From: Vallicoccus soli
GTDB lineage: Bacteria > Actinomycetota > Actinomycetes > Motilibacterales > Motilibacteraceae
Assembly: GCF_003594885.1 (NCBI RefSeq)
Contig: NZ_QZEZ01000006.1
Coordinates: forward strand, 1-64,000
Length of the DNA stretch: 64,000 bases
Direction: 5' to 3'
Part shown: one piece after another, positions 1 through 64,000 of the stretch
Numbering within the stretch: position 1 is the stretch's first letter
Layout: every line of letters begins with the position of its first letter
Made by a program: the position numbers and the translations under genes
The notes under the pieces: generated by a model
Seen by the model: only the letters and a program-made list of their open reading frames with translations
Told to the model about the DNA's origin: nothing
The model's database searches: none

Positions 1-68
1 CCCACACCGCACTCGACGGCCAACCCCCGATCAGCCGCGTCAACAACGTCTCGGGGCACTACAGCTAG
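1..68 (+). mobile_element. C-terminal end of an IS481-family transposase (cut by window edge)
   Basis: Frame 3 reads HTALDGQPPISRVNNVSGHYS and then stops at 66-68. This resembles the last residues of IS481-type DDE transposases, which typically end in a segment like H-x-ALGG-x-PPISR followed by NN-x-SG-x-Y. Only the tail is visible, so I cannot tell whether the element is intact. No clear terminal inverted repeat is visible in the next 100 bases. Its position beside a parB-less parA suggests an insertion or rearrangement here; that is inference. An IS3-type rve transposase is an alternative. Confidence 0.6.
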
Positions 69-162
69 CGCCAGGTTCTCCGTGTGCTGCCGGAGCGAGC
101 GCCGCTACCTGCCGTCGCTGGGCAGGGGCGGTAATGGTGGAGCCGCTGCGTTGGTCAGTACG

Positions 163-178
163 TGTTTCACGTGAAACG
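163..178. promoter_or_regulatory. parS centromere site 1
   Basis: TGTTTCACGTGAAACG matches the bacterial parS consensus TGTTTCACGTGAAACA at 15 of 16 positions, with a perfect 14-bp palindromic core. ParB nucleates on such sites near oriC for chromosome segregation. Confidence 0.95.
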
Positions 179-1309
179 AAGGTCACACCGCTCATATCGC
201 CGTCACACGACAGTTGAGCCGTCCGGCCGCCACGTCGGGGACGGGCCTCGCCCCGACCTGGGGAGCAGACGCGAACCTCGCCATCAAGCCCGCAACGCCC
301 ACCGGTCGCCGGGCACGACGGCCCGCCCGATGCCGCTGCACGCCGTCGACGCTGCAGCCCGTCGACGCTGCCGCGGTGCTCGAGCGTGGCGACGCGACGC
401 GCGCTGCGCGAGACCGTTCCGCGCCGGTGTGGACCTGAGGGAGTCAGCCGGACGCGCACGCCGGGGGCGCGTGCTCCGACGTCGCGGTCCGCCGCCCCCT
501 CGCGCAGGTGCGCGCCGCCTCGGGTTACGGGGACCGGCTGAGTACTTGTGGTCCGGGGTCCGAGGCGGCGGACCGGCTCGTCCTCAGACACCACCGCCAG
601 ACACCACCGCCTGCGCGCGACGACCGGGTGCGTGAGCGGTGAGCCCCTCGACGAGTGCGACGCCCCCGGACGCGTCGGCCTTGCGCCACACCCGACGCGG
701 CACGGCTGCAGCAAGCGCCGGCGTCATCGCGCCGAACCAGGCGTACCTCGGGGGCTCAGGACCACGGGTCGTCGCCTGCTGGCACTCCGGCACCAACGGC
801 GCTCGGGTGATGCCCGTCGCTCGCAGGGTGATGGGCGCGGCGCACCGCATCAGGTCGCGTGCGTGACGCGGGCGACGGACCGGGAGCGACAGTGCGCCGA
901 TGGCCGACCGGTGCGGCAGGCAGTCGCAGCGAAGCTCGCGGCAGTCCACTTGAGGGTCAGTACGTCCGTCGAAGCACGATGCGCGCGACACCTCCGCGCA
1001 GTGCCGGTCACTCGTGCGGCGCATCCGTAGCCGAAGCCCAGCTCGCCAGGAGCGAGGGCAGGAGGCCGAGCGAGGCCCCCTGGGCGCTACACCTACCCGC
1101 CGCTACGCGCTTGCCAGGGGTAGGCCTTCGCTGAGCCCTCGACATGGGGGCCTTTGAGGACCACGAGCACGGCGCCCGGGGCATCGCACCTCACGGAGGG
1201 GGTGACGCAGGAGCACGCCGCGGCACTTCAGCGCTGGGCAGGCGACGATGCCCACCTGCCGACGCTCTGTGGTCGCACCTCAAGCGGCCGCGCCTTGCCT
1301 CGAGAGGCC

Positions 1310-1325
1310 TGTTTCACGTGAAACG
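1310..1325. promoter_or_regulatory. parS centromere site 2
   Basis: TGTTTCACGTGAAACG again carries the perfect 14-bp core. It lies 155 bp beyond the parA stop codon. Confidence 0.95.
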
Positions 1326-1434
1326 GCGCGGCGGGGGCTCAGGAGCCACTCTGATGCTGCCGGGACCCTGCCTGCCCGCGCCGAGCAGACGCCCCATGAC
1401 CGGCCGCGCGAGCACCACCTGGGGCGCCGCCCCC

Positions 1435-1450
1435 CGTTTCACGTGAAACA
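1435..1450. promoter_or_regulatory. parS centromere site 3
   Basis: CGTTTCACGTGAAACA has the perfect core in the opposite orientation. It lies 15 bp beyond the parA stop codon and only 109 bp from site 2, so the two could act as one ParB-loading platform. Confidence 0.95.
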
Positions 1451-1464
1451 GGGCCCCTTCGGGA

Positions 1465-2757
1465 CTACCTCGACGCCGGTCGACCGGCCAGTTCCCGCGC
1501 GACCTCGAGGTAGGACAGGGCTCCGCTGCTTGCGGGGTCGTACGTCATGACCGTCTGCCCGTAGCTGGGCGCCTCGCTGACGCGCACGGACCGGGGGACC
1601 GCAGTCTTCAGCACGAGCGTCGGGAAGTGCTCGCGGACCTCGTCGGCCACCTGCGCCGCGAGGCGGGTGCGGCCGTCGTACATCGTGAGCAGCATCGTGG
1701 AGACGTGTAGCTCCGGATTGAGGTGCTGCTTGATGAGGTCGATGTTGCGCCAGAGCTGCCCGAGGCCCTCCAGCGCGTAGTACTCGCACTGGATCGGCAC
1801 CAGCACCTCGTGCGCGGCGACCAGGGCGTTGACGGTGAGGAGGCCGAGGCTGGGCGGGCAGTCGATGAGCACGAAGTCCAGCCGGGGCTCACCGCGGGCG
1901 GCGCGCTCCTTCGCGTACGCGGCCACTGCGCGCTGCAGCCGCGACTCGCGCGCGACGACCGAGACGAGCTCGATCTCCGCGCCGGCCAGGTCGATCGTCG
2001 CGGGCGCGCAGAGGAGACCGGGGATGCCCTCGACCGGCTGCACGACCTCGGCGAGCGGACGCCCTTCGATGAGGACGTCGTAGACGCTCGGCACGTCCGC
2101 GTGGTGGTCGATGCTCAGGGCGGTCGAGGCGTTGCCCTGCGGGTCGACGTCGAGCACCAGCACGTGGAGCCCGTGCAACGCGAGGGCGGCCGCGATGTTC
2201 ACCACCGTCGTCGTCTTGCCGACCCCACCCTTCTGGTTGGCCACCGCGAGCAACCGGGTCTCCCGCGGCGGCTCGAGGCTCCCCCGCAGCCCACCGCCGA
2301 GGACCCGGACGGCCGTGGCCGCAGCCGCCGCGATCGGCGGGTCGACCGGATCCTGCGCGGCTGGTGGGACGTCGTCAGCCGTGAGCGCGGCGCGGAGCGC
2401 GCCGGGCTCGCCCCCGTCGGGCGGTCGGGGTGCGGTGGCCGCGGCGCTCGCTGCAGCGGTGACCGGGTCGTCGGCGACCACCCGGGCCGGCTCCTCGGTC
2501 CCGGGCGCCATGGGCGGTTGCGACGGCAGGGGCGACTCGTCCACGGGACCCTCCGGGGCTTCGCGCTCAGGGGCGGCCGGCGACGAGCCGTCGCCCTTCG
2601 TCCAGTCGTCCCGGATCCCCGTCACGGCGGTGCCGGGCTCGGCGGAGGCAGTGGTCGCGCGGGGGCCTCCGGGCCAGCCGAGGCCTGTCGGACGACCGAC
2701 CGTGCTGGTAGCACCAGGTCCCTCCGGCCAGCCGAGGCCCGTCGTCCGCACCGCCAC
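1465..2757 (-). CDS. parA: ParA/Soj chromosome-partitioning ATPase
   Basis: Deviant Walker-A ATPase that positions ParB-parS complexes during chromosome segregation. The ATPase core begins near residue 165 with LLAVANQKGGVGKTTT (signature lysine KGGVGK), followed by DVDPQGNAS and FVLIDCPPSLGLL. The core is full length and ends in a conserved Soj-type tail. The first 160 residues are an unusual Pro/Ala/Gly-rich extension that includes a duplicated TGLGWP-x-GP segment. The true start could be internal, for example the ATG at 2509-2511, giving 348 residues. It lies downstream of rsmG in the usual leftward operon, but parB does not follow; three parS sites do. Confidence 0.95.
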   Translation of the reverse strand: MAVRTTGLGWPEGPGATSTVGRPTGLGWPGGPRATTASAEPGTAVTGIRDDWTKGDGSSPAAPEREAPEGPVDESPLPSQPPMAPGTEEPARVVADDPVTAAASAAATAPRPPDGGEPGALRAALTADDVPPAAQDPVDPPIAAAAATAVRVLGGGLRGSLEPPRETRLLAVANQKGGVGKTTTVVNIAAALALHGLHVLVLDVDPQGNASTALSIDHHADVPSVYDVLIEGRPLAEVVQPVEGIPGLLCAPATIDLAGAEIELVSVVARESRLQRAVAAYAKERAARGEPRLDFVLIDCPPSLGLLTVNALVAAHEVLVPIQCEYYALEGLGQLWRNIDLIKQHLNPELHVSTMLLTMYDGRTRLAAQVADEVREHFPTLVLKTAVPRSVRVSEAPSYGQTVMTYDPASSGALSYLEVARELAGRPASR

Positions 2758-2835
2758 CGTGCTCCTCCTCCTCGTACCGTCCCCGCGCCGTCCCCGCGCC
2801 GTCCCCGCTGCCGGTCGCCGGGCAGGGCGCCGGCG

Positions 2836-3561
2836 TCAGCGGGCCCGCGGGGGGCGCCGCGGGCGCGAGCCCGGCGATCGTCCCACCCGCGGTCCACGGG
2901 CCCCCGGTCGGCCCGGCCCCCGACGGGGCGGCGGTCCGGGCACCAGGCGGACCACCTCGGTGGACGCCTCCGGCTCCGGCGACGGAGCGTCCACGACCTC
3001 GACCTCTTGCACACCCAGGGCGGCGAGCGCCGCCGCGTGCTCCTCGACCTCCTGGCGCGCGCGGGCCCCCTTGAGCGCCAGGACGACGCCCTCCTCCCCG
3101 ACGAGGGGCAAGGACCACGCGGCGAGGCGGTCGAGGGGCGCGACCGCGCGGGAGGTGACGACGTCGTACCGCGCCGTGTGCTGCTCGGCGCGCCCGCGGA
3201 CCACCCGCGCGTTGCGCAGCCCGAGGTCGGCGACGACCTCCTCGAGGAAGGTCGCCCGGCGCAGCAGCGGCTCCAGCAGGACCACGAAGCAGTCCTCGCG
3301 CTGGGCCGCCAGGACCACCCCCGGCAGCCCCGCCCCGGACCCCACGTCGCAGACCGACGCCCCGGTCACCACGAGGTCCGCGAGACCGGCGCAGTTCAGC
3401 AGGTGCCGCGGCCAGAGGCGCTCGGCCTCCCGCGGCCCCAGCAGCCCGCGCTCGATGCCGGCCCCGGCGAGCCACCCCGCGTACCGCTCGAGCAGGGGCA
3501 GCCGGTCCCCGAACACCTCACCTGCGGCGGGTGGCGGTGCGGCGCCGTCCCCGGGTGCCAC
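2836..3561 (-). CDS. rsmG: 16S rRNA (guanine-N7) methyltransferase RsmG
   Basis: SAM-dependent methyltransferase that modifies G527 of 16S rRNA. It has the family N-terminus (LLERYAGWLAGAGIERGLLGPRE), the WPRHLLNCAGL block, the SAM-binding motif VCDVGSGAGLPG near residue 78, and the downstream VTSRAVAPLDRL motif. The catalytic body ends near residue 205, followed by about 35 Pro/Arg/Gly-rich residues that look disordered. GTG start, in the position between jag and parA expected of actinobacteria. Loss-of-function changes in this family give low-level streptomycin resistance. Confidence 0.95.
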   Translation of the reverse strand: MAPGDGAAPPPAAGEVFGDRLPLLERYAGWLAGAGIERGLLGPREAERLWPRHLLNCAGLADLVVTGASVCDVGSGAGLPGVVLAAQREDCFVVLLEPLLRRATFLEEVVADLGLRNARVVRGRAEQHTARYDVVTSRAVAPLDRLAAWSLPLVGEEGVVLALKGARARQEVEEHAAALAALGVQEVEVVDAPSPEPEASTEVVRLVPGPPPRRGPGRPGARGPRVGRSPGSRPRRPPRAR

Positions 3562-3569
3562 GCCGCTGC

Positions 3570-4094
3570 TCAGGACGGGAGCACGACGACGCGCCGCTGC
3601 GGCTCCTCGCCCTCGGACTCGCTGGTGAGGCCCGCGGCGGCGACCGCGTCGTGGACGATCTTGCGCTCGAACGGCGACATGGGCTCGAGCACGAGACGCT
3701 GCCCGCTCGTGCGCACCTCCTCCGCGGCCCGCCGCCCCCGCTCGGTGAGCTCGGTCCGGCGCGCCGCGCGGTGCCCGGCGATGTCGAGCATCAGGCGGCT
3801 GCGCTCCCCGGTCTGCGCCAGCACCGCCAGCCGAGTCAGCTCCTGCAGCGCCTCCAGGACCTCACCGTCGCGACCGACGAGGTGGCGCAGGTCGCCGCCG
3901 ACGACGCTGACCGCAGCCCGCCCGCCCTCGACGTCCATGTCGATGTCGCCGTCCAGGTCGGCGATGTCGAGCAGGCCCTCCAGGTAGTCGGCCGCCACGT
4001 CGCCCTCGCGCTCGAGGCGCGCGGGGTCGTGGCGGCTGGTGCGGGCGGGGGCCTCGTCGCTCGCGCCGGTGCTCAGCGGGGCCGGGTCCGTCAC
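3570..4094 (-). CDS. jag: Jag/KhpB-family RNA-binding protein (KH-R3H)
   Basis: 174-residue RNA-binding protein of the Jag/KhpB family. The central KH-like region has the GRDGEVLEALQELTRLAV motif around residues 74-92. The C-terminal R3H domain runs from about 105 and contains LEPMSPFERKIVHDAVA, ending in the usual R-R-V-V-V tail. The short acidic N-terminus lacks the Jag_N domain, as usual in actinobacteria. It sits between yidC and rsmG, 8 nt upstream of rsmG. GTG start with AGGAG about 7 nt upstream. Members of the family are linked to envelope biogenesis and post-transcriptional control. Confidence 0.93.
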   Translation of the reverse strand: MTDPAPLSTGASDEAPARTSRHDPARLEREGDVAADYLEGLLDIADLDGDIDMDVEGGRAAVSVVGGDLRHLVGRDGEVLEALQELTRLAVLAQTGERSRLMLDIAGHRAARRTELTERGRRAAEEVRTSGQRLVLEPMSPFERKIVHDAVAAAGLTSESEGEEPQRRVVVLPS

Positions 4095-4261
4095 GGGTGT
4101 CTCCTCGGGTCGTCCGGAGCGGTGGTCCGGGGCCGGTGGTGGTCCGGAGCCGGGCTCCGGTGGTCAGGGGTGCAGCACGACGAGGCGGGCTCGGCGCGCG
4201 GTGCGCGGGCGGGTCCGGCGGACCGCGGACCGAACCGCCCGGGGGCGCGGGGGTCGGGCGC

Positions 4262-5263
4262 TCAGCGCCCCTTGGTGCGCGGGCCCGAGGGCGCCTTGCG
4301 GGCCCCGCCGGGCTGCCGCTTGCCCTTGGTGGTGCGGCGCGGCTGCACGCGCTGGCCCCGCTGGACCTGCCCCGCGTCGGGGGCGCTGCCCGCGTCCGCA
4401 GCCGTCGTCGTGCCGGACCCCGTGGGCACGACGGCCGCGCCGGTGCCGGCCGCGCCGGAGCGCTTCGCCTTGCGCTCGTTGAACCGCTGCTCGGCGAGCG
4501 AGCCGGGCGCCGGCATCCGCGCGATGACGTACAGCTGCTGGAACATGGACCAGATGTTCGTGGTCGTCCAGTAGATGAGCACGCCGATCGGGAAGTTGAT
4601 GCCCGTGACGAGGAAGATCGCCGGGAAGAGGTAGAGCAGGATCTTCTGCTGCTGCGCGAACGGGCCCTCGAGCGAGGCCGCCGGCATGTTCTTCGTCATG
4701 AGCTGGCGCTGCGTGAAGAACATCGCCGCGGACATGAGGACGATGAGGACCGCCGCGACCACCTGCGTGGACGTGCCGTCGGCGCGCAGGAACGTGTCGG
4801 AGATCTGGGCGCCGAAGATCGTCGCGTCCGCCGCGGAGTCCACGAGGTCCTGCGTCATCGCGCCCAGCGCGTTGTCGTTCGCCACGCCGTTGAGGACGCG
4901 GAAGAGCGCGAAGAAGATCGGGGCCTGGAGCAGGATCGGCAGGCAGCTCGCGAGGGGGTTCGTGCCCGTCTCGCGGTAGAGCTTGAGCATCTCCTGGCTC
5001 TGCCGCTCGCGGTCGTTCTTGTACTTCTGCTGCAGCTCCTTGATCTTCGGCTGCAGCAGCTGCATCCCGCGCTGCGACCGGATCTGCTTGACGAAGAGCG
5101 GGATGAGCAGGATCCGGATGACGATGACGAGCCCGACGATCGACAGCGTCCACGACGCACCGCCCGCGGGGTCGAGCCCCAGGGCCGTGAAGAGGCTGTG
5201 GAACTGGACCATGATCCACGAGACGGCCCACTCCAGCGGGCCGAGGAAGGTGGATATGGACAC
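4262..5263 (-). CDS. yidC: Membrane protein insertase YidC/Oxa1
   Basis: Insertase for inner-membrane proteins, acting alone or with SecYEG. The sequence has the Oxa1 hallmarks: an N-terminal segment (SWTLSIVGLVIVIRILLIPLFVKQ) with the conserved arginine of the hydrophilic groove, then the cytosolic coiled hairpin QPKIKELQQKYKNDRERQ, GTNPLASCLPILLQAPIFFALF, and two late membrane helices (LLYLFPAIFLVTGINFPIGVLIYW). The basic C-terminal tail (residues about 255-333, rich in Arg, Lys and Gly) could contact ribosomes. There is no large periplasmic P1 domain, as is normal for Gram-positives. GTG start, 1 nt after the yidD stop. Confidence 0.97.
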   Translation of the reverse strand: MSISTFLGPLEWAVSWIMVQFHSLFTALGLDPAGGASWTLSIVGLVIVIRILLIPLFVKQIRSQRGMQLLQPKIKELQQKYKNDRERQSQEMLKLYRETGTNPLASCLPILLQAPIFFALFRVLNGVANDNALGAMTQDLVDSAADATIFGAQISDTFLRADGTSTQVVAAVLIVLMSAAMFFTQRQLMTKNMPAASLEGPFAQQQKILLYLFPAIFLVTGINFPIGVLIYWTTTNIWSMFQQLYVIARMPAPGSLAEQRFNERKAKRSGAAGTGAAVVPTGSGTTTAADAGSAPDAGQVQRGQRVQPRRTTKGKRQPGGARKAPSGPRTKGR

Positions 5264-5264
5264 G

Positions 5265-5612
5265 TCAGGCTCCCTGGGTGGGGTGGGCGGCGGTCGGTCC
5301 GGCCGCGGTCGGGCTGCGACGGGGGCTCCGCCGCGGGGGGACGGGGTCGACGCCCCCAGGGTTCCACGGGTGGCAGCGCAGCAGGCGCCGGACCGTGAGC
5401 CAGGTGCCGCGCAGCGCGCCGTGCACCCGCACGGCCTCGAACCCGTAGCACGAGCACGAGGGGTAGAAGCGGCAGACCGGACCGAGCAGCGGCGAGACCG
5501 CCAGCTGGTACGCGCGGATGGCCGCGAGCAGCAGCAGCTGCAGCGGGGAGCGGACCCCGGAGGCGAGGACGCTGCGCAGCGGCTCGCGGCCCGGGGGCGG
5601 CGCGCTCGTCAT
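5265..5612 (-). CDS. yidD: Membrane protein insertion efficiency factor YidD
   Basis: Small amphipathic protein thought to assist YidC. It carries the family core [30 protein letters not shown], including the CRFxPSCSxY motif, and the later [11 protein letters not shown] motif. At 115 residues it is slightly longer than the usual 70-90 because of a Pro/Arg-rich tail. Its ATG overlaps the rnpA stop as ATGA, which suggests translational coupling. Confidence 0.95.
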
Positions 5613-5980
5613 CGCGGGTGCGCCGCCCCGCGCCGCGGGCCCGCGAGCACCCGCTCCAGGGCGGCCGCGAGGTCCGCGCGCAGCACGGCGTAGGGGGCGC
5701 GGGCGGCGCCCGGCTGGGCGCGCACCACGACGCGCGCCCCCGCCGGGACCCCCGCGAGCAGCTCGCGCAGCGCGTGGCGCAGGCGGCGCTTGACGAGGTT
5801 CCGCTCGACGGCCCCGCCCACCGCCCGGCTCACGACGACACCGACCAGCGGACCCCTGGCCCCCGCCTCGTCGTCCGCCGCGGGGGCCGGCGCCAGGTGC
5901 ACCACGACGCTCCCGCGCGTCGCCCGCGCCGAGCGCGGACCGCGCCTTACGGTGGCGGCGAAGTCCGCGGGACGGCGCAT
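5609..5980 (-). CDS. rnpA: Ribonuclease P protein component
   Basis: Protein subunit of RNase P, which works with the M1-type RNA to mature tRNA 5' ends. 123 residues from the ATG at 5978-5980. The N-terminus [14 protein letters not shown] is the typical start. The RNR motif region reads [17 protein letters not shown], with the conserved arginines that bind P RNA. A much longer open frame runs upstream but has no family similarity and passes through rpmH, so the internal ATG is preferred. It lies between rpmH and yidD as in nearly all bacteria. Confidence 0.95.
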
Positions 5981-6021
5981 GCGGGCGCCGGCGGGGAGCA
6001 CCCTGGGACCGGTCCTCGGTC

Positions 6022-6159
6022 TCAGGCGGAGAGGCTGGCGCGGCCCTTGCGGCGGCGCGCGGCGAGGATGGCGCGGCCGGCGCGCGTGCGCATCCGCAGC
6101 CGGAAGCCGTGGGTCTTGGACCGGCGGCGGTTGTTCGGCTGGAAGGTGCGCTTGCTCAC
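6022..6159 (-). CDS. rpmH: 50S ribosomal protein L34
   Basis: 45-residue ribosomal protein, nearly invariant: [18 protein letters not shown], then [22 protein letters not shown]. Start is GTG at 6157-6159, with AGGAG about 7 nt upstream. First gene of the leftward rpmH-rnpA-yidD-yidC-jag-rsmG-parA cluster. Confidence 0.97.
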
Positions 6160-6292
6160 GAGGTGCTCCTGGAGTGCGGGTCGAGTGCTGTGGCGGTCCG
6201 CCACGGGGTCGCACCGCCTCGCGGCGGCGGGCCCGACGCGGGGTCCCACCCGCACCGCAGTGCAGGCCGGTCGCGCAGCGCCAGACCGGTCT

Positions 6293-6321
6293 ACGGTACG
6301 GGCCGCTCCGAGGGGGGTCAA
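6293..6321 (-). promoter_or_regulatory. Probable rpmH operon promoter
   Basis: On the minus strand TTGACC (6316-6321) and TACCGT (6293-6298) are separated by 17 bp and resemble housekeeping sigma -35/-10 boxes. They leave a leader of about 130 nt before rpmH. Confidence 0.6.
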
Positions 6322-6484
6322 ACGGCGCACCCCTCCGCGCCCGGCCGGCACCCGGGCCGGGCCGGGCCGGGCTCCGCAGGGGGCCGCACCGGCCGCCCGC
6401 CTGCTGCGCACCACGGCGCACCGCCGGCGCACCGCCGGCGCACCGGGTGCCGCGCGGGCCCCCCACCACGGGCCCGCCGGGCGC

Positions 6485-6514
6485 TTGTCGGGCACCCCGC
6501 GGCCTTGCTAGCGT
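6485..6514 (+). promoter_or_regulatory. Candidate dnaA promoter P1
   Basis: TTGTCG (6485-6490) and TAGCGT (6509-6514) are spaced by 18 bp, upstream of dnaA. A second -10-like TAGGGT at 6582-6587 could be another start. The rest of the 6160-6707 intergenic region is GC-rich, with a direct GCGCACCGCCG-type repeat around 6416-6442 and no gene. Confidence 0.45.
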
Positions 6515-6608
6515 CCCCCGTCGTCGCCCGGCCCGACGGACCGGGAAGGCCCGTCCCCGACCGGCGGGCGCCGCCGGCGGCTAGGGTTCGCGTCGTGCGT
6601 CCCCAGGA

Positions 6609-6629
6609 TGTGGACATCCCTGTGGACCG
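6609..6629. promoter_or_regulatory. Two degenerate DnaA boxes upstream of dnaA
   Basis: TGTGGACAT (6609-6617) and TGTGGACCG (6621-6629) match the actinobacterial DnaA box TGTGGACAA at 8 and 7 of 9 positions. They sit 12 bp apart just before dnaA, where DnaA autoregulation is common. Confidence 0.5.
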
Positions 6630-6707
6630 GGCGCACGCCCGGGCGCACGGCACTGGCCGGCGACCGGGCTCCGGGGCAGGCGGACGGCGCACGGCGAGGG
6701 GGACGGC

Positions 6708-8336
6708 ATGGCCGACGAGGGCGCCGTACCCGACCTCGGCGGCATCTGGACCCGCGCCCTCACCGGCGAGGACGACGTCCTCACGACGCAGCAGCGCGCC
6801 TTCCTGCGGCTGACCCGCCCGCTGGGCCTCATCGACGACACCGCCCTGGTGGCCGCGCCCAACGACTTCGTCAAGAACAAGCTCGAGCAGGACCTGCGCC
6901 CCGTCGTCACCGACTGGCTGAGCCGCGAGATCGGCCGTGAGCTGCGCCTGGCCGTCACGGTGGACAGCTCGCTCGACCTCGACGCGGCCCCGCGCCCCGA
7001 GCAGCCGGCGGACGGGCGCGCGGAGACCGCGCCCCCGGCGCCCCCGGTGCCCCCGGTGCCCCAGACCCCCGCGCCGCCGGAGCCCCGGACCGCCGCGCCG
7101 GCCCCCGCGGAGCCGGGCCCGTCCCCCGCGACGGCGTCCCACGACCTCGACGGGCCGGGTGCCGGGCCGGCGCCCCGGCACGCGGTAGCGGCGCCGTACG
7201 GGGGTGGCACCCCGGTCGCGGCGCCGGTCGCCGAGGCCTGGGACCCGCGGCCCCTGCGCCCGGGCACCGGACGCGAGCCGGGACGCACCGACGGCGAGCC
7301 GACCCGCCTCAACCCGAAGTACCTCTTCGAGACCTTCGTCATCGGCGCGAGCAACCGCTTCGCCCACGCCGCGGCGGTGGCGGTGGCCGAGGCGCCGGCG
7401 AAGGCGTACAACCCGCTGTTCATCTACGGCGGCTCGGGCCTGGGCAAGACGCACCTGCTGCACGCCATCGGGCACTACGCCCAGAACCTCTTCGGCGCGG
7501 TCAAGGTGCGCTACGTGAGCTCGGAGGAGTTCACGAACGACTTCATCAACTCCATCCGCGACGGCAAGGCGGAGTACTTCCGCCGGCGCTACCGCGACGT
7601 CGACATCCTCCTCGTGGACGACATCCAGTTCCTCGAGAACAAGGAGCAGACGCAGGAGGAGTTCTTCCACACCTTCAACACGCTCCACAACGCCAACAAG
7701 CAGATCGTCATCTCCAGCGACCGGCCGCCGCAGCAGCTCGTCACGCTGGAGGACCGGCTGCGCAACCGGTTCCAGTGGGGCCTGACGACCGACGTCCAGC
7801 CCCCGGAGCTCGAGACGCGGATCGCGATCCTGCGCAAGAAGGCCGCCCAGGACGGGCTCGACGCCCCTCCCGAGGTGCTGGAGTTCATCGCGAGCAAGAT
7901 CGCGACGAACATCCGCGAGCTCGAGGGCGCGCTCATCCGGGTCACGGCGTTCGCGAGCCTCAACCGGCAGAGCGTGGACCTGGCCCTGGCCGAGATCGTC
8001 CTCAAGGACCTCATCCCGGACGACTCGGGCCCGGAGATCACCGCGGCCACGATCATGGCGCAGACGGCGGCGTACTTCAGCCTGTCCATGGAGGACCTCT
8101 GCGGGTCCTCCCGCTCCCGGCAGCTGGTGCAGGCCCGGCAGATCGCCATGTACCTCTGCCGCGAGCTGACGTCGCTGTCGCTGCCGAAGATCGGCCAGCA
8201 GTTCGGCGGGCGCGACCACACGACCGTCATGCACGCGGACAAGAAGATCCGCCAGCAGCTCGGCGAGAAGCGCTCGACGTACAACCAGGTCACCGAGCTG
8301 ACCAACCGGATCAAGTCGCAGGCCCGGCAGTCGTGA
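6708..8336 (+). CDS. dnaA: Chromosomal replication initiator protein DnaA
   Basis: AAA+ initiator that binds DnaA boxes, melts oriC and loads DnaB. Domain I is residues 1-85. Domain II (about 90-190) is a long Pro/Ala-rich linker, as in other high-GC actinobacteria. Domain III has the Walker A motif GGSGLGKT (about 241-248), Walker [10 protein letters not shown] and sensor ISSDRPP. Domain IV ends with the DNA-binding signature [15 protein letters not shown]. Total 542 residues, within the actinobacterial range. ATG start; transcription diverges from rpmH. Confidence 0.98.
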
Positions 8337-8721
8337 CCCCCGGCACCCCCTCGACGGCCCCCGCACCCCGCCCACACCCTGGGGACAACCTTGTGGACCT
8401 CCCCGGCGCGGCGGGGGACGCGGCGGTGGACGGGCGGGACGGCCGGCGCTCGTGCACAGGCACCGGTGCCGCCGCCCCCACCCGCTGCACAGCCGCCGGG
8501 GACGCGCATCGGCTCGCTGACCTGCGGCGACGTGCTCCGTCCCCAGGATCCACGGCCCCTAGGACCACGTCCTCACGGATCTGCCAGGGGGAGCTCAAGG
8601 CCCGTTCCAGGGGACCTGGGGACGTGTGGACGGCGGACCAGGGGCGCAGGACCGCTCGCAGGACCCAGACCCCGACCCAGACCCCGACCCAGATCGACCG
8701 ACGTGCAGGAGGCGGTGACCG
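8337..8721. other. Putative oriC (dnaA-dnaN intergenic region)
   Basis: The 385-bp gap between dnaA and dnaN is the standard oriC position in this phylum. DnaA-box-like sequences are present but degenerate: TGGGGACAA (8380-8388), TGTGGACCT (8392-8400) and TGTGGACGG (8625-8633). I see no perfect TTGTCCACA or TTATCCACA box and no obvious AT-rich unwinding element, which is unusual. The assignment rests on position rather than motif density. Confidence 0.6.
8662..8693. repeat. 12-bp tandem repeat upstream of dnaN
   Basis: GACCCAGACCCC is repeated in tandem 2.7 times between the last DnaA-box-like sequence and dnaN. Confidence 0.85.
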
Positions 8722-14077
<5,356 letters not shown>

Positions 14078-14150
14078 GGCAGGGCCCGCCGCGACCGCGG
14101 CCGACGCCGACGAGCGCGCCGAGCGCTGAGCAACGAGCTGGGAGGACCCT

Positions 14151-16864
<2,714 letters not shown>

Positions 16865-16868
<4 letters not shown>

Positions 16869-17650
16869 GCGCTTCCGACACGCCCCGCCCGGGGCGGGCC
16901 GGCCGCCCTGTGACCGGCGGCGGCACCGGCCGCAGCGGCGGTACCGGGGGCACGCGCCCGACCGGCGGCTCCCGCGCCGCCGGGGGCACGCCCGCGGCCG
17001 GGGCCGGCGGGCGCGGCACGACGCGCCGCGGCGCGGGCGGTGCTGCCGGCAGCACCCCCGGGACCCCGAGAGCTGCGGCCCCGGCGGCCCCGGCCGGCCG
17101 GGCGGCCCGCGAGACCCGCTCGGACGACGCGACGCAGGTCCTGCCGCGGGCCGGGCGCACCGGGACGGCGGTCGCCGACGCCCCCGAGGGGCCGGGCGGG
17201 CAGGCCCCCGGCACCTCGGCCACCGCCCCGGCCGCCGACGGCGCGGCCCCCGCGCCCGGGCGCAAGGGCCGGCGCGGACGCACCCGCAAGGCGCGCCTCG
17301 TCGTGGCGCGGGTCGACCCGTGGTCCGTGATGAAGCTCGCGTTCCTGCTGAGCATCGCCCTGGCGATCATCCTGCTCACCGCGGTCTTCGTCGTCTGGTC
17401 CGTGCTGGACCGGCTCGAGGTGTTCAGTTCGCTGTCCACGACGATCCGCGAGGTCACGGCGTCGGAGACGAACCAGGGCTTCGACCTCATGGAGTACGTC
17501 GGCCTGAGCCGCGTCCTCGGCGTCGCCGGGGTCGTCGCGTGCGTCAACATCGTGCTCATCACCGCGCTGGCCACGCTCGGCGCGTTCCTCTACAACCTGG
17601 CCACGAGCCTCGTCGGCGGGCTGCACGTCACGCTGTCCGAGGACGCCTGA
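16865..17650 (+). CDS. DUF3566 membrane protein
   Basis: Two-helix membrane protein of the DUF3566 family, which is encoded directly after gyrA in many actinobacteria. Residues 1-135 are a low-complexity Gly/Ala/Pro/Arg-rich cytoplasmic tail. The conserved domain (about 138-261) has [35 protein letters not shown] (first helix), a loop with [12 protein letters not shown], and a second helix [30 protein letters not shown]. The role is unknown; the position suggests co-transcription with gyrA. A hairpin 19 nt downstream probably ends the operon. Confidence 0.92.
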
Positions 17651-17668
17651 CGCGGTCCGCCCCGGTCG

Positions 17669-17693
17669 GGGGCGGCGGTTCGCCCGCCGCCCC
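17669..17693 (+). terminator. Hairpin terminator after the gyrase operon
   Basis: GGGGCGGCGG (17669-17678) pairs perfectly with CCGCCGCCCC (17684-17693) across a 5-nt loop. No T-tract follows, which is common for actinobacterial terminators. Confidence 0.7.
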
Positions 17694-17742
17694 GGCCGTG
17701 CGGTAACCTCGGTGCTCGCACGTCGGCCCCGCCGTCGTCAGC

Positions 17743-17816
17743 GGGCCTATAGCTCAGTCGGTTAGAGCGCTTCCCTGATAAGGAAGAGGTCAGTGGTTCA
17801 AGTCCACTTAGGCCCA
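17743..17816 (+). tRNA. tRNA-Ile (GAT)
   Basis: The acceptor stem GGGCCTA pairs with TAGGCCC. The anticodon stem CTTCC/GGAAG encloses the loop CTGATAA, giving anticodon GAT. The T-loop reads GGTTCAAGTCC. CCA is not encoded after the discriminator A. TAACCT at 17703-17708 is a plausible -10 box. Its position between gyrA and tRNA-Ala is typical of actinobacteria. Confidence 0.97.
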
Positions 17817-17834
17817 CCCCGCACGTCGCTCCTC

Positions 17835-18005
17835 ATGGCCACCGGCCGCACCCCGCTGCTGCGCACCCTCGTCGGTGCCGCCGTCGCGGGTGCCGCCGTG
17901 GCCGGCGCCGGCGCGGTCCTGCGCCGGGTCCGTCCCGCCGCGCCGCCCCCCGGCTCCGCCGCCGCGACCCCCGACGCCTGGGCCGAGGCCACCGACCGGG
18001 TCTGA
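17835..18005 (+). CDS. DLW-39-type small protein
   Basis: 56-residue protein with one hydrophobic helix (LVGAAVAGAAVAGAGAVLRRV) and the C-terminus DAWAEATDRV. The DLW-39 family is a short actinobacterial protein ending in D-L-W-AEATD and encoded beside the gyrA-linked tRNAs; here the family DLW reads DAW. Function unknown. Start ATG at 17835-17837, 18 nt after the tRNA-Ile, so it may be expressed from the tRNA transcript. A longer frame begins inside the tRNA and is not credible. Confidence 0.75.
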   Translation: MATGRTPLLRTLVGAAVAGAAVAGAGAVLRRVRPAAPPPGSAAATPDAWAEATDRV

Positions 18006-18039
18006 CCGCGGCGCGGGGCCGTACCCTGGTCCCGCTCCC

Positions 18040-18115
18040 GGGGACGTAGCTCAATTGGCAGAGCACCGCCTTTGCAAGGCGGGGGTTAGGGGTTCGATTC
18101 CCCTCGTCTCCACCA
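18040..18115 (+). tRNA. tRNA-Ala (TGC)
   Basis: The acceptor stem GGGGACG pairs with CGTCTCC (one G-T pair). The anticodon loop is TTTGCAA within CCGCC/GGCGG, giving anticodon TGC. The T-loop is GGTTCGATTCC, and CCA is encoded at 18113-18115. Confidence 0.97.
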
Positions 18116-18140
18116 CCCCGCGCCGGGGAAGGACCGGTCC

Positions 18141-19052
18141 ATGACCGGCACCCACGACCGCCCCGCCCCCACCGCGTCCCCGGGCGCCGCCGTCCCCGAC
18201 CGGCCCGTCGTCGCCCTGCTGGGGACCGGGACGATGGGCGCGCCCATGGCGCGGCGCATCGCCGGTGCGGGCCTGCCGCTGCGGGTGTGGAACCGCACCG
18301 CGGAGCGCGCCCGGCCGCTCGCGGACGTGGCCGAGGTCCTCGACGACCCGGCGGCGGCCGTCCGCGGCGCCGACGTCGTGGTGACGATGCTCTTCGACGC
18401 GGACGCCGTGCTCGACGCCGTCGCCGCGGCCGCCCCGGCCCCCGGCACGGCGTGGCTGCAGACGAGCACCGTCGGCGTGGACGGCGCCGGACGCACCGTC
18501 GCGCTCGCCCGCGAACGGGGCCTCGTGCTCGTGGACGCCCCCGTCCTCGGCACCCGCCAGCCCGCCGAGCAGGGGGCCCTGACCGCCCTCGCCTCCGGCC
18601 CGGACGAGGCCCGGGCCCGGGTCCGACCGGTCCTCGACGCCGTCGCCCAGCGCACGCTCTGGGTCGGACCGGCCGGTGCCGGGAGCCGGCTCAAGCTCGC
18701 CGTCAACGCCTGGGTGCTCACCACCGTGCAGGGCGTCGCCGAGTCGCTGGCCCTGGCCGAGGGGCTCGGTGTCGAGCCGGCGCTCGTCCTCGAGGCGCTG
18801 CGCGGCGGGGCGCTGGACTCGCCCTACGTGCAGTCCAAGGGCGCGGCGATGCTCGGCGCCGCGTTCGACCCGGCCTTCCCGCTGCGCGGCGCGGCCAAGG
18901 ACGCCGCGCTGCTGGCCGCGGCGGGCGGCGCGGCCGGCCTGGACCTGCGGCTCGCCCCGGCGCTCGAGGCGGCGTTCGCCCGCGCCCTGGCCGACGGCCA
19001 CGGCGACCTCGACATGGCGGCGACGTACCTCAGCGCGCGTCGAGCGCCCTGA
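18141..19052 (+). CDS. NAD(P)-dependent beta-hydroxyacid dehydrogenase (HIBADH family)
   Basis: 303-residue dehydrogenase of the 3-hydroxyisobutyrate/6-phosphogluconate type. The N-terminal Rossmann motif is VVALLGTGTMGAPMARRI (about residues 28-45), where the usual G-x-G-x-M-G is followed by a conserved P-M-A. The active-site segment VGPAGAGSRLKLAVNAW carries the catalytic lysine of the G-x-G-x-x-x-K-x-x-x-N signature. The all-helical C-terminal domain is complete. Substrate not determinable; it could equally be a glyoxylate/succinic-semialdehyde reductase-type enzyme. Its 3' end overlaps the opposing yjbR-like gene by 23 nt. Confidence 0.9.
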   Translation: MTGTHDRPAPTASPGAAVPDRPVVALLGTGTMGAPMARRIAGAGLPLRVWNRTAERARPLADVAEVLDDPAAAVRGADVVVTMLFDADAVLDAVAAAAPAPGTAWLQTSTVGVDGAGRTVALARERGLVLVDAPVLGTRQPAEQGALTALASGPDEARARVRPVLDAVAQRTLWVGPAGAGSRLKLAVNAWVLTTVQGVAESLALAEGLGVEPALVLEALRGGALDSPYVQSKGAAMLGAAFDPAFPLRGAAKDAALLAAAGGAAGLDLRLAPALEAAFARALADGHGDLDMAATYLSARRAP

Positions 19053-19407
19053 GCATCCGCTGCAGCGCCACCTGCCGGTACGACGACTCGACGAGCTCGG
19101 CGACCTCGTCCCAGTCCACGGCGGCGGCGCCGAGGTCGAGCGCCAGCCACCCGTACGGGCCGTGGTACGGCGGGACGTAGAAGCGCGGGTCCTGCTCGAG
19201 CGCCGGCCGCTCCAGGGGGTCGGGCTTCAGCGCGAGCGCGTACGGGTGCAGGTCGTGCCGCTCGAAGACCGCGAACATCCGCTTGCCCGCGCGGAACGTG
19301 GGCCGCCCCCACGCCTCGACCTCGGCCGTCTCCGGCAGGGCGAGGCAGGCGGCCCGCACGCCGTCGAGGTACGGGTCGTCGTCGCGGTAGGTCCGCGGGT
19401 GGGCCAC
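19030..19407 (-). CDS. MmcQ/YjbR-family protein
   Basis: 125-residue protein of the MmcQ/YjbR (CyaY-like fold) family, described as DNA-binding-like but of unknown role. Visible family features are CLALPETAEVEAWGRPTFRAGKRMFAVFE near the N-terminus and the C-terminal VDWDEVAELVESSYRQVA. GTG start at 19405-19407. Convergent with, and slightly overlapping, the dehydrogenase gene. Confidence 0.88.
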   Translation of the reverse strand: MAHPRTYRDDDPYLDGVRAACLALPETAEVEAWGRPTFRAGKRMFAVFERHDLHPYALALKPDPLERPALEQDPRFYVPPYHGPYGWLALDLGAAAVDWDEVAELVESSYRQVALQRMLRALDAR

Positions 19408-19761
19408 GCCCCGGCACGGTAGGCACCGGCGGCCCCGCTGTCGAGGGCCGGCGCCCGAGGGGTCGAGGGCAGGGTCGCGGCGGGGCCGGGCAGGCCCAGG
19501 GAGGCCCAGGCGCGCCCGGGGAGGCCCGGGGAGGCTCGGGGGGGCTCAGGGTCGGACCAGGGTCGGACCGGGGTGGCCGGCCGTGGCGCTCGTGCCGGGG
19601 CGGGGGCACGATGGGGGTGTCCAGCACAGCGGCCGCCCCGGCCGCCCGGCGGACCGCACGGCGCCCGGCACCTCCTCGACCCGCTGCCCGTCCGCGGCGG
19701 GGGGCCCGGCGCCGTGGGGCTCGCGCCCGCGCCCGGGGCCGCCCCGACCCAGGAGGCCACC
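19408..19761. repeat. Intergenic region with degenerate G-rich 10-bp repeats
   Basis: The 354-bp gap has no supported gene. Between about 19475 and 19570 it carries degenerate direct repeats of GAGGCCCRGG/GGCTCGGGG type, followed by two copies of AGGGTCGGACC. A ribosome-binding site AGGAGG (19751-19756) for the next gene ends the gap. The G-rich strand could form quadruplexes. Confidence 0.6.
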
Positions 19762-20595
19762 GTGGCCAGGTTCCCCCGACGCTCCGTCCCGCCGGTCCTC
19801 GACGACCCGCGGGCGGCGCAGCTCACGCTCGCCCAGCAGCGCACGCTGCTGCTCCTCCCGCTCGCGCTCGACGACGCCGGGCGCGGCCTCGACGACCCCG
19901 GCACCCTCAACGGGCTGCTGTGGGGCCGCTTCTGGGAGGAGCACCCGCCGTCCGAGCTCGACGCCGACCTCGCCGCCCTCGCCGCGGCCGGGTTCGTCGT
20001 GCGGTACGAGCTCGACGGCGTCCGCTACCTCGCGATGCTCGACTGGGAGGAGCAGCAGGTCGTCTCGCGGCGCCAGCCCTCCCGGTTCCCGGCCCCGCCC
20101 GGCGGCGGCCGGTCCAAGGCCTGGGCGGGCGCCGGGCGCGGCCCGGCGGGCGCGGGCGGCGCGGGCGACCCCTGGTCGTCCGTGGACGGGCTCATGAACG
20201 TCTTCGGCGGGGCTGCCGGTCGGCTGCACGACCCGCAGGTGCAGGCCCGCGGCGTGCGCATGCTCGCGGACCTCGCCGGGCAGATCGACCCGGCGCTCGG
20301 GGCCAAGGTGCGCGACCGGGCGCGCAGCTGGGTGGGCACCGCGGCCGACGACCCGGTGCACCCGGACGGCGGCTTCGGCGCGGCCGGCGGTGAGCACGGG
20401 GAGCACCCCACGGTCCAGGGCGAGGCGGTGCGGCCGGCACCGACGGCCCGTACGGCCCCCCAGGACCCGGCCGCTCCGGTGGACCCGGCCGCCCAGGCCG
20501 ACGCGCCCCCCGTGCCCCCCACCCCTCCGAGCACCCCCGAGGCGCCGCCCGCGCCGGACGGCGAGGCGCCGCCGCCGGTCCCGCCGGCGCGCTGA
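19762..20595 (+). CDS. Hypothetical protein with winged-helix-like N-terminus
   Basis: 277 residues from a GTG with AGGAGG 5 nt upstream. Residues 1-110 (RFPRRSVPPVLDDPRAAQLTLAQQRTLLLLPLALDDAGRGLDDPG and WEEHPPSELDADLAALAAAGFVVRYELDGVRYLAMLDWEEQQ) resemble the winged-helix replication-organiser fold seen in phage and plasmid proteins: several helices, then a beta-wing. The remaining 165 residues are Gly-, Pro- and Ala-rich and probably disordered. I do not recognise a named family. A strong bidirectional hairpin follows. Confidence 0.7.
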   Translation: MARFPRRSVPPVLDDPRAAQLTLAQQRTLLLLPLALDDAGRGLDDPGTLNGLLWGRFWEEHPPSELDADLAALAAAGFVVRYELDGVRYLAMLDWEEQQVVSRRQPSRFPAPPGGGRSKAWAGAGRGPAGAGGAGDPWSSVDGLMNVFGGAAGRLHDPQVQARGVRMLADLAGQIDPALGAKVRDRARSWVGTAADDPVHPDGGFGAAGGEHGEHPTVQGEAVRPAPTARTAPQDPAAPVDPAAQADAPPVPPTPPSTPEAPPAPDGEAPPPVPPAR

Positions 20596-20640
20596 CCCGT
20601 GACCCGGGTGACCGGGTGAGGCCGACCGCCTCCTGACGCA

Positions 20641-20677
20641 CGAGCGCCCGGGCCCCCGCGGGGGACCCGGGCGCTCG
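20641..20677. terminator. Strong bidirectional terminator hairpin
   Basis: CGAGCGCCCGGG (20641-20652) pairs perfectly with CCCGGGCGCTCG (20666-20677). The 13-nt interior CCCCCGCGGGGGA can also fold. It sits between the 3' ends of two convergent genes. Confidence 0.85.
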
Positions 20678-20706
20678 CGCACCCGCGGGCAGGGCCCGCG
20701 CTGCGG

Positions 20707-21780
20707 TCAGGAGCCCTTGCGCTCGCCGGTGCCGTCCGTGCTGTCGGTGGTCCCGGCCGGGTCGACGGCCTGGTCCGCGCCCTGCGCGAGCGGCGGCGCG
20801 AGCGGGTCGGGGACCGGCGTGGGCTCGGGCTCGACGGTGGTGCGCTCGGAGGCCGTCGGGCTGCTGGAGGCGTCGGCGAGGGTCTCGTCGGGCGAGGCGC
20901 CGCCCGCGTCGTCGCCCTCGGGCGCGGTGCCCGCGGCGAGCACCGGGCCGGGCGGCTCGCTGCCGGCCGGGGCGGCCGCGCCGGAGCCGACGCTCGCCGA
21001 GGGCCCGGCGACGATCCCCTGGTCCGGCGCCGGCGCGCCCGAGGTGCCGGACCCGCTGCCCGAGGGGCCCTGCCCGGGCTGGACGTCGGCGGGGAACGGG
21101 GTCGCGGGCGGCGTGTAGGCCGGGACGTCGCTCCACGGGTCCTCCTGCGAGGAGGACCAGGCGCGCCACCCGGCGTAGGCACCGCCGACGGCGAGCGCGA
21201 GCACCAGCAGGCGGCGCCCGCGGCGCGAGCGCCGGACCGGGCGGACCTCGCCCTTGAGCGCCTGCACGGCGGCGGCGCCGCGGGTGCGGGCCTCGGCGGC
21301 GGCCGGCTCGGCGGCGGCCAGGGCGGCACCGACGGCCGCGGCGACCCTGGGCAGCACGTCCTCCCGGGCGCTGGCGGCCGCGCCGCCCGCGTCGCGCACG
21401 GCGCTCTGCAGGCCGTCGGCGGCCTGCTCGAGGCGGGGACCGGCCCACTCCTGCGCGGCGGCGAGCGCCCCGGCGGCCGACGTGCCGGCGACGGCGGCGC
21501 GCTCGCGGGCCGTGCCGGCAGCAGCCTGCACGGCGGGCCCGGCCTTGGCGCGGGCGCTCTCCACGGCGGGGGCGACCCGGGCGCGGGCGGCCTCCACGCG
21601 GGGGCCCGCCTGCGCGCGGGCCGCGTCGAGGGCGTCGCGGGCCGCGGCCGCCTGGACGGCGGCGGTCCCCCGGAGCTCGGCCGCGAGCGGGGCGACGCGG
21701 GCGCCGGCCGTCGTCGCGAGCGTGGCACCCCTGCGGGCGGCCTTCGCCCGGGCGGTGCGGCGGCGGAGCGTGAGGGGCAC
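20707..21780 (-). CDS. Ala-rich helical membrane protein (DUF5324-like)
   Basis: 357 residues. Residues 1-180 are an Ala/Arg-rich amphipathic helical region with repeated ARAKAGPAVQAA-like units, probably coiled coil. A single membrane helix (RRLLVLALAVGGAYAGWRAW) follows at about 186-206, then a Ser/Pro/Gly/Glu-rich tail. The layout and its place next to the cyclophilin gene resemble the DUF5324 proteins of Streptomyces. Which side of the membrane each end occupies is not clear. GTG start with GGAGG 6 nt upstream. Confidence 0.65.
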   Translation of the reverse strand: MPLTLRRRTARAKAARRGATLATTAGARVAPLAAELRGTAAVQAAAARDALDAARAQAGPRVEAARARVAPAVESARAKAGPAVQAAAGTARERAAVAGTSAAGALAAAQEWAGPRLEQAADGLQSAVRDAGGAAASAREDVLPRVAAAVGAALAAAEPAAAEARTRGAAAVQALKGEVRPVRRSRRGRRLLVLALAVGGAYAGWRAWSSSQEDPWSDVPAYTPPATPFPADVQPGQGPSGSGSGTSGAPAPDQGIVAGPSASVGSGAAAPAGSEPPGPVLAAGTAPEGDDAGGASPDETLADASSSPTASERTTVEPEPTPVPDPLAPPLAQGADQAVDPAGTTDSTDGTGERKGS

Positions 21781-21977
21781 GGTGGACCTCCAGCGGGTCG
21801 GGTGCGGTCGGGGGCGGGGCCGGTCCCCCGCCTACCCCCGCCGCGCGCGCGCCATGCGGTGCCGCCGTGCCGGGGCGGGCCCCCCGGGCCGGGCGGGGGC
21901 CTGCGCCGGGCGGGGCGGCGCCGGCGGGCGCGTGCGAGGATGACCGGGACCGGTCTCCCCCTGGAAGGTAGCCCCCT

Positions 21978-22508
21978 GTGGCCGACGAGCTCTACGCCGT
22001 CCTCTCGACCAACCGCGGCGACGTCGAGGTGAAGCTCTTCCCCGACCACGCGCCGAAGACGGTGCGCAACTTCGTCGAGCTCGCCAGCGGCGAGCGCGAG
22101 TGGGTCGACCCCCGCACCGGCCAGAAGACGACCGACCGCCTCTACGACGGCACGGTCTTCCACCGCGTCATCGAGGGCTTCATGGTGCAGGGCGGCGACC
22201 CGCTGGGCACCGGCACCGGCGGCCCCGGCTACCGGTTCGCCGACGAGTTCCACCCCGAGCTCGTGTTCGACCGGCCCTACCTGCTGGCGATGGCCAACGC
22301 CGGCCCCGGCACGAACGGCTCGCAGTTCTTCATCACCGTCGGCCCGACGCCGCACCTCAACCGCCGCCACACGATCTTCGGCGAGGTGCTCGACGCGGGC
22401 AGCCGCGAGGTCGTCGACGCGATCAGCACGGTGCCGACCGACGGCCGCGACCGCCCGCTCGAGGACGTCGTCGTCGAGTCCGTGCGGGTCGAGCGGCGCC
22501 CCGCCTGA
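21978..22508 (+). CDS. ppiA: Cyclophilin-type peptidyl-prolyl cis-trans isomerase
   Basis: 176-residue cytoplasmic cyclophilin (no signal peptide). Catalytic and binding motifs are FHRVIEGFMVQGGDP (catalytic Arg in FHR), MANAGPGTNGSQFFIT and HTIFGEV. The start includes VKLFPDHAPKTVRNFVELA. GTG start with GGAAGG upstream. A cyclophilin next to a rhomboid gene is the common actinobacterial arrangement near oriC. It may share a promoter region with the divergent DUF5324-like gene. Confidence 0.96.
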   Translation: MADELYAVLSTNRGDVEVKLFPDHAPKTVRNFVELASGEREWVDPRTGQKTTDRLYDGTVFHRVIEGFMVQGGDPLGTGTGGPGYRFADEFHPELVFDRPYLLAMANAGPGTNGSQFFITVGPTPHLNRRHTIFGEVLDAGSREVVDAISTVPTDGRDRPLEDVVVESVRVERRPA

Positions 22509-22518
22509 GCGCCCGCGG

Positions 22519-23493
22519 ATGAGCGAGCCGGGCCCGCAGGCGGCGTCGGGCCCGACGGGCCCGCCGCACTGCTACCGCCACCCCGACCGCGAGACGTACA
22601 TCCGCTGCGTGCGGTGCGAGCGGCCGATCTGCCCGGACGACATGGTCCCGGTCGCCGTCGGCTTCCTCTGCCCCGACGACGCCCGGGCCGGCCGGCAGGG
22701 GGTGCGCCAGCCGCGCACCCTGTTCGGCGGGCGGGTGTCCGACGACCCGGGCTGGGTGAGCAAGGTGCTCATCGGCGTCAACGTCGCGGTGTTCCTGCTC
22801 CAGCAGGTGCAGCCCACGCTCGAGCGGCGGTTCTGGCTCGTCGCGGGCCCGGTCGCCGACGAGGGCCTGGGCTTCGCCACGGTGGGCGTCGCCGACGGCG
22901 AGCTCTACCGGCTCGTCACGGCGGCGTTCCTGCACGGCGGGCTGCTGCACCTGCTCTTCAACATGTACGCCCTGTGGCTGTTCGGCCCGCCGCTGGAGCA
23001 GGCGTTCGGGCGGGTGCGCTTCGCCGCGCTCTACCTGCTGTCCGCGCTGGGCGGCTCGGCCGCCTCTTACGGCTTCGGCGAGCGGTACGTGCCCGCGCTC
23101 GGCGCCTCGGGGGCCGTCTTCGGGCTCTTCGCGGCGTACATCGTGGTGTCGCGCCGGCTCGGGCGCGAGGTCTCGGGGCTCTTCGTGCTCCTGGGCATCA
23201 ACGTCGTCATCGGCTTCCTGCCGGGCTCGAACATCGACTGGCGCGCGCACGCGGGCGGGTTCGTGCTGGGCGGGCTGCTCACGCTGGCGCTGGTGCTCGT
23301 CCCGCGCCGCCTGCGCGGGGTCCTGCACCCGGTGGCGTTCGCGGTCGCGCTGGCGCTGGTCGTCGCCGCGGTGGTGTGGCGCACCGCCGAGCTCGACGGC
23401 GCGAGCACGGCCCGGGTGGCCGCGTGCACCGTCACCGCCCCGCTCGACCCGGGCGAGGCGTTCCTCGACTGCGTGGGGGCGGCCGGGGGCTGA
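22519..23493 (+). CDS. Rhomboid-family intramembrane serine protease
   Basis: 324 residues. An N-terminal zinc-finger-like segment (CYRHPDRETYIRCVRCERPICPDDM, with paired Cys/His) is followed by six predicted membrane helices. Catalytic Ser lies in GASGAVFGLF and catalytic His in DWRAHAGGFVLGG. The TM2 motif HGGLLHLLFNMYALWLFG, with the family His and Asn, is also present. Cleaves single-pass membrane substrates in the bilayer; the substrate is unknown. Starts 10 nt after ppiA, so probably co-transcribed. Confidence 0.95.
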   Translation: MSEPGPQAASGPTGPPHCYRHPDRETYIRCVRCERPICPDDMVPVAVGFLCPDDARAGRQGVRQPRTLFGGRVSDDPGWVSKVLIGVNVAVFLLQQVQPTLERRFWLVAGPVADEGLGFATVGVADGELYRLVTAAFLHGGLLHLLFNMYALWLFGPPLEQAFGRVRFAALYLLSALGGSAASYGFGERYVPALGASGAVFGLFAAYIVVSRRLGREVSGLFVLLGINVVIGFLPGSNIDWRAHAGGFVLGGLLTLALVLVPRRLRGVLHPVAFAVALALVVAAVVWRTAELDGASTARVAACTVTAPLDPGEAFLDCVGAAGG

Positions 23494-23503
23494 GCCCCCG
23501 GCC
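23481..23503 (+). terminator. Terminator overlapping the rhomboid stop codon
   Basis: GGCCGGGGGC (23481-23490) pairs perfectly with GCCCCCGGCC (23494-23503); the loop is the stop codon TGA itself. Confidence 0.75.
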
Positions 23504-23579
23504 GGACCCTGCGGACCACGACCCCGTGCGCACCGCGGCCCGCCTCCCCCCTGGGGACGGCGGGCCGCGTCGTCCCCAG

Positions 23580-23655
23580 TGTGGACGACGGGTGTGGACG
23601 AACTACACCGGTGTGGTTCACCGCTGTCCACACCCCTCCTCCACAGGGTGGGGAC
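23580..23655. promoter_or_regulatory. Cluster of DnaA-box-like sequences
   Basis: Within about 75 bp lie TGTGGACGA (23580-23588), TGTGGACGA (23593-23601), and CTGTCCACA and CTCCACAGG on the other strand (about 23624-23645). Most differ from the actinobacterial box TGTGGACAA/TTGTCCACA by one base. The cluster lies between rhomboid and crgA, 15 kb from dnaA. Confidence 0.5.
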
Positions 23656-23699
23656 GGCAGGTGCGCCCGGTGGGGCCGCTCAGCCGTGGTGCGGCGCGG

Positions 23700-23948
23700 C
23701 TACTTCCACTGCGTGGAGACGACGAAGCCCGCGATGACGAAGCCGAAGCCGATGAGCATGTTCCACACGTCGATGCCGGGGATCGGGTACTCCGTGCTCG
23801 TCACGTAGTAGGTGACGATCCACAGCAGGCCGATGACGAAGAGCGCCACCATGAGGGCGGGCACCCACGCCGGGCTGGTCACCGACACCGGGGCCTTCGC
23901 CGGCGGCGGGGTGTAGGCGGACTTGCGGCGCTGCGGCGACCTGGGCAC
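23700..23948 (-). CDS. crgA: Cell division protein CrgA
   Basis: 82-residue actinobacterial membrane protein that interacts with FtsZ, FtsI and FtsQ at the septum. Two membrane helices (WVPALMVALFVIGLLWIVTYYV and NMLIGFGFVIAGFVVSTQWK) flank the conserved TEYPIPGIDVWN loop. The basic N-terminus VPRSPQRRKSAYTPPP is typical. GTG start at 23946-23948 with AGGAG upstream; the long upstream frame is not part of the gene. It lies next to DUF881 and pabA/trpG, as in mycobacteria and Streptomyces. Confidence 0.95.
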   Translation of the reverse strand: MPRSPQRRKSAYTPPPAKAPVSVTSPAWVPALMVALFVIGLLWIVTYYVTSTEYPIPGIDVWNMLIGFGFVIAGFVVSTQWK

Positions 23949-24120
23949 GGCCTGTCTCCTCGGTGCATGGTGCGGCCCGGAGCGACGAGCCCGGGACGGA
24001 GCGTGACGCCGACCCTGCCGGCGCGTCTCCCCGTAGGGTAGACGAGCAGCGCCGACGAGCGGCAGGAGCGAGCCGAGCCCGCCGCCGGGCGCCGGGTCGG
24101 CAGGAGCAGGGAGGGACGCC

Positions 24121-24882
24121 GTGGGACGCGCCGCGCGCCGGGCCGGCTGGCGCCTGCTGGTCCCCGTGGCCCTCGTCGTGGCCGGGCTGCTCTTCGCCAC
24201 CAGCGCGGGCACCGCGCGCGGCACCGACCTGCGCGCGGAGGAGACCGCGGACCTGGCCTCGGTGCTGCGCGACGAGCAGCGCCGGGTCGAGGAGCAGGGC
24301 CTGCGGGTGCAGGCGCTGCGCGAGGAGGTCGAGCGCCTGTCCGCCGCCGCGGCGCGCTCGGACTCCGGTGCCGCGGCCGCCCGCGAGCGCGCCGAGCGGG
24401 TCGCCGAGCGCGCCGCCCTGACCCCGGTGACCGGCGAGGCGCTGACCGTGGTCCTCGACGACGCGCCGTACGACGACCCGGAGCAGGTGCCCGAGGGCGT
24501 CGTCCCGGACGACCTCGTGGTGCACCAGCAGGACCTGCAGGGCGTGGTGAACGCGCTGTGGGCGGGCGGGGCCGAGGCCATGCGCCTCATGGACCAGCGG
24601 GTGGTGTCCACCAGCGCGGTCCGCTGCGTCGGCAACGTCCTCATCCTCCAGGGCCGCACCTACTCGCCGCCGTACCGCGTGACGGCGGTCGGCGACGTGG
24701 CGGGGATGCGCGCCGCGCTCGAGGCGGCGCCGAGCGTGCAGGCGTACCGGTACTGGGCCGAGCGGGTCGGCCTGGGCTACGAGGTGGCGGCCGAGGGGAC
24801 GACCACCCTCGCCGGGTACGAGGGCTCGCTCGACCTGCAGCACGCCCGGGTGCCCGAGGACGCGGCGGTGCTCGGCGACTGA
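24121..24882 (+). CDS. DUF881 membrane-anchored protein
   Basis: 253 residues. A single N-terminal membrane helix (LLVPVALVVAGLLFATSAGTARG) is followed by a coiled coil (about 35-95: RDEQRRVEEQGLRVQALREEVERL) and the DUF881 domain, with VVLDDAP, LVVHQQDLQGVVNALWAGGAEAMRLMDQRV and CVGNVLILQGRTYSPPYRVTAVGD. In Gram-positives such proteins are near cell-division genes, consistent with crgA next door; function unproven. GTG start with GGAGG. Confidence 0.92.
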   Translation: MGRAARRAGWRLLVPVALVVAGLLFATSAGTARGTDLRAEETADLASVLRDEQRRVEEQGLRVQALREEVERLSAAAARSDSGAAAARERAERVAERAALTPVTGEALTVVLDDAPYDDPEQVPEGVVPDDLVVHQQDLQGVVNALWAGGAEAMRLMDQRVVSTSAVRCVGNVLILQGRTYSPPYRVTAVGDVAGMRAALEAAPSVQAYRYWAERVGLGYEVAAEGTTTLAGYEGSLDLQHARVPEDAAVLGD

Positions 24883-24931
24883 CGGCCGCGGGGCCCGAGG
24901 GCCGGGGCCGCGTCGTACCCTGGGGCGCACC

Positions 24932-25555
24932 ATGGGCGCCCGCATCCTCGTCGTCGACAACTACGACAGCTTCGTCTTCAACCTCGTGCAGTACCTCGGC
25001 CAGCTCGACGCCGAGTGCACCGTCGTGCGCAACGACGCCGTGGGCGTCGAGGACGCCGAGGGCTACGACGGCGTGCTGCTGTCCCCGGGCCCGGGCACGC
25101 CGGAGGAGGCGGGCGTCTGCGTCGACATGGTGCGCCACTGCGCCGGGCGCGTCCCGCTGCTGGGGGTGTGCCTGGGGCACCAGGCGATCGGGGTGGCGTA
25201 CGGCGCCACGGTCGCCCGCGCGCCCGAGCTGCTCCACGGCAAGACGAGCCGGGTCGAGCACGAGGGCGGAGGGGTGCTCGCGGGGCTGCCCTCGCCGTTC
25301 ACCGCCACCCGCTACCACTCGCTGGCGGTGGAGCCGGCGACCGTGCCCGACGAGCTGGAGGTCACCGGCCGGGCCGGTCGGGTGGTCATGGCGATGCGCC
25401 ACCGCGAGCACGCGGTCGAGGGCGTGCAGTTCCACCCCGAGTCCGTCCTCACCGAGGGCGGGCACCGGATGCTGGCCAACTGGTTGGTCACGTGCGGTGA
25501 CACCGGGGCGACCGCGCGGGCGGAGGGACTCGCTCCTGTGGTGGCGCACGACTGA
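24932..25555 (+). CDS. pabA: Glutamine amidotransferase of aminodeoxychorismate/anthranilate synthase
   Basis: Class-I glutamine amidotransferase, 207 residues. It supplies ammonia to chorismate-using synthases for folate or tryptophan synthesis. Visible motifs: VDNYDSFVFNLVQYL at the start, SPGPGTPEEAG, the nucleophilic Cys in GVCLGHQAIG, and the His/Glu pair in GVQFHPESVLT. No synthase component I is adjacent, so trpG versus pabA is undecided; the crgA-DUF881-pknB context matches the gene usually named pabA or trpG. TACCCT at 24916-24921 lies 10 nt before the ATG and no ribosome-binding site is seen, suggesting a nearly leaderless mRNA. Confidence 0.93.
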   Translation: MGARILVVDNYDSFVFNLVQYLGQLDAECTVVRNDAVGVEDAEGYDGVLLSPGPGTPEEAGVCVDMVRHCAGRVPLLGVCLGHQAIGVAYGATVARAPELLHGKTSRVEHEGGGVLAGLPSPFTATRYHSLAVEPATVPDELEVTGRAGRVVMAMRHREHAVEGVQFHPESVLTEGGHRMLANWLVTCGDTGATARAEGLAPVVAHD

Positions 25556-25576
25556 TCCGCCGCTAGGCTCGTGCAG

Positions 25577-28195
25577 GTGAGCCAGCACGCGACGCGCGAC
25601 ACGCGCGCCCGCGAGCAGGTGCGGCGCGTCCAGCGCGGCGAGGAGGGACCCCTTGCGGGGTCGCTGCGCGACGTGCCCGCGGCCGTGCTGCTCGTGGACC
25701 TGACCGACCGCCGGGTGATCTACACGAACCCGGTGGCCCGCGCCATGGTCCCCGAGGACTTCGAGCTGCCCGCCTCGGCCGAGGACTGGAGCCGGGCGGC
25801 GGGCCTGCGCCAACCCGACGGCGCCGCGTACGACCCCGCGAAGTCGCCGGTGGTCCGCTCGACCGAGGGCGAGCGCGTGGAGGGCGAGGCGGTGCTCGTC
25901 CCGCCGCGCCGCGAGGCGGAGGCGGTCGAGGGCGTCCCCGACCTCGACAGCGAGGAACGCCGGCACGAGCGGGTGCTGTGGGTGACGTCGTACCCGCTGG
26001 AGGGCGCGACCGGCCTCTCGGACCGCGCGCTCGTCGCGTTCTTCGAGATCGACCCGTACTGGCCCACCGAGCAGCTCGGCGAGGACCTGCACCTGCGCGC
26101 GCTGGGGTCGATCGACATCAGCTTCACCATCGCCGACCCGCACCAGGACGACATGCCGCTGGTGTGGGTGAACCAGGCGTTCACCCGGGTCACGGGGTAC
26201 GGCTTCGACGAGGTCGTCGGGCACAACTGCCGGTTCCTGCAGGGGCCGGACTCCGACCGCGGGGTCGTCGCGCAGCTGCGCGCGGCGCTCGTGGAGCGGC
26301 GCTCGGTCACGGTCACGCTGCTGAACTACCGCAAGAACGGCTCGCCGTTCTGGAACGAGATCAGCATGTCCCCGATCGTCGACGCCGACGGCGAGCTGAC
26401 CCACTTCGTGGGGGTGCAGGCCGACGTCACGGCGCGCATGCACGACGAGGCCGAGCGCCGCCGGCTCCTCGCCGAGGAGCAGGCCGCGCGCGAGGCCGCG
26501 GAGCGGGCCAACCGCGAGGAGCAGGCGGCCCGCGCCGCCGCCGAGGACGCCCAGCGCCGCGTCGGGCTGCTCGCCGAGGCCACGAGCCTGCTCGCCGGCA
26601 CGCTCGACGTGCAGCAGGCGCTCGAGCAGCTCACCCGGCTCGTCGTGCCCACGCTCGCGGACTGGTGCCTGGTCGACCTGCTGGACGGCGACAGGGTCGA
26701 GACGGTCGCCTCCGCGCACGTGGACCCCGACCGCGAGCGCGTCGTGCGCGAGGTGGGCGAGGGCCGCGAGCTGCGCCTCGGCGACGACCACCCCGTCGCG
26801 AGGGTGATGCGCGACGGGGAGCCGCTGCTCGTCGCGGACGTGGACCGGCCGCTCATCGAGCGCACCGTGCGCCCCGACCAGCGCGAGCTCTGGACCAGCC
26901 TGGCCCCCCGCTCGGTCATGTGCGTGCCGCTCAAGGCCCGCCGCGAGGTGCTGGGCACCCTGACGCTCTACACGTCGGCCTCGGGGCGGGTGTACGGCGG
27001 CGAGGACCTCGAGCTGGCCTGCGACCTCGCGCGGCGGGCCGCGCTCAACGTCGACAACGCCCGGCTCTACCAGCGCGAGCACCAGCTCGCGGTGGAGCTG
27101 CAGAAGAGCCTGCTGCCCGACGTCCCCCCGCACGTCGAGGGCCTCGACGTCGACAAGCGCTACCTGTCCGGCGCCCACGACACGCAGGTCGGCGGCGACT
27201 GGTACGACGTCATCCCCCTCGGCGCCGCCCGCACCGCCCTGGTCATCGGCGACGTCATGGGGCGCGGGGTGCGCGCCGCGGCGGTCATGGGCCAGCTGCG
27301 CGCCGCCGTGCGCGCGCTCGCCCTCGTCGACTTCCCGCCGGCGCAGGTGATGAGCACGCTCGACAAGCTCGTCGCCGACATCGACGAGTCGTCGATCGTC
27401 ACGTGCGTCTACGCGGTCTACGATCCCAGCGACCACTCGCTGACCTACGCGAACGCGGGGCACCTGCCGCCGGTCCTCGTCGCGCCGGGCGCCGCGCCGC
27501 GCGAGCTCGTCGACGTGCCGGGGCCCCCGCTGGGCACCTCCGTCGGCACCTTCGCCTCGGGCCGCACCGACTTCCCGGCGGGCAGCACGCTGGTGCTCTA
27601 CACCGACGGGCTCGTCGAGCGGCGCGGTGAGGACATCGACGAGGGGATCAGCCGCCTGGCGGACTCGGTGACGGACACCGGCGACCTCACGGTCTCCCAG
27701 GTGTGCGACCGCGTCCTGGCGAGCGTGAGCCCGACCGGCGACTACGACGACGACGTCGGCCTGCTCGTCGTGCGGACGCCGGCGGCGGACGACCCGCGCG
27801 ACCGGCACGCCACCGCCGTGCTGTCCCTCACCGGCGACCCGGACGAGGCGCGGGCCACCCGCCGGTGGGCCGAGCCGCTGCTGGAGGACTGGCAGCTGCC
27901 CGCGCCGCGGCGCGAGGAGGCGGTCGTCGTGCTCAACGAGCTCGTGGCCAACGCCCTGGTGCACGGCGCGGCCCCGGTGACCGTGACGCTGCGCCGCTCG
28001 GACCGCCGGCTCGTCGTCGAGGTCGCCGACGCGCGGCCGGTGCCGCCGCGCCGGCTCGTCGCGGACCCCGAGGCCGAGCACGGCCGCGGCATCGCGATGG
28101 TCGACGTCCTGGCGCAGCGCTGGGGCATCCGTCCCACCGACGACGGCAAGGCCGTGTGGGCCGAGCTGGACCTGCGGGAGGCCGCGGCCTCCTGA
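25577..28195 (+). CDS. LOV/PAS-GAF-PP2C(SpoIIE)-HATPase regulatory protein
   Basis: About 872 residues. Order of domains: N-terminal PAS-like segment (30-150); a PAS/LOV domain (about 170-285) with the flavin-adduct motif GHNCRFLQGPDSD (Cys near residue 218), NYRKNG and FVGVQADVTAR; a coiled-coil linker (290-330); a GAF domain (about 335-495); an SpoIIE/PP2C phosphatase (505-720) with GGDWYDVIPLG and GDVMGRGVRAAAVM; and a HATPase_c anti-sigma-kinase-like domain (745-870) with VLNELVANALVHG and GRGIAMVD. Such proteins act on anti-sigma/anti-anti-sigma partners; the LOV cysteine implies blue-light control. A -10-like TAGGCT (25564-25569) ends 7 nt before the GTG at 25577, so the mRNA may be leaderless. 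Confidence 0.9.
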   Translation: MSQHATRDTRAREQVRRVQRGEEGPLAGSLRDVPAAVLLVDLTDRRVIYTNPVARAMVPEDFELPASAEDWSRAAGLRQPDGAAYDPAKSPVVRSTEGERVEGEAVLVPPRREAEAVEGVPDLDSEERRHERVLWVTSYPLEGATGLSDRALVAFFEIDPYWPTEQLGEDLHLRALGSIDISFTIADPHQDDMPLVWVNQAFTRVTGYGFDEVVGHNCRFLQGPDSDRGVVAQLRAALVERRSVTVTLLNYRKNGSPFWNEISMSPIVDADGELTHFVGVQADVTARMHDEAERRRLLAEEQAAREAAERANREEQAARAAAEDAQRRVGLLAEATSLLAGTLDVQQALEQLTRLVVPTLADWCLVDLLDGDRVETVASAHVDPDRERVVREVGEGRELRLGDDHPVARVMRDGEPLLVADVDRPLIERTVRPDQRELWTSLAPRSVMCVPLKARREVLGTLTLYTSASGRVYGGEDLELACDLARRAALNVDNARLYQREHQLAVELQKSLLPDVPPHVEGLDVDKRYLSGAHDTQVGGDWYDVIPLGAARTALVIGDVMGRGVRAAAVMGQLRAAVRALALVDFPPAQVMSTLDKLVADIDESSIVTCVYAVYDPSDHSLTYANAGHLPPVLVAPGAAPRELVDVPGPPLGTSVGTFASGRTDFPAGSTLVLYTDGLVERRGEDIDEGISRLADSVTDTGDLTVSQVCDRVLASVSPTGDYDDDVGLLVVRTPAADDPRDRHATAVLSLTGDPDEARATRRWAEPLLEDWQLPAPRREEAVVVLNELVANALVHGAAPVTVTLRRSDRRLVVEVADARPVPPRRLVADPEAEHGRGIAMVDVLAQRWGIRPTDDGKAVWAELDLREAAAS

Positions 28196-28213
28196 GGCCG
28201 CGGCCCCGGCGGG

Positions 28214-28254
28214 CCCGGCAGCAGCCCGGCAGCAGCCCGGCAGCAGCCCGGCAG
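28214..28254. repeat. 11-bp tandem repeat CCCGGCAGCAG, 3.7 copies
   Basis: A perfect short tandem repeat in the 66-bp gap between the convergent stop codons of the LOV-PP2C gene and pknB. Confidence 0.9.
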
Positions 28255-28261
28255 CCGGCGC

Positions 28262-30046
<1,785 letters not shown>

Positions 30047-30139
30047 CGCGCTCCCTCCCGCCGGCCCCGCCGGGCTCCCCTGACGTCCTCGTCGCGCGCG
30101 TCCGCCCCCCGAGCGGCACCCACCGTACTCATCGGCAGC

Positions 30140-31609
30140 TCACCCGCCGTCCCCCAGCACCGCCGCCATGACGTCCTGGGCGATGGGCGCAGCGAGCCGG
30201 TTGCCGCTGATCTCGGCCTCGCCGCCGCCGTCCTCGATGACCACGGCGACCGCGACGCGGGCGGTCTCGCCGGGCCCCGCGGGGGCGAACGAGGTGAACC
30301 AGGCGTGCGGCGGCTCGCCCTCGCCCTGCTGCGCGGTGCCGGTCTTGCCGGCGACGGTGACGCCGTCGAGCTGGCCGTTGGTGCCGGTGCCCTCCTCGAC
30401 GACCTCGACCATCATGGCCCGCAGCTCCGCGGCGACCTCGGGGCTGACGGCGGCGGACAGCTCCTCCGGCTCCGTGCGGTCGAGCACCGACAGGTCGGGG
30501 GCCTGCACCTGGTCGACGAGGTACGGCTCCATGACGACCCCGTTGTTCGCGATGCCGGCGGCGACCATCGCGACCTGCAGCGGCGTGGCGCGCACGTCGA
30601 ACTGGCCGATGGCCGACTGCGCGGTCTGCGGCGCGTCGGGGTCCTCGGGGAACGCGCTCGTCGCGGTGGTGAGGGGCACCGTGCGGTCCTCCTGGCCGAA
30701 GCCGAAGGCCTGCGCCTGCTCGCGCAGCGCGTCCGCGCCGAGGTCCAGCCCGACCGCGCCGAAGCTGGAGTTGCAGGAGCGCCGCAGCGCGTTCGTCAGC
30801 GTGGTGGTGTCGCTGCCGGGGGTGCACTGGGCGCGGTCGCTGTTGGGCAGCCCGACGTCGGTGAGCGGCAGGTCGAGCTCGGCGGGCCCGGGCACCTCGG
30901 AGTCCGGGTCGTAGCGCCCGCTCTCGAGCGCCGCGGCCGCCGTCACGAGCTTGAAGGTGGAGCCGGGCGGATAGGTCTCGCGCAGCGCCCGGTCGAGCAG
31001 CGGCTGGTCCTCGTCGGCCGTGAGCTGCTCGTACGCCCCGCGGATCGCCCCGCCGTCGTGGCTGGACAGCGCGTTGGGGTCGTACGTCGGGCTGGAGACG
31101 AGGGCGAGGATCGCGCCGGTCGTGGGGTCGAGGGCGACGACGGCGCCCTTGCGCCCGTCGAGGCCCTCCGCGGCGGCCTGCTGCGCGGCCGGGTCGAGGG
31201 TGAGGGAGACGGCGCCGCCCTGCACCTCCTCGCCGGTGATGAGGTTGCCGAGCCGGCGCACGAAGAGCCGGTCGTCGTTGCCGGCGAGGACGTCGTTCTC
31301 GGCCCGCTCGACCCCGGCGGCGCCGTAGACGTAGGAGTAGTAGCCGGTGGCGTGGGCGAAGAGCGGGCCCGAGGGGTAGCGCCGCAGGTAGCGCAGCTGG
31401 TCGTCGGTGGCGACCGAGTCGGCCACGGCGCGCCCGTCGACGAGGATCGGGCCGCGCTCGCGGTCGTACTCCTCGAGGATCGTGCGCGAGTTGCCGGGGC
31501 GGTTGCGCAGGTCGTCGGCCCGGAACGCCTGCAGGTAGTTGACGTTCACCAGCAGCACGGCGAAGAGCAGCATGACGACGGCGCCCATGCGCCGCAGCGG
31601 CCGGTTCAC
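30140..31609 (-). CDS. pbpA: Penicillin-binding protein 2 (PbpA-type transpeptidase)
   Basis: Class B PBP, 489 residues. N-terminal membrane anchor (MGAVVMLLFAVLLVNVNYLQAF), a dimerisation domain with TILEEYDRERGPIL, then the transpeptidase domain. Active-site motifs: Ser in YPPGSTFKLV (SxxK), SCN in RRSCNSSFGAVG (SxN) and KTGTAQ (KTG). Works with the adjacent SEDS glycosyltransferase in peptidoglycan synthesis. The GTG start (31607-31609) overlaps the rodA stop by 4 nt. The upstream part of the frame lies over rodA and is not coding. Confidence 0.96.
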   Translation of the reverse strand: MNRPLRRMGAVVMLLFAVLLVNVNYLQAFRADDLRNRPGNSRTILEEYDRERGPILVDGRAVADSVATDDQLRYLRRYPSGPLFAHATGYYSYVYGAAGVERAENDVLAGNDDRLFVRRLGNLITGEEVQGGAVSLTLDPAAQQAAAEGLDGRKGAVVALDPTTGAILALVSSPTYDPNALSSHDGGAIRGAYEQLTADEDQPLLDRALRETYPPGSTFKLVTAAAALESGRYDPDSEVPGPAELDLPLTDVGLPNSDRAQCTPGSDTTTLTNALRRSCNSSFGAVGLDLGADALREQAQAFGFGQEDRTVPLTTATSAFPEDPDAPQTAQSAIGQFDVRATPLQVAMVAAGIANNGVVMEPYLVDQVQAPDLSVLDRTEPEELSAAVSPEVAAELRAMMVEVVEEGTGTNGQLDGVTVAGKTGTAQQGEGEPPHAWFTSFAPAGPGETARVAVAVVIEDGGGEAEISGNRLAAPIAQDVMAAVLGDGG

Positions 31610-33021
31610 CGGCGCACCACCTGGGTGAGCGCCTCCTGCGTCTCGGGCACCGGCGGCGGGGCCGGGCGGCGCGCGGCGTCGCTGATCCGCAGCAGCAGGG
31701 CGACGAGCGCCCAGTTCGCGACGAGGGACGAGCCGCCGTACGACAGGAAGGGCGTCGTGAGGCCGGTCAGCGGGATGAGGCGGGTGACGCCGCCGACGAC
31801 GACGAAGACCTGGATCGCGAGGATGAACGACAGCCCGGCGGCGAGCAGCGTGCCGAAGGAGTCGCGCGCGGCGATGGCGGTGCGCAGGCCGCGCTCGACG
31901 ACGATGCCGTAGAGCAGCAGCAGCGCCATGAGCCCGGTGAGGCCGAGCTCCTCGCCGAGCGCGTCGACGATGAAGTCGGTCTTGGCGACCGGGATGAGGT
32001 CGGGCCGGCCCTGCCCGAGGCCGCTGCCGAGCAGGCCGCCGGCGGCGAGGCCGTAGAGGCCCTGCACGAGCTGGAAGCCGGCGCCCTGCGGGTCGGCGAA
32101 CGGGTCGAGCCAGATGTCGATGCGGGTGCGCACGTGCGCGAACGCCTGGTACGCCAGCCAGCCGCCGGCGAGCACCATGAGCGTGCCGAGGATGAGCCAC
32201 GACCGGCGCTCGGTCGCGACGTAGAGCAGCATGACGAAGGAGCCGAAGAACAGCACGGCGGTGCCGAGGTCGCGCTCGAAGACGAGGATGCCGAGGCACA
32301 CGAGCCAGACCACGACGATCGGCCCGAGGTCGCGCATGCGGGGCAGGTCGACGCCCAGCACGCGGCGCCGGGCCAGGGCGAGCACGTCGCGCTTGAGCAC
32401 GAGGTAGCCGGCGAAGAAGATCGTCAGCGCGATCTTGGCGACCTCGCCGGGCTGGAAGGAGAACGGCCCGACCCGGATCCAGATCTGCGCGCCGAAGATC
32501 CGCGTGCCGAGGCCGGGGACCAGCGGCAGCAGCAGGAGCACCAGGCCGGCGGCCATCGCGGTGTACGTGAACCGCTGCAGGCCGCGGTGGTCGCGCACCA
32601 GCACGAGCACGGCGACGAAGAGCACCACGCCCAGCGCGGTCCAGGTGATCTGCGACAGGGCGTCGGGGGCGGGCGCGGGCCGCCCCGCGCGCTCGGCGGA
32701 CGCCGCCTCGGCGATGTCGAGGCGGTAGATCATGACGAGGCCGATGCCGTTGAGCAGCGCGACGGCCGGCAGCAGGACGGGGTCCGCGTACGGCGCGAAG
32801 CGGCGCAGCGCCAGGTGCGCCACGAGGAGCAGCCCGCCGAAGCCGGCGGCGTACGACCCGATCCGCGCCGGGACCGCGCCGTCGACGCCGAGCCCGAGGG
32901 TGGCGAAGGCGGCGAGGGCGACCGCGAGGGCGAAGACCAGCAGGCCGAGCTCGGCGTTGCGGCGGCTGGCGGTCGAGGCGGGGGTGACGGTGGTGGCGCT
33001 GGGCCCGACGGGCGCGCTCAC
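31606..33021 (-). CDS. rodA: SEDS-family peptidoglycan glycosyltransferase (RodA/FtsW)
   Basis: 471 residues with about 12 membrane helices. SEDS signatures include GARIW-type IFGAQIWIRVGPFSFQPGEVAKIALTIF, FERDLGTAVLFFGSFVMLLYVA, KTDFIVDALGEELGLTG and TGLTTPFLSYGGSS near the C-terminus. Polymerises lipid II with the partner PBP encoded next to it. The GTG start overlaps the pstP stop by 4 nt, and its own stop overlaps pbpA: a tightly coupled pstP-rodA-pbpA block. Confidence 0.96.
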   Translation of the reverse strand: MSAPVGPSATTVTPASTASRRNAELGLLVFALAVALAAFATLGLGVDGAVPARIGSYAAGFGGLLLVAHLALRRFAPYADPVLLPAVALLNGIGLVMIYRLDIAEAASAERAGRPAPAPDALSQITWTALGVVLFVAVLVLVRDHRGLQRFTYTAMAAGLVLLLLPLVPGLGTRIFGAQIWIRVGPFSFQPGEVAKIALTIFFAGYLVLKRDVLALARRRVLGVDLPRMRDLGPIVVVWLVCLGILVFERDLGTAVLFFGSFVMLLYVATERRSWLILGTLMVLAGGWLAYQAFAHVRTRIDIWLDPFADPQGAGFQLVQGLYGLAAGGLLGSGLGQGRPDLIPVAKTDFIVDALGEELGLTGLMALLLLYGIVVERGLRTAIAARDSFGTLLAAGLSFILAIQVFVVVGGVTRLIPLTGLTTPFLSYGGSSLVANWALVALLLRISDAARRPAPPPVPETQEALTQVVRR

Positions 33022-34469
33022 CGCGCCGGCTCCGGGCAGGCCCGCTCGCCGGCCCCCGGGGCGCGGGGGCTGGGGCCGGGCGTGGCCTCCGGGGTCGCGC
33101 GGGGGGCCGCGCCGGGGGTCGCGGCGGGGGCCGCGCCGGGGGCCGCGCCGGGGGTCGCCCCGGGGGTCGCCCTGGGGCTCGCGCCCGGCGCCGGGGTGCG
33201 CCCGGGCGTCGCCCGCGGGGTGGGTGCGGCCGGCGCCGGCTCCTGCTCGCAGCGGGCGGCCTCCTCCTGCAGGCGCGCCACGACCTCGCGCGCGTCGTCC
33301 AGGCCGTCGGCGGCGATGCCGCCCTCGACCTGGCGCCGGGAGTAGTCGGACAGCGCGGCGAGCGGGATGGGCTCCTCCTCGTACACGGTGGACAGGCCGA
33401 CGCCGAGCACGCTCTGCTGCAGGCCCTGGAAGACGGCGACCTCGTCCTCGTGGGCGCCGACGTAGTACTGGTCGCGCGACCAGCCCCACAGCGCGGTCCC
33501 GGCCGCGGCGAGCAGCACGGCGACGACGCCGAGGGTCAGCAGGCGGCGCGGCCAGCGCCGGCGCGGCGCCTCGTCGTGGGCCGCGCCGTCCCCGCCGCCG
33601 TCCTCCCCCTCGTCGGGGCGGGGGCGGGCGGCGAGGGCGGCGGCGCGCGCCGCGGGCGAGGTGCGGGCGCGGTCGTCGTCGCGCAGGTGCTTGACCGGGC
33701 CGGAGGCGGCGGCGCCGACGACCTGCGGGATGTCCGGCGGCGCGCTGTCGACGTCGACGACGTCGGCGACGATGCAGGTGACGTTGTCGGGGGCCCCGCC
33801 GCGCAGCGCGAGCTGCACGAGCGCGTCGGCGGCGTCGTCGGGCGAGGCGTGCCGGGCGAGGGTCTCCTCGAGCGTGTCGGCGCTGACGACGCCGGAGAGC
33901 CCGTCGCTGCACAGCAGCCACCGGTCGCCGGCGCGGGCCTCGCGCACGGACAGGTCGGGGTCGACGTCACCGCGCCCGTCGAGGGCGTTGGTGATGAGCG
34001 CGCGCTGCGGGTGGTGACCCGCCTCCTCGGGGGTGATGCGCCCCTCGTCGACGAGCTGCTGGACGAACGTGTCGTCGTGGGTCACCTGCTGCAGCAGGCT
34101 GTCGCGCAGCAGGTACGCGCGCGAGTCACCGACGTGGACGAGCCCGAAGCGGCTGCCGGCGCGCAGCAGCGCGGTGAGCGTGGTGCCCATGCCGCGCAGC
34201 GCGGGGTCGCCCGCGACCATGTCGCGCAGGTGCGCGTTGGCCTCCTCGACGGCGGCCTCGAGCCGCCCGAGCAGGTCGGGGCCGGGCGAGTCCTCGTCGA
34301 GGGCGGACAGGGTGGCCACGGCGACCGAGCTGGCGACCTCGCCGGCCGCGTGCCCGCCCATGCCGTCGGCGACGACGAGCAGGCGCGGGCCGGCGTACGC
34401 GCTGTCCTCGTTGCCGTCGCGGATCAGCCCGACGTCCGAGCGCGCCGCGAAGCGCAGTGCGAGTGCCAC
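33018..34469 (-). CDS. pstP: PP2C-family Ser/Thr phosphatase PstP with repetitive tail
   Basis: Metal-dependent phosphatase that counters PknB. Catalytic domain 1-240 with RDGNEDSAY, LLVVADGMGGHAAGE, HVGDSRAYLLRD, LCSDGLSGVV and GAPDNVTCIV (metal-binding Asp residues). A membrane helix lies at about 308-330 (LLTLGVVAVLLAAAGTALWGW). Beyond an extracellular region of about 85 residues, the last 70 residues are Pro/Ala/Thr/Gly repeats (ATPGAAPG-like), longer than in mycobacterial PstP. The DNA encoding them (33055-33235) is a near-perfect GGGGGTCGCGC-type repeat. Confidence 0.95.
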   Translation of the reverse strand: MALALRFAARSDVGLIRDGNEDSAYAGPRLLVVADGMGGHAAGEVASSVAVATLSALDEDSPGPDLLGRLEAAVEEANAHLRDMVAGDPALRGMGTTLTALLRAGSRFGLVHVGDSRAYLLRDSLLQQVTHDDTFVQQLVDEGRITPEEAGHHPQRALITNALDGRGDVDPDLSVREARAGDRWLLCSDGLSGVVSADTLEETLARHASPDDAADALVQLALRGGAPDNVTCIVADVVDVDSAPPDIPQVVGAAASGPVKHLRDDDRARTSPAARAAALAARPRPDEGEDGGGDGAAHDEAPRRRWPRRLLTLGVVAVLLAAAGTALWGWSRDQYYVGAHEDEVAVFQGLQQSVLGVGLSTVYEEEPIPLAALSDYSRRQVEGGIAADGLDDAREVVARLQEEAARCEQEPAPAAPTPRATPGRTPAPGASPRATPGATPGAAPGAAPAATPGAAPRATPEATPGPSPRAPGAGERACPEPAR

Positions 34470-34475
34470 CCGCGC

Positions 34476-34973
34476 CTACTTCCGCAGCTCGAAGGCCGAC
34501 TTGCCGATGCGCAGCGGCACGCCGAGCGGGAGCTGCACGGGGGCGGTGACCTTCTGCCGGTCGAGGTACGTGCCGTTGGTCGAGCCGAGGTCCTCGACCC
34601 ACCAGGCGCCGTCGCGCGGGAAGAGCCGCGCGTGGTGGCCGGAGGCGTAGTCGTCGTCGAGCACGACGGTGCAGTCCTGCGCCCGCCCGACCGTCACCGG
34701 GGTCTCGCCGAGGCGGAGGGAGGTGCCGGCGAGGGTGCCGCGGGTGACGACGAGGGTGCTGCCGCGCTGGCGGGCGACCCGCGGGGCCTTGGCCGCCTTG
34801 GGCGCCTTGGGGCGGGTGGCGGCGCGCCCCCCGGGTCCGCCGCGGGTCGCGACGCGGGTGCCGAAGAGGTCGCTGCGCATGACCGACACCGCGGTGAGGA
34901 CGAAGAGCCAGAGGACGGCGAGGAAGCCCAGCCGGATGACGGTGAGGGTGAGCTCGGAGATGTCGGACGTCAC
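34476..34973 (-). CDS. fhaB: FHA-domain protein FhaB (FipA)
   Basis: 165 residues. One N-terminal membrane helix (LTLTVIRLGFLAVLWLFVLTAVSVM), a basic Ala/Lys/Arg linker, then an FHA domain (about 85-160) with VTVGRAQDCTVVLDDDYASGHHARLF and DLGSTNGTYLDRQKV, the phosphothreonine-binding loops. In actinobacteria it binds phosphorylated PknB-pathway partners at the septum. The GTG start overlaps the fhaA stop by 4 nt; pstP starts 6 nt after its stop. Confidence 0.95.
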   Translation of the reverse strand: MTSDISELTLTVIRLGFLAVLWLFVLTAVSVMRSDLFGTRVATRGGPGGRAATRPKAPKAAKAPRVARQRGSTLVVTRGTLAGTSLRLGETPVTVGRAQDCTVVLDDDYASGHHARLFPRDGAWWVEDLGSTNGTYLDRQKVTAPVQLPLGVPLRIGKSAFELRK

Positions 34974-35791
34974 GCGCCGGCCCGCCCGTCGCCGGCGTCC
35001 GGTGCGTGGAAGACGATCGAGGTGCTGCCGAGCTCGAAGCGGGTGCCGTCCTCGAGCAGGGCCTCGTCGACGCGCTCGCCGCCGACGACCACGCCGTTGG
35101 TGCTGCCGAGGTCGGACACGACGCCGTGCGCGCCCTGCACCCGCACCTCGGCGTGCCGCCGGCTCACCCCGGGGTCGTCGAGGCGCAGGTCGGCGTCGAG
35201 CCCGCGGCCGATGACGGTGCGCTGCGCGCGCAGCACCACCTTGGTGCCGGCCACGTCGAGCCAGGGCATCGGCGCCGCGGGGGCGGGGCGCGGGGTGACG
35301 CGGGTGGCGGCCGAGGCCGGGGCGCGCCCGGGCAGCGGGGCCGGGGGCGCCGCGGCCTGCGGCGCGGGCTCCGGCGGGCGCGGCGGCGCGGGTGCCGCCA
35401 CCGGCGCTACGGCCTCGCGCCCGGCCACGGCGCTGGAGCGCACCCGGAAGATGCCGGTCTCGAGGTCGTCGACCTCCTCGAGCACCACCTCGACGGGGCC
35501 GAGGAAGGAGTACTGCTGCTCCTGGGCGTGCTCGCGGACCATGTCGGCGAGCTCGGCGCCCAGCGGCCCGGCGTACGGTGCGAGCCGGGCGTGGTCGCGC
35601 GCCCCGAGCTCGACGACGAAGCTGTTGGGGACCATCGTGCGCCCGCGCCCGACGATGGCGGCCCGGTCGTCGCACTCGCGCTGCAGGGCGCTGGCGACCT
35701 CCACGGGCTGCACCTCGGCCTTGAAGGCCCGCGCGAAGGGGCGGTTGACCAGGCTCTCGATGCGCCGCTCGAAGCGCTGCAGCACGCCCAC
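34970..35791 (-). CDS. fhaA: FHA-domain protein FhaA
   Basis: 273 residues. The N-terminal DUF3662 domain (1-115) begins VGVLQRFERRIESLVNRPFARAFKAEVQPVEVASALQREC. A Pro/Ala-rich linker follows (125-185). The FHA domain (190-262) carries VIGRGLDADLRLDDPGVSRRHAEVRV and DLGSTNGVVVGGERV. It reads phosphothreonines, including those on the MviN/FhaA pathway in mycobacteria. First gene of the pkn operon; GTG start at 35789-35791. TACGAT on the minus strand near 35895 is a possible -10 box. Confidence 0.95.
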   Translation of the reverse strand: MGVLQRFERRIESLVNRPFARAFKAEVQPVEVASALQRECDDRAAIVGRGRTMVPNSFVVELGARDHARLAPYAGPLGAELADMVREHAQEQQYSFLGPVEVVLEEVDDLETGIFRVRSSAVAGREAVAPVAAPAPPRPPEPAPQAAAPPAPLPGRAPASAATRVTPRPAPAAPMPWLDVAGTKVVLRAQRTVIGRGLDADLRLDDPGVSRRHAEVRVQGAHGVVSDLGSTNGVVVGGERVDEALLEDGTRFELGSTSIVFHAPDAGDGRAGA

Positions 35792-35991
35792 GCCCCTCAG
35801 CCCCTCCCGGTCGCCCCACCTCGCACGGCTGCCACGTCGCGTACGGCCCCTGCCCGCGCCGCACGCCCGGCGCCGTACCCGGCACCGTCGCGATCGTAAC
35901 CACGGCACCGCCCCACCGCCGGGAGCGCGCCGGTGGGCGCGTTGGCGGCGGTCGGGGCGGTGCCGCCCGCGTGCTAGCCTCGACCCTGCTC

Positions 35992-36076
35992 GCGCGAGTG
36001 GCGGAATAGGCAGACGCGCACGGTTCAGGTCCGTGTGTCTTCGGACGTGGGGGTTCAACTCCCCCCTCGCGCACCA
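35992..36076 (+). tRNA. tRNA-Leu (CAG)
   Basis: The acceptor stem GCGCGAG pairs with CTCGCGC. The anticodon loop TTCAGGT within CACGG/CCGTG gives anticodon CAG. A long variable arm (GTGTCTTCGGACGT) is present, as in class-II tRNAs, and CCA is encoded (36074-36076). TAGCCT about 28 nt upstream may be the -10 box. Confidence 0.97.
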
Positions 36077-36086
36077 CGCAGTCCCC

Positions 36087-36109
36087 GGGCCGGTCCTCGT
36101 GACCGGCCC
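36087..36109 (+). terminator. Terminator hairpin after tRNA-Leu
   Basis: GGGCCGGTC (36087-36095) pairs with GACCGGCCC (36101-36109). Short direct repeats of GCGTCAGGGCC follow at 36130-36162, before the convergent serine hydrolase gene. Confidence 0.7.
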
Positions 36110-36161
36110 GTCGTGCGCCCGGGCTCCGTCAGGGGTGCGTCAGGGCCGCGTCAGGGCCGCG

Positions 36162-37400
36162 TCAGGACCGGCAGAGCGCGGTCTCGACGGCGGCGCTGAC
36201 GTCGGCGAGCTCCTCGAGGGACGTGGGCAGCCCGTTGACGGCGACCATCGCCCAGCGCCCGTCGTCGGTGGCGAGGCCCCGGGTCTGGAAGCCCTGGACG
36301 TCCCCGCCGTGCCCCCAGCCCACCGGGCCGCAGTCGAGCCGGTGGCTCGCCAGGCCGAGCCCGTACCGCCAGCCGGGCTCGGCGTCGAAGCCGGGCGCGC
36401 TCACGGTGCGGCGCATCGCGGCGAGCTGGGCCGGCGGCAGGAGCCGCCCGTCGAGCAGGGCCGCGGTGAAGCGGCCGAGGTCCTCTGGGGTCGACACGAG
36501 CTGGCCGGCGGCCCAGCCGAGCGAGGGGTCCATCCGGGTGATGTCGCGCCAGGCGCCGCCGGGGCCGTCGGCGAGGTAGCCGCGGGGGTGGCTCCCGCGC
36601 AGGCCCTGCTCGCCCTCGCGCGGCCAGTACGTGTCCTCGAGGCCCAGGGGCTCGATGATGCGCCGGGTCACCTCCTCGCCGAAGGGCCGCCCGGTGACGC
36701 GCTGCACGAGCAGCCCGAGGAGCACGTAGTTCGTGTTGCTGTACTCCCAGCGCCCGCCGGGCCGGCCGGTGCGCCGCTCGGCGAGCGCCGCGTCGACGAG
36801 CTGGCGGGGCTCGAGGTACGTGTGCGCGACCGAGCGCAGCGTGCCGCCGGCCTCGATGACGATGCCGTCGTAGTCGGGTAGCCCGCTGGTCTGCTGCAGC
36901 AGGTGCCGCACGGTCGTGCGCCGCCCGTCGCCGCCGGGCCCGCGGACCACGCCGGGCAGGTAGCGCTCCACGGGCGCGTCGAGCTCGACCGCGCCCTCGG
37001 CGACGAGCTGCAGGACGACGGTGGCGGTGAACGTCTTGGTGTTCGAGGCGATGCGCACCCGCCCGTCCTCGGGGACGGGGGCGCCGGTGCGCAGGTCGCC
37101 GCTGCCGGCGGTGTAGGTGCGGACGCGCCCGTCGGACCCGCGCACCGACGCGAGGACGCCCGGCAGCCCGGTCTCCGTGACGAGCCGGTCGAGGACCCGC
37201 TGCACGGCGGGGTCGGGCCGGACCTCGGCGCCCGTGCCCGCGGTCGCGGCGGCCGGGGTGCTGGCGGGTGCCGCGACCGGGCCGAGCACGGCGGCCGCGC
37301 CGACGGCGGCGGCGAGGGCCGTGGCCCGTACGGCTCCCCGGCGCCGGCGCGGGGTCCTGGTGCCGGTGGTGGTGCGGGTGGTCGTGCCGGTGGTGCCCAT
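36162..37400 (-). CDS. Secreted serine hydrolase, class C beta-lactamase/DD-peptidase fold
   Basis: 412 residues. Signal peptide: RRRRGAVRATALAAAVGAAAVLGPVAAPAS. The beta-lactamase-like domain carries the nucleophile in ASNTKTFT (Ser119 and Lys122, SxxK), the YSNTN motif (YxN) and GHGGDVQG near the end (HGG in place of KTG). Likely a D-aminopeptidase, esterase or DD-carboxypeptidase rather than a true beta-lactamase; the specificity cannot be read. ATG start at 37398-37400, with GAGGAG upstream. An upstream ATG would add 34 residues before the signal peptide and is unlikely. Confidence 0.9.
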   Translation of the reverse strand: MGTTGTTTRTTTGTRTPRRRRGAVRATALAAAVGAAAVLGPVAAPASTPAAATAGTGAEVRPDPAVQRVLDRLVTETGLPGVLASVRGSDGRVRTYTAGSGDLRTGAPVPEDGRVRIASNTKTFTATVVLQLVAEGAVELDAPVERYLPGVVRGPGGDGRRTTVRHLLQQTSGLPDYDGIVIEAGGTLRSVAHTYLEPRQLVDAALAERRTGRPGGRWEYSNTNYVLLGLLVQRVTGRPFGEEVTRRIIEPLGLEDTYWPREGEQGLRGSHPRGYLADGPGGAWRDITRMDPSLGWAAGQLVSTPEDLGRFTAALLDGRLLPPAQLAAMRRTVSAPGFDAEPGWRYGLGLASHRLDCGPVGWGHGGDVQGFQTRGLATDDGRWAMVAVNGLPTSLEELADVSAAVETALCRS

Positions 37401-37541
37401 GCGCTGCTCCTCGCGCTCGACGGCTGGTGCTGCCAGCGTCGTGCGGCGGGCGGGCCGCCTCGACCCGGCAGGCAGGCGTCCTCGAGGTGCAGGTGGCCCC
37501 ACCCGTAGGGGCAGACCCGGGGGCCGGGGCGGCCCCCGCGC

Positions 37542-37955
37542 TCACTCCGCGACGGTCTGGCGCTCCGGCTCGATCCAGAGCTTGACCCGCTCGCTCTTGA
37601 TGGCCTCCGGCGGGTACGGGCGCCCCTCGTACTTCTGCGACAGCGCGTCGATGTCGTCGCGGGCCTCCTGGCCCCGGACCTCGCCGACGACGCGGCCGCG
37701 GACCTCGGCGTACCGGTAGGGGTTCGCCTCGTCGCGGATGCACAGCGTGACCCGCGGGTCCTCCTGGAGGTTGCGGTACTTCGCGCGGTGCACCTCGGTG
37801 TTGACCGACAGCCGCTCGCCGTCGGTGCCCACCCACACGTACTGGGTCTGGATCTGCCCGCTGGGCAGCAGGGTGCTCATGGCGGCGAAGCTGCGCCCGG
37901 CCGCGAGCTCGCGGGTGGTGGGGTGCAGGGCGGGGCCGTCCTGGGTGCCGGACAT
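37542..37955 (-). CDS. PPOX-class (F420/FMN) oxidoreductase
   Basis: 137-residue split-barrel flavin/deazaflavin protein. Features: AMSTLLPSGQIQTQYVWVGTDGERLSVNTEVHRAKYRNLQEDPRVTLCI, typical of the actinobacterial PPOX-class F420-dependent group, and the C-terminal VKLWIEPER. Likely cytoplasmic; the substrate is unknown, and the family includes biliverdin and quinone reductases. ATG start with AGGAGG 5 nt upstream. Monocistronic or followed by the serine hydrolase 141 nt downstream. Confidence 0.88.
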   Translation of the reverse strand: MSGTQDGPALHPTTRELAAGRSFAAMSTLLPSGQIQTQYVWVGTDGERLSVNTEVHRAKYRNLQEDPRVTLCIRDEANPYRYAEVRGRVVGEVRGQEARDDIDALSQKYEGRPYPPEAIKSERVKLWIEPERQTVAE

Positions 37956-38218
37956 CGGTCCTCCTGGGGGTGCGGCGGTCGTGCGCGGCGCCGGGAGCGT
38001 GCTCGCGGCGTGCGATCAGCCTGGCACCGGGGGGCGGGGGCAGGCGCACCGGGGCGCGCGCCCCGTTCGTCCTGCGGCCGGGGCGTGTGGAAGGCTTGAC
38101 CCGGCTCGAGCAGACGGGCGACCCCCGTCCCTCCGAAGAGGTCCCCAGCTCCCGTGCCCGGACCCCCGCACCCCCGCCCGGACCGCCTGACCCCCTCGCG
38201 TCCTGCCGGCGGCGCCCG

Positions 38219-38926
38219 GTGAGCGCCCCCCGGCCCGGCGGCCTCGGCGGCGAGGCGCTCGTGGACCTCGTGCAGCTGCTGGCCGAGCCCGAGGTCGACC
38301 CGACCCGCAGCCTCGAGCGCGGGGTGGCCCTCGCGGTCCGCCACCTCGTGCCCGACGGCTGGGCGAGCGTCACCGAGGTGACCGGGCCCCGCAGCGCGCC
38401 CTCCACGCCGGCGGCGAGCGGCGACGTCGCGCTGCGCGCCGACCTCCTGCAGTACGACCTCGGCGAGGGTCCGTGCCTCGCGGCGGCCCGCGACGAGCCC
38501 GAGGTGGGCGTGGACGACCTGCCGTCGGAGGCCCGCTACCCGCGGTGGGCGCCCCGCGCGGCCGCCGAGCTCGGCATCGCCAGCAGCCTGTCGCTGCGCC
38601 TGCGGGCCGGCGAGCGGGTGGTCGGGGCGCTCAACCTGTACGCCCCCCGCCCCCGCTCGTTCGACGACGGGCGCGCTGCGGCGGCCCGGGCGTTCGCCGC
38701 GCACCTGGCGGTGGCGCTGCGCTGGGCCCGCACCAACGAGCAGCTGCACCGGGCGCTGGAGACCCGCGGGCTCATCGGCCAGGCGCAGGGCCTGCTCATG
38801 GAGCGCTTCGGCATCGACGCCGGGCGCGCCTTCGACGTGCTCAACCGGGTGTCGCAGGACAGCAACACCCGCCTGGTCGACGTGGCCCTCCGGCTCGTGG
38901 AGACCCGCCGCACGCCCGGCGCCTGA
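38219..38926 (+). CDS. GAF-ANTAR RNA-binding antitermination regulator
   Basis: 235 residues from the GTG at 38219. GAF sensor domain (about 15-160), with LQYDLGEGPCLAAARDEPEVGVDDL and AAELGIASSLSLRLRAGERVVGALNLY; then the ANTAR domain (about 170-228), with RGLIGQAQGLLMERFGIDAGRAFDVLNRVSQDSNTRLVDVA. ANTAR domains bind paired hairpins in nascent RNA to prevent termination. GAF-ANTAR proteins are common in actinobacteria; targets are unknown. The upstream in-frame extension looks non-coding. Confidence 0.92.
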   Translation: MSAPRPGGLGGEALVDLVQLLAEPEVDPTRSLERGVALAVRHLVPDGWASVTEVTGPRSAPSTPAASGDVALRADLLQYDLGEGPCLAAARDEPEVGVDDLPSEARYPRWAPRAAAELGIASSLSLRLRAGERVVGALNLYAPRPRSFDDGRAAAARAFAAHLAVALRWARTNEQLHRALETRGLIGQAQGLLMERFGIDAGRAFDVLNRVSQDSNTRLVDVALRLVETRRTPGA

Positions 38927-39024
38927 GCACGACCGGGACCTCCGCCCCTGGCGCGCGCCGCGGGCCGCGGGATGATCGGAGCGGGGCCCCGCGCCGGGCG
39001 GGGCCGCGCGGCGAGGAGGCGGAC

Positions 39025-39522
39025 GTGGCGGACGCGGCGGGGCAGGCGCAGGGCGTGCGGGGCGGCGTGGTCGTCGGCGACGACGGGTCGGACTGCGCCG
39101 GTGAGGCGCTGGTCTTCGCCGCGGCGGAGGCGCGGCGCTGGGGCTGCGCGCTGCGGGTGGTGCGGGCCTGGTCGATCTCCTCGGAGATCCGGCGCACCGG
39201 CTGGCCGACGGGCTACGTGCCGGGGGTGGACGAGCTGCAGGCGTCGCTCGTGGAGCACGAGCGGGCGCGGGTGGCCGAGGTGGTCGGCGACGACCCGGGC
39301 GTGCTGGTGGACGTGCAGGCGGTGCACGGCCCCTCGGCGCAGGCGCTCATCGAGGCGTCCCGCACGGCGGACCTGGTCGTCGTCGGCTCGCGCGGGCGCG
39401 GCGGGTTCGCCTCGCTCGTGCTGGGCTCGGTCGCGGAGCAGTGCGTGCGGCACTGCCACTGCCCGGTCGTCGTCGTGCGGCACAAGGAGAAGGACGCCCG
39501 GCACGAGGGCGCCCGGGCGTAG
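39025..39522 (+). CDS. Universal stress protein (UspA family)
   Basis: 165 residues from the GTG at 39025, with GAGGAGG about 7 nt upstream. The alpha/beta fold begins with GGVVVGDDGSDCAGEALVFAA. The ATP-binding motif near the C-terminus reads VVGSRGRGGFASLVLGSVAEQCVRHCHCPVVVV (G-x2-G-x9-G-S/T). Unusually rich in Cys near the end (CVRHCHC). It follows the GAF-ANTAR gene by 98 nt; a hairpin terminator follows. Confidence 0.92.
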   Translation: MADAAGQAQGVRGGVVVGDDGSDCAGEALVFAAAEARRWGCALRVVRAWSISSEIRRTGWPTGYVPGVDELQASLVEHERARVAEVVGDDPGVLVDVQAVHGPSAQALIEASRTADLVVVGSRGRGGFASLVLGSVAEQCVRHCHCPVVVVRHKEKDARHEGARA

Positions 39523-39547
39523 GGCCCGCTCCCCGGTCGGGCTGCGC

Positions 39548-39586
39548 CGACGGCGGCGGCGGCCCCCCAGCCGGCCGCCGCCGTCG
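39548..39586 (+). terminator. Strong terminator after the universal stress gene
   Basis: CGACGGCGGCGG (from 39548) pairs with CCGCCGCCGTCG (to 39586), with further GGCC/GGCC pairing inside. The rest of the 39523-39811 gap is featureless GC-rich sequence. Confidence 0.75.
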
Positions 39587-39811
39587 CGCGTCGCGGACCC
39601 GTCCCCCGTCCGGGTCCGTCCCCCCGAGGCCCCGGCGGCGGCCCGTCCCCCGTGCTCCCCCCGGCCGCCGTCGTCCTCGTGGCCACGACTCTGGCCGGGC
39701 GGGGGCCGGCGCGCCACGGACAGCGACCCGCACACGACCCGCACACCGCCGCACGGGTGCGCCCCGTGCGGGGAGCGGGCGGGTGCTGCGCGTGCGAAGT
39801 ACTGTGCGCGG

Positions 39812-42154
39812 GTGGCCCGGCCCCCCCAGCCCAGCCTCGGCGGGCAGCTCCGCGCGCTGCGCCGCCGTGCCGGGCTCACCCAGGAGGAGCTCGCCGAGCG
39901 CGCCGGCCTCACGGCCCACGCGGTGAGCGCGCTCGAGCGCGGCACCCGCACGCGGCCGTACCCGCACACGCTGCGCGCCCTGCTCGACGCCCTGGGCGCG
40001 GACGCGGCCGAGCGCGCGGCCCTGCTCGCGGCGGCCCGGCCGGCGCCGGCGGAGGAGCGCGAGGCCCGCGCGCCGCTGCCCTCGCTCGACGTGCCGTCGA
40101 CCCCGCTCGTCGGGCGCGACGCCGACGTCGACGCGGTGCTCGGCCTGCTGGCCGCGGGGCGCCGCCTGGTCACGGTGACCGGTACGGGCGGGGTGGGGAA
40201 GACGCGCCTGGCCGCGGCGGTGGCGGCGCGGGCCGCGGGGTCGTACCCGGACGGGACGGCGGCGGTCGCGCTGGCCGCGGTGCCCGACCCCTCGGCGCTG
40301 CTGCCGGCGGTGGCCGCGGCGCTGGGCGTGCCCGGCGACCAGGGCGAGGGCCCCGCGGCGGCGCTGTCCGCGCACCTGCGCCCGCTGCGGCTGCTGCTCG
40401 TGCTCGACAACCTCGAGCACCTGCTCGGCGACGGGTCGGCCGCGGAGCGGGTCGCGGCGCTGGTGGCCGCCGCGCCCGGGCTCGCGGTGCTGGTGACGAG
40501 CCGGGCGCCGCTGCGGGTGCGCGACGAGGCCGAGCACCCGCTGCGCCCGCTCGACGTGCCGGCCGGGCGCCCGTCGCTCGCGGCGGTGGAGGCCTCGCCC
40601 GCGGGGGCGCTGTTCCTCGAGCGGGTACGGGCGGTGGCGCCGGACCGCCCGCTCGGCGATGCCGACGCGGCCGCGGTCGCCGAGCTCTGCCGGCGCCTGG
40701 CGGGCATCCCGCTGGCGCTGGAGCTGGCGGCGGCGCGGGCGCGGGCGCTGCCCCCGCGCGAGCTGCTGGCCCGCCTGGCCGAGACCACCCCCGCGTCCGG
40801 CGGGGCGCGCGACCTGCCGGCCCGCCAGCGCACGATGACGGCGACGCTCGACTGGAGCCACGGCCTGCTCCCGCCGGAGCAGCAGGCGCTGCTGCGCGCC
40901 CTGTCGGTGGTGCAGGGCGGCTGCTCGCTGGCCGCCGCGGAGGCGGTGGGCGGGGCGCTCGGCGTCGACGTGCTGCCGGCGCTGGAGGGGCTCGTCGAGC
41001 ACAGCCTCGTCGTGGCGGGGGTGCACGAGGGCCGGGCCCGCTACCTACTGCTGGAGCCGGTGGCGGAGTACGCCCGGGCCCGCCTCTCGGGCGGGGAGCT
41101 GGCGGCGGTCCGCGCGGCGCACCGGGCGTTCTACCTGGCGCTCGCCGAGGAGGCGGCCCCGGAGTACTACCGCGGCGAGCAGGTGGCGGTGCTGCGGCGC
41201 ATGGTCGTGGAGGAGCCGAACCTCGCGTGCGCGGCGGAGATCGCGCTGGAGGACGGCGACGGCGAGGCCGCCGCGCGCATCGCCTGGGCGATGTGGCTGC
41301 ACTGCTGGCTGCGCGGGCGGCTCACGCTGAGCACCGAGCCGGCGGAGCGGGCGCTGGGGCACGACCTGGTGCCGTACTGGCGGGTCCGCGCGCACATGAC
41401 GCTGGGCGCCCTGGGGTTCGCGGCCGGGCGCCGGGCGGCGTCGCAGGAGCACTACACCGCGGCGCAGGCCGCCGCCGAGGCGTCCGGCGACCGCCTCGGC
41501 ACCGGGCAGGCGGTGGCGGGGCACGGGCTGAACGCGCTGGCGGGCGGCGACGCCGCGGCCGCGGAGGACCTGTTCCTACAGGCCCTCGTGCTCGCGGAGG
41601 GCGAGGGGCTGCAGGGCGACTGGCTGCAGTCGCTGGTCCACGCGTGGCTCGGCACGGTCCGGCTCCTGGGCGGCGACCCCGACGGCGCGCGGGCGCAGGC
41701 GCTGCTCGGCCTCGAGCGCGCCCGGGCCCGGGGCGACCGCCTCGCCGCGTACGTCGCGCTCTACACCCTCTCCGAGGCCGCCCTCGCCGTCGCCGACCCC
41801 GGCGGCGCCCGCGCGCACCTGCTCGAGGGCATCCGGCTCAGCGCCGAGACCGCGGACCTCGCCAACCTCGCGTACTTCCTCGAGGCGCTCGCCGTCGTCG
41901 AGGCCGCCGGCGCCCGGCACCACCGGGTCGCCGTGCTCGTGGGCGCCGCCGACGCGCTGCGCGAGCAGGTCGGGCGGCGGGTGTACGGCTACTACCTGCC
42001 CGACGAGGCGCTGCGCGCCCGCGCCGTCGAGGACGCCCGCTCCGCGCTGGGCGACGACGCGTACGACGACACCCTCGACGCCGGGCGCTCCCTCACCACC
42101 GAAGCCGCGGTCGCGTACGCCCTGGCCACGGGCACCGACGAGGTCGTCCTCTAG
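39812..42154 (+). CDS. XRE-type HTH regulator with NB-ARC-like ATPase and TPR repeats
   Basis: 780 residues. N-terminal Cro/C1-type helix-turn-helix (10-65: LRALRRRAGLTQEELAERAGLTAHAVSALERGTR). A STAND ATPase domain follows, with Walker A VTGTGGVGKTRLAAA near residue 126, Walker B LLLVLDNLEHLL, LVTSRAPL, and GIPLALELAAARA (GxP). The C-terminal 350 residues are TPR-like helical repeats. Such signal-transducing ATPases act as large transcription regulators in actinobacteria; the inducer is unknown. GTG start at 39812. Convergent with the DinB-like gene 16 nt downstream. Confidence 0.88.
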   Translation: MARPPQPSLGGQLRALRRRAGLTQEELAERAGLTAHAVSALERGTRTRPYPHTLRALLDALGADAAERAALLAAARPAPAEEREARAPLPSLDVPSTPLVGRDADVDAVLGLLAAGRRLVTVTGTGGVGKTRLAAAVAARAAGSYPDGTAAVALAAVPDPSALLPAVAAALGVPGDQGEGPAAALSAHLRPLRLLLVLDNLEHLLGDGSAAERVAALVAAAPGLAVLVTSRAPLRVRDEAEHPLRPLDVPAGRPSLAAVEASPAGALFLERVRAVAPDRPLGDADAAAVAELCRRLAGIPLALELAAARARALPPRELLARLAETTPASGGARDLPARQRTMTATLDWSHGLLPPEQQALLRALSVVQGGCSLAAAEAVGGALGVDVLPALEGLVEHSLVVAGVHEGRARYLLLEPVAEYARARLSGGELAAVRAAHRAFYLALAEEAAPEYYRGEQVAVLRRMVVEEPNLACAAEIALEDGDGEAAARIAWAMWLHCWLRGRLTLSTEPAERALGHDLVPYWRVRAHMTLGALGFAAGRRAASQEHYTAAQAAAEASGDRLGTGQAVAGHGLNALAGGDAAAAEDLFLQALVLAEGEGLQGDWLQSLVHAWLGTVRLLGGDPDGARAQALLGLERARARGDRLAAYVALYTLSEAALAVADPGGARAHLLEGIRLSAETADLANLAYFLEALAVVEAAGARHHRVAVLVGAADALREQVGRRVYGYYLPDEALRARAVEDARSALGDDAYDDTLDAGRSLTTEAAVAYALATGTDEVVL

Positions 42155-42170
42155 CGAGCGGCCGTGGTGG

Positions 42171-42758
42171 TCACGCCCTGGCGCGCGGAGGGTCGGCGGG
42201 GGATGACGGCGCCCAGCCGGCGGGCGGGTCCTCCCCGACGAGCCCGTCGACGGCCTCGCGGAGCAGGTCGGCGTGCCCGGTGTGCCGGCCGTACTCCTCG
42301 ACGAGGTCGCAGACCAGCCGGCGCAGGCTGGCCCGCCCGTCGGGGCCGCCGACGTGCGCGGGCTGGTCGAGCCCGCCGTCGGCGAGGGCCGCGTCGAGCC
42401 GGGCCCGGGACCGCTCGACGGCGGTGTCCCACAGCGCGTACAGGGCGTCGGGGGTGTCGTGCGCGGCGGAGCTGAAGTCCCAGCGCGGGTCGGCGTCCCA
42501 GTCGGCGCTCCGCCACGGCTCGCCGGGCGCCTCGCCGCGCAGCTTGGTGGTCAGGGTGAAGTCCTCGACGAGGGCGAGGTGCTTGAGCAGCCCGCCGAGG
42601 GTGAGGGTGGAGGCCCCGACCCGGGTGGCCAGGCCGGACGCGTCGAGCCCGTCGGCCTTCCACCGGAACGTCGTGCGCAGGCGGTCGAGCGCGCCGAGCA
42701 GGTGCTCGGCCTCCGTCCCGGCGAGCGGGGGCTCCCACGGGGTGTCGCTGGCGGTCAC
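42171..42758 (-). CDS. DinB/DUF664-family protein
   Basis: About 195 residues of the DinB four-helix-bundle superfamily, actinobacterial DUF664 type, which often contains mycothiol-dependent enzymes. Visible: a metal-binding His in GGLLKHLALVEDF, and a second pair in LVEEYGRHTGHADLLREAVDGLVGE (HxxxH of the H-x-x-x-H arrangement). Two adjacent GTG starts are possible (42756-42758 and 42765-42767). Substrate unknown. Confidence 0.88.
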   Translation of the reverse strand: MTASDTPWEPPLAGTEAEHLLGALDRLRTTFRWKADGLDASGLATRVGASTLTLGGLLKHLALVEDFTLTTKLRGEAPGEPWRSADWDADPRWDFSSAAHDTPDALYALWDTAVERSRARLDAALADGGLDQPAHVGGPDGRASLRRLVCDLVEEYGRHTGHADLLREAVDGLVGEDPPAGWAPSSPADPPRARA

Positions 42759-42786
42759 GGCCGTCACGCTAGACCGCCCGGCGGCG

Positions 42787-42954
42787 TCAGTCGCGGGCCT
42801 GGCGCGCGGCGTACCGCCGGTCGGCGGCGTCGATGCTCGCCCGGCTGCGCAGGTCGGGCAGGACCAAGCGCTCGGGGACGATCGCCCGGTCGGCGGCGGC
42901 GTGCCGGCGCTGGCGGGCCGCCTGCTCGCCGGCCGACGCGCCGGCCCGCGCCAC
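42787..42954 (-). CDS. Possible 55-residue hypothetical protein
   Basis: A short frame from GTG (42952-42954) with a plausible basic/charged C-terminus: RAIVPERLVLPDLRSRASID, then AADRRYAARQARD. Its composition looks more protein-like than the other frames here, and it fills an otherwise empty gap of about 240 bp. No homologue recognised and no good ribosome-binding site. Confidence 0.3.
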   Translation of the reverse strand: MARAGASAGEQAARQRRHAAADRAIVPERLVLPDLRSRASIDAADRRYAARQARD

Positions 42955-43022
42955 CGTGGCCCGGGCGCGTGGAGGTGACCGGAGCCGGGACGGGCCGTGA
43001 CGACCGGGCCTACGATCGCGCC

Positions 43023-43364
43023 GTGCACCGGATCTTCACGACGAGCGTGGCGTCGGTCTACCCGCACTACGTCCACAAGGTCGAGCGGAAGGGCCGTACG
43101 GAGGCCGAGCTCCGGCAGGTGATCACCTGGCTGACCGGCTTCGACGAGGCGGCGCTGCAGGACCACCTCGCGACCGGCACCACCTTCGAGGAGTTCTTCG
43201 CCGCCGCGGAGCTGAACCCGCGGGCGTCGGCGATCACCGGCACGATCTGCGGCGTCCGGGTCGAGTCGATCGACGACCCGCTGATGCAGAGGATCCGCTA
43301 CCTCGACAAGCTCGTCGACGAGCTCGCCAAGGGCAAGGCGATGGAGAAGGTCCTGCGGGCGTAG
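43023..43364 (+). CDS. DUF2200 domain protein
   Basis: 113 residues, matching the DUF2200 family throughout: HRIFTTSVASVYPHYVHKVERKGRTEAELRQVITWLTGF, then FEEFFAAAELNPRASAITGTICGVRVE and IDDPLMQRIRYLDKLVDELAKGKAMEKVLR. Function unknown. GTG at 43023-43025. The in-frame extension upstream is not conserved. Confidence 0.92.
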   Translation: MHRIFTTSVASVYPHYVHKVERKGRTEAELRQVITWLTGFDEAALQDHLATGTTFEEFFAAAELNPRASAITGTICGVRVESIDDPLMQRIRYLDKLVDELAKGKAMEKVLRA

Positions 43365-43418
43365 CGCGCCCGGCCCGACCGTGCCCTGCCGGGCCGGTGC
43401 GCGCGGGTACCGCTCAGC

Positions 43419-43979
43419 TCAGAGCCGCCGGCACTGGTCCTCCTTGCCCTCGCGGGCGACGTTGCCGGAGCCGGTGGGGGCGGGGCGGTTCTCCTTGCAC
43501 TGCAGGGCGCCGTCGATGCGGTTGCCGGTGACCTGCACGCCGCCGGTGTTCTTCACGATCTGGGTGTTGCCGCCCACGGTGTTGGCGTTCGCGGTGAGCA
43601 GGCCGCGCATCTCGTCGTACTGCAGGTCGCCGTCGATGCGGGTCTTCTGCACGAACGCGCCGACGCCCTGCTTGACCTGGATGCTGCCGCCGACCCGGGA
43701 CCCGAGCACCCGCACCGAGCGGGCGCCCTCCCCCTGCACGTTGCCGACGACGCGGATCGAGCGCGCGTCGAGCGTGGCTCCGCGCTCGACCTTGACGGTG
43801 CCCTTCACGGTGGTGCTCGTGAGCCGGCAGGTGGCGCCGGAGGGGACGCGGAGGTCGTCGACGGTGACGGCGCCGAGCGCGCCGCGGCAGACCCGCTCGT
43901 CGGCGGCGGCCGGTGCGGCGACGCCGACCGACAGGGCGGCGGCGAGGCTGGTGAGGGCGAGGACGCTGACGGTGCGCAT
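43419..43979 (-). CDS. Secreted right-handed beta-helix-like protein
   Basis: 186 residues. Signal peptide RTVSVLALTSLAAALSVGVAAPAAA, then repeated short beta-strand turns: CRLTSTTVKGTVKVERGATLDARSIRVVGNVQGEGARSVRVLGSRVGGSIQVKQG. Each turn of about 20 residues ends in V-G/N-G/N, suggesting a short beta-solenoid similar to polymer-forming-type proteins. Cys residues are paired near both ends. ATG at 43977-43979 with AGGAG. Role unknown; probably an exported structural or surface protein. Confidence 0.75.
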   Translation of the reverse strand: MRTVSVLALTSLAAALSVGVAAPAAADERVCRGALGAVTVDDLRVPSGATCRLTSTTVKGTVKVERGATLDARSIRVVGNVQGEGARSVRVLGSRVGGSIQVKQGVGAFVQKTRIDGDLQYDEMRGLLTANANTVGGNTQIVKNTGGVQVTGNRIDGALQCKENRPAPTGSGNVAREGKEDQCRRL

Positions 43980-44083
43980 GGAGGGGCTCCTGGGGTGTCG
44001 GTGCGCTGACACCCCTGAGGTTGGGCCCGGCGGATGACAGCAGCGTGAGAGCAGGAGGAGAAGACCGCCACGCACGACGCCGG

Positions 44084-44578
44084 TCAGTGCGGCAAGCGCT
44101 TGCGCATCTGCTGCTGGGTGACGGTGTAGCCGGCGGAGGCGTAGAGGGAGATCGCGGTCGCGTTGTCCCCGAAGACGTTGAGCTCCAGCGCACCCACGCC
44201 GGCGGCGCGTACGGCCCGCTCGGCGCCCTCCAGCAGCGCCCGCCCCAGCCCGCGGCCGCGGTGCCCGGCGTCGACCTCGAGGTCGTAGAGGAAGGCGCAG
44301 TCCGGTACGTCGCGCGGGTGGCGCAGGCCGACCCACACCCGACCGACGACGGTGCCGTCGGCCAGGACGCCGTTCAGCAGGAGCATGCCCTCGGTCGCGA
44401 GGCCGTCGGGCAGGAAGCCGGCCTGCCCCTCCTGCGCGAGCTGCAGCGCCCGGTCGGCGGGCCAGTTGCCGGCGGCGACCTGCTCGTCGGCGTACGCGCG
44501 GGCGACCTCCGCCTGCCAGGCGTCGAACTCCTCCTGCGTCATGGGCCGTAGGGTGACGCCGGGCGGGGGCATGCTCAC
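44084..44578 (-). CDS. GNAT-family N-acetyltransferase
   Basis: 164 residues. The acetyl-CoA site is DLEVDAGHRGRGLGRALLEGAERAVRAAGVGALELNVFGDNATAISLYASAGYTVT (R/Q-x-x-G-x-G/A reads RGRGLG). The N-terminus has a MTQEEFDAWQAEVARAYADEQVAAG segment typical of one actinobacterial GNAT subgroup. The GTG start overlaps the VOC-gene stop (GTGA), so it is probably translated by coupling. Substrate unknown. Confidence 0.92.
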   Translation of the reverse strand: MSMPPPGVTLRPMTQEEFDAWQAEVARAYADEQVAAGNWPADRALQLAQEGQAGFLPDGLATEGMLLLNGVLADGTVVGRVWVGLRHPRDVPDCAFLYDLEVDAGHRGRGLGRALLEGAERAVRAAGVGALELNVFGDNATAISLYASAGYTVTQQQMRKRLPH

Positions 44579-45285
44579 GCCTCGTCGGGTGCGAGGACGA
44601 ACTCCCCGCCGTCGGGGTCGGCCAGCTCGACGGTGCCGTCGTCGAGGTCGCGCAGCCGGGTCGCGCCCAGGCCGGTGAGGCGCTCGACCTCGCCGGCGAG
44701 GTCGCCGCCGACGACGGCCAGGTCGAGCCGCTGCCGGTCCCGCCCGTGCCGGGGCGCGACGGGGGGTCCGCCCCACGCGACCTTCGTCCCCCCGTACGGC
44801 GACTGGATGGCCGTCTCCTCGTCCTGGTCCCACACGAGCGGCCACCCCAGCGCAGCGGACCAGAAGAGCCCGACCGCGCGGGTGCCGTCGCAGGCGAGCT
44901 CGCCGAGCGGGCCGCAGCCGGCGAGGTAGGCGTTGCCGGCCTCGATGACGCACAGCTCGTTGCCCTCGGGGTCGGCGAGGACGACGTGCCCCTCCTCGGG
45001 GAGCTGCCCGACGTCGAGGTGCCGGCCGCCGAGCGCCAGGGCCCGCTCGACCGTCCGCTGCTGGTCGCCGTCGGCGGCGCTGGTGAGGTGCAGGTGCACG
45101 CGGTCCCGGCCTGTGCGCTCGGACCGGCTCGGGACGAAGCGGAGCCCGACCTGGGTGTCGGAGCCCGGCAGCAGCACGCCGCGGGCGTCCTCGACCGGCC
45201 GGCGGTCGAGCAGGGCCGCCCAGAACCGCGCGACGCGGGCGGGGTCGTGCGCGTCGAGCGCGAGGGCGGCCAGTCGCGAGGGCAC
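44575..45285 (-). CDS. VOC-family (glyoxalase/bleomycin-resistance-like) protein, two domains
   Basis: 236 residues, two tandem VOC modules (about 1-117 and 118-236). The first has ALDAHDPARVARFWAALLDRRPVED and VVLADPEGNELCVIEAG; the second has LFWSAALGWPLVWDQDEETAIQSPYGGTK and VELADPDGGEFVLAP. Metal-binding ligands are partly present (E in EGNE, H in VHLHL). The function could be a small-molecule binding or modifying enzyme. The 3' end is coupled to the GNAT gene. Confidence 0.9.
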   Translation of the reverse strand: MPSRLAALALDAHDPARVARFWAALLDRRPVEDARGVLLPGSDTQVGLRFVPSRSERTGRDRVHLHLTSAADGDQQRTVERALALGGRHLDVGQLPEEGHVVLADPEGNELCVIEAGNAYLAGCGPLGELACDGTRAVGLFWSAALGWPLVWDQDEETAIQSPYGGTKVAWGGPPVAPRHGRDRQRLDLAVVGGDLAGEVERLTGLGATRLRDLDDGTVELADPDGGEFVLAPDEA

Positions 45286-45362
45286 GTACGGACGCTAGGC
45301 CCGGGCACGAGGGCTGGCACCTGCTTTTCGCGCTGCTCCTGGGCGACCCGGCCGGCGGTCGC

Positions 45363-46670
45363 TCAGACCAGGCCCAGGCCGCGACGGCCGGTGGCGTTGA
45401 GGTCCTCGGGCCTGAACCGGTTGTCCCAGTCCCGCTCGTAGTGCTCCTCCGGGAAGTCGCTGGGGCTCGACCCGGTCAGGAACGCCTCGCGCACGGACGC
45501 GGCGTACTCCTCGTTGCGGGGGCACCAGGGGGCGGCGGGGATGTACATGACGTTGCCCCACCCCTTCTGGTCCTGCACCGGGGCGACCCCGTGGATCATG
45601 TCGCAGTGCCACCAGACGGAGTCGCCGGCCGTGACGTCGGGGATGGTGGTGACGGCGCGCAGGAGCAGTGAGTGCCACTTCTGGGTCGCGGGGAACACCC
45701 GGTTGACGGTGACGCCGCACATGTCGTCCTCGGGGACGTCGGGCAGCAGCGGGCGCAGCATGAGGTAGGCCATCGCCTCGGGGATCGGCACGGTGTGCAG
45801 GACGCCCTGGTCGTGGTCCATGTCGGACAGCGCTGTCCAGCCCTGGAAGGTGCGGAACGCGGAGCACATGGTGGTGCCCGGGTACTGCGGACCGGCGGTG
45901 CGGTGCGCGGCGTCCCACGGGTCGTACTGCTCGACGCTGCCGTCGAACAGGTGCCGGAACGCCTTCTGGTACGCCGCGGTCATCCACAGGTCGAGGGTGC
46001 CGGGGTCGTTGTGGGTGCCGAGGCCCCCGGAGTCCGCGCCGGGCGGGCGGCGGCGGATGCGGTCGGGGTAGAGGGAGTCGCGGTCCGGGTCGAACCACTG
46101 CACGCCGTCGGACGTGCTCTTCCACTGCGCGTTGAGGAAGCGCTGGACCGCGGCCATGCGGTCGCTCTGCCGGGCCTGCATCTGCGCGGAGGACCAGTAG
46201 ATCGGGTAGATCTCGGGCTTGGAGCCGACGCTGCCGAAGAAGTCGTCCCCGGGGCCGCGGTAGTCCTCGAAGAAGTGGTTGCTCTCGACGTAGTCGACGA
46301 TGTCCTGGTCCCAGGCGAGGGCCTGCTCGCGGGGGAAGTGCCCGCGCACGACGAGGCAGCCGCGGGCCCGGAGCGTGGCCAGCTGGTCCGCGCTCACGGT
46401 GCCGTCCTCGATGTCGGCGTAGTCGATGACCGGCCAGACGCTGTCACCGGCGGCCTTGGCGGCCTCCACCTCCGCGACCTTGGCCTCGAGCTGCTGCTCG
46501 ACGACGGCGAAGACCTCCTCGACGCTGCGGCCGGACGCGGCGATGCGCGCACGCAGAGCGTTCTTGATCTCGCGGATCGCGCCCTTGAGGTCGTCCGGGG
46601 TGGACTCCCAGTGCGGCAGCGGCGGCAGCGAGGAGGGTGACGTGCCGGGGGCTTCGGGGGCGAGGGTCAC
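45363..46670 (-). CDS. DUF1479 (YbiU-like) Fe(II)/2-oxoglutarate-type oxygenase
   Basis: 435 residues, closely resembling E. coli YbiU along the whole length: AIREIKNALRARIAASG, VWPVIDYADIEDGTVSADQLATLRARGCLVVRGHFPREQALAWDQDIVDYVE, GPGDDFFGSVGSKPEIYPIYWSSAQMQARQSDRM, GGLGTHNDPGTLDLWM, VFRTFQGWTALSDM-like, and AGDSVWWHCDMIHGVAPVQDQKGWGNVMYIPAAPWC. Candidate iron ligands are the HND triad in GTHNDPG and the His of WWHCDMIH. Substrate unknown. Strong AAAGGAG before the GTG. Divergent from a ROK regulator that probably controls it. Confidence 0.92.
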   Translation of the reverse strand: MTLAPEAPGTSPSSLPPLPHWESTPDDLKGAIREIKNALRARIAASGRSVEEVFAVVEQQLEAKVAEVEAAKAAGDSVWPVIDYADIEDGTVSADQLATLRARGCLVVRGHFPREQALAWDQDIVDYVESNHFFEDYRGPGDDFFGSVGSKPEIYPIYWSSAQMQARQSDRMAAVQRFLNAQWKSTSDGVQWFDPDRDSLYPDRIRRRPPGADSGGLGTHNDPGTLDLWMTAAYQKAFRHLFDGSVEQYDPWDAAHRTAGPQYPGTTMCSAFRTFQGWTALSDMDHDQGVLHTVPIPEAMAYLMLRPLLPDVPEDDMCGVTVNRVFPATQKWHSLLLRAVTTIPDVTAGDSVWWHCDMIHGVAPVQDQKGWGNVMYIPAAPWCPRNEEYAASVREAFLTGSSPSDFPEEHYERDWDNRFRPEDLNATGRRGLGLV

Positions 46671-46757
46671 GACCAGCTCCTTTGGTGAGGACTCCTTACT
46701 GGTACGACGGTAGGCCAGGTCGGCGCGTTGGGCAAGGCCCTTGACTAGAGTCGGTCC
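46671..46757. promoter_or_regulatory. Divergent control region between DUF1479 gene and ROK regulator
   Basis: 87 bp. For the ROK gene, TAGAGT (46746-46751) ends 6 nt before the GTG, fitting a leaderless transcript. GGGCAAGGCCC (46730-46740) and the imperfect ACTGGTAC/GTAGGCCAG pair (46699-46718) could be operator halves. The DUF1479 gene has its ribosome-binding site AAAGGAG here. Confidence 0.5.
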
Positions 46758-47894
46758 GTGAGCACCCCGAGGCCGTCGATGGACCTGGTCCGGTCGGCGA
46801 CCGACGCCCAGGTCCTGCGGGCCTTCCTCGACGAGGAGCGCCTGACCCGGGCCGAGGTGGCGGTGCGGACGCAGCTCTCCAAGCCCACGGCCGGGGAGAG
46901 CGTGCGACGGCTGACCGCGGCGGGGCTGCTGCGCGACACCGGCGAGCGCACCCGGGGGCGGGGGCGCGTGGGGACCTACTACGCGCTGTCCGACGGCCTC
47001 GGTACGGCCGCCGCCATCAGCATCGCGCCGCAGGGGGTCGTCGCCGAGCTCCTCGACGTGCGCGGCACGGTCCTGGGCAGGGCCGAGGAGGAGCTGCAGC
47101 GCCCTGCCCGGCCCGACGAGGTGGCGGAGCGCCTGCGGGCAGCGGTACGGCGACTGGGTGAGGGGGCGCCCGGCCCGCTCCGGCTCGCGGTCGTCAGCGC
47201 CGCCGACCCGGTCGAGCGCGCCAGCGGACGGCTGGTGCACCTGCCCGACGCGCCCTTCCTCGTCGGTGAGCTGTCCCCGGCGGACGTGCTCGCCCCGCTG
47301 GTGGACGGGCCGGTCCTGGTCGACAACGACGTCAACTGGGCGGCGCGGGCGGAGCGGGCCGCCGACCCCGAGCCCCTGGACGACTTCGTCTACCTGTACC
47401 TCGACGAGGGCCTCGGGTGCGCGGTCGTCAGCGACGGCGACGTACGGCGCGGGCACCGCGGCCTGGCCGGCGAGGTCGCCCACCTGGTGACCTGGGGACC
47501 TCACGGGCAGGCGGTCGCGTTCACCGAGGTCTTCGCCGCCCTCGGCCTGCGCCAGCACGGCTCGACGGCCATCGCGGTCGACAGGGTCCTCGAGCTCCTC
47601 GACGAGGGGGTGACGAGCAGCGCCGCCCGGGATGTCCTCGTACGAGGGGTCTGCGGTGTGCTCGCTGCGGTCGTCGCGCTCACCGACCCGGCCGTCGTGA
47701 TCCTGGGAGGCACGTGGGGCTCGCACCCCTTGCTGATCGAGGAGGTCCGCAGCCGGTTCCAGCGTTCTCCGCGATCGGTGCCAGTGCAGGCGGCACGCGT
47801 CACCGACGAACCGGCGCTCCGGGGCACCCACGGCCCGGCGGTGGACCAGTTGCGCGCCGCGACCCTCCCCGGCCTGGGGGGCACTGCAGGTTGA
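46758..47894 (+). CDS. ROK-family transcriptional regulator
   Basis: 378 residues. N-terminal winged helix-turn-helix (15-80: VLRAFLDEERLTRAEVAVRTQLSKPTAGESVRRLTAAGLLRDTG). The ROK sugar-kinase-like domain follows with VLVDNDVNWAARAE and the effector segment GHRGLAGEVAHLV. The zinc-binding C-x-C-G-x-x-G-C motif that usually follows is missing: WGPHGQAVAF stands in its place. So it is a diverged ROK protein that may bind a sugar-like ligand. Divergent from the DUF1479 gene; likely its regulator. Probably leaderless. Confidence 0.9.
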   Translation: MSTPRPSMDLVRSATDAQVLRAFLDEERLTRAEVAVRTQLSKPTAGESVRRLTAAGLLRDTGERTRGRGRVGTYYALSDGLGTAAAISIAPQGVVAELLDVRGTVLGRAEEELQRPARPDEVAERLRAAVRRLGEGAPGPLRLAVVSAADPVERASGRLVHLPDAPFLVGELSPADVLAPLVDGPVLVDNDVNWAARAERAADPEPLDDFVYLYLDEGLGCAVVSDGDVRRGHRGLAGEVAHLVTWGPHGQAVAFTEVFAALGLRQHGSTAIAVDRVLELLDEGVTSSAARDVLVRGVCGVLAAVVALTDPAVVILGGTWGSHPLLIEEVRSRFQRSPRSVPVQAARVTDEPALRGTHGPAVDQLRAATLPGLGGTAG

Positions 47895-47911
47895 GCGGTG
47901 GAGCGGGAGCC

Positions 47912-47930
47912 CCACGTCCTGCGGACGTGG
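47912..47930 (+). terminator. Hairpin downstream of ROK gene
   Basis: CCACGTCC (47912-47919) pairs with GGACGTGG (47923-47930) over a 3-nt loop, 18 nt after the stop. Between it and the convergent gene at 48041 lies the first dispersed repeat copy. Confidence 0.6.
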
Positions 47931-47990
47931 CCCGACGCGACGAGACGTTCCATGGCGAACGGTTCAGGCGCCATGCCCGTCTCCATCCCC

Positions 47991-48015
47991 GGCAGGACCG
48001 GGTGGCCGCGCGGTC
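47991..48015 (+). repeat. Dispersed repeat copy a
   Basis: GGCAGGACCGGGTGGCCGCG plus CGGTC. Matches the first, variant unit of the main array (51803-51830) with a few changes. Located between the 3' ends of the ROK gene and the nuclease-like gene. Confidence 0.65.
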
Positions 48016-48040
48016 TTGCGCTCCGCAAGGAGCGTTGACG

Positions 48041-48628
48041 CTAGGGCAGCCGCGTTCCCACTTCCGCACGGAGACGCGATCGACCGCGTTGGTAGGCGGC
48101 TGCTCCGTCTCGGTCTGGGGCATCCGCCCTGACCACGCACGTGGACATCGCGGCGGCGGCGAGGTCCCGCAGCGCGTCGTTGTACGCCCTTTGGCGCTGC
48201 CGCCCTGCCGGCCCGAAGGCCGGCGCTGCTTTCGCGGCTCTGTACTTGTCCGAGCGCGCGGACCACGCACGGCACAGTGCCTTGTAGTGCTCGAGGTCGT
48301 AGCCCAGAGCCACTCCAGCGGGATACATCTCCAAGGTCAGTAGGCGGTAGCTGGTGAAGTGCTGAGGCTCGTCGATCTCCACGAGAACACCGGACTGCGG
48401 CTGCAGGAAGTCGCCCGGCAACGGCGTGAGCCGCTTGCCAGCCTGCTCGGACAGCACCCCGCCGAGTGCCAGGAAGATCCGTTCCAGTACCGGGGTGACG
48501 CTGTCGAGCTCGACGGGTAGCCCGAGGTGGCCGCGCTGATTCAGCCATGGCAACCGACTCCGAACGAGCTCGACCTCGTCCTCGGCCGCCGCCGCAGCGA
48601 AGGCGCGTTCGCAGTCACCGACCGGCAT
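48041..48628 (-). CDS. Hypothetical protein with endonuclease-like EIDxxQHF motif
   Basis: 195 residues from the ATG at 48626-48628. The key segment (about residues 79-120) is SGVLVEIDEPQHFTSYRLLTLEMYP, then GYDLEHYKALC. E-I-D-x-x-Q-H resembles the active-site strand of Vsr/DUF559-type PD-(D/E)XK nucleases, so a nuclease fold is plausible but unproven. Because of a frameshift upstream, this gene appears fused in frame to the end of the recombinase; it is more likely a separate gene, since its family-like region begins after that recombinase's natural stop. No good ribosome-binding site. Confidence 0.6.
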   Translation of the reverse strand: MPVGDCERAFAAAAAEDEVELVRSRLPWLNQRGHLGLPVELDSVTPVLERIFLALGGVLSEQAGKRLTPLPGDFLQPQSGVLVEIDEPQHFTSYRLLTLEMYPAGVALGYDLEHYKALCRAWSARSDKYRAAKAAPAFGPAGRQRQRAYNDALRDLAAAAMSTCVVRADAPDRDGAAAYQRGRSRLRAEVGTRLP

Positions 48629-48740
48629 ATGTGCAGCCTGCCTGAGATCGGGCGTCAGGGCAGGCCGCGGCCGTAAAGGAGTTCCCGGAGCCTCGGCCAG
48701 GCTCAGGTGAGATTGCGCTGCTTCTTCCGGAGTTGCCCCG

Positions 48741-49681
48741 TCAGGTGCCAGAGGACATGTAGGCGGCCAGGATGTAATTCGGGTGGCGGTCGAGGTTCGG
48801 CGGGCGCGGTCGTAGCGCATCGTGGTGCGCGGGTCGGCATGCCGGGCGGCGATCTGCACGTCGCGCAGATCGACGCCAGCGTCGAGCATCGTGGTGACGA
48901 AGGTGTGTCGCAGCATGTGCGGGTGCATCCGCGGGAGCTGCACTCCGGCCGTCCTGGCGAGGGCGCGGAGTCGGCGGGTCGCGGCGTGCCGGTCCATCGC
49001 TCCGTTGCGCGTGTTGCGCAGCAGCGGGCCGGCGTCTCGTCGTGCGGCGGCGCGGTCGACCGCGCGGGCGACGGCTGGCGGCATCGGCACCAGCACGGTC
49101 CTGCCGCCCTTGCCGACGACGCGCAGGACCCGGTGACCGTGCTCCTCGCCGATGTCGCTCAAGCGGAGGCCGCAGGCCTCGAAGACCCGCAGCCCGAGCA
49201 GGCCGAGCAGGCAGACCAGGGCGAAGTCGTTGTCGTTGGTGCTGTCCCTGGCGGTGGCCAGCAGCGCCTCCAGCTGCAGGTGCGACAAGCCGAGCGTGGG
49301 TGACTTGGGCGGGACGCTCGGCCGGCGGACGTACTCGGCCGGCGAGTGCTCGAGTACGCCGTCGATGACACAGGTCCGGTAGAAGCCCGCGAGGACCGAG
49401 AAGCGGCGCGAGACCGTGGACGGGCGGTGGCAGCGCACCTCCTGCATCCACCGCGCGTACAGCTCGAGGTCCACCCGACGCGCAGCGAGCGGGTCCGTCC
49501 CGCGGTCCGCGCACCAGGACAGGTAGATCCTGAGGTCGGACGCGACGTGCGCGCGGGATTCGCCCTTGTACCGCGCGAGGTGCGCCGCCACCGCAAGGCG
49601 CAGCAGTGCTGGGTCAACGCCGAAGTGCTCTTTGAAGTCGTCATGCTCGACAATCCGCCCGCCATGCCGCTGACCGGGCAC
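48741..49681 (-). pseudogene. Tyrosine recombinase/integrase with C-terminal frameshift
   Basis: About 313 residues if read across the shift; GTG start at 49679-49681. SAM-like N-terminal domain (LARYKGESRAHVASDLRIYLSWCADRGTDP), then the catalytic domain with Arg in LGLRVFEACGLRLSDI, HxxR in HPHMLRHTFVTTM, His in AARHADPRTT and nucleophile Tyr in MRYDRAR. Directly after the Tyr the frame changes. The conserved ending PNLDRHPNYILAAYMSSGT-stop is in the +1 frame, ending at 48741, while the original frame runs on into the next gene. One missing base near 48798-48805 explains this. Catalytic residues are all upstream, so partial activity is possible. Confidence 0.8.
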
Positions 49682-49791
49682 GCGCGTGCACGACCAGCGC
49701 GATCGAGCGGCTCGAGTACCCAGGCTCACCGACCGGGGAGGACCGGATGCCCTGGGGACGATGGGAGCGCGCAGGACGAGGAGCCCCCGGA

Positions 49792-49830
49792 CCGCGGCAG
49801 AACCGTGTAGCCGCGCGGACCGCGGCAGGA
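49792..49830 (+). repeat. Dispersed repeat copy b
   Basis: CGCGGCAGAACCGTGTAGCC and then GCGCGGACCGCGGCAGGA. It differs by one base from the leading unit of the main array. Lies in the divergent gap between the recombinase and the small gene at 49849. Confidence 0.8.
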
Positions 49831-49848
49831 GAGTGACCTGCTCGCCTC

Positions 49849-50139
49849 ATGCACGCGGCGCCTGTTGACCCTCGCGACACCTGCTGGGAGGTCGACTCGC
49901 CAGCCTTCCGTGTCTACTTCTGGCAGCAGCCGACCGTGGTTTCCCAGGCCTCGGCGCTGGAGCTTGCCAGGTGGTCGTCGGAGGAGTGGCGCCTCACAGG
50001 ACCTCGTGACGTGAACGAGGTGACCGCGTGGGCCGAGCTGCACCGTGGTGACCGGTCGTACACCCTGCATGTCGAAGTAGAGGGACAAGAAGGTCTGGGC
50101 CTCGTCAAGCTGGCCGGCACGGACCCTACGAGTAGGTAG
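49849..50139 (+). CDS. Hypothetical protein, 96 residues
   Basis: Small alpha/beta protein: CWEVDSPAFRVYFWQQP, ALELARWSSEEWRLTGPRDVNEVTAWAELHRGDRSYTLHVEV and a final GLGLVKLAGTDPTSR. The sequence is balanced in composition and looks genuinely coding, unlike the frames around it. I do not recognise a family. ATG start; flanked by repeat copies on both sides. Confidence 0.65.
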   Translation: MHAAPVDPRDTCWEVDSPAFRVYFWQQPTVVSQASALELARWSSEEWRLTGPRDVNEVTAWAELHRGDRSYTLHVEVEGQEGLGLVKLAGTDPTSR

Positions 50140-50148
50140 GCGCCCTAA

Positions 50149-50190
50149 GAGCGGCAGAACCGGGTGGCCGAGCGGACCGCGGCATGAGCG
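50149..50190 (+). repeat. Dispersed repeat copy c
   Basis: GAGCGGCAGAACCGGGTGGC and then CGAGCGGACCGCGGCATGAGCG, 10 nt after the stop of the 96-residue gene. Same orientation as the other copies. Confidence 0.8.
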
Positions 50191-50332
50191 TGCGTCGTCC
50201 GCCCGCTGCGTCAGCGGCCTGACGCTCAGGTGCCGAAGCGTGGCCAGATCTCAGCCGCAGCGCTCATCCGGCTCGGGACGCCGGGGGGACCGAAACCGGC
50301 CCACCACCGTTGCGCACCCAAGTCCGGGCACC

Positions 50333-50983
50333 ATGGCAGTCATGTCACTGTCGGCACTCCGCAGCGTGTCCGAACTCCGACCCTGCGGCGACCGCCACCT
50401 CGACGACCACCTCGATCCCACCGGCGGCCGGGCCTATTGGACGTACGACCAGCCGAGCGAGCCTGACACGTTGACGCCGCTCGACTGCTTGGCGCCGACG
50501 CTCCTGTCTCTACGCCTGACTTTCGACAACGTCGTCCCGCTCTTCCAGCCCGCTGGGCCGCATGCCGAGCTGCGCCGGTGTATGCAGGCGGTGCTCGATC
50601 TCCCGCCGGTCGATTTTCTCGAACTCGACCTCGCTGACCCCGCCAGCCCATGGGCAACGGTGCGTCGAGCGATGATCGCCTCGGAGCACGTGCCTTGGTG
50701 GACTGCTGTGTCAGTTAGCAAGGTGCTGCATCGAAAGCGACCCGACCTCGTGCCCGTCTACGACAGTCAGGTCTTCGCGTTCTACTTCGGTCGCCCGCCC
50801 AGCGGGCGGGGGGCGCCCGGACGCTTCTGGCCCCGGCTTCAGTCGGATCTTGGGGAACAGTGGGCTCTCGTCGATGCGTGGCGGCACCGTCACCAGCCGC
50901 CCGAAGGCCCGCGGCTCACCCTCCTACGTGTCGCAGACATCGTTATCTGGGAGCACCAGGTAACGGGCTGCTCGGCGGCATAG
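50333..50983 (+). CDS. DUF6308-type hypothetical protein
   Basis: 216 residues from the ATG at 50333 (a second ATG at 50342 is possible). Features: GGRAYWTYDQPSEPDTLTPLDCLAPTLLSLRLTFDNVVPLF, PWATVRRAM, SVSKVLHRKRPDLVPVYDSQV and WALVDAWRHRHQPPEGPRLTLLRVADIVIWEHQ. The pattern (a K-x-x-H-x-K-R-P-x-L-x-P-V-x-D core) fits DUF6308, an actinobacterial family of unknown role related to HhH-containing enzymes. It precedes the second repeat block. Confidence 0.7.
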   Translation: MAVMSLSALRSVSELRPCGDRHLDDHLDPTGGRAYWTYDQPSEPDTLTPLDCLAPTLLSLRLTFDNVVPLFQPAGPHAELRRCMQAVLDLPPVDFLELDLADPASPWATVRRAMIASEHVPWWTAVSVSKVLHRKRPDLVPVYDSQVFAFYFGRPPSGRGAPGRFWPRLQSDLGEQWALVDAWRHRHQPPEGPRLTLLRVADIVIWEHQVTGCSAA

Positions 50984-51016
50984 GACGACCCCAGGGCGAA
51001 GGTGCCGCGGTCGGTC

Positions 51017-51152
51017 GAGCGGCAGAACCGGGCGAGCGTAGCCGCCCGCAGAGCGGCAGAACCGGGCGAGCGGGGCCGCCCTCAACGCGGCAGAACGGGG
51101 TGAGCGGAGCCGCCCTGACCGCGGCAGGACGGGCGGGTGTAGTCGCCCTCAC
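51017..51152 (+). repeat. Four degenerate tandem units of the 34-bp repeat
   Basis: Units start at about 51017, 51051, 51086 and 51120 and diverge from each other by several bases. They share GCGGCAGAACSGGG and AGCCGCCC. Located between the convergent 3' ends of the DUF6308-type gene and the gene at 51242. Confidence 0.85.
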
Positions 51153-51241
51153 GCTGTGAGGATCGTCCTCTTGGCCGAGCCGCGGGGGTTGATGACGAAA
51201 GGGCGACCGCGCTGCGACGCCGTCGATCCGCTTCGTGACGC

Positions 51242-51679
51242 TTAGAGGGTCAGCCGCGCTCGGATCCTGGGGCTGATGTGCACGTCGTGCGGCAGCGCCG
51301 CCAGCTCGCCCGCCTGGACGGGCACCCCCTGCCTGTGCGCGATCTTCGACAGGTGGGCCCAGTGCAGCGCAGCTTCCTCTTCGTAAGAGCGCCCCTCCGG
51401 CGGCTCGTCGGGCCCGACGACCGCGCGCGCGGTCTCCTCCAGCTGTTGCAGCGACAGGTGCGACCAAATGCTGTCGGGGCCGCCAGAGGACCAGCCCCGG
51501 TCGTCGAGGAGGGTGAGCCGCCGCCCGCTGACGAGCTCGAGTTCGAGCAGCGCCGAGATCGACACTTCACGATGCTGATCGAGGGCTGCTTCTGCCGCCT
51601 CATCGAGATCGATGGAGGTGACCAGTCGCCGGGTGTCATGCACGCTCCATCGTGACGGATCGCGCCCGCGCGACGTCAT
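51242..51679 (-). CDS. Hypothetical protein, about 145 residues
   Basis: Contains LVTSIDLDEAAEAALDQHREVSISALLELELVSGRRLTLLDDRGWSSGG, SIWSHLSLQQLEETARAVVGPDEPPEGRSYEEEAALHWAHLSKIAHRQGV, and ends PHDVHISPRIRARLTL. Well-formed helical segments and GC-rich third positions support coding. No family recognised. Start uncertain: ATG at 51677-51679 or GTG at 51641-51643; neither has a clear ribosome-binding site. Confidence 0.65.
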   Translation of the reverse strand: MTSRGRDPSRWSVHDTRRLVTSIDLDEAAEAALDQHREVSISALLELELVSGRRLTLLDDRGWSSGGPDSIWSHLSLQQLEETARAVVGPDEPPEGRSYEEEAALHWAHLSKIAHRQGVPVQAGELAALPHDVHISPRIRARLTL

Positions 51680-51802
51680 CGACGGTGCGACCGGCGGGGC
51701 ACGGGTTGCGCTTGCCGTTCGGGGCGACAGCCACCCCGGCCTTGAGCCGCGGTGAGCCGGCCTCGACCGAGGCAGGGTGTTTGCTGGTGGACACGGTCAC
51801 GA

Positions 51803-52450
51803 CGCGGCAGAACCGGGTAGCCGCGCGGACCGCGGCAGAACCGGGCGAGCGTAGCCGCCCTCAACGCGGCAGAACCGGGCGAGCGTAGCCGCCCTCAACG
51901 CGGCAGAACCGGGCGAGCGTAGCCGCCCTCAACGCGGCAGAACCGGGCGAGCGTAGCCGCCCTCAACGCGGCAGAACCGGGCGAGCGTAGCCGCCCTCAA
52001 CGCGGCAGAACCGGGCGAGCGTAGCCGCCCTCAACGCGGCAGAACCGGGCGAGCGTAGCCGCCCTCAACGCGGCAGAACCGGGCGAGCGTAGCCGCCCTC
52101 AACGCGGCAGAACCGGGCGAGCGTAGCCGCCCTCAACGCGGCAGAACCGGGCGAGCGTAGCCGCCCTCAACGCGGCAGAACCGGGCGAGCGTAGCCGCCC
52201 TCAACGCGGCAGAACCGGGCGAGCGTAGCCGCCCTCAACGCGGCAGAACCGGGCGAGCGTAGCCGCCCTCAACGCGGCAGAACCGGGCGAGCGTAGCCGC
52301 CCTCAACGCGGCAGAACCGGGCGAGCGTAGCCGCCCTCAACGCGGCAGAACCGGGCGAGCGGAGCCGCCCTCAACGCGGCAGAACCGGGCGAGCGGAGCC
52401 GCCCTCAACGCGGCAGAACCGGGCGAGCGGCGGCCGCCCGCAACGCGGCA
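51803..52450 (+). repeat. Tandem array of 34-bp hairpin repeats (about 18 full units)
   Basis: The unit is CGCGGCAGAACCGGGCGAGC followed by GTAGCCGCCCTCAA (34 bp). Units begin at 51831 + 34k. The first 15 (51831-52340) are identical. The next two (52341-52408) change GTAGCC to GGAGCC. The last (52409-52443) has an extra base. A variant 28-bp unit precedes (51803-51830) and a partial unit ends the array. Each unit can fold as GGGCG-A-GC/GTA/GC-CGCCC. The period is not a multiple of 3, so it does not encode a protein repeat. There are no spacers, so it is not a CRISPR. Confidence 0.98.
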
Positions 52451-52503
52451 GTGGTAGCAATTCTCGCCCCGCGCCTATCGCCGATCTCCTGGGTGGTGGG
52501 TGC

Positions 52504-52515
52504 TAGTTTCGCAGC
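52504..52515 (+). promoter_or_regulatory. -10 element of the low-GC two-gene unit
   Basis: TAGTTT (52504-52509) ends 6 nt before the ATG of the next gene and there is no ribosome-binding site, which fits a leaderless transcript starting at the ATG. No clear -35; the array ends about 60 bp upstream. Confidence 0.45.
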
Positions 52516-53283
52516 ATGGTCATTCGGAACGCCAAGCCAGGGAACACGACGTTTCAGTTCGGTGCAGGACCGAAGCATCTGCGAATCAGGAACAGAAGGT
52601 TGTTCCTCGAGGACCTGGAGCGGATCGTGACCATGTTGCGAGAGGACGGAGAGTCCTACTGGAGCAGACTTCCGCTGCGAGAACGACTGCTACTCAGTGC
52701 ACTTCCTAGTAGAGCCCCCTACCGCAGGCCGTTCGATGTCGTCAAGCAGTCTCGTAACCGGATCATCGTGGCAGACTTGGCCGATCTGGTAACCCTGCCT
52801 AAGGATGCGCTCAACAACCTGACCCTGGAGACAACTCGGGTGCGGGTAGAGCTGCACAAGGAGATCGCGCAAGTGATTGTGCAGAACAAAGATGATGCAG
52901 TTGCGATGGCCACGGCTGAGAATAATAAGTCGTACGTTCAGACGCAAACGGATCGGTCCCTGAAGGTTTGGTACTCGGTTCTAGGGCCCGTCGCTTGGTT
53001 TCTGCCCCTCCTTGCGGCGCTATCCATCTTCATGGCGGTCGCCTCGTTCTTCACGACGACGGGGAAGCCTGTTGTCGAGGTGCCCCTCTGGCTCAGTGGC
53101 TTTGCTGCCATGGCGGGTGTCGCCGCCTTCATGAATCACTCTGTGTCGGGGGTGTTGATCGCGCCGTTCAAGCGATCCGAGTTCCGCGCCAACGATACTG
53201 CAAGAAGACGCTGGCGCGTAAGCACGACTGTAGCCGTGACGGCCATCCTCACGGCCGCGACAACGAATCTCATCAACCGGTAG
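52516..53283 (+). CDS. Hypothetical membrane protein (low-GC unit, gene 1)
   Basis: 255 residues. A basic soluble N-terminal region (1-150), predicted helical, includes RRLFLEDLERIVTMLREDGESYWSRLPLRERLLL and a likely coiled segment TRVRVELHKEIAQVIVQNKDDAVAMATAENN. It is followed by three membrane helices: about 151-180 (VLGPVAWFLPLLAALSIFMAV), 190-217 and 234-252. No family recognised. Codon use has many A/T third positions, unlike all neighbours, which points to recent transfer. The next gene starts 15 nt after the stop. Confidence 0.8.
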   Translation: MVIRNAKPGNTTFQFGAGPKHLRIRNRRLFLEDLERIVTMLREDGESYWSRLPLRERLLLSALPSRAPYRRPFDVVKQSRNRIIVADLADLVTLPKDALNNLTLETTRVRVELHKEIAQVIVQNKDDAVAMATAENNKSYVQTQTDRSLKVWYSVLGPVAWFLPLLAALSIFMAVASFFTTTGKPVVEVPLWLSGFAAMAGVAAFMNHSVSGVLIAPFKRSEFRANDTARRRWRVSTTVAVTAILTAATTNLINR

Positions 53284-53298
53284 CCAACGGAGGTTGTC

Positions 53299-54684
53299 GT
53301 GCGACCACGAGTAGCAGCGGTTTGTACGTCCTGCGATCGCTTGCAGGAGAGTAACTTCTCCGAGGGTAACGAGGACCTTGATGCCGAGCTTAGGACGCTG
53401 GTTGTTCGTGTTCCCATCGCGGACTTGCCATGCGCGGAGTGTGGAACGACGACCGTGATCCCACCAGCTCGCTATGAGGTCCACGGGCCGGCTACCTACG
53501 CTTTTGAGCTCGAAGCCACACCCATGACCATGGAGGATCTGCAGCGTCGACGCATCCTATTAGAGAATCAGGAAGACGACTGGCATCCGGCACGCGTTGT
53601 ACGGCTGGTTGGACGTCGGTTGCGGGTGCTGGAGGACCTCAAGCCGCGGAAGTTGAGCACGGCTGAGAAGCGGGAGTGTTGGTCCCGCACACTTCCCGAG
53701 GGTGACGATAACGTACACGACCTTTTGGCCATCAGCCAGACCGTAGAAGCAATTCCATGGCTGGCAGACGCACCCGAGACCATCAGCGAGACCCTGGCAT
53801 CCCTGCCGGAGACCGGGTTGGCGACGTTGCGGGAGAGCCCTCTCCCGCCAGACTGGGGTGACACATACGGCGGGTCAGGGCTCATCGGGGCACGCCGTTT
53901 GGCTAGACGCCGAATTGGTTTGGCTGAAGGTATGCTCGGGGCTCTTGGTGAGGCGCTGGCAGCGAAGCGAGTAAGTGCCATGTTCGCCGTGGCTCGGTCA
54001 GTAGTTGAAATCTCCGCTCTAGCCATGTGGTTGCTGCAACCTGCAGACCTGCGTCTTGTAGCGGCTCGCTACTACGCCGACCGCTGGAGCGGCCTGCGAG
54101 CCGCCGTACTTCTGCGACCTAGCATGAAAGTCGAACTGCAGTCGATAGCTCGCGAGGAAGCCAAAGGACTTGCAGCAGAGGGCTATGACGTCGGTTGGGA
54201 CAAGCAGGAGTGGCCTACTACCCTCGAGAAGCAGGGGAAGGCGAACGCCCTTTCCGCGGTCGAGGCGTGTTTCCCGGATCGGGAGCTTGGCGAGGAGGCC
54301 TACCGCGCGCTGTCGGCCCTCGCACATGGTGAGGAATACGGCCTAGACGACTTCACCGTGGCGCAGGACGCCATGGTGGTGACACTCGAACAGCAATACA
54401 TAATACTTCGGATGGCAGTCTGGCCCTATGGAGTAGCCCTTCACCGCCTAGGAGAGACCATGGGAAGCAGTCCAGCGCCAGCTCTGGCGCAGGTGAATGC
54501 CGTTCTCGAATCCGTGCGGGTTATGCTCGAACGACTGCAGGCCAAGGACGAGAGCGCTTCGTCCGTCGACTCAACAGCACTTCACCCGTCGCCGGCCCAC
54601 GGCGATAGTGCCGGACCAAGGCCTGCGCGTCCCGTTCATGGAAGGAAGAATAGACGCAGGAAGGGGCGGCGTCACAAAGAGTAG
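53299..54684 (+). CDS. Zinc-ribbon protein with HEPN-like R-x6-H motif (low-GC unit, gene 2)
   Basis: 461 residues; GTG start with GGAGG 5 nt upstream. Two CxxC knuckles (Cys9/Cys12 and Cys45/Cys48) suggest an N-terminal zinc ribbon. A helical middle (FAVARSVVEISALAMWLLQP, residues about 230-255) resembles DUF5677/HEPN-like proteins. It is followed by RALSALAHG (Arg336, His343), an R-x6-H arrangement compatible with the HEPN ribonuclease motif. The C-terminus is basic (KNRRRKGRRHKE), possibly nucleic-acid-binding. A toxic RNase role is inference. Low GC like gene 1, so probably one operon. Confidence 0.75.
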   Translation: MRPRVAAVCTSCDRLQESNFSEGNEDLDAELRTLVVRVPIADLPCAECGTTTVIPPARYEVHGPATYAFELEATPMTMEDLQRRRILLENQEDDWHPARVVRLVGRRLRVLEDLKPRKLSTAEKRECWSRTLPEGDDNVHDLLAISQTVEAIPWLADAPETISETLASLPETGLATLRESPLPPDWGDTYGGSGLIGARRLARRRIGLAEGMLGALGEALAAKRVSAMFAVARSVVEISALAMWLLQPADLRLVAARYYADRWSGLRAAVLLRPSMKVELQSIAREEAKGLAAEGYDVGWDKQEWPTTLEKQGKANALSAVEACFPDRELGEEAYRALSALAHGEEYGLDDFTVAQDAMVVTLEQQYIILRMAVWPYGVALHRLGETMGSSPAPALAQVNAVLESVRVMLERLQAKDESASSVDSTALHPSPAHGDSAGPRPARPVHGRKNRRRKGRRHKE

Positions 54685-54715
54685 GTTCTCTCCACTCGAA
54701 TCGGCTCTTCGCTGC

Positions 54716-54847
54716 TGAGTACAGACGCGAGATTAGCTCGCTGATCCGGAGCGGCTCGGTCTCGTAGTTGACCAACCGCAGCCAGTCCGACAGCGCCGCT
54801 TCGACCGGGTCGAGATCGGTGCCGAGCGCCCCCACGAGCCCGATCAC
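54716..54847 (-). pseudogene. Remnant resembling the N-terminus of an anti-phage dCTP deaminase
   Basis: The minus-strand frame reads VIGLVGALGTDLDPVEAALSDWLRLVNYETEPLRISELI, matching the opening strand, G-x-x-G-T-D-L loop and helix of the kinase-like N-terminal domain in anti-phage dCTP deaminases (pattern E-L-V-x-G-L-V-G-x-V-G-T-D-L). Similarity stops after about 44 codons, where the frame runs into the 3' end of the low-GC gene. No deaminase zinc motif is present. Short match, so tentative. Confidence 0.4.
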
Positions 54848-55276
54848 GACCTTGGGCCGCCTGCCGACAATCGCCCGGCCCGTATCCGTGTGACTCCGAG
54901 GCGGGCGGCCTAGAAGCGGCCTGGTGGGTCACTGTCTCCCGTTTTGTCGTCCTGTGTGCCAGCGACAGGTATACGGGACCTAGCGCATAGCGGTCCAGGC
55001 CAAGAGCACATCTAGTAATGCCGGGCTGCCCGCCGTTCGGCGTGCCTCCCTGCTCATGTGCCCAGTGTTGCCGGTCGTTGTGCCAGGCTCTGGTTCGCTG
55101 GCCTGCCAGCGCGAGCCTGTCGCCGACGAGCGATACCGCAACGGCCGCTCATCGGCAGAAGAGGGCGTCGTACCGCGCTTCGCGGCGCGTCCGTCTCGAT
55201 GCAGAACCGAGCAGGGACGGCGGAGCCGCACGGTCCGAGCGGCCGCGGCGTACCCGCCTCGGAGCTCCTGCGCCTG
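54848..55276. other. Gene-free stretch right of the accessory island
   Basis: No frame here has a recognisable motif. 55198-55230 carries a weak echo of the dispersed repeat (GCAGAACCGAGCAGGG, then GGAGCCGC). The GC content rises back to the chromosomal level towards 55200, so this probably marks the island edge. Confidence 0.5.
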
Positions 55277-56110
55277 TCAGCCCGGCGGCGCCGGAGCGAG
55301 GCGAGACGGCCCCAGCGGACGTCGCGAGCAGCCCGCTGCGACCCCGTCGAGCCGCTCGACCCGCGTCCACCCCGTCCACCCCCGCTCCGCGATGAGCTCC
55401 CGCAGCCTCCCGACGGCCGGGTGCGCCTGCTCCGCGAACGAGTCCATGAGCGCGACGAACGCCGGGTCGGGCATGACCTCGTCCTGCAGGGCCAGATGCC
55501 CGCTGGCCGCCGCGCGCTCGTACAGCGCGCACATCCGGTCGGCGATGTCCCGCAGCAGGCCCTCGTCCTGCCCGTCGTCGGCGAGGCGGCCGAGGAGGCC
55601 GTACAGCTCGACGACCTGCGGGTCCTCGAGCTGCGCCACCTTGTCGGCCATCAAGGCGGGGACGGAGTCGGGCCAGCGGGCGGCGACGAGGATCCAGGCG
55701 TCGCGCTCGGCCTGCAGCAGCTGCGGAGGCGCCCCGACCGCGCGGAGCCGGTCGAGGTAGTCGACCACCTCGGCGGGGACGGCCAGGGTGTCGCCGCTGC
55801 GCAGGGCCGCGATGCGCCGCCGGTGCTCCTGCAGCGCGCGGAGCCGCTCGCGCAGCTGCCGGTCGATGTCGGCGGTCGCCTCGGCGAACGTCGCCTCGTC
55901 CGCGTCGAGCAGCTGGCGCACCCGGGCCAGCGGCACGCCCGCCTCGGCCAAGGTGCGGATCCGGATGAGCCGCACGACGGCCGGCGCGTCGTACGCCCGG
56001 TAGCCCGAGCCGTCGCGCTCCGGCTCCGGCAGCAGCCCGACCCGGTGGTAGTGGCGCACCGCCTTCACCGTCACTCCGGTGTAGGCCGCCAGCTGGCCGA
56101 TCGTCAGCAC
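55277..56110 (-). CDS. MerR-family transcriptional regulator
   Basis: 277 residues. N-terminal winged HTH (1-70): LTIGQLAAYTGVTVKAVRHYHRVGLLPEPERDGSGYRAYDAPAVVRLIRIRTLAEAGVPLARVRQLL. Then a dimerisation coiled coil (85-115) and a long all-helical C-terminal region (120-250) that may bind a ligand, as in multidrug-sensing MerR proteins. No cysteine metal site. Last gene of the leftward ABC-transporter operon, 22 nt after the permease, so it probably regulates its own operon. Confidence 0.92.
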   Translation of the reverse strand: MLTIGQLAAYTGVTVKAVRHYHRVGLLPEPERDGSGYRAYDAPAVVRLIRIRTLAEAGVPLARVRQLLDADEATFAEATADIDRQLRERLRALQEHRRRIAALRSGDTLAVPAEVVDYLDRLRAVGAPPQLLQAERDAWILVAARWPDSVPALMADKVAQLEDPQVVELYGLLGRLADDGQDEGLLRDIADRMCALYERAAASGHLALQDEVMPDPAFVALMDSFAEQAHPAVGRLRELIAERGWTGWTRVERLDGVAAGCSRRPLGPSRLAPAPPG

Positions 56111-56131
56111 GGTCCCAGCCTCCCCGGCCCG

Positions 56132-56893
56132 TCAACCGGTCCGGCGGCGGTAGACGAGCATCGCGGCGCCGTACGCGACGAGCAGCAGCCCGAGGCACCA
56201 GGCGAGCGCTGTCCAGGTGTCCGCGCCCACCGGGCCGCCCGCGAACAGGCCGCGCGTCGCGTCGACGATCGACGTGACCGGCTGGCTCTCCGCGAACGCC
56301 GCCACCGGCCCCGGCATGCTCTCCGTCGGCACGAAGGCCGAGCTGACGAAGGGCAGCAGGATCAGCGGGTACGAGAACGCGCTCGCCCCCTCGACCGACC
56401 CGGCGGTCAGCCCCGGGACCACCGCGAGCCACGTGAGCGCCAGCGTGAACAGCGCCAGGATCCCCGCGATCGCGACCCACGCCAGCACGCCCGCGCCCGA
56501 GCGGAAGCCCATGAGCACCGCGACCAGCACGACCACCACGACCGACACGAGGTTGGCCACGAGCGAGGTCAGCACGTGCGCCCACAGCACCGACGAGCGC
56601 GCGATCGGCATCGACCGGAACCGGTCGAACATGCCGCCCTGCAGGTCGAGGAACAGCCGGTACGCCGTGTAGGAGACGCCCGAGGCGATGGTGATGAGCA
56701 GGATCCCCGGCAGCAGGTAGTCCACGTAGCGGCCGTCGCCGGCCTCGATGGCGCCGCCGAAGACGTACACGAACAGCAGCATGAAGGCGATCGGCATGAC
56801 CGCCGTCGTGATGATGGTGTCAGGGCTGCGAGCGATGTGCAGCAGCGACCGGCCCAGCAGGGCGGTGGTGTCGGCGACCGGGTGCCTGGCCAT
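56132..56893 (-). CDS. ABC-2 type permease (DrrB-like)
   Basis: 253 residues, six membrane helices. Visible: HIARSPDTIITTAVMPIAFMLLFVYVFGGAI, YLLPGILLITIASGVSYTAYRLFLDLQGGMFDRFRSMPIARSSVL (the ABC-2 signature before the MFDRFRSMPI loop), and a C-terminal LLVAYGAAMLVYRRRTG. Forms an exporter with the ATPase encoded 3 nt upstream; such pairs export drugs or lipids. Substrate unknown. Confidence 0.94.
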   Translation of the reverse strand: MARHPVADTTALLGRSLLHIARSPDTIITTAVMPIAFMLLFVYVFGGAIEAGDGRYVDYLLPGILLITIASGVSYTAYRLFLDLQGGMFDRFRSMPIARSSVLWAHVLTSLVANLVSVVVVVLVAVLMGFRSGAGVLAWVAIAGILALFTLALTWLAVVPGLTAGSVEGASAFSYPLILLPFVSSAFVPTESMPGPVAAFAESQPVTSIVDATRGLFAGGPVGADTWTALAWCLGLLLVAYGAAMLVYRRRTG

Positions 56894-56896
56894 GTC

Positions 56897-57685
56897 TCAG
56901 CCCTCCGCGCTCTCGCCGCCGACGACGGCGAGGAAGACGTCCTCGAGGGTCGGCTGCTTCTCGACGTACTCGACCCTGGCCGGCGGCAGCAGGCGCTTGA
57001 GCTCGGCCGGCGTCCCCTCGGCGATGACCCGGCCGCCGTGCAGGATCGCGACCCGGTCGGCGAGCTGCTTGGCCTCGTCGAGGTACTGCGTGGTCAGCAG
57101 CACCGTGCGCCCCTGCTCGGCCAGCCCCCGCACCGCGCGCCACACCTCGAGCCGCGACTGCGGGTCCAGCCCGGTCGTCGGCTCGTCGAGGAACACCACC
57201 GGCGGGTCCCCGATGAGGCTCATCGCCAGGTCGAGCCGGCGCCGCATCCCGCCCGAGTACGTCGCCACCCGCCGCCGCGCCGCATCCGCCAAGCCGAAGC
57301 GGGCCAGCAGCTCGTCCGCGACGCGCCCCGGCGCCGGCAGGTGCCGCAGCCGCGCGACGAGCACGAGGTTCTCCCGCCCGCTGAGCACCCCGTCGACCGC
57401 GGCGAACTGCCCGGTCAGGCTGATGGACTCCCGCACGTCGTACGGCTGCGTCGCCACGTCGAAGCCGTCGACGCGGGCCGACCCGGCGTCCGCGCGCAGC
57501 AGGGTGGACAGGATCCGTACGAGCGTGGTCTTGCCGGCCCCGTTGGAGCCGAGCAGCGCGACGATGCTGCCCCGCTCCACGGCGAGGTCGACGCCGCGGA
57601 GCACGGGCAGGTCGCCGTACGACTTCTCGAGGCCCCGGACGTGGATCGCCGGCCCGGGCTCCGGCTGCAGGTCTGTGGTCGCCAT
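56897..57685 (-). CDS. ABC transporter ATP-binding protein (DrrA-like)
   Basis: 262 residues. Walker A LLGSNGAGKTTLVRIL, Q-loop LTGQFAAVDG, signature YSGGMRRRLDLAMSLI, Walker B VVFLDEPTTGLDPQSR and the H-loop in VLLTTQYLDEA. The C-terminal VEYVEKQPTLEDVFLAVVG is the DrrA-type regulatory segment. ATG start. First gene of an operon with the permease and the MerR regulator. Confidence 0.95.
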   Translation of the reverse strand: MATTDLQPEPGPAIHVRGLEKSYGDLPVLRGVDLAVERGSIVALLGSNGAGKTTLVRILSTLLRADAGSARVDGFDVATQPYDVRESISLTGQFAAVDGVLSGRENLVLVARLRHLPAPGRVADELLARFGLADAARRRVATYSGGMRRRLDLAMSLIGDPPVVFLDEPTTGLDPQSRLEVWRAVRGLAEQGRTVLLTTQYLDEAKQLADRVAILHGGRVIAEGTPAELKRLLPPARVEYVEKQPTLEDVFLAVVGGESAEG

Positions 57686-57719
57686 GCGGCGAGCGTGCGG
57701 GGTTGACCCAGGGTCAAGG

Positions 57720-58172
57720 TCAAGCCCGCGCGACGAGCGCGGCGAGGGCCTCGGCGGCCGCCTCGGTGAGGTCCGCGACGGCGTACGAGGTCGGCCACGC
57801 GCCGCTGCCGTCGTCGAGCCGCGCCTCGGGGGTGAACCCGAACGTCGAGTAGCGCTCGCCGTCGTCCTGGCCGCTGCGGAAGAAGCAGACGACCTTGCCG
57901 CCGCGGGCGTACGCGGGCTGGCCGTACCAGAGCTTGGGCCGCAGGTCCGGGGCGGCGTCGGCGACCAGGCGGTGCAGGCGCAGCGCGGTGCTGCGGTCGG
58001 GCTCGGCCATCTGCTCGATCTTGGCGAGCACGGCGGCCTCGTCCTTCGCGCCCTTCGCGCCCTTGCCGCCGGAGCCGGACTCCTGCCGCAGCTCCGCGGC
58101 GCGCTCGCGCACCGCCGCCAGCTCGCGCTCGGAGAGACCGCTGCTCGTCGTGCTCCCGTCGGTACGGCTCAT
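57720..58172 (-). CDS. DUF1801 (YdhG-like) protein
   Basis: 150 residues. The basic N-terminal third has Gly/Ser/Lys-rich spacers (GSGGKGAKGAKDEAAVLAKIEQM). The C-terminal region (LRLHRLVADAAPDLRPKLWYGQPAYARGGKVVCFF) matches the DUF1801/YdhG family with its conserved K-x-W-Y-G-x-P-A-Y core. Related to frataxin-like iron-binding proteins in fold. ATG start. Confidence 0.88.
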   Translation of the reverse strand: MSRTDGSTTSSGLSERELAAVRERAAELRQESGSGGKGAKGAKDEAAVLAKIEQMAEPDRSTALRLHRLVADAAPDLRPKLWYGQPAYARGGKVVCFFRSGQDDGERYSTFGFTPEARLDDGSGAWPTSYAVADLTEAAAEALAALVARA

Positions 58173-58308
58173 CGCTGCCCCCGTCGTGGTGGTTCGGACC
58201 GGTCGCTGCCGACGCTAAGGGCGCCGCGGTGCCCGCCGCTTCTCCGTTCCTGACCGATCCGGGCCCGTGGCCCGCCACCTGTTGACGGCGGGACCGCACC
58301 GTGCTGCA

Positions 58309-58349
58309 CTTCCGGAAGTTCCCGGTCGGTTCTCGGAACTGTTCCGAGA
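58309..58349. promoter_or_regulatory. Operator-like palindromes upstream of the xylanase gene
   Basis: TCTCGGAACTGTTCCGAGA (58331-58349) is a perfect 19-bp palindrome around a central T, and CTTCCGGAAG (58309-58318) is a perfect 10-bp palindrome 12 bp before it. Both contain GGAA/TTCC half-sites. They lie 56 bp upstream of the GH10 gene start, the right place for a repressor of a polysaccharide-degradation gene. Confidence 0.65.
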
Positions 58350-58404
58350 CGCGGGCACCGCAGGCCTGTCGAGGGCGACGACTGTGCGAGGAGAGCGCGA
58401 GCGC

Positions 58405-61140
58405 ATGGCACGACGACGTGGAGCGGGGATCGCCCTGCTCGGACTGGTGGGACCCCTGGCGCTCGTGGCGCCGGCCGCGACCGCCGCACCCGGCACCGTC
58501 TACGCGACGGGCTTCGAGGACGGTACCGGCGGCTGGGCCGGGCGCGGCACCGCGCAGCTGGCGGTGTCCGCCGCAGCGGCGCGCACCGGGGAGCAGGGCC
58601 TGGCCGTCACCGGCCGCACCGACACCTGGCACGGCCCGGGCCTCGACGCCCGCGAGGTCATGCACGCCGGGACGTACGAGGTCGAGGCGTGGGTCCGCCT
58701 GCCCGAGGGCAGCGGCACCGACGTCGTCACCGCGAGCGTCGCCCGGACGCCGACCGGCGGCACGACCGCGTACGACACCGTGGCCTGGCAGGTCCCCGTC
58801 AGCGACGGCGGGTGGACCAGGGTCGCCGGCACCTACACGCACGCCACGGCGGTCAGCCAGCTCGAGCTCTACCTCGAGAGCCCGGACGCCACGCAGGACC
58901 TCTACGTCGACGACGTCCGCATCGTCGGCGAGGCGGCGGCCCCGGTCGAGCCGGGCACCGGCACCGCGCTGTCGAGCGGCTTCGAGACCGGCCTCGAGGG
59001 CTGGGGCCCGCGCGGCGACGCGCAGGTCGCCACGACCACCGCCGACGCGCGCAGCGGCTCGGCGAGCCTCGCCGTGACGAACCGCCTGCAGTCCTGGCAG
59101 GGCCCCACCCGCGACGTCACCGAGGGCCTGGCCGTCGGGCAGACCGTCAGCGTCAGCGTCTGGGTGAAGCTGGCGCCCGGCGAGGCCCCCGCCTCGCTGC
59201 GGGTGTCGGTCCAGCGCGACCGCGCCGGCACCCCCACCGCGTACGAGAACGTGGGCGGCGCCAGCGGCGTGGTCACCGCCGACGCGTGGACCGAGCTGAA
59301 GGGCACGTACACCCTCGGCGCGCCGGTCGACACCGCGCAGGTCTACGTCGAGGGCGACGCCGGCGTCGACTTCCTCGTCGACGACTTCGCGCTGCGCGGC
59401 GTCGTCGAGACGCCGGTGCAGGACGTGCCGCCGCTCAAGGACGTGCTGGGTGCGCAGGGCTTCGAGCACGTCGGCGTCGCGATCGACCAGCGCGAGACCG
59501 TGGGGCGCCCGTCGGCGCTGCTGCAGCGCCACTTCGACGCGTTCACGCCGGAGAACGACGGCAAGCCCGAGAGCGTGCAGCGGGTCGAGGGGCAGTTCAC
59601 CTTCGCCAACCTCGACCGTCTGCTCGACTACGCCGACGCCACCGGCACCCAGGTGTACGGCCACGTCCTCGTGTGGCACTCGCAGACCCCGGCCTGGTTC
59701 TTCAAGGACGGCGACCGCGACCTCACGAGCAGCCCGGCCGACCAGGCGATCCTGCGCGCCCGCATGGAGGCGCACATCAAGGGGATCGCCGACCACATCG
59801 ACGCGCGCTACCCCGACGGCGACAGCCCGATCTGGGCGTGGGACGTCGTCAACGAGGTCATCGCCGACGGCGACACCGCCAACCCGCACGACATGCGGGA
59901 CAGCCGCTGGTTCCAGGTGCTCGGCGAGACCTTCGTGGACGAGGCTTTCCGGCTCGCGGACCGGTACTTCCCCCAGCAGCAGCTGTTCATCAACGACTAC
60001 AACACCGAGATGCCGGCGAAGCGGGCCGACTACCTCTCGCTGGTGAGGGCCCTCAAGGCCCGCGGCGTGCCCATCGACGGCGTCGGGCACCAGGCCCACG
60101 TCGACTTCGCCCGGCCCGTGCAGTGGCTCGACGACTCCCTCACCGCCGTCGAGCGGCTCGACCCGTCGCTGTTGCAGGTCATCACCGAGCTCGACGTCAG
60201 CGACTCGAAGGAGAACAACGGCGCCGACGTCTCGAACGGCACCGTCCCGCAGCACTCCCCCGCCATGCCCGAGGGCGAGGCGGCCACCGAGGTCGGCTAC
60301 TACTACCGCGACCTCTTCGCGATGCTGCGCCGGCACGCGGCGTCCGTCGAGTCGGTGACCTTCTGGGGCATCAGCAACGCCCGCAGCTGGCTGCGCACCT
60401 GGCCCGCGGCCCGGCCCTGGGAGGAGCCGCTGCCGTTCGACGACGACCTGCAGGCCGCCCCGGCGTACTGGGGGACCGTCGACCCGGCGCAGCTCGCCCC
60501 GCGCCCGGCCGACGTGCTCCCGCCGCGCATCGCGGCGCGGGACGCCGTGCGGGTGACGACGAGCGGTACGTCCGCCCGGGTCGCGTACGCGCTGCCGGAG
60601 GCCGGCGACACCCGCGACGGGCGCATCGCGCCGACCTGCGCCCCCGCCTCGGGATCGCGCTTCCCGCTCGGTACGACGACGGTGACCTGCACGGCGCAGG
60701 ACAGCCGGGGGAACCGGGCCACGCCGGGCACCTTCGACGTCGTCGTGACCCGCGTCGCCGCCGACCTGGAGGCCGACGTCACCGGCCCGGCGAGCCTGCG
60801 TACCGGGGCCACCGGCACCTGGACCCTGACGGTCCGCAACGACGGCCCGACCGCGGCCGAGGGCGTCACCGCCGTCCTCGCCGCGTCCGGGGTCAAGCAG
60901 GCGTCGGCCACCGGCGGCGCCGGCACGGGCACGGTGACGGTGGCCGGCACGAAGGTCAGCGGTACGCGCTGGACGGTCCCGTCCCTCGCGCCCGGCGCCT
61001 CCGCCACCTTCACCCTCACCGGCAGGGTCACCGCGCCGCGCGGCCGGGTCGTCGCCGCCCTCGGGGCCGTGGCCTCGCGGACGGCGGACCCGGCGCCGCG
61101 CGACAACGTCGACACCGCGCTGACCCGCGTCGCCCGCTGA
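58405..61140 (+). CDS. Secreted GH10 endo-1,4-beta-xylanase with CBM22-like modules
   Basis: 911 residues. Signal peptide GIALLGLVGPLALVAPAATAAPG. Two CBM4_9/CBM22-like modules (about 30-180 and 190-340), each opening with GFEDG/GFETG-x-x-GW. GH10 catalytic domain (about 345-690) with HVLVWHSQTPAWFF, the acid/base Glu484 in WDVVNEVIADG and the nucleophile Glu595 in VITELDVSD. Then an HYR-like module (about 700-785, TCAPASGSRFPLGTTTVTCTAQDSRGN) and a DUF11 repeat (about 790-900). Hydrolyses xylan outside the cell. ATG at 58405 with GAGGAG upstream; the longer frame is not conserved. Confidence 0.95.
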   Translation: MARRRGAGIALLGLVGPLALVAPAATAAPGTVYATGFEDGTGGWAGRGTAQLAVSAAAARTGEQGLAVTGRTDTWHGPGLDAREVMHAGTYEVEAWVRLPEGSGTDVVTASVARTPTGGTTAYDTVAWQVPVSDGGWTRVAGTYTHATAVSQLELYLESPDATQDLYVDDVRIVGEAAAPVEPGTGTALSSGFETGLEGWGPRGDAQVATTTADARSGSASLAVTNRLQSWQGPTRDVTEGLAVGQTVSVSVWVKLAPGEAPASLRVSVQRDRAGTPTAYENVGGASGVVTADAWTELKGTYTLGAPVDTAQVYVEGDAGVDFLVDDFALRGVVETPVQDVPPLKDVLGAQGFEHVGVAIDQRETVGRPSALLQRHFDAFTPENDGKPESVQRVEGQFTFANLDRLLDYADATGTQVYGHVLVWHSQTPAWFFKDGDRDLTSSPADQAILRARMEAHIKGIADHIDARYPDGDSPIWAWDVVNEVIADGDTANPHDMRDSRWFQVLGETFVDEAFRLADRYFPQQQLFINDYNTEMPAKRADYLSLVRALKARGVPIDGVGHQAHVDFARPVQWLDDSLTAVERLDPSLLQVITELDVSDSKENNGADVSNGTVPQHSPAMPEGEAATEVGYYYRDLFAMLRRHAASVESVTFWGISNARSWLRTWPAARPWEEPLPFDDDLQAAPAYWGTVDPAQLAPRPADVLPPRIAARDAVRVTTSGTSARVAYALPEAGDTRDGRIAPTCAPASGSRFPLGTTTVTCTAQDSRGNRATPGTFDVVVTRVAADLEADVTGPASLRTGATGTWTLTVRNDGPTAAEGVTAVLAASGVKQASATGGAGTGTVTVAGTKVSGTRWTVPSLAPGASATFTLTGRVTAPRGRVVAALGAVASRTADPAPRDNVDTALTRVAR

Positions 61141-61146
61141 CGCACC

Positions 61147-61186
61147 CCGGAGCCCCCGGTCCTCCCGCGAGGGCCGGGGGCTCCGG
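61147..61186. terminator. Bidirectional terminator between xylanase and sigma factor genes
   Basis: CCGGAGCCCCCGG (61147-61159) pairs perfectly with CCGGGGGCTCCGG (61174-61186), with CCTC/GAGG pairing in the loop. It separates two convergent genes. Confidence 0.85.
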
Positions 61187-61196
61187 CGCGCCCGGG

Positions 61197-62411
61197 TCAG
61201 GCAGGAGCCGGGCCGAGTCGACGCAGGGCGTCCCGCCGCCGCCGCAGGTGCTCCGCCTGCGCCGGGTCGGTCGCCAGGTCCGCGGCCGTGCCCAGCGCGT
61301 CCGCGGCCTCCGCCGGCCGCCCCGCCTCGGTCAGCAGGTGCCCGCGGGTCGCCCACCACGGCTGGAAGCGCTCTCCCCGGTCGGCGAGGTCGTCGAGCGC
61401 GGCGAGCCCCGCGGCCGCGCCGTCGACCCGACCGGTGACTGCCGCGAGGGCGACCGCCCCGCCGAGGGTGGGCGCGAGGCGCTGCAGCGCGGTGTGCAGG
61501 GTCCGCAGCGCCGCCCAGTCGGTCGTCCCGGTCCGGGCCCGCGCGCAGTGCACCGCCTGGATCGCGGCCTCGCACTGGAACCGGCCGAGCGGGCCGGGGG
61601 TCGCTCGGCGCAGGTAGGCCTCCCCCTCCGCGACCAGCGCCCCGTCCCACGTCCGCGGGTCCTGCTCGTCCAGCGGCAGGTACGCCCCCGGCGGGGCCGC
61701 GCCCGCCCGCGCCCGGGCGAGGGTCACGAGCGCCGCCAGCCCCCAAGCCTCCGGCTCGTCGCGCAGCGCGGTGGCGAGGGTGACGGCCAGGTGGTGCGCC
61801 TCGTCCGACCGGTCGATGGCGTAGCAGCCGTACACCGCCTCGAGCACCGCAGGCAGCCGCTCCGGCATCGCCGCGCGGCCCGGCACCGCGAACGGGATGC
61901 GCGCGTCCCGGATCCGCCGCTTCGCCCGGACGAGCCGCTGCGCCATCGTCGCCGCGGGCACGTGGAAGGCGGCGGCGACCTGCGCGGCGTCGAAGCCCAG
62001 CACCGCTTGCAGCATGAGCGGCGTGCGGACCGCCGGGTCGACCGCCGGGTGCGCGCAGACGAACAGGAGCTCCAGGCGCCGGTCCGGCAGCGCGTCGGGG
62101 TCGAGGTCGTCCAGCGGCGAGTGCGCGTCCGCCCCCTGCTCGGCGGCGGCGACGAGCGCGACGCTCCCCCGGTGCGCCGGCGAGCGCCACACGTCGCGCT
62201 GCCGGTTGCGGGCGACCGTGAGCAGCCACCCCTCCGGGTTCCGCGGCACACCCGCCGCCGGCCAGGTGGCCAGGGCCCGCTCGAAGGCCGCGGCCAGCGC
62301 GTCCTCGGCGAGCGCGACGTCGCCGGACGGCGCGGCGAGCAGGGCGACGAGGCGCCCGTACGACGCCCGCGCCGCCCGCTCCGCCGCCGCGTGGGCGTCC
62401 GCGCGGCTCAC
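61197..62411 (-). CDS. ECF sigma factor with DUF6596 domain (ECF42 type)
   Basis: 404 residues from the GTG (62409-62411). Sigma-70 region 2 (about 10-75: ASYGRLVALLAAPSGDVALAEDALAAAFERALATWPAAGVPRNPEGWLLTVARNRQRDVWR), region 4 (about 125-180: LLFVCAHPAVDPAVRTPLMLQAVLGFDAAQVAAAFHVPAATMAQRLVRAKRRI), then the long C-terminal DUF6596/TPR-like extension (190-400). This is the ECF42 design, which uses a DGPF-domain partner rather than an anti-sigma factor. Its GTG overlaps the stop of the YCII/DGPF gene by 4 nt. Confidence 0.93.
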   Translation of the reverse strand: MSRADAHAAAERAARASYGRLVALLAAPSGDVALAEDALAAAFERALATWPAAGVPRNPEGWLLTVARNRQRDVWRSPAHRGSVALVAAAEQGADAHSPLDDLDPDALPDRRLELLFVCAHPAVDPAVRTPLMLQAVLGFDAAQVAAAFHVPAATMAQRLVRAKRRIRDARIPFAVPGRAAMPERLPAVLEAVYGCYAIDRSDEAHHLAVTLATALRDEPEAWGLAALVTLARARAGAAPPGAYLPLDEQDPRTWDGALVAEGEAYLRRATPGPLGRFQCEAAIQAVHCARARTGTTDWAALRTLHTALQRLAPTLGGAVALAAVTGRVDGAAAGLAALDDLADRGERFQPWWATRGHLLTEAGRPAEAADALGTAADLATDPAQAEHLRRRRDALRRLGPAPA

Positions 62412-62785
62412 GCGTTCGGGCGCCAGGAGCCGTCGGCCCAGTACGTCGCCCCGGGCCGCACCTCGACCGCGCCCCACGCCGCGTTGGGCGCCCGCCGCGC
62501 CCACTCCAGCGCCGCGTCGAGGTCGGGCACGTCGATGACGACCGTCCCGCCGAGCTGCTCCTTCGTGTCGGCGAACGGGCCGTCCTGCACGAGCAGCCCG
62601 CCGTCACCGGCGCGGACCGTCGTCGTGGCGACGGACGGCTGCAGGACCTCGGCGGACAGCAGGACGCCCGCCTGCTCGAGCGCGGCGCCGTACGCGGCGA
62701 AGGCGCGCTGCCCCTCGGCCATCGCCTCCTCGCCGAGCTCCTCGGTGGTCGCCTCGGGCCAGTGGAGCACCAGGGTGTAGCGCAT
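62408..62785 (-). CDS. YCII/DGPF-domain protein, partner of ECF42 sigma
   Basis: 125 residues: MRYTLVLHWPE, AFAAYGAALEQAGVLLSAEVLQPS, the DGPF motif in VQDGPFADTKEQLGG, and the final VIDVPDLDAALEWARRAPN with VEVRP. The signature DGPF is intact. Such proteins are encoded next to ECF42 sigma factors and are thought to be needed for their activity. ATG start with an AGAGGA ribosome-binding site. Confidence 0.94.
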   Translation of the reverse strand: MRYTLVLHWPEATTEELGEEAMAEGQRAFAAYGAALEQAGVLLSAEVLQPSVATTTVRAGDGGLLVQDGPFADTKEQLGGTVVIDVPDLDAALEWARRAPNAAWGAVEVRPGATYWADGSWRPNA

Positions 62786-62884
62786 CGGGGACGTCCTCTC
62801 GGGTCGCGCCGGGCCCCTGCGGCCCGGTCCACGCCACCATGACGATCCTGGCCGAGCCCGATCGACAGGCCGGGCGTCGGGCCG

Positions 62885-63535
62885 TCAGCCGTCGGCGAGC
62901 CGGGTGCGCAGCGTGGCGACACCGGGGCCTTCCAGGTCGTCGAGGTACGCGCGCCGCCCCGCCATGGCCATGACCAGCGCGAGGGTCGTGCCGCGCACGA
63001 GCGGACCGGCGCCGGCGGCGAACGGCCCGTCGGTCGCCTCCAGGCGCAGGCCCTGCGCCGTGCTGCGCCCGGGGACCGTGAAGTCCCGCCCGGCGAAGAA
63101 GGCGGCGACCGGGGTGACGGCCCCCACCGGCGGGGTGCGCGGGAGGCCGAGGGGGCGCCGCACGTCCTGGGCGTGCACGACCACCTCGCCCAGCCAGGCC
63201 GCGGTGTGCCCGCTCGGGCCGGTCGTGCGGGTCGTGACGCGGCGGAACCGCTCCAGGGTCTGCGCCGGCGTCGCCCCGCGGTGCTCGGCGAGGCGCCGGT
63301 CGTTGTGCAGGTCGGCGTCGAACCGGGCGCCGGCCATGCTCCGGAGCCACCGCAGCCGGCCGACCGACGCGGCCGCGGTCAGGTGCGCGACGACCTCCTC
63401 CACCGTCCACCGCCCGCACAGCGAGGGCGTCGCCCACTGCGCCGCGTCGAGCCCCTCGAGGTCGTCGGCGAGGGCGGCGCGCTCGGCGTGGGCGGCGGCC
63501 CAGAGGGCGCCGCGGACGGTGGTGGCCTGGGGCAC
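62885..63535 (-). CDS. Maleylpyruvate isomerase-like mycothiol-dependent protein
   Basis: 216 residues from the GTG (63533-63535), which has GGAGG 5 nt upstream; an upstream ATG would add 12 residues. N-terminal DinB-like domain with LWAAAHAERAALADDLEGLDAAQWATPSLCGRWTVEEVVAHLTAAASVG. The conserved C-G-x-W-x-V-x-x-x-x-A-H-L motif has the metal His. A later His lies in WLGEVVVHAQDVRRPLG. The family (TIGR03083) uses mycothiol and is an actinobacterial marker. Substrate unknown. Confidence 0.9.
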   Translation of the reverse strand: MPQATTVRGALWAAAHAERAALADDLEGLDAAQWATPSLCGRWTVEEVVAHLTAAASVGRLRWLRSMAGARFDADLHNDRRLAEHRGATPAQTLERFRRVTTRTTGPSGHTAAWLGEVVVHAQDVRRPLGLPRTPPVGAVTPVAAFFAGRDFTVPGRSTAQGLRLEATDGPFAAGAGPLVRGTTLALVMAMAGRRAYLDDLEGPGVATLRTRLADG

Positions 63536-63632
63536 GGGGACCTCCGGGGGACGGGTGTGGGGCATGACCATGACCGCGCGACCCGCCCGTCCTCATCGGT
63601 CCGGCCGTCCCGGATGGGGCAGGCTCGGTGCC

Positions 63633-63851
63633 GTGGAGACCTTCCCGGAGCCCCCGGCGCTCGAGCCCGACGCGGTCGCCGCCCTCGTGGGGTACGCACG
63701 CGACGTCGTCGCGCACCTCGAGGCCGAGCGGCGGGAGGCCGCCGCACGGGGGCTGGACGCACCGGAGCTGCCGGGGCTGGTCGAGGGCTGGACCTTCGTC
63801 GCGACCGCGTTGGCGGAGAGCTACGACCGCCTGGACCTGCTGCCGGAGTAG
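63633..63851 (+). CDS. Small hypothetical protein, 72 residues
   Basis: GTG at 63633: ETFPEPPALEPDAVAALVGYARDVVAHLEAERREAAARGLDAPELPGLVEGWTFVATALAESYDRLDLLPE. A compact acidic helical protein with a family-like look; not recognised. No strong ribosome-binding site. It diverges from the mycothiol-dependent gene. Confidence 0.5.
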   Translation: METFPEPPALEPDAVAALVGYARDVVAHLEAERREAAARGLDAPELPGLVEGWTFVATALAESYDRLDLLPE

Positions 63852-63907
63852 CTGCCGGCGGGTCGGTTCGTCCGGTCCCGTGCTGGTCTGCGCCCGTGCC
63901 GGACGGC

Positions 63908-64000
63908 ATGGCAGCAGTCTCGTCCGAGACAGGGGGGCTGGAGGGGTTACGCACCGGTCGGTCCGAGGTCTACCTTCCCCTGCGTACCGTCGAGGACGCC
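63908..64000 (+). CDS. Possible start of a GntR/FadR-type regulator (cut by window edge)
   Basis: The frame from ATG 63908 is open to the end of the window (31 codons): MAAVSSETGGLEGLRTGRSE, then VYLPLRTVEDA. Regulators of the FadR group often begin with a short variable leader and a R-T-x-x-D/E-x-V/A-x-x-R helix. The match is too short for certainty, and the alternative GTG at 63896 is also in frame. Confidence 0.35.
   Translation, partial: MAAVSSETGGLEGLRTGRSEVYLPLRTVEDA

Follow-up and report, generated by a model that had tools for sequence, protein, structure and literature searches.

P0001, a protein of 872 residues encoded by a single unbroken frame (25571/25577-28195, + strand) of the window, by which we mean the whole 64,000-nucleotide stretch of DNA analysed here, probably acts, within a single chain, as a blue-light receptor of the partner-switching type. 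In the proposed mechanism, flavin bound in the LOV domain would form an adduct with Cys218 under blue light, the change in the LOV domain would run along a helix at residues 285-340 and then via the GAF domain and a second helix at residues 475-512, and the signal would re-set the dimer of phosphatase domains, with the effect that a STAS protein, the anti-anti-sigma factor, is dephosphorylated to a different extent. Phosphate would be put back on this STAS protein by the RsbW-like domain at the C-terminus, which might instead, or in addition, bind and hold a sigma factor of the SigF family. Light would thus tip the balance between phosphatase and RsbW-like activity.

Domain layout and the predicted LOV sensor

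Along the chain, P0001 carries an N-terminal PAS-like domain, a LOV domain, a helical linker, a GAF domain, a SpoIIE/PPM phosphatase domain and an HATPase_c_2 domain (Table 1). Pfam matches above the curated cut-offs were obtained for PAS_9 (residues 191-286, E = 5e-22), GAF (344-490), SpoIIE (PF07228, 551-734, E = 1e-50) and HATPase_c_2 (753-862, E = 9e-13), an order that agrees with the one-chain fusion of PAS/LOV, GAF, PP2C and HATPase domains described by the earlier note, and the same scan of the protein gave no STAS domain. The N-terminal PAS-like domain (about residues 30-165), a part which that note had overlooked, shows a PAS-like order of strands and helices in an AlphaFold2 model, with pLDDT blocks of 84-96 except at residues 111-130 (53-58), and is kept in most LOV relatives. 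The model, made with a 27-row alignment, has a mean pLDDT of 86 and a pTM of 0.59, so that the single domains are predicted with confidence and their arrangement is unsure.

Table 1. Features of the P0001 gene and its immediate neighbours, in window coordinates
Feature	Position	Strand	Details
pabA/trpG-type glutamine amidotransferase	24932..25555	+	upstream neighbour of P0001
TAGGCT, -10-like hexamer	25564..25569	+	7 nt before GTG 25577; leaderless candidate
LOV-GAF-SpoIIE-HATPase gene P0001	25577..28195	+	GTG start, 872 aa, uninterrupted frame
N-terminal PAS-like domain	25664..26071	+	residues 30-165; AlphaFold2 secondary structure; no Pfam match
LOV domain	26102..26434	+	residues 176-286; adduct Cys218 at 26228-26230
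Helical linker, LOV to GAF	26429..26596	+	residues 285-340; anchor-to-anchor length 45 residues (31 + 2 heptads)
GAF domain	26597..27046	+	residues 341-490; Pfam; top match GAF of LOV protein L024
Mosaic junction, approximate	27119..27151	+	residues about 515-525, phosphatase core start; sliding identity and trees
Asp541 of phosphatase site			just ahead of Pfam SpoIIE stretch
SpoIIE/PPM phosphatase domain	27227..27778	+	Pfam, residues 551-734; Asp559, Asp677, Asp725/726
HATPase_c_2 (RsbW-type) domain	27833..28162	+	residues 753-862; Glu788, Asn792, Asp818
PknB-type PASTA kinase	28262..30046	-	convergent neighbour of P0001

By its sequence, the PAS domain of P0001 is a LOV domain. The motif GHNCRFLQG occupies residues 215-223 (26219-26245), and all eight LOV signature residues checked (N217, C218, R219, L221, Q222, N250, N260 and Q281) are present, identical in 20/20 LOV rows except for one Asn of FWN (19/20). 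Of these, N250, N260, Q281, R219 and Q222 correspond to flavin-contact positions. LOV-kinase and YtvA models match the stretch at E-values of 7e-46 to 2e-41, below their full-length cut-offs (for the YtvA family NF052652, a score of 142, short of the 250-bit full-length equivalog cut-off), and the PDB entries nearest in sequence come from phototropin and bacterial LOV domains (E = 2e-32), which argues that GHNCRFLQG is no chance motif. The modelled LOV domain superposes on isolated solved LOV domains at 0.6-0.9 Å (0.6-0.8 Å for 3t50, 9vf8 and 1n9l; 0.6 Å over 105-108 columns for 3t50), so the LOV identity claimed by the earlier note, which had tied it to the surrounding LOV residues in a structural model, is borne out by residues, family models and structures alike. 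With the P0001 model as Foldseek query, 3ke6 (the RsbU-RsbW protein Rv1364c) was the top match, followed by LOV-PAS kinase constructs and the RssB phosphatase.

The adduct Cys of GxNCRFLQ, Cys218 in P0001, is a Cys in 20/20 LOV rows, a set gathered with a LOV query and thus under-sampling Cys-less proteins. This retention speaks against an alternative in which the LOV domain binds flavin and acts mainly as a redox or flavin-state sensor, with light incidental and the same partner-switch output. In favour of such a sensor, PMC4682037 and PMC5645311 describe Cys-less LOV proteins that are still able to signal, and the relatives L069, L074, L076, L080 and L082 combine SpoIIE and HATPase domains without the Cys. 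Oerskovia, Cellulosimicrobium and Actinotalea have related SpoIIE-HATPase proteins whose LOV-like domains lack the Cys, so the LOV-SpoIIE-HATPase architecture can dispense with the adduct. We consider a redox role unlikely and continue with the blue-light receptor.

Phase of the LOV-GAF linker

The two segments proposed to carry the signal, residues 285-340 and 475-512, are continuous helices in the AlphaFold2 model. When the linker was counted as the residues between the LOV end (GVQxDVT) and the GAF start (LLAEAT), its length in the first set was 17, 24, 31, 38, 45 or 59, with 45 in P0001, and all 20 of the 20 rows were 3 mod 7. A score-based anchor made 37 of 46 LOV rows measurable, 35 of which were again 3 mod 7; the nine rows set aside (anchor score <35) comprised eight with a different domain after LOV, as judged by eye, and L195, which has no GAF domain. 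The two rows that break the heptad rule are L239 (32) and L222 (34). In L239 a residue is inserted inside the anchor, and counting to the anchor's first letters gives 31.

Since most rows share a length of 31, the phase information sits in lineages with an altered length. When lineages were pooled by hand, the change in length was divisible by seven in 8 of 10 (binomial P = 6e-6), and of the distinct linker lengths 5/7 obey the rule (P = 0.001). The first set is where the pattern was first noticed, and the second was read by eye ahead of scoring; only three rows of the second set differ from 31, and one of the three obeys. As a control, the distance separating the N-terminal PAS motif from the LOV Cys was counted; in the 11 of 20 rows in which it was measurable it had no single phase (6, 4, 1, 2, 3 and 0 mod 7), although 6 occurred in four rows and 4 in three, related rows among them. 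A signal carried by a coiled coil would be expected to give steps of seven, and the phase supports, without proving, control of the downstream domains by LOV.

Similar behaviour has been described elsewhere. YF1 is known to depend on the length of its LOV linker in heptad steps (PMC6798134), LOV kinases and several LOV and phytochrome receptor families show heptad periodicity (PMC6798134; PMC9587094), and LOV cyclases depend on coiled-coil register (PMC12805367). Among phytochrome cyclases, 54% have length differences that are multiples of seven, according to PMC9587094, which also credits the Glantz 2016 LOV survey with conserved linker lengths in LOV effectors. For phosphatases, PMC12143880 presents coiled-coil linker control as demonstrated in RsbU and as a proposal for RsbP, OsaC, Rv1364c and PPM phosphatases with PAS/GAF sensors. 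The heptad model predicts that adding or removing 7 linker residues would retain light control and that other numbers would alter it, which makes it a test of whether the coiled-coil model for PPM phosphatases extends to light.

Origin of the two halves

Relatives were gathered from named genomes (the best 80 of the matches listed), the class, the order (5 genomes) and the phylum (396 genomes; 30 loci used). At least 18 of 393 class genomes, the own genome included, match residues 24-293 at E ≤ 1e-40, with at most six candidates scored per genome; the LOV loci L186, L195 and L196 lie outside alignment A1. Among the relatives, L032 is a Motilibacter deserti locus, of which G064 contains 3,001 bases at 100% identity; Motilibacter thus belongs to the family.

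The front half of P0001 is closest to L024, a protein of a Frankiales MAG (LOV 58%, GAF 49%), and its LOV and GAF domains give their best domain scores against LOV-GAF-SpoIIE proteins (113 bits for the GAF domain of L024); GAF scores of proteins without LOV reach 87 bits, comparable to those of the remaining LOV proteins (36-94 bits). The SpoIIE domain is nearest to proteins without LOV, namely L028-L036, L038 and the own paralogue L198 (C1:205136), at 50-59% identity and 206-230 bits, versus 36-49% and 90-162 bits for the LOV proteins compared. The HATPase domain is 38-56% identical to this L028-type group, which thus resembles P0001 in both SpoIIE and HATPase_c_2; its two scanned members, L198 and L031, lack LOV and read HisKA-HATPase-receiver-SpoIIE-HATPase_c_2. 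Another paralogue in the own genome, L156 (C1:694425), is a GAF-SpoIIE-HATPase protein that scores close to the L028-type group (SpoIIE 53%, 217 bits; HATPase 43%) but differs from P0001 in having no LOV, a GAF domain only 33% identical and a SpoIIE domain outside P0001's clade. By sliding identity over 13 chosen rows, the nearest relatives switch between residues about 515 and 525.

Trees point the same way. In a SpoIIE tree of 116 domains, P0001 falls in a 12-row clade (support 99/96) with L028-L036, L038 and L198, and the remaining 21 LOV rows fall outside it. AU tests rejected trees in which P0001 was forced together with these 21 rows (P = 5.4e-6) or into the whole 34-row clade in which they lie (P = 0.0014), the latter set having been picked post hoc from the tree. 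In a quick GAF tree of the 75 rows with a GAF match of at least 36 bits, the GAF domain of P0001 is sister to that of L024 (support 92), on the LOV side; the L028-type proteins are missing from it because they gave no GAF match. P0001 thus appears to be a natural mosaic, LOV-GAF-SpoIIE-like from residue 1 to about 515 and with a SpoIIE domain akin to that of SpoIIE-HATPase proteins lacking LOV. Like P0001, the actinobacterial LOV-GAF-SpoIIE proteins have LOV, a heptad-phased linker, GAF and mostly an N-terminal PAS-like domain; unlike it, they mostly lack the HATPase tail, and the SpoIIE domain of P0001 groups elsewhere.

The different nearest relatives of its two halves could also mean that P0001 is a functionless relic or a misassembled join of two genes. 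Against this, the frame is uninterrupted, catalytic and LOV residues are retained, and the GAF-to-phosphatase spacing is preserved across the junction, where the helix DNARLY...LQxSLLP is intact with 15 residues in all 13 rows that have both motifs (of 27). We regard a relic or misassembly as extremely improbable and a natural mosaic as the better account.

The 21 LOV rows form no single clade in the SpoIIE tree: three changes are needed, at least two of them forced by starred branches, with L027 placed among LOV-less paralogues from the own genome and L191 next to the Cys-less proteins. With the LOV rows scattered in this way, phosphatase swaps or sensor losses took place more than once. One old HATPase fusion shared by P0001 and G079/G028 was tested with a quick HATPase tree, which places P0001 with the L028-type group and the others elsewhere (support weak, 24-88; 25 of 83 rows, all one large clade, dropped beforehand). 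The HATPase domain was likely gained separately in P0001 and in G079/G028.

More tentatively, and with somewhat less than even confidence, we suggest that nature may build light-gated phosphatases by keeping a LOV-coiled coil-GAF transmitter fixed and exchanging the modules behind it, either a phosphatase alone or a phosphatase joined to a kinase. In P0001 the exchange would have taken place where the phosphatase core begins, bringing in an RsbW-like domain; G079/G028 would have gained a different one, Kineococcus L027 would carry another phosphatase branch, and the coiled-coil register, in steps of seven, would keep light control. On this reading, P0001 would set a kinase/phosphatase ratio by light, a YtvA-RsbU-RsbW pathway in one protein. 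If P0001 works by the mechanism proposed at the outset, it would provide a natural one-gene blue-light switch for an Actinomycetota sigma-factor pathway in which a phosphatase and a kinase-like part oppose each other within one protein, and the natural module swap would mark where sensor and phosphatase can be joined. A description of a LOV-GAF-SpoIIE-HATPase protein, or of linker phase in LOV phosphatases, was not found in the open literature by a weak search. A specialist's eye would be most welcome on the mosaic junction, on the HATPase domain that relatives probably gained separately and on the heptad phasing of the linkers.

Proposed partner switching, surroundings and gene start

Asp541, 559, 677, 725 and 726 are invariant in 27/27 aligned rows, leaving the PPM site of the PP2C domain intact, as the phosphatase assignment of the earlier note implied. 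In the HATPase domain, Glu788, Asn792 (N-box), Asp818 and Gly836/838 (GRG motif) are kept in all ten rows with the domain (of 27). The DxGxG (G1) box is the ATP-binding pattern of classical RsbW; it is not present in P0001, which reads DARPV, nor in the other nine HATPase rows compared. We therefore class the domain as RsbW-like and not as RsbW, and kinase activity is possible, not certain. The missing box, a poorly modelled lid region (residues 834-844, pLDDT <50) and the rarity of the tail, which is present in 3 and missing in 19 of the 22 LOV rows that have a SpoIIE domain, would all suit an alternative in which the domain is no kinase and serves as a binding platform tethering the sigma factor or STAS protein, or as an internal brake on the phosphatase. 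The Glu, Asn, Asp and GRG residues kept in 10/10 rows count against it, and we hold such a platform to be rather unlikely compared with an RsbW-like partner of the phosphatase.

Both kinds of fusion have precedents. PMC4844311 counts LOV-SpoIIE phosphatases as a typical bacterial LOV effector class, and an RsbU-RsbW fusion is already recognised in Rv1364c, so the parts of P0001 are of known kinds. Rv1364c of Mycobacterium tuberculosis (3ke6) joins RsbU phosphatase and RsbW in one chain, as P0001 does, but its sensor is a PAS domain and it also carries a fused anti-anti-sigma domain (PMC12143880), whereas P0001 has LOV and GAF and no STAS. YtvA and Lmo0799 (LOV-STAS) likewise feed a LOV signal into sigma-B type control, according to PMC4844311, with LOV on a stressosome STAS protein, whereas in P0001 it sits on the phosphatase itself. 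Bacillus subtilis RsbP and RsbU share with P0001 a sensor, a helical linker and a PPM phosphatase, with a linker-driven activation model (PMC12143880), but lack both a light sensor and a fused RsbW.

Parts of a partner-switching network are present in the own genome, as read from its domain matches: 6 STAS, 21 SpoIIE and 30 HATPase_c_2 places. Three STAS places have a DS/DT-x-G site (C1:264959, C4:38587 and C1:294743), the protein at C1:264959 reading DSTG; one STAS protein (DSTG) adjoins an HATPase_c_2 gene, and a SigB/SigF/SigG-family sigma factor gene lies beside an RsbW-like gene that scores below the model cut-offs. The neighbours of P0001 include no STAS, anti-sigma or sigma gene. The search for STAS-domain partners proposed in the earlier note thus yielded six places in the genome, none adjacent, and no partner is named. 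Among 21 other LOV-phosphatase loci, that of L027 has a separate gene 41% identical to the RsbW domain of P0001, and that of L184 has a short STAS-like gene alongside, judged by eye. A link of P0001 to partner switching is reasonable, given its SpoIIE and RsbW-type domains, the STAS sites and the SigF-type sigma factor.

The gene lies near the origin, as the earlier note had rightly stated (dnaA at 6708-8336 of the window), in the gap between pabA and pknB. The nearby genes for a PASTA kinase, a penicillin-binding protein and a PP2C phosphatase would fit action on a non-STAS PPM target, for example a role in controlling the cell wall or division through the adjacent PknB. This location is not a conserved one, however, and the combination of SpoIIE with RsbW domains suggests STAS partners; we think a non-STAS target very unlikely and keep to a STAS protein as the putative substrate. 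A conserved location was rejected on 21 loci and four relatives: pabA directly adjoins pknB in two members of the same family, G046 (92 nt between them) and G028 (13 nt), G079 has other genes between pabA and pknB, the contig of G064 ends there, and 0 of the 21 other LOV-phosphatase loci, some of them short, lie between the two genes. P0001 is therefore most likely a newcomer there. G046 and G028 have two kinases between pbpA and pabA where the window has one, and a sortase gene beside pabA in G046 is missing in the window.

The hexamer TAGGCT stands exactly where the earlier note had placed it. TANNNT at a spacer of 6-8 precedes 4 of 43 crudely predicted starts (3/42 minus P0001 itself) versus 13 of 2,917 ATG/GTG sites in the window (binomial P = 4e-5), the 43 being taken from 49 predicted window genes with six omitted and the start of P0001 fixed at 25577 by hand. 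No Shine-Dalgarno-like stretch (GGAG, GAGG or AGGA) occurs at -16 to -4 of the P0001 GTG. A leaderless P0001 mRNA is plausible on this pattern. A further in-frame GTG, at 25571, lies only 1 nt after TAGGCT.

SpoIIE repertoire and genes beside LOV phosphatases

In the whole Vallicoccus soli genome (4.0 Mb), SpoIIE domains were detected at 21 places, several of which shared frames with HATPase_c_2 domains, and these places would constitute a large set of partner-switching-type phosphatases. Elsewhere, a LOV phosphatase in comparison locus L184 was adjoined (at 9608-11482) by a short gene that appeared STAS-like by eye and by a second gene resembling the window's protein (28%); that in L027 was adjoined by a separate gene (3788-4168) with 41% identity to the RsbW domain of the window's protein. 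The adjoining genes in both loci are possible cognate partners.

Gene content around pabA and pknB

Unlike the same-family genomes G046 and G028, the window cluster had no second kinase in the interval from pbpA to pknB. Likewise absent from it was the Pfam-confirmed sortase gene adjoining pabA in G046.

Coordinates of the second LOV gene and the compared cluster sites
Feature	Location	Position in comparison locus
Second LOV gene of the V. soli genome, EAL-DICT-LOV-GGDEF	C5:102606	L153:3258-6533
Sites of window-versus-relatives cluster comparison	window 24882-24932 and 30046-30140	

Other LOV architectures and loss of the adduct cysteine

The second LOV gene encodes a c-di-GMP type protein. 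Domain scanning of eight further LOV genes from four relatives of the order recovered its domain order in six (L214-L218, L220); L221 displayed LOV-GGDEF in a frame interrupted by the locus end, and L222 was LOV-GAF-SpoIIE. A LOV phosphatase without GAF (L195, genome G241; 444-aa frame) had its phosphatase helix directly continuing the LOV helix.

The flavin-adduct Cys was absent from LOV-like domains of five SpoIIE-HATPase proteins from Oerskovia, Cellulosimicrobium and Actinotalea. LNYRKDG and FWN were kept in L080, whereas both were also gone in L069, L074, L076 and L082, a sequence pattern suggesting that light sensing was lost step by step.

Follow-up and report, generated by a model that had tools for sequence, protein, structure and literature searches.

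What is a perfectly repeated, 34-bp tandem array doing in a bacterial chromosome, and how do its units remain identical? The question is raised by the window analysed here, a stretch of 64,000 nucleotides from Vallicoccus soli. Judging from sequence comparisons, we consider it probable that the array is a run of about 19 tandem core sites of an Xer-like tyrosine recombinase, lying inside a gene-cassette platform.

Structure of the array and of its locus

Tandem Repeats Finder places the array at 51817-52451, with a period of 34, 18.6 copies and a 98% match (score 1198). By walking along the sequence we delimited 15 identical 34-bp units (GCGGCAGAACCGGGCGAGCGTAGCCGCCCTCAAC) at 51832-52341, shifted rightwards by one base from the 51831-52340 of the original prediction, together with the two further units carrying a single-base GT-to-GG change that it had also described (Table 1). 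The units abut without unique spacers and 34 is not a multiple of 3, which rules out both a CRISPR and a protein repeat, in agreement with what had been concluded earlier. A role as structured RNA had been suggested as well. This finds no support in the Rfam scan of the window at the gathering threshold, which gave no match besides two tRNAs and thus none at the array, nor in the folding of the unit. The GC hairpin with a 3-nt loop and a bulged A that had been described does appear in the minimum-energy fold (-11.5 kcal/mol), but it is no stabler than the folds of shuffled sequences (z -0.77; 41 of 200 shuffles fold as well), and the inverted arms of adjacent cores offer a better explanation for it.

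The 20-base core of the array unit, with up to two mismatches allowed, has 23 matches in the 4.04-Mb genome. All except two, 20 of them exact, lie in the array locus, and the remaining two, each with two mismatches, lie elsewhere. The unit is thus confined to its locus and is not scattered in thousands of copies. Beyond what had been described before, the locus comprises a second, smaller array, three occurrences of a 28-bp variant and an adjoining tyrosine recombinase gene.

The ORFs between the repeats are mostly without a family, save for the DUF6308 and DUF7255 proteins, and PADLOC gave zero matches for six ORFs of the cassette region. The GC content is 61-62% at 53001-55000 vs 65-85% in the other kilobases of the window. 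The earlier observation that the array lies directly upstream of this low-GC unit is true and also meaningful: the unit looks like the next cassette, probably closing at the core at 55152. A Gig2-like protein (PF07350, 4.6e-138) is encoded next to the cassette region, at 45363-47915 on the minus strand.

Table 1. Features of the array locus (positions in the window) and of a recurrent element at other loci
Feature	Position	Strand	Description
DUF7255 region	48041-48778	minus	Read through in the frame of the recombinase; probably an adjacent cassette gene
Xer-like tyrosine recombinase gene	48779-49651	minus	Start codon uncertain; Pfam PF00589 7.7e-26; NCBIfam Xer families
Core pair	49794-49827	minus	28 bp apart; ~145-175 bp upstream of the recombinase start, an attI-like position
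96-aa ORF	49849-50139	plus	Candidate cassette gene; no family
Core pair	50151-50184	minus	28 bp apart; between cassettes
DUF6308 protein	50240-50983	plus	6.6e-22; candidate cassette gene between cores 50151-50184 and 51019
Second array of 34-bp units	51017-51151	minus	Smaller and more diverged; Tandem Repeats Finder and sequence walk
145-aa ORF	51242-51679	minus	Candidate cassette gene between the two arrays; no family
28-bp unit	51804-51831	minus	Back-to-back cores without the 6-bp linker, at the other array end
15 identical 34-bp units	51832-52341	minus	Each is TGCCGC, right arm GTTGAGGGCGG, 6-bp linker CTACGC and left arm TCGCCCGGTTC
Two 34-bp units	52342-52409	minus	One-base change (T to G); units at 52342 and 52376; sequence walk
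Terminal variant unit	52410-52450	minus	Longer; includes the last TGCCGC of the array (52445-52450)
255-aa ORF	52516-53283	plus	Low-GC cassette; hydrophobic stretches by eye; no family above cut-off
461-aa ORF	53299-54684	plus	Low-GC cassette; no family
Core with centre TGCCGA	55152-55157	minus	Profile score 19.4; good right arm TGAGCGGCCGT; the low-GC cassette probably ends here
Recurrent element of ~1.4 kb	L067:6113-7540, L129:7790-9226, L091:4232-5643, L098:7537-8955, L117:1951-3343		

The recombinase gene

In the NCBIfam profile search the product of the recombinase gene is nearest to the XerC/XerD families. A PDB search with its G001 relative as the query gave XerD (1a0p, 3.1e-24) as the best solved relative and a weak match to IntI4 (1.9e-5). 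Scored against the integron-integrase model TIGR02249, the window recombinase reaches 50.6 bits for a cut-off of 265, and residues 241-310 alone are matched. The catalytic residues of tyrosine recombinases are R-K-H-R-H-Y. This set is present here, R155, H245 and R248 being invariant and K181, H271 and Y280 nearly so in 18 aligned sequences. A structure predicted for the window integrase has a mean pLDDT of 75.9 and a pTM of 0.50 and is poor at its C-terminal end. Its top matches in Foldseek are XerA and XerD, but at a TM of about 0.4, and therefore only the family, no details, is drawn from this model.

Just past the region of the catalytic tyrosine, the frame of the window recombinase departs from that of its relatives and runs into the DUF7255 region. 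The C-terminal sequence typical of the relatives carries on in a different frame (ORF 48741-49514, minus strand, in the region 48741-49729). The window integrase may be inactive, or the frame-shifting base may be a sequencing error. Because the integrase leaves the frame of its relatives near the C-terminus, the window array may be a relic of recent activity.

Core sites near integrase genes

Core sites were analysed in a set of 83 loci (1.35 Mb), comprising 80 named loci, the window and the loci of G001 and G003. The motif TGCCGC is commoner on the integrase strand in this set (1500 occurrences vs 1007 on the other strand), and the bases just 5' of it carry a motif. For cross-validation, 79 loci with a masked integrase gene were divided in two, one half serving to train a 20-column core profile and the other to test it. 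Over five repeats the profile found a mean of 435.6 held-out cores on the integrase strand vs 38.8 on the other, whereas a control profile trained on the other strand showed no bias (514 vs 484). This masked cross-validation supersedes an earlier profile count of 535 vs 42 (score >12), in which matches in the integrase gene were included and training was done on the same strand. The enrichment of cores is local, near integrase loci: seven 20-kb stretches far from the integrase (L191-L197, from G357 and G197) contain four profile matches in 140 kb on both strands, and the 15-mer RTCCGCTCATGCCGC is not enriched genome-wide over its backward control in the 393 genomes of the class.

Cores avoid genes, 185 of 701 lying inside predicted genes vs 75% of random positions. 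A core stands 40-260 bp upstream of the start of the integrase match in 46 of 77 loci, compared with 9% of random 220-bp windows, and 30-140 bp past its end in 37 of 78 loci, compared with 4.5% at random. Since cores are frequent on both sides, the integrase gene itself is often bounded by them.

The 520 distinct cores include 319 with the centre TGCCGC and 107 with TGCCGA. Information extends over about 12 bases on the left side and about 10 on the right, where it then becomes flat. Of 13 right-arm positions, 5.6 around TGCCGC and 7.0 around TGCCGA agree with the inverted left consensus, vs 3.7 in random DNA. This layout appears close to the 11-6-11 organization of dif, with a left arm of approximately GAACGYCCGSTCA, a 6-bp centre TGCCGC or TGCCGA and a weaker inverted right arm. 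In this reading, adding 6 bp to a 28-bp core would give the 34-bp unit, and cores placed back to back would give the 28-bp one. Nearly perfect palindromes around TGCCGA at L108, L115 and L133 look like empty sites.

Two loci deserve mention for their core content. The richest one without an array, L097 of Pimelobacter simplex strain 3E, has 42 cores on the integrase strand and 1 on the other, many of them paired 20 or 29 bp apart. L126 of Nocardia terrae has 2 cores on the integrase strand and 10 on the opposite one, as if its array were inverted relative to the integrase.

Cassette boundaries and exchange between genera

Alignments between loci with at least 85% identity outside the integrase numbered 11 and had 42 ends away from contig edges. 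The filter left out alignments within 150 bp upstream of the integrase, among them that of the pair L085/L136. Half of the ends (21 of 42) fall within 16 bp of a core vs 1.8% at random, the ends of one alignment not being independent. The excess is smaller for alignments of 65-85% identity, where 29 of 416 ends are near a core and 2% would be expected.

The excluded pair shares a 684-bp cassette, with 98% identity between the copy of Propioniciclava flava (L085) and that of Tessaracoccus sp. MC1679 (L136), and is the clearest case. The left arms differ, identity starts at TGCCGC and it stops exactly after the next TGCCGC. These boundaries are what an exchange inside the 6-bp centre would leave. 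Among the roles listed in the original prediction, recombination substrate is the one that finds support: the repeat is built of the core sites that bound exchanged gene cassettes.

Cassette genes have no common orientation. Upstream of the integrase 74 are with and 77 against the integrase strand, and downstream the numbers are 88 and 71, according to an ORF scorer that was right for 67 of the 83 integrases. An element of about 1.4 kb recurs with 71-85% identity in the cassette arrays of different genera, sometimes starting a few bases from a core (Table 1); it is possibly an insertion sequence targeting cores.

Distribution of the integrase and of the arrays

The integrase scan, performed with one genome per species, produced 105 candidate stretches and 93 relatives, of which 80 were kept. 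Relatives occur in more than 20 genera, all belonging to Actinomycetes and including Nocardioides, Tessaracoccus, Propioniciclava, Kineococcus, Cellulomonas, Nocardia, Actinomadura, Amycolatopsis and Kribbella. Integrases about 80% identical are carried by three other genomes of the window's family, which is represented by five genomes including that of the window, and the integrase was found in 14 of the 393 class genomes at E up to 1e-70. The plasmid search gave just two relatives, about 40% identical and both from Pseudonocardia. Three viral relatives are 30-36% identical and have 0-1 cores per strand. The array unit is unmatched in phage records; 22 viral contigs carry TGCCGC-N28-TGCCGC-N28-TGCCGC without runs of profile cores (0-2 per strand), and a phage origin of the arrays was consequently rejected.

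Among the 393 class genomes the same N28 pattern matched 18 and its backward control 14. The pattern alone is therefore unspecific, and its matches were accepted as core arrays only in G000, G001, G145 and G336. The other 14 genomes were dropped, as they mostly contain 17-bp or other repeats with 0-1 profile cores nearby; one of them, G293 (L210), has four profile cores and is ambiguous.

Arrays with a period of 34 and TGCCGC at the same unit edge are present in four further genomes: G001, Nocardioides psychrotolerans (L127), G145 and G336. Their unit sequences differ from genome to genome. G001 has 17 copies of its own 34-bp unit just upstream of a second, broken integrase copy and a 28-bp repeat just upstream of the integrase gene; the broken copy begins directly after the 17-unit array (L059:13470-13720). 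The arrays of N. psychrotolerans stand at three junctions, with 5.4, 2.3 and 5.2 copies, and the unit also occurs once in inverted orientation. These arrays with their own unit sequences, together with the 15 identical units of the window, support the recent expansion or active homogenisation that had been postulated from the window alone.

The window unit is also found singly outside arrays. Copies identical at 33 of 34 positions are present in a Cellulomonas MAG (L088) and in N. caldifontis (L109). A copy on a Microbacterium plasmid (96.5% over 57 bp) adjoins a small gene bounded by a further core pair, and a more distant copy lies on a Paenarthrobacter plasmid. The plasmid search found no integrase of this recombinase family on either of these two plasmids.

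Origin and maintenance of the arrays

The cores of the locus all have the same orientation. A recombinase could accordingly excise or insert the DNA between two of them, gene cassettes being moved singly by exchange in the centre common to the cores. The 34-bp unit would be the smallest possible cassette, composed of a right arm, the 6-bp linker and a left arm and containing no gene. As the cores have a common centre and direction, whole units would be gained or lost when sister copies exchange out of register, and the units would stay identical. We infer that the window recombinase acts on the window cores and that recombinase-mediated, unequal exchange between out-of-register cores lengthens and shortens the arrays. 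The array may offer new cassettes, for example the adjoining 61-62% GC unit with its foreign composition, many equivalent landing sites. Slippage between the TGCCGC repeats may have made the first duplicate, and slippage or homologous recombination between identical units may assist the growth of the array.

Slippage alone could also produce arrays, since TGCCGC stands at either end of even a single site. The array would then be a neutral satellite, generated by replication slippage or by RecA-dependent unequal crossing-over, with neither a role for the recombinase nor a function. The direct repeats at the two ends of the site suffice to seed a duplication, and ordinary recombination keeps several identical copies identical. 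G145, a single-contig genome, retains arrays although it lacks a close integrase, the best match having 37% identity (5.6e-17). However, its array unit is present at places 228 kb apart, which slippage in place leaves unexplained, as it does the unit of N. psychrotolerans that sits at several cassette junctions, once inverted. Moreover, the five genomes have different unit sequences and yet all share the same 34-bp period and frame. We therefore regard a purely neutral origin as somewhat unlikely.

An attC-like nature of the units, which would then recombine as single strands folded into a stem, one bulged base, a 2-bp inner stem and a 3-nt loop, seems improbable to us, although several properties of the arms fit such sites. 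Comparison of seven unit types indicates that the arms of a unit match each other better than they match those of other units (44 positions; none of 1854 derangements reaches 44, the maximum being 43), and five of the seven linkers allow the fold with the bulge, the 2-bp stem and the 3-nt loop vs 28% by chance. Downstream of cores, at a distance that varies, there is an inverse partner, TGCCGATGAGC, and GCCGATGA is found 25 times downstream and twice upstream. On account of this partner the attC-like hairpin was first favoured as the main reading. It was then demoted, since the own-arm test peaks directly after the centre and there is no covariation between the left and right arms across 520 solo cores (z at most 2.5). 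The R boxes of attC pair with each other, which the TGCCGC ends, being direct repeats, cannot do. The ordinary folding energy of the window unit, which is no better than that of shuffles, and the Xer-like rather than IntI nature of the integrase also argue against attC-like sites.

Tandem, near-identical units with inverted arms are typical of protein-binding arrays, and the form of the unit fits an array used for replication, partition or transcription control (iteron, parS/centromere-like or insulator). Nevertheless, no replication or partition gene is present among the ten ORFs scanned nearby, which speaks against the iteron-like or centromere-like role proposed originally, and single units sit among cores in other genera and on plasmids; a binding array is very improbable. 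Least credible of all is an assembly artefact: short reads resolve long identical arrays poorly and the true number of units may differ, but equivalent arrays occur in independent assemblies, one of which (G145) is a single contig.

Comparison with known systems

Interpreted as core sites of an Xer-like recombinase, the array can be compared with several known systems. With chromosomal dif/Xer dimer resolution it shares the core architecture and, through the XerD match, the recombinase family. However, dif is normally a single site per chromosome, whereas the loci described here contain many cores.

The pdif modules of Acinetobacter plasmids have Xer-type sites with 6-bp spacers, in which crossover takes place and for which identical spacers are favoured, according to passages of PMC13141974. 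Genes bounded by 11-6-11 Xer-type sites are common to both systems, as far as the position-wise information of the cores indicates. In contrast to pdif sites, which alternate in orientation, the cores are direct repeats, with a strand bias of 436 vs 39. The pdif modules use XerC/XerD and varied spacers, whereas here we find one common centre and a dedicated recombinase, in Actinomycetes. The tandem gene-less units have no counterpart among the pdif modules described in the same passages (PMC13141974).

As in integrons, a tyrosine recombinase gene has a site just upstream, which would be the primary site (46 of 77 loci), and small, mostly uncharacterised genes are separated by sites of the same orientation. 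Cassettes are common to several genera and, to judge from their boundaries (21 of 42 ends at cores), appear to be site-bounded and exchangeable. There are also arrays without an integrase (compare CALIN), those of G145 being like integron arrays that have lost theirs. The differences are nonetheless substantial. The recombinase is not an IntI-type integrase but Xer-like, with 50.6 bits against the IntI cut-off of 265, and the cores are dif-like 11-6-11 sites, not clearly folded attC sites. Cassette genes point both ways, whereas those of classical integrons mostly have one orientation. Cassettes flank the integrase on either side, and cores frequently border the integrase as well.

Tn554-like and RIT elements also bring together actinobacterial tyrosine recombinases and a mobile-element setting, the recombinases being in pairs or trios on the elements described in the relevant passage of PMC3414803 (for recombinase classes, see the corresponding part of PMC8138268). 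Unlike in these elements, none of the ten window ORFs scanned is a second or third recombinase adjoining the first, and the locus contains multiple direct cores instead of two element ends.

Implications

Full-text searches of an open-access library gave no description of this system. Tentatively, Actinomycetes may possess their own equivalent of the integron, based on a dedicated Xer-like recombinase and dif-like cores in place of IntI and attC, that spreads gene-less 34-bp micro-cassettes, which amplify into landing-pad arrays for foreign genes. If true, these micro-cassettes would be among the smallest mobile units. With the 34-bp arrays, a single assay would suffice to test whether a tandem repeat expands site-specifically, and a convergence of integrons, dif modules and satellite DNA likewise becomes testable. 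IntegronFinder 2.0 reported no complete integron in Actinobacteria, according to a passage of its description (PMC9024848), and a cassette-exchange platform present in more than 20 genera would fill this reported gap. The platform would also give a handle on the uncharacterised genes that it carries.

Follow-up and report, generated by a model that had tools for sequence, protein, structure and literature searches.

A low-GC gene pair of Vallicoccus soli as a probable mobile cassette in an integron-like array of actinobacteria

Among the described systems closest to the locus considered here, pdif modules are not known to have a dedicated recombinase gene within the array. Integrons are the best known gene-collecting machines of bacteria, and complete ones were found to be lacking in actinobacteria in a survey with IntegronFinder 2, which reported no complete integron in Actinobacteria (PMC9024848). 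A review counts the phylum Actinobacteria among those having integrons (PMC8618304), and an integron-like element of Corynebacterium ulcerans was missed by IntegronFinder (PMC12103533). Here we analysed a 64,000-nucleotide stretch of the Vallicoccus soli genome (contig NZ_QZEZ01000006.1, positions 1 to 64,000; hereafter the window), in which two adjacent low-GC genes very probably constitute a single mobile cassette, the fourth and last in an integron-like array of actinobacterial type that spans 47990-55167.

Both genes of the pair are encoded on the forward strand, separated by 15 nt: gene 1 (P0001, 52516-53283) specifies 255 amino acids and gene 2 (P0002, 53299-54684, GTG start) specifies 461. 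As the initial annotation had reported, their composition sets them apart, with GC3 values of 0.71 for gene 1 and 0.64 for gene 2, compared to 0.97-0.98 for the flanking chromosomal genes; local GC around the pair falls to 0.56-0.62. We also agree with that annotation that gene 1 encodes a membrane protein, with a soluble N-terminal half followed, toward the C-terminus, by about three hydrophobic stretches (hydrophobicity peaks near residues 159-177, 186-215 and 235-253), and we find the motifs it had listed for gene 2, namely C9-x2-C12 and C45-x2-C48 at the N-terminus, R336-x6-H343 and a basic tail, in addition to a helical core. Of its interpretation, what our analysis supports is a foreign and apparently mobile pair next to a recombinase, in which one gene encodes a membrane protein and the other a zinc-knuckle protein. 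Its suggestion of a HEPN ribonuclease for gene 2 is not supported (see below), and Pfam gives no support for its dCTP-deaminase-like remnant in the two small minus-strand ORFs adjoining the pair. It had overlooked the regular repeats in every intergenic gap and the closing site at 55147.

The left end of the low-GC3 island is marked by a degenerate site, cCGGCAGGACCGGG (47989-48006, + strand), found with one mismatch in a scan for CGGCAGAACCG; GC3 left of this site is 0.98. Between this site and the recombinase lies a DUF7255 gene (48041-48628, - strand; Pfam PF23913, E 6e-12 in a fused ORF). The tyrosine recombinase (48741-49657, - strand; Pfam Phage_integrase, E 8e-26) is divergent from the array, and an attI-like position (49794-49837, + strand) with two cores, at 49794 and 49822, is found ∼140-165 nt upstream of the recombinase match. 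Then follow cassette A (49822-50150, + strand), with a 96-aa gene of no family (49849-50139); cassette B (50179-51018, + strand), with a DUF6308 gene (Pfam match within ORF 50240-50983); four site copies at 34-bp spacing (51019-51151, + strand); and cassette C (51121-51803), with a 145-aa gene of no family on the minus strand (51242-51679). An expanded site (51804-52451, + strand) precedes the pair's cassette (52445-55152, + strand), which is bounded by the cores at 52445 and 55152. The closing site GCTCATCGGCAGAAGAGGGCG (55147-55167, + strand) provides the sole GCTCATCGGCA of the 64-kb window, and the first chromosomal gene past the array is a MerR family gene (55277-56110, - strand, GC3 0.97).

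The gaps that part the divergent recombinase, the 96-aa ORF, the DUF6308 gene, the 145-aa ORF and the pair hold short sites in a single orientation, with the core [G/T]CGGCA. The core CGGCAGAACCG has 30 matches in the window (at most one mismatch) versus 3.6 expected, and its exact copies, from 49795 to 52421, are all on the plus strand and all in gaps. The exact right arm CGGACG is absent from the 34-bp sites of the window. The site just 5′ of the pair is expanded, its 34-bp unit being repeated 18.6 times (98% matches); in Actinotalea (L078), at least five near-identical units stand directly upstream of the recombinase. The left-arm form GCTCATCGGCA recurs elsewhere, with 44 forward and 8 reverse occurrences and a single one of the control, and a GCGGCA core often follows ∼20 nt later. 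At the 55147 site, GC is back to chromosomal values; from both flanking sites and this rise in GC, we therefore consider the pair and ∼0.5 kb of 3′ DNA to form one unit of ∼2.7 kb. No second copy of the cassette that carries the pair was found, so the case for its mobility is made by the two flanking sites and by composition.

Because the layout in the window was that of an integron, the array was tested in loci outside the window. A scan of genome contigs with the recombinase yielded 80 loci at 66-82% identity, almost all in actinomycetes, with genera that include Knoellia, Ornithinimicrobium, Kribbella, Micromonospora, Nocardioides, Tessaracoccus, Kineococcus, Nocardia, Actinomadura and Pimelobacter. 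Relatives at 70-81% come from the family to which V. soli belongs, the Motilibacteraceae (Motilibacter deserti, G004), and from Nocardioides. Compared to intact relatives, the recombinase of the window shifts frame just past the catalytic Tyr and has its tail in another frame, in agreement with the decay of this gene noted in the initial annotation. This copy is probably inactive because it is frameshifted; the frameshift could be either an assembly error or decay.

The sites accompany the recombinase across these loci. GCGGCA or TCGGCA occurs upstream of the recombinase in 50 of the 80 loci, compared to 14 of 80 for the reversed motif. Over the same loci, GCGGCANNNNCGGAYG has 83 forward occurrences, with orientation taken from the recombinase, 9 reverse ones and 4 of the reversed control, while the corresponding numbers for GCGGCANNNNAGTGCG are 23, 4 and 0. 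The loci that served to derive the site pattern are also those in which it was counted; the reversed control and the strand bias guard only partly against over-fitting, and the cassette homology described below is a further guard. Exact forward sites fall within predicted genes in 31 of 126 cases, compared to 152 of 177 for the control and 1297 of 1700 for random points, fractions that are approximate because the gene finder was a simple GC-frame heuristic. The site-to-site interval has a median of 773 bp and most often holds one gene. Exact sites are few in many of the 80 loci, and sites are present on the far side of the recombinase as well. At L064, L067, L072, L074, L094, L124 and others, a left-hand site often falls ∼1.4-1.6 kb past the upstream limit of the recombinase match, as though the recombinase and one gene made up a unit of their own. 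Pimelobacter simplex (L124) has ∼21 forward sites in 15 kb, including approximate matches, and compound sites with inverted arms. At a threshold of E 1e-4, none of the window's cassette genes has a relative in the remaining recombinase loci, nor do the chromosomal genes that flank the array in the window recur around those loci as a conserved block.

An all-against-all comparison of the loci revealed cassettes common to different arrays, with homology bounded by a core at both ends. Nocardioides glacieisoli and N. lacusdianchii (L097 and L100) share an 833 bp cassette at 94.6% and a ∼570 bp cassette at 84%, which are neighbours in one array and separated in the other. Similarly, Ornithinimicrobium tianjinense (L065) and a MAG (L075) have two stretches in common at 95%, between flanks that are unrelated. 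The MAG contig is labelled Acidobacteria, and with two matches to Ornithinimicrobium at 95% it is probably mis-binned or the product of a recent transfer. Second copies of cassettes A and B are present in the V. soli genome itself, on another contig (G000:C4), at 7626-7976 (92%) and 8547-9424 (95.4%), respectively; the right-hand homology of the B copy stops at GCGGCA, and ∼570 bp of different DNA lies between the two copies (L061 7600-9450). No recombinase relative is found in the 16 kb of C4 around them. As these cassettes adjoin the pair, their copies on C4 are the strongest single piece of evidence. We infer that cassettes are exchanged at the sites.

Sequence comparison thus establishes the sites, their orientation bias, their intergenic position, their linkage to recombinase relatives (80 loci) and the site-to-site homology of cassettes that stand in other orders. 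That this recombinase acts at these sites, and the exact point of crossover, we infer. The mechanism that we propose is that a dedicated XerC/D-like tyrosine recombinase, divergently encoded, would recombine short sites with a [G/T]CGGCA core, that cassettes would exit and enter by exchange between two cores, and that insertion would, as in integrons, take place preferentially at the site that lies upstream of the recombinase gene. A competing explanation is that the sites are a dispersed intergenic minisatellite of actinobacteria that accumulates in AT-richer islands beside an unrelated phage-type integrase and has no role in recombination; the 18-copy array at 51804-52451 does resemble a minisatellite. 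However, in dozens of genera the same core accompanies relatives of the recombinase, with a strong orientation bias, and homologous genes are delimited by the core in different contexts, which strongly disfavours this explanation; we regard it as very improbable. It is less remote, although still doubtful, that the array is a true integron of the IntI family with attC hairpins that has diverged in actinobacteria. The layout is the same, with a divergent integrase, an attI-like site and one-gene cassettes in a row, and some compound sites (for instance in Pimelobacter) have inverted outer and inner arms. The folds of compound two-core sites are slightly more favourable than those of shuffles (mean z -0.5 and -0.9, n=20). 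Yet the recombinase reaches 50.6 bits with the integron-integrase model TIGR02249, for which the cut-off is 265, and scores higher with the PRK00283/XerD/XerC models (110-124); the core is [G/T]CGGCA, with no GTTRRRY; and site windows overall fold like shuffles. An attC-like hairpin model was not supported for the sites in general; core windows have a mean z of ∼ -0.1, the same as random.

Gene 2 has no match to any Pfam, NCBIfam, PHROGs or PADLOC model. A weak match in a search of the class, to a 320-aa protein (L008), led to a family of hypothetical proteins that stand alone on actinobacterial plasmids. A profile of ten family members, built without gene 2, recovers gene 2 with E 5e-6 among 15,005 ORFs; the same profile recovers a member in Actinomadura soli (L138) with E 8e-44. 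The latter gene (3975-4826) lies near a related recombinase, past the last recognised site there. Two relatives of gene 2 match DUF5677 (PF18928) weakly (best E 0.0068), and gene 2 itself has no PF18928 match above the gathering score. On these sequence relationships, the core of gene 2 has its relatives in an actinobacterial family of stand-alone proteins close to DUF5677; compared to DUF5677, gene 2 has an additional zinc-knuckle N-terminus and basic tail. Searches with gene 2 by tblastn in plasmids and phages and by pattern scan in genome contigs gave no match, nor did scans that used a single relative or an alignment of two sequences; the full family alignment was too diverse to serve pattern scans. 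PDB sequence searches returned nothing usable. Five matches to residues 171-263 of gene 2, within ORFs of 700-850 aa, were treated as unrelated because they have many mismatches and the C-terminal motif is absent. Gene 1 is an orphan: searches of 394 genomes of the class, of plasmids and of viral contigs found no relative.

The residues that we list for the helical core of gene 2 are R233, E237, W244, R257, S339 and H343; R233, W244, S339 and H343 do not vary in the family alignment, and A242, L246 and R257 hardly do. This conservation bears on the initial annotation, in which R336 and H343 were read as compatible with the HEPN ribonuclease motif and the layout of the pair as one that recurs in abortive infection. 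Across 12 relatives (the alignment and the Actinomadura member), H343 and S339 are kept in 12/12, but position 336 is R in only 5/12, with G, L, H, S or Q in the others, and R-x6-H is therefore not a conserved motif of the family.

What the pair does can be proposed more tentatively than how it arrived. Gene 2 might sense or bind nucleic acid via its zinc knuckles and basic tail and act together with gene 1 at the membrane, and the pair is possibly, although with well under even odds, a membrane-linked stress or phage-defence module. No PADLOC defence model matches either gene. The named products among 126 sampled cassette proteins include acetyltransferases, methyltransferases, hydrolases and glyoxalases, with few PADLOC matches; because the sampled cargo is mixed, carriage in a cassette is by itself no argument for defence. 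The narrower proposal of an abortive-infection system with a HEPN ribonuclease would account for a membrane protein next to a nucleic-acid-binding-looking protein on acquired DNA, and for the invariant H343, but we judge it unlikely: in addition to the poor retention of R336, defence matches are lacking in PADLOC, Pfam, NCBIfam and PHROGs, the distant relatives of gene 2 stand alone, and the cargo of the sampled cassettes is mixed with few defence matches. The AlphaFold models of gene 2 (mean pLDDT 35.8) and gene 1 (mean pLDDT 48) are too poor to give a fold. An equally unlikely reading is that the pair is decaying acquired DNA and not functional cargo, as the frameshift in the recombinase and the lack of close relatives of the pair might suggest; against this, both frames stay open, over 255 codons in gene 1 and 461 in gene 2, the genes lie 15 nt apart, and the invariant residues of the family are retained in gene 2.

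A cassette array accounts for the clustering of small foreign-looking genes in this region and gives the pair a testable origin. We lean toward the broader conclusion that actinobacteria have their own Xer-derived gene-capture platform, independent of IntI, with its own family of sites and a large cassette pool, of which the pair would be one possibly defensive cargo. If so, a large unread pool of cassettes would be present in Nocardioides, Micromonospora, Kribbella, Tessaracoccus, Nocardia and others, and their cargo, for the most part small genes whose functions are diverse or unknown, could be listed by site scanning. No description of this combination of recombinase and sites was found in the open-access literature, a body that leaves most subscription journals and preprints outside, and we call the array an integron-like cassette system that is undescribed in that literature.

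The comparison with known systems places the array near several of them. It shares with the Corynebacterium ulcerans element, by description, an actinobacterial recombinase, a hypothetical gene and cargo (PMC12103533). Like the pdif modules of Acinetobacter (PMC7399989, PMC11705084), it holds genes between short sites that a Xer-type recombinase would move, but pdif modules use the host XerC/XerD; this comparison was made by description. The array has most in common with chromosomal integrons (IntI, attI, attC; PMC8618304, PMC9024848): a divergent tyrosine recombinase with an adjacent attI-like site, a unidirectional row of mostly one-gene cassettes, cassette shuffling, and clusters elsewhere that have no recombinase, here on C4. 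It differs from them in a recombinase that fails the IntI model TIGR02249, in the core [G/T]CGGCA as opposed to GTTRRRY, in a hairpin character that does not appear to be general, and in sites that flank the recombinase on both sides.
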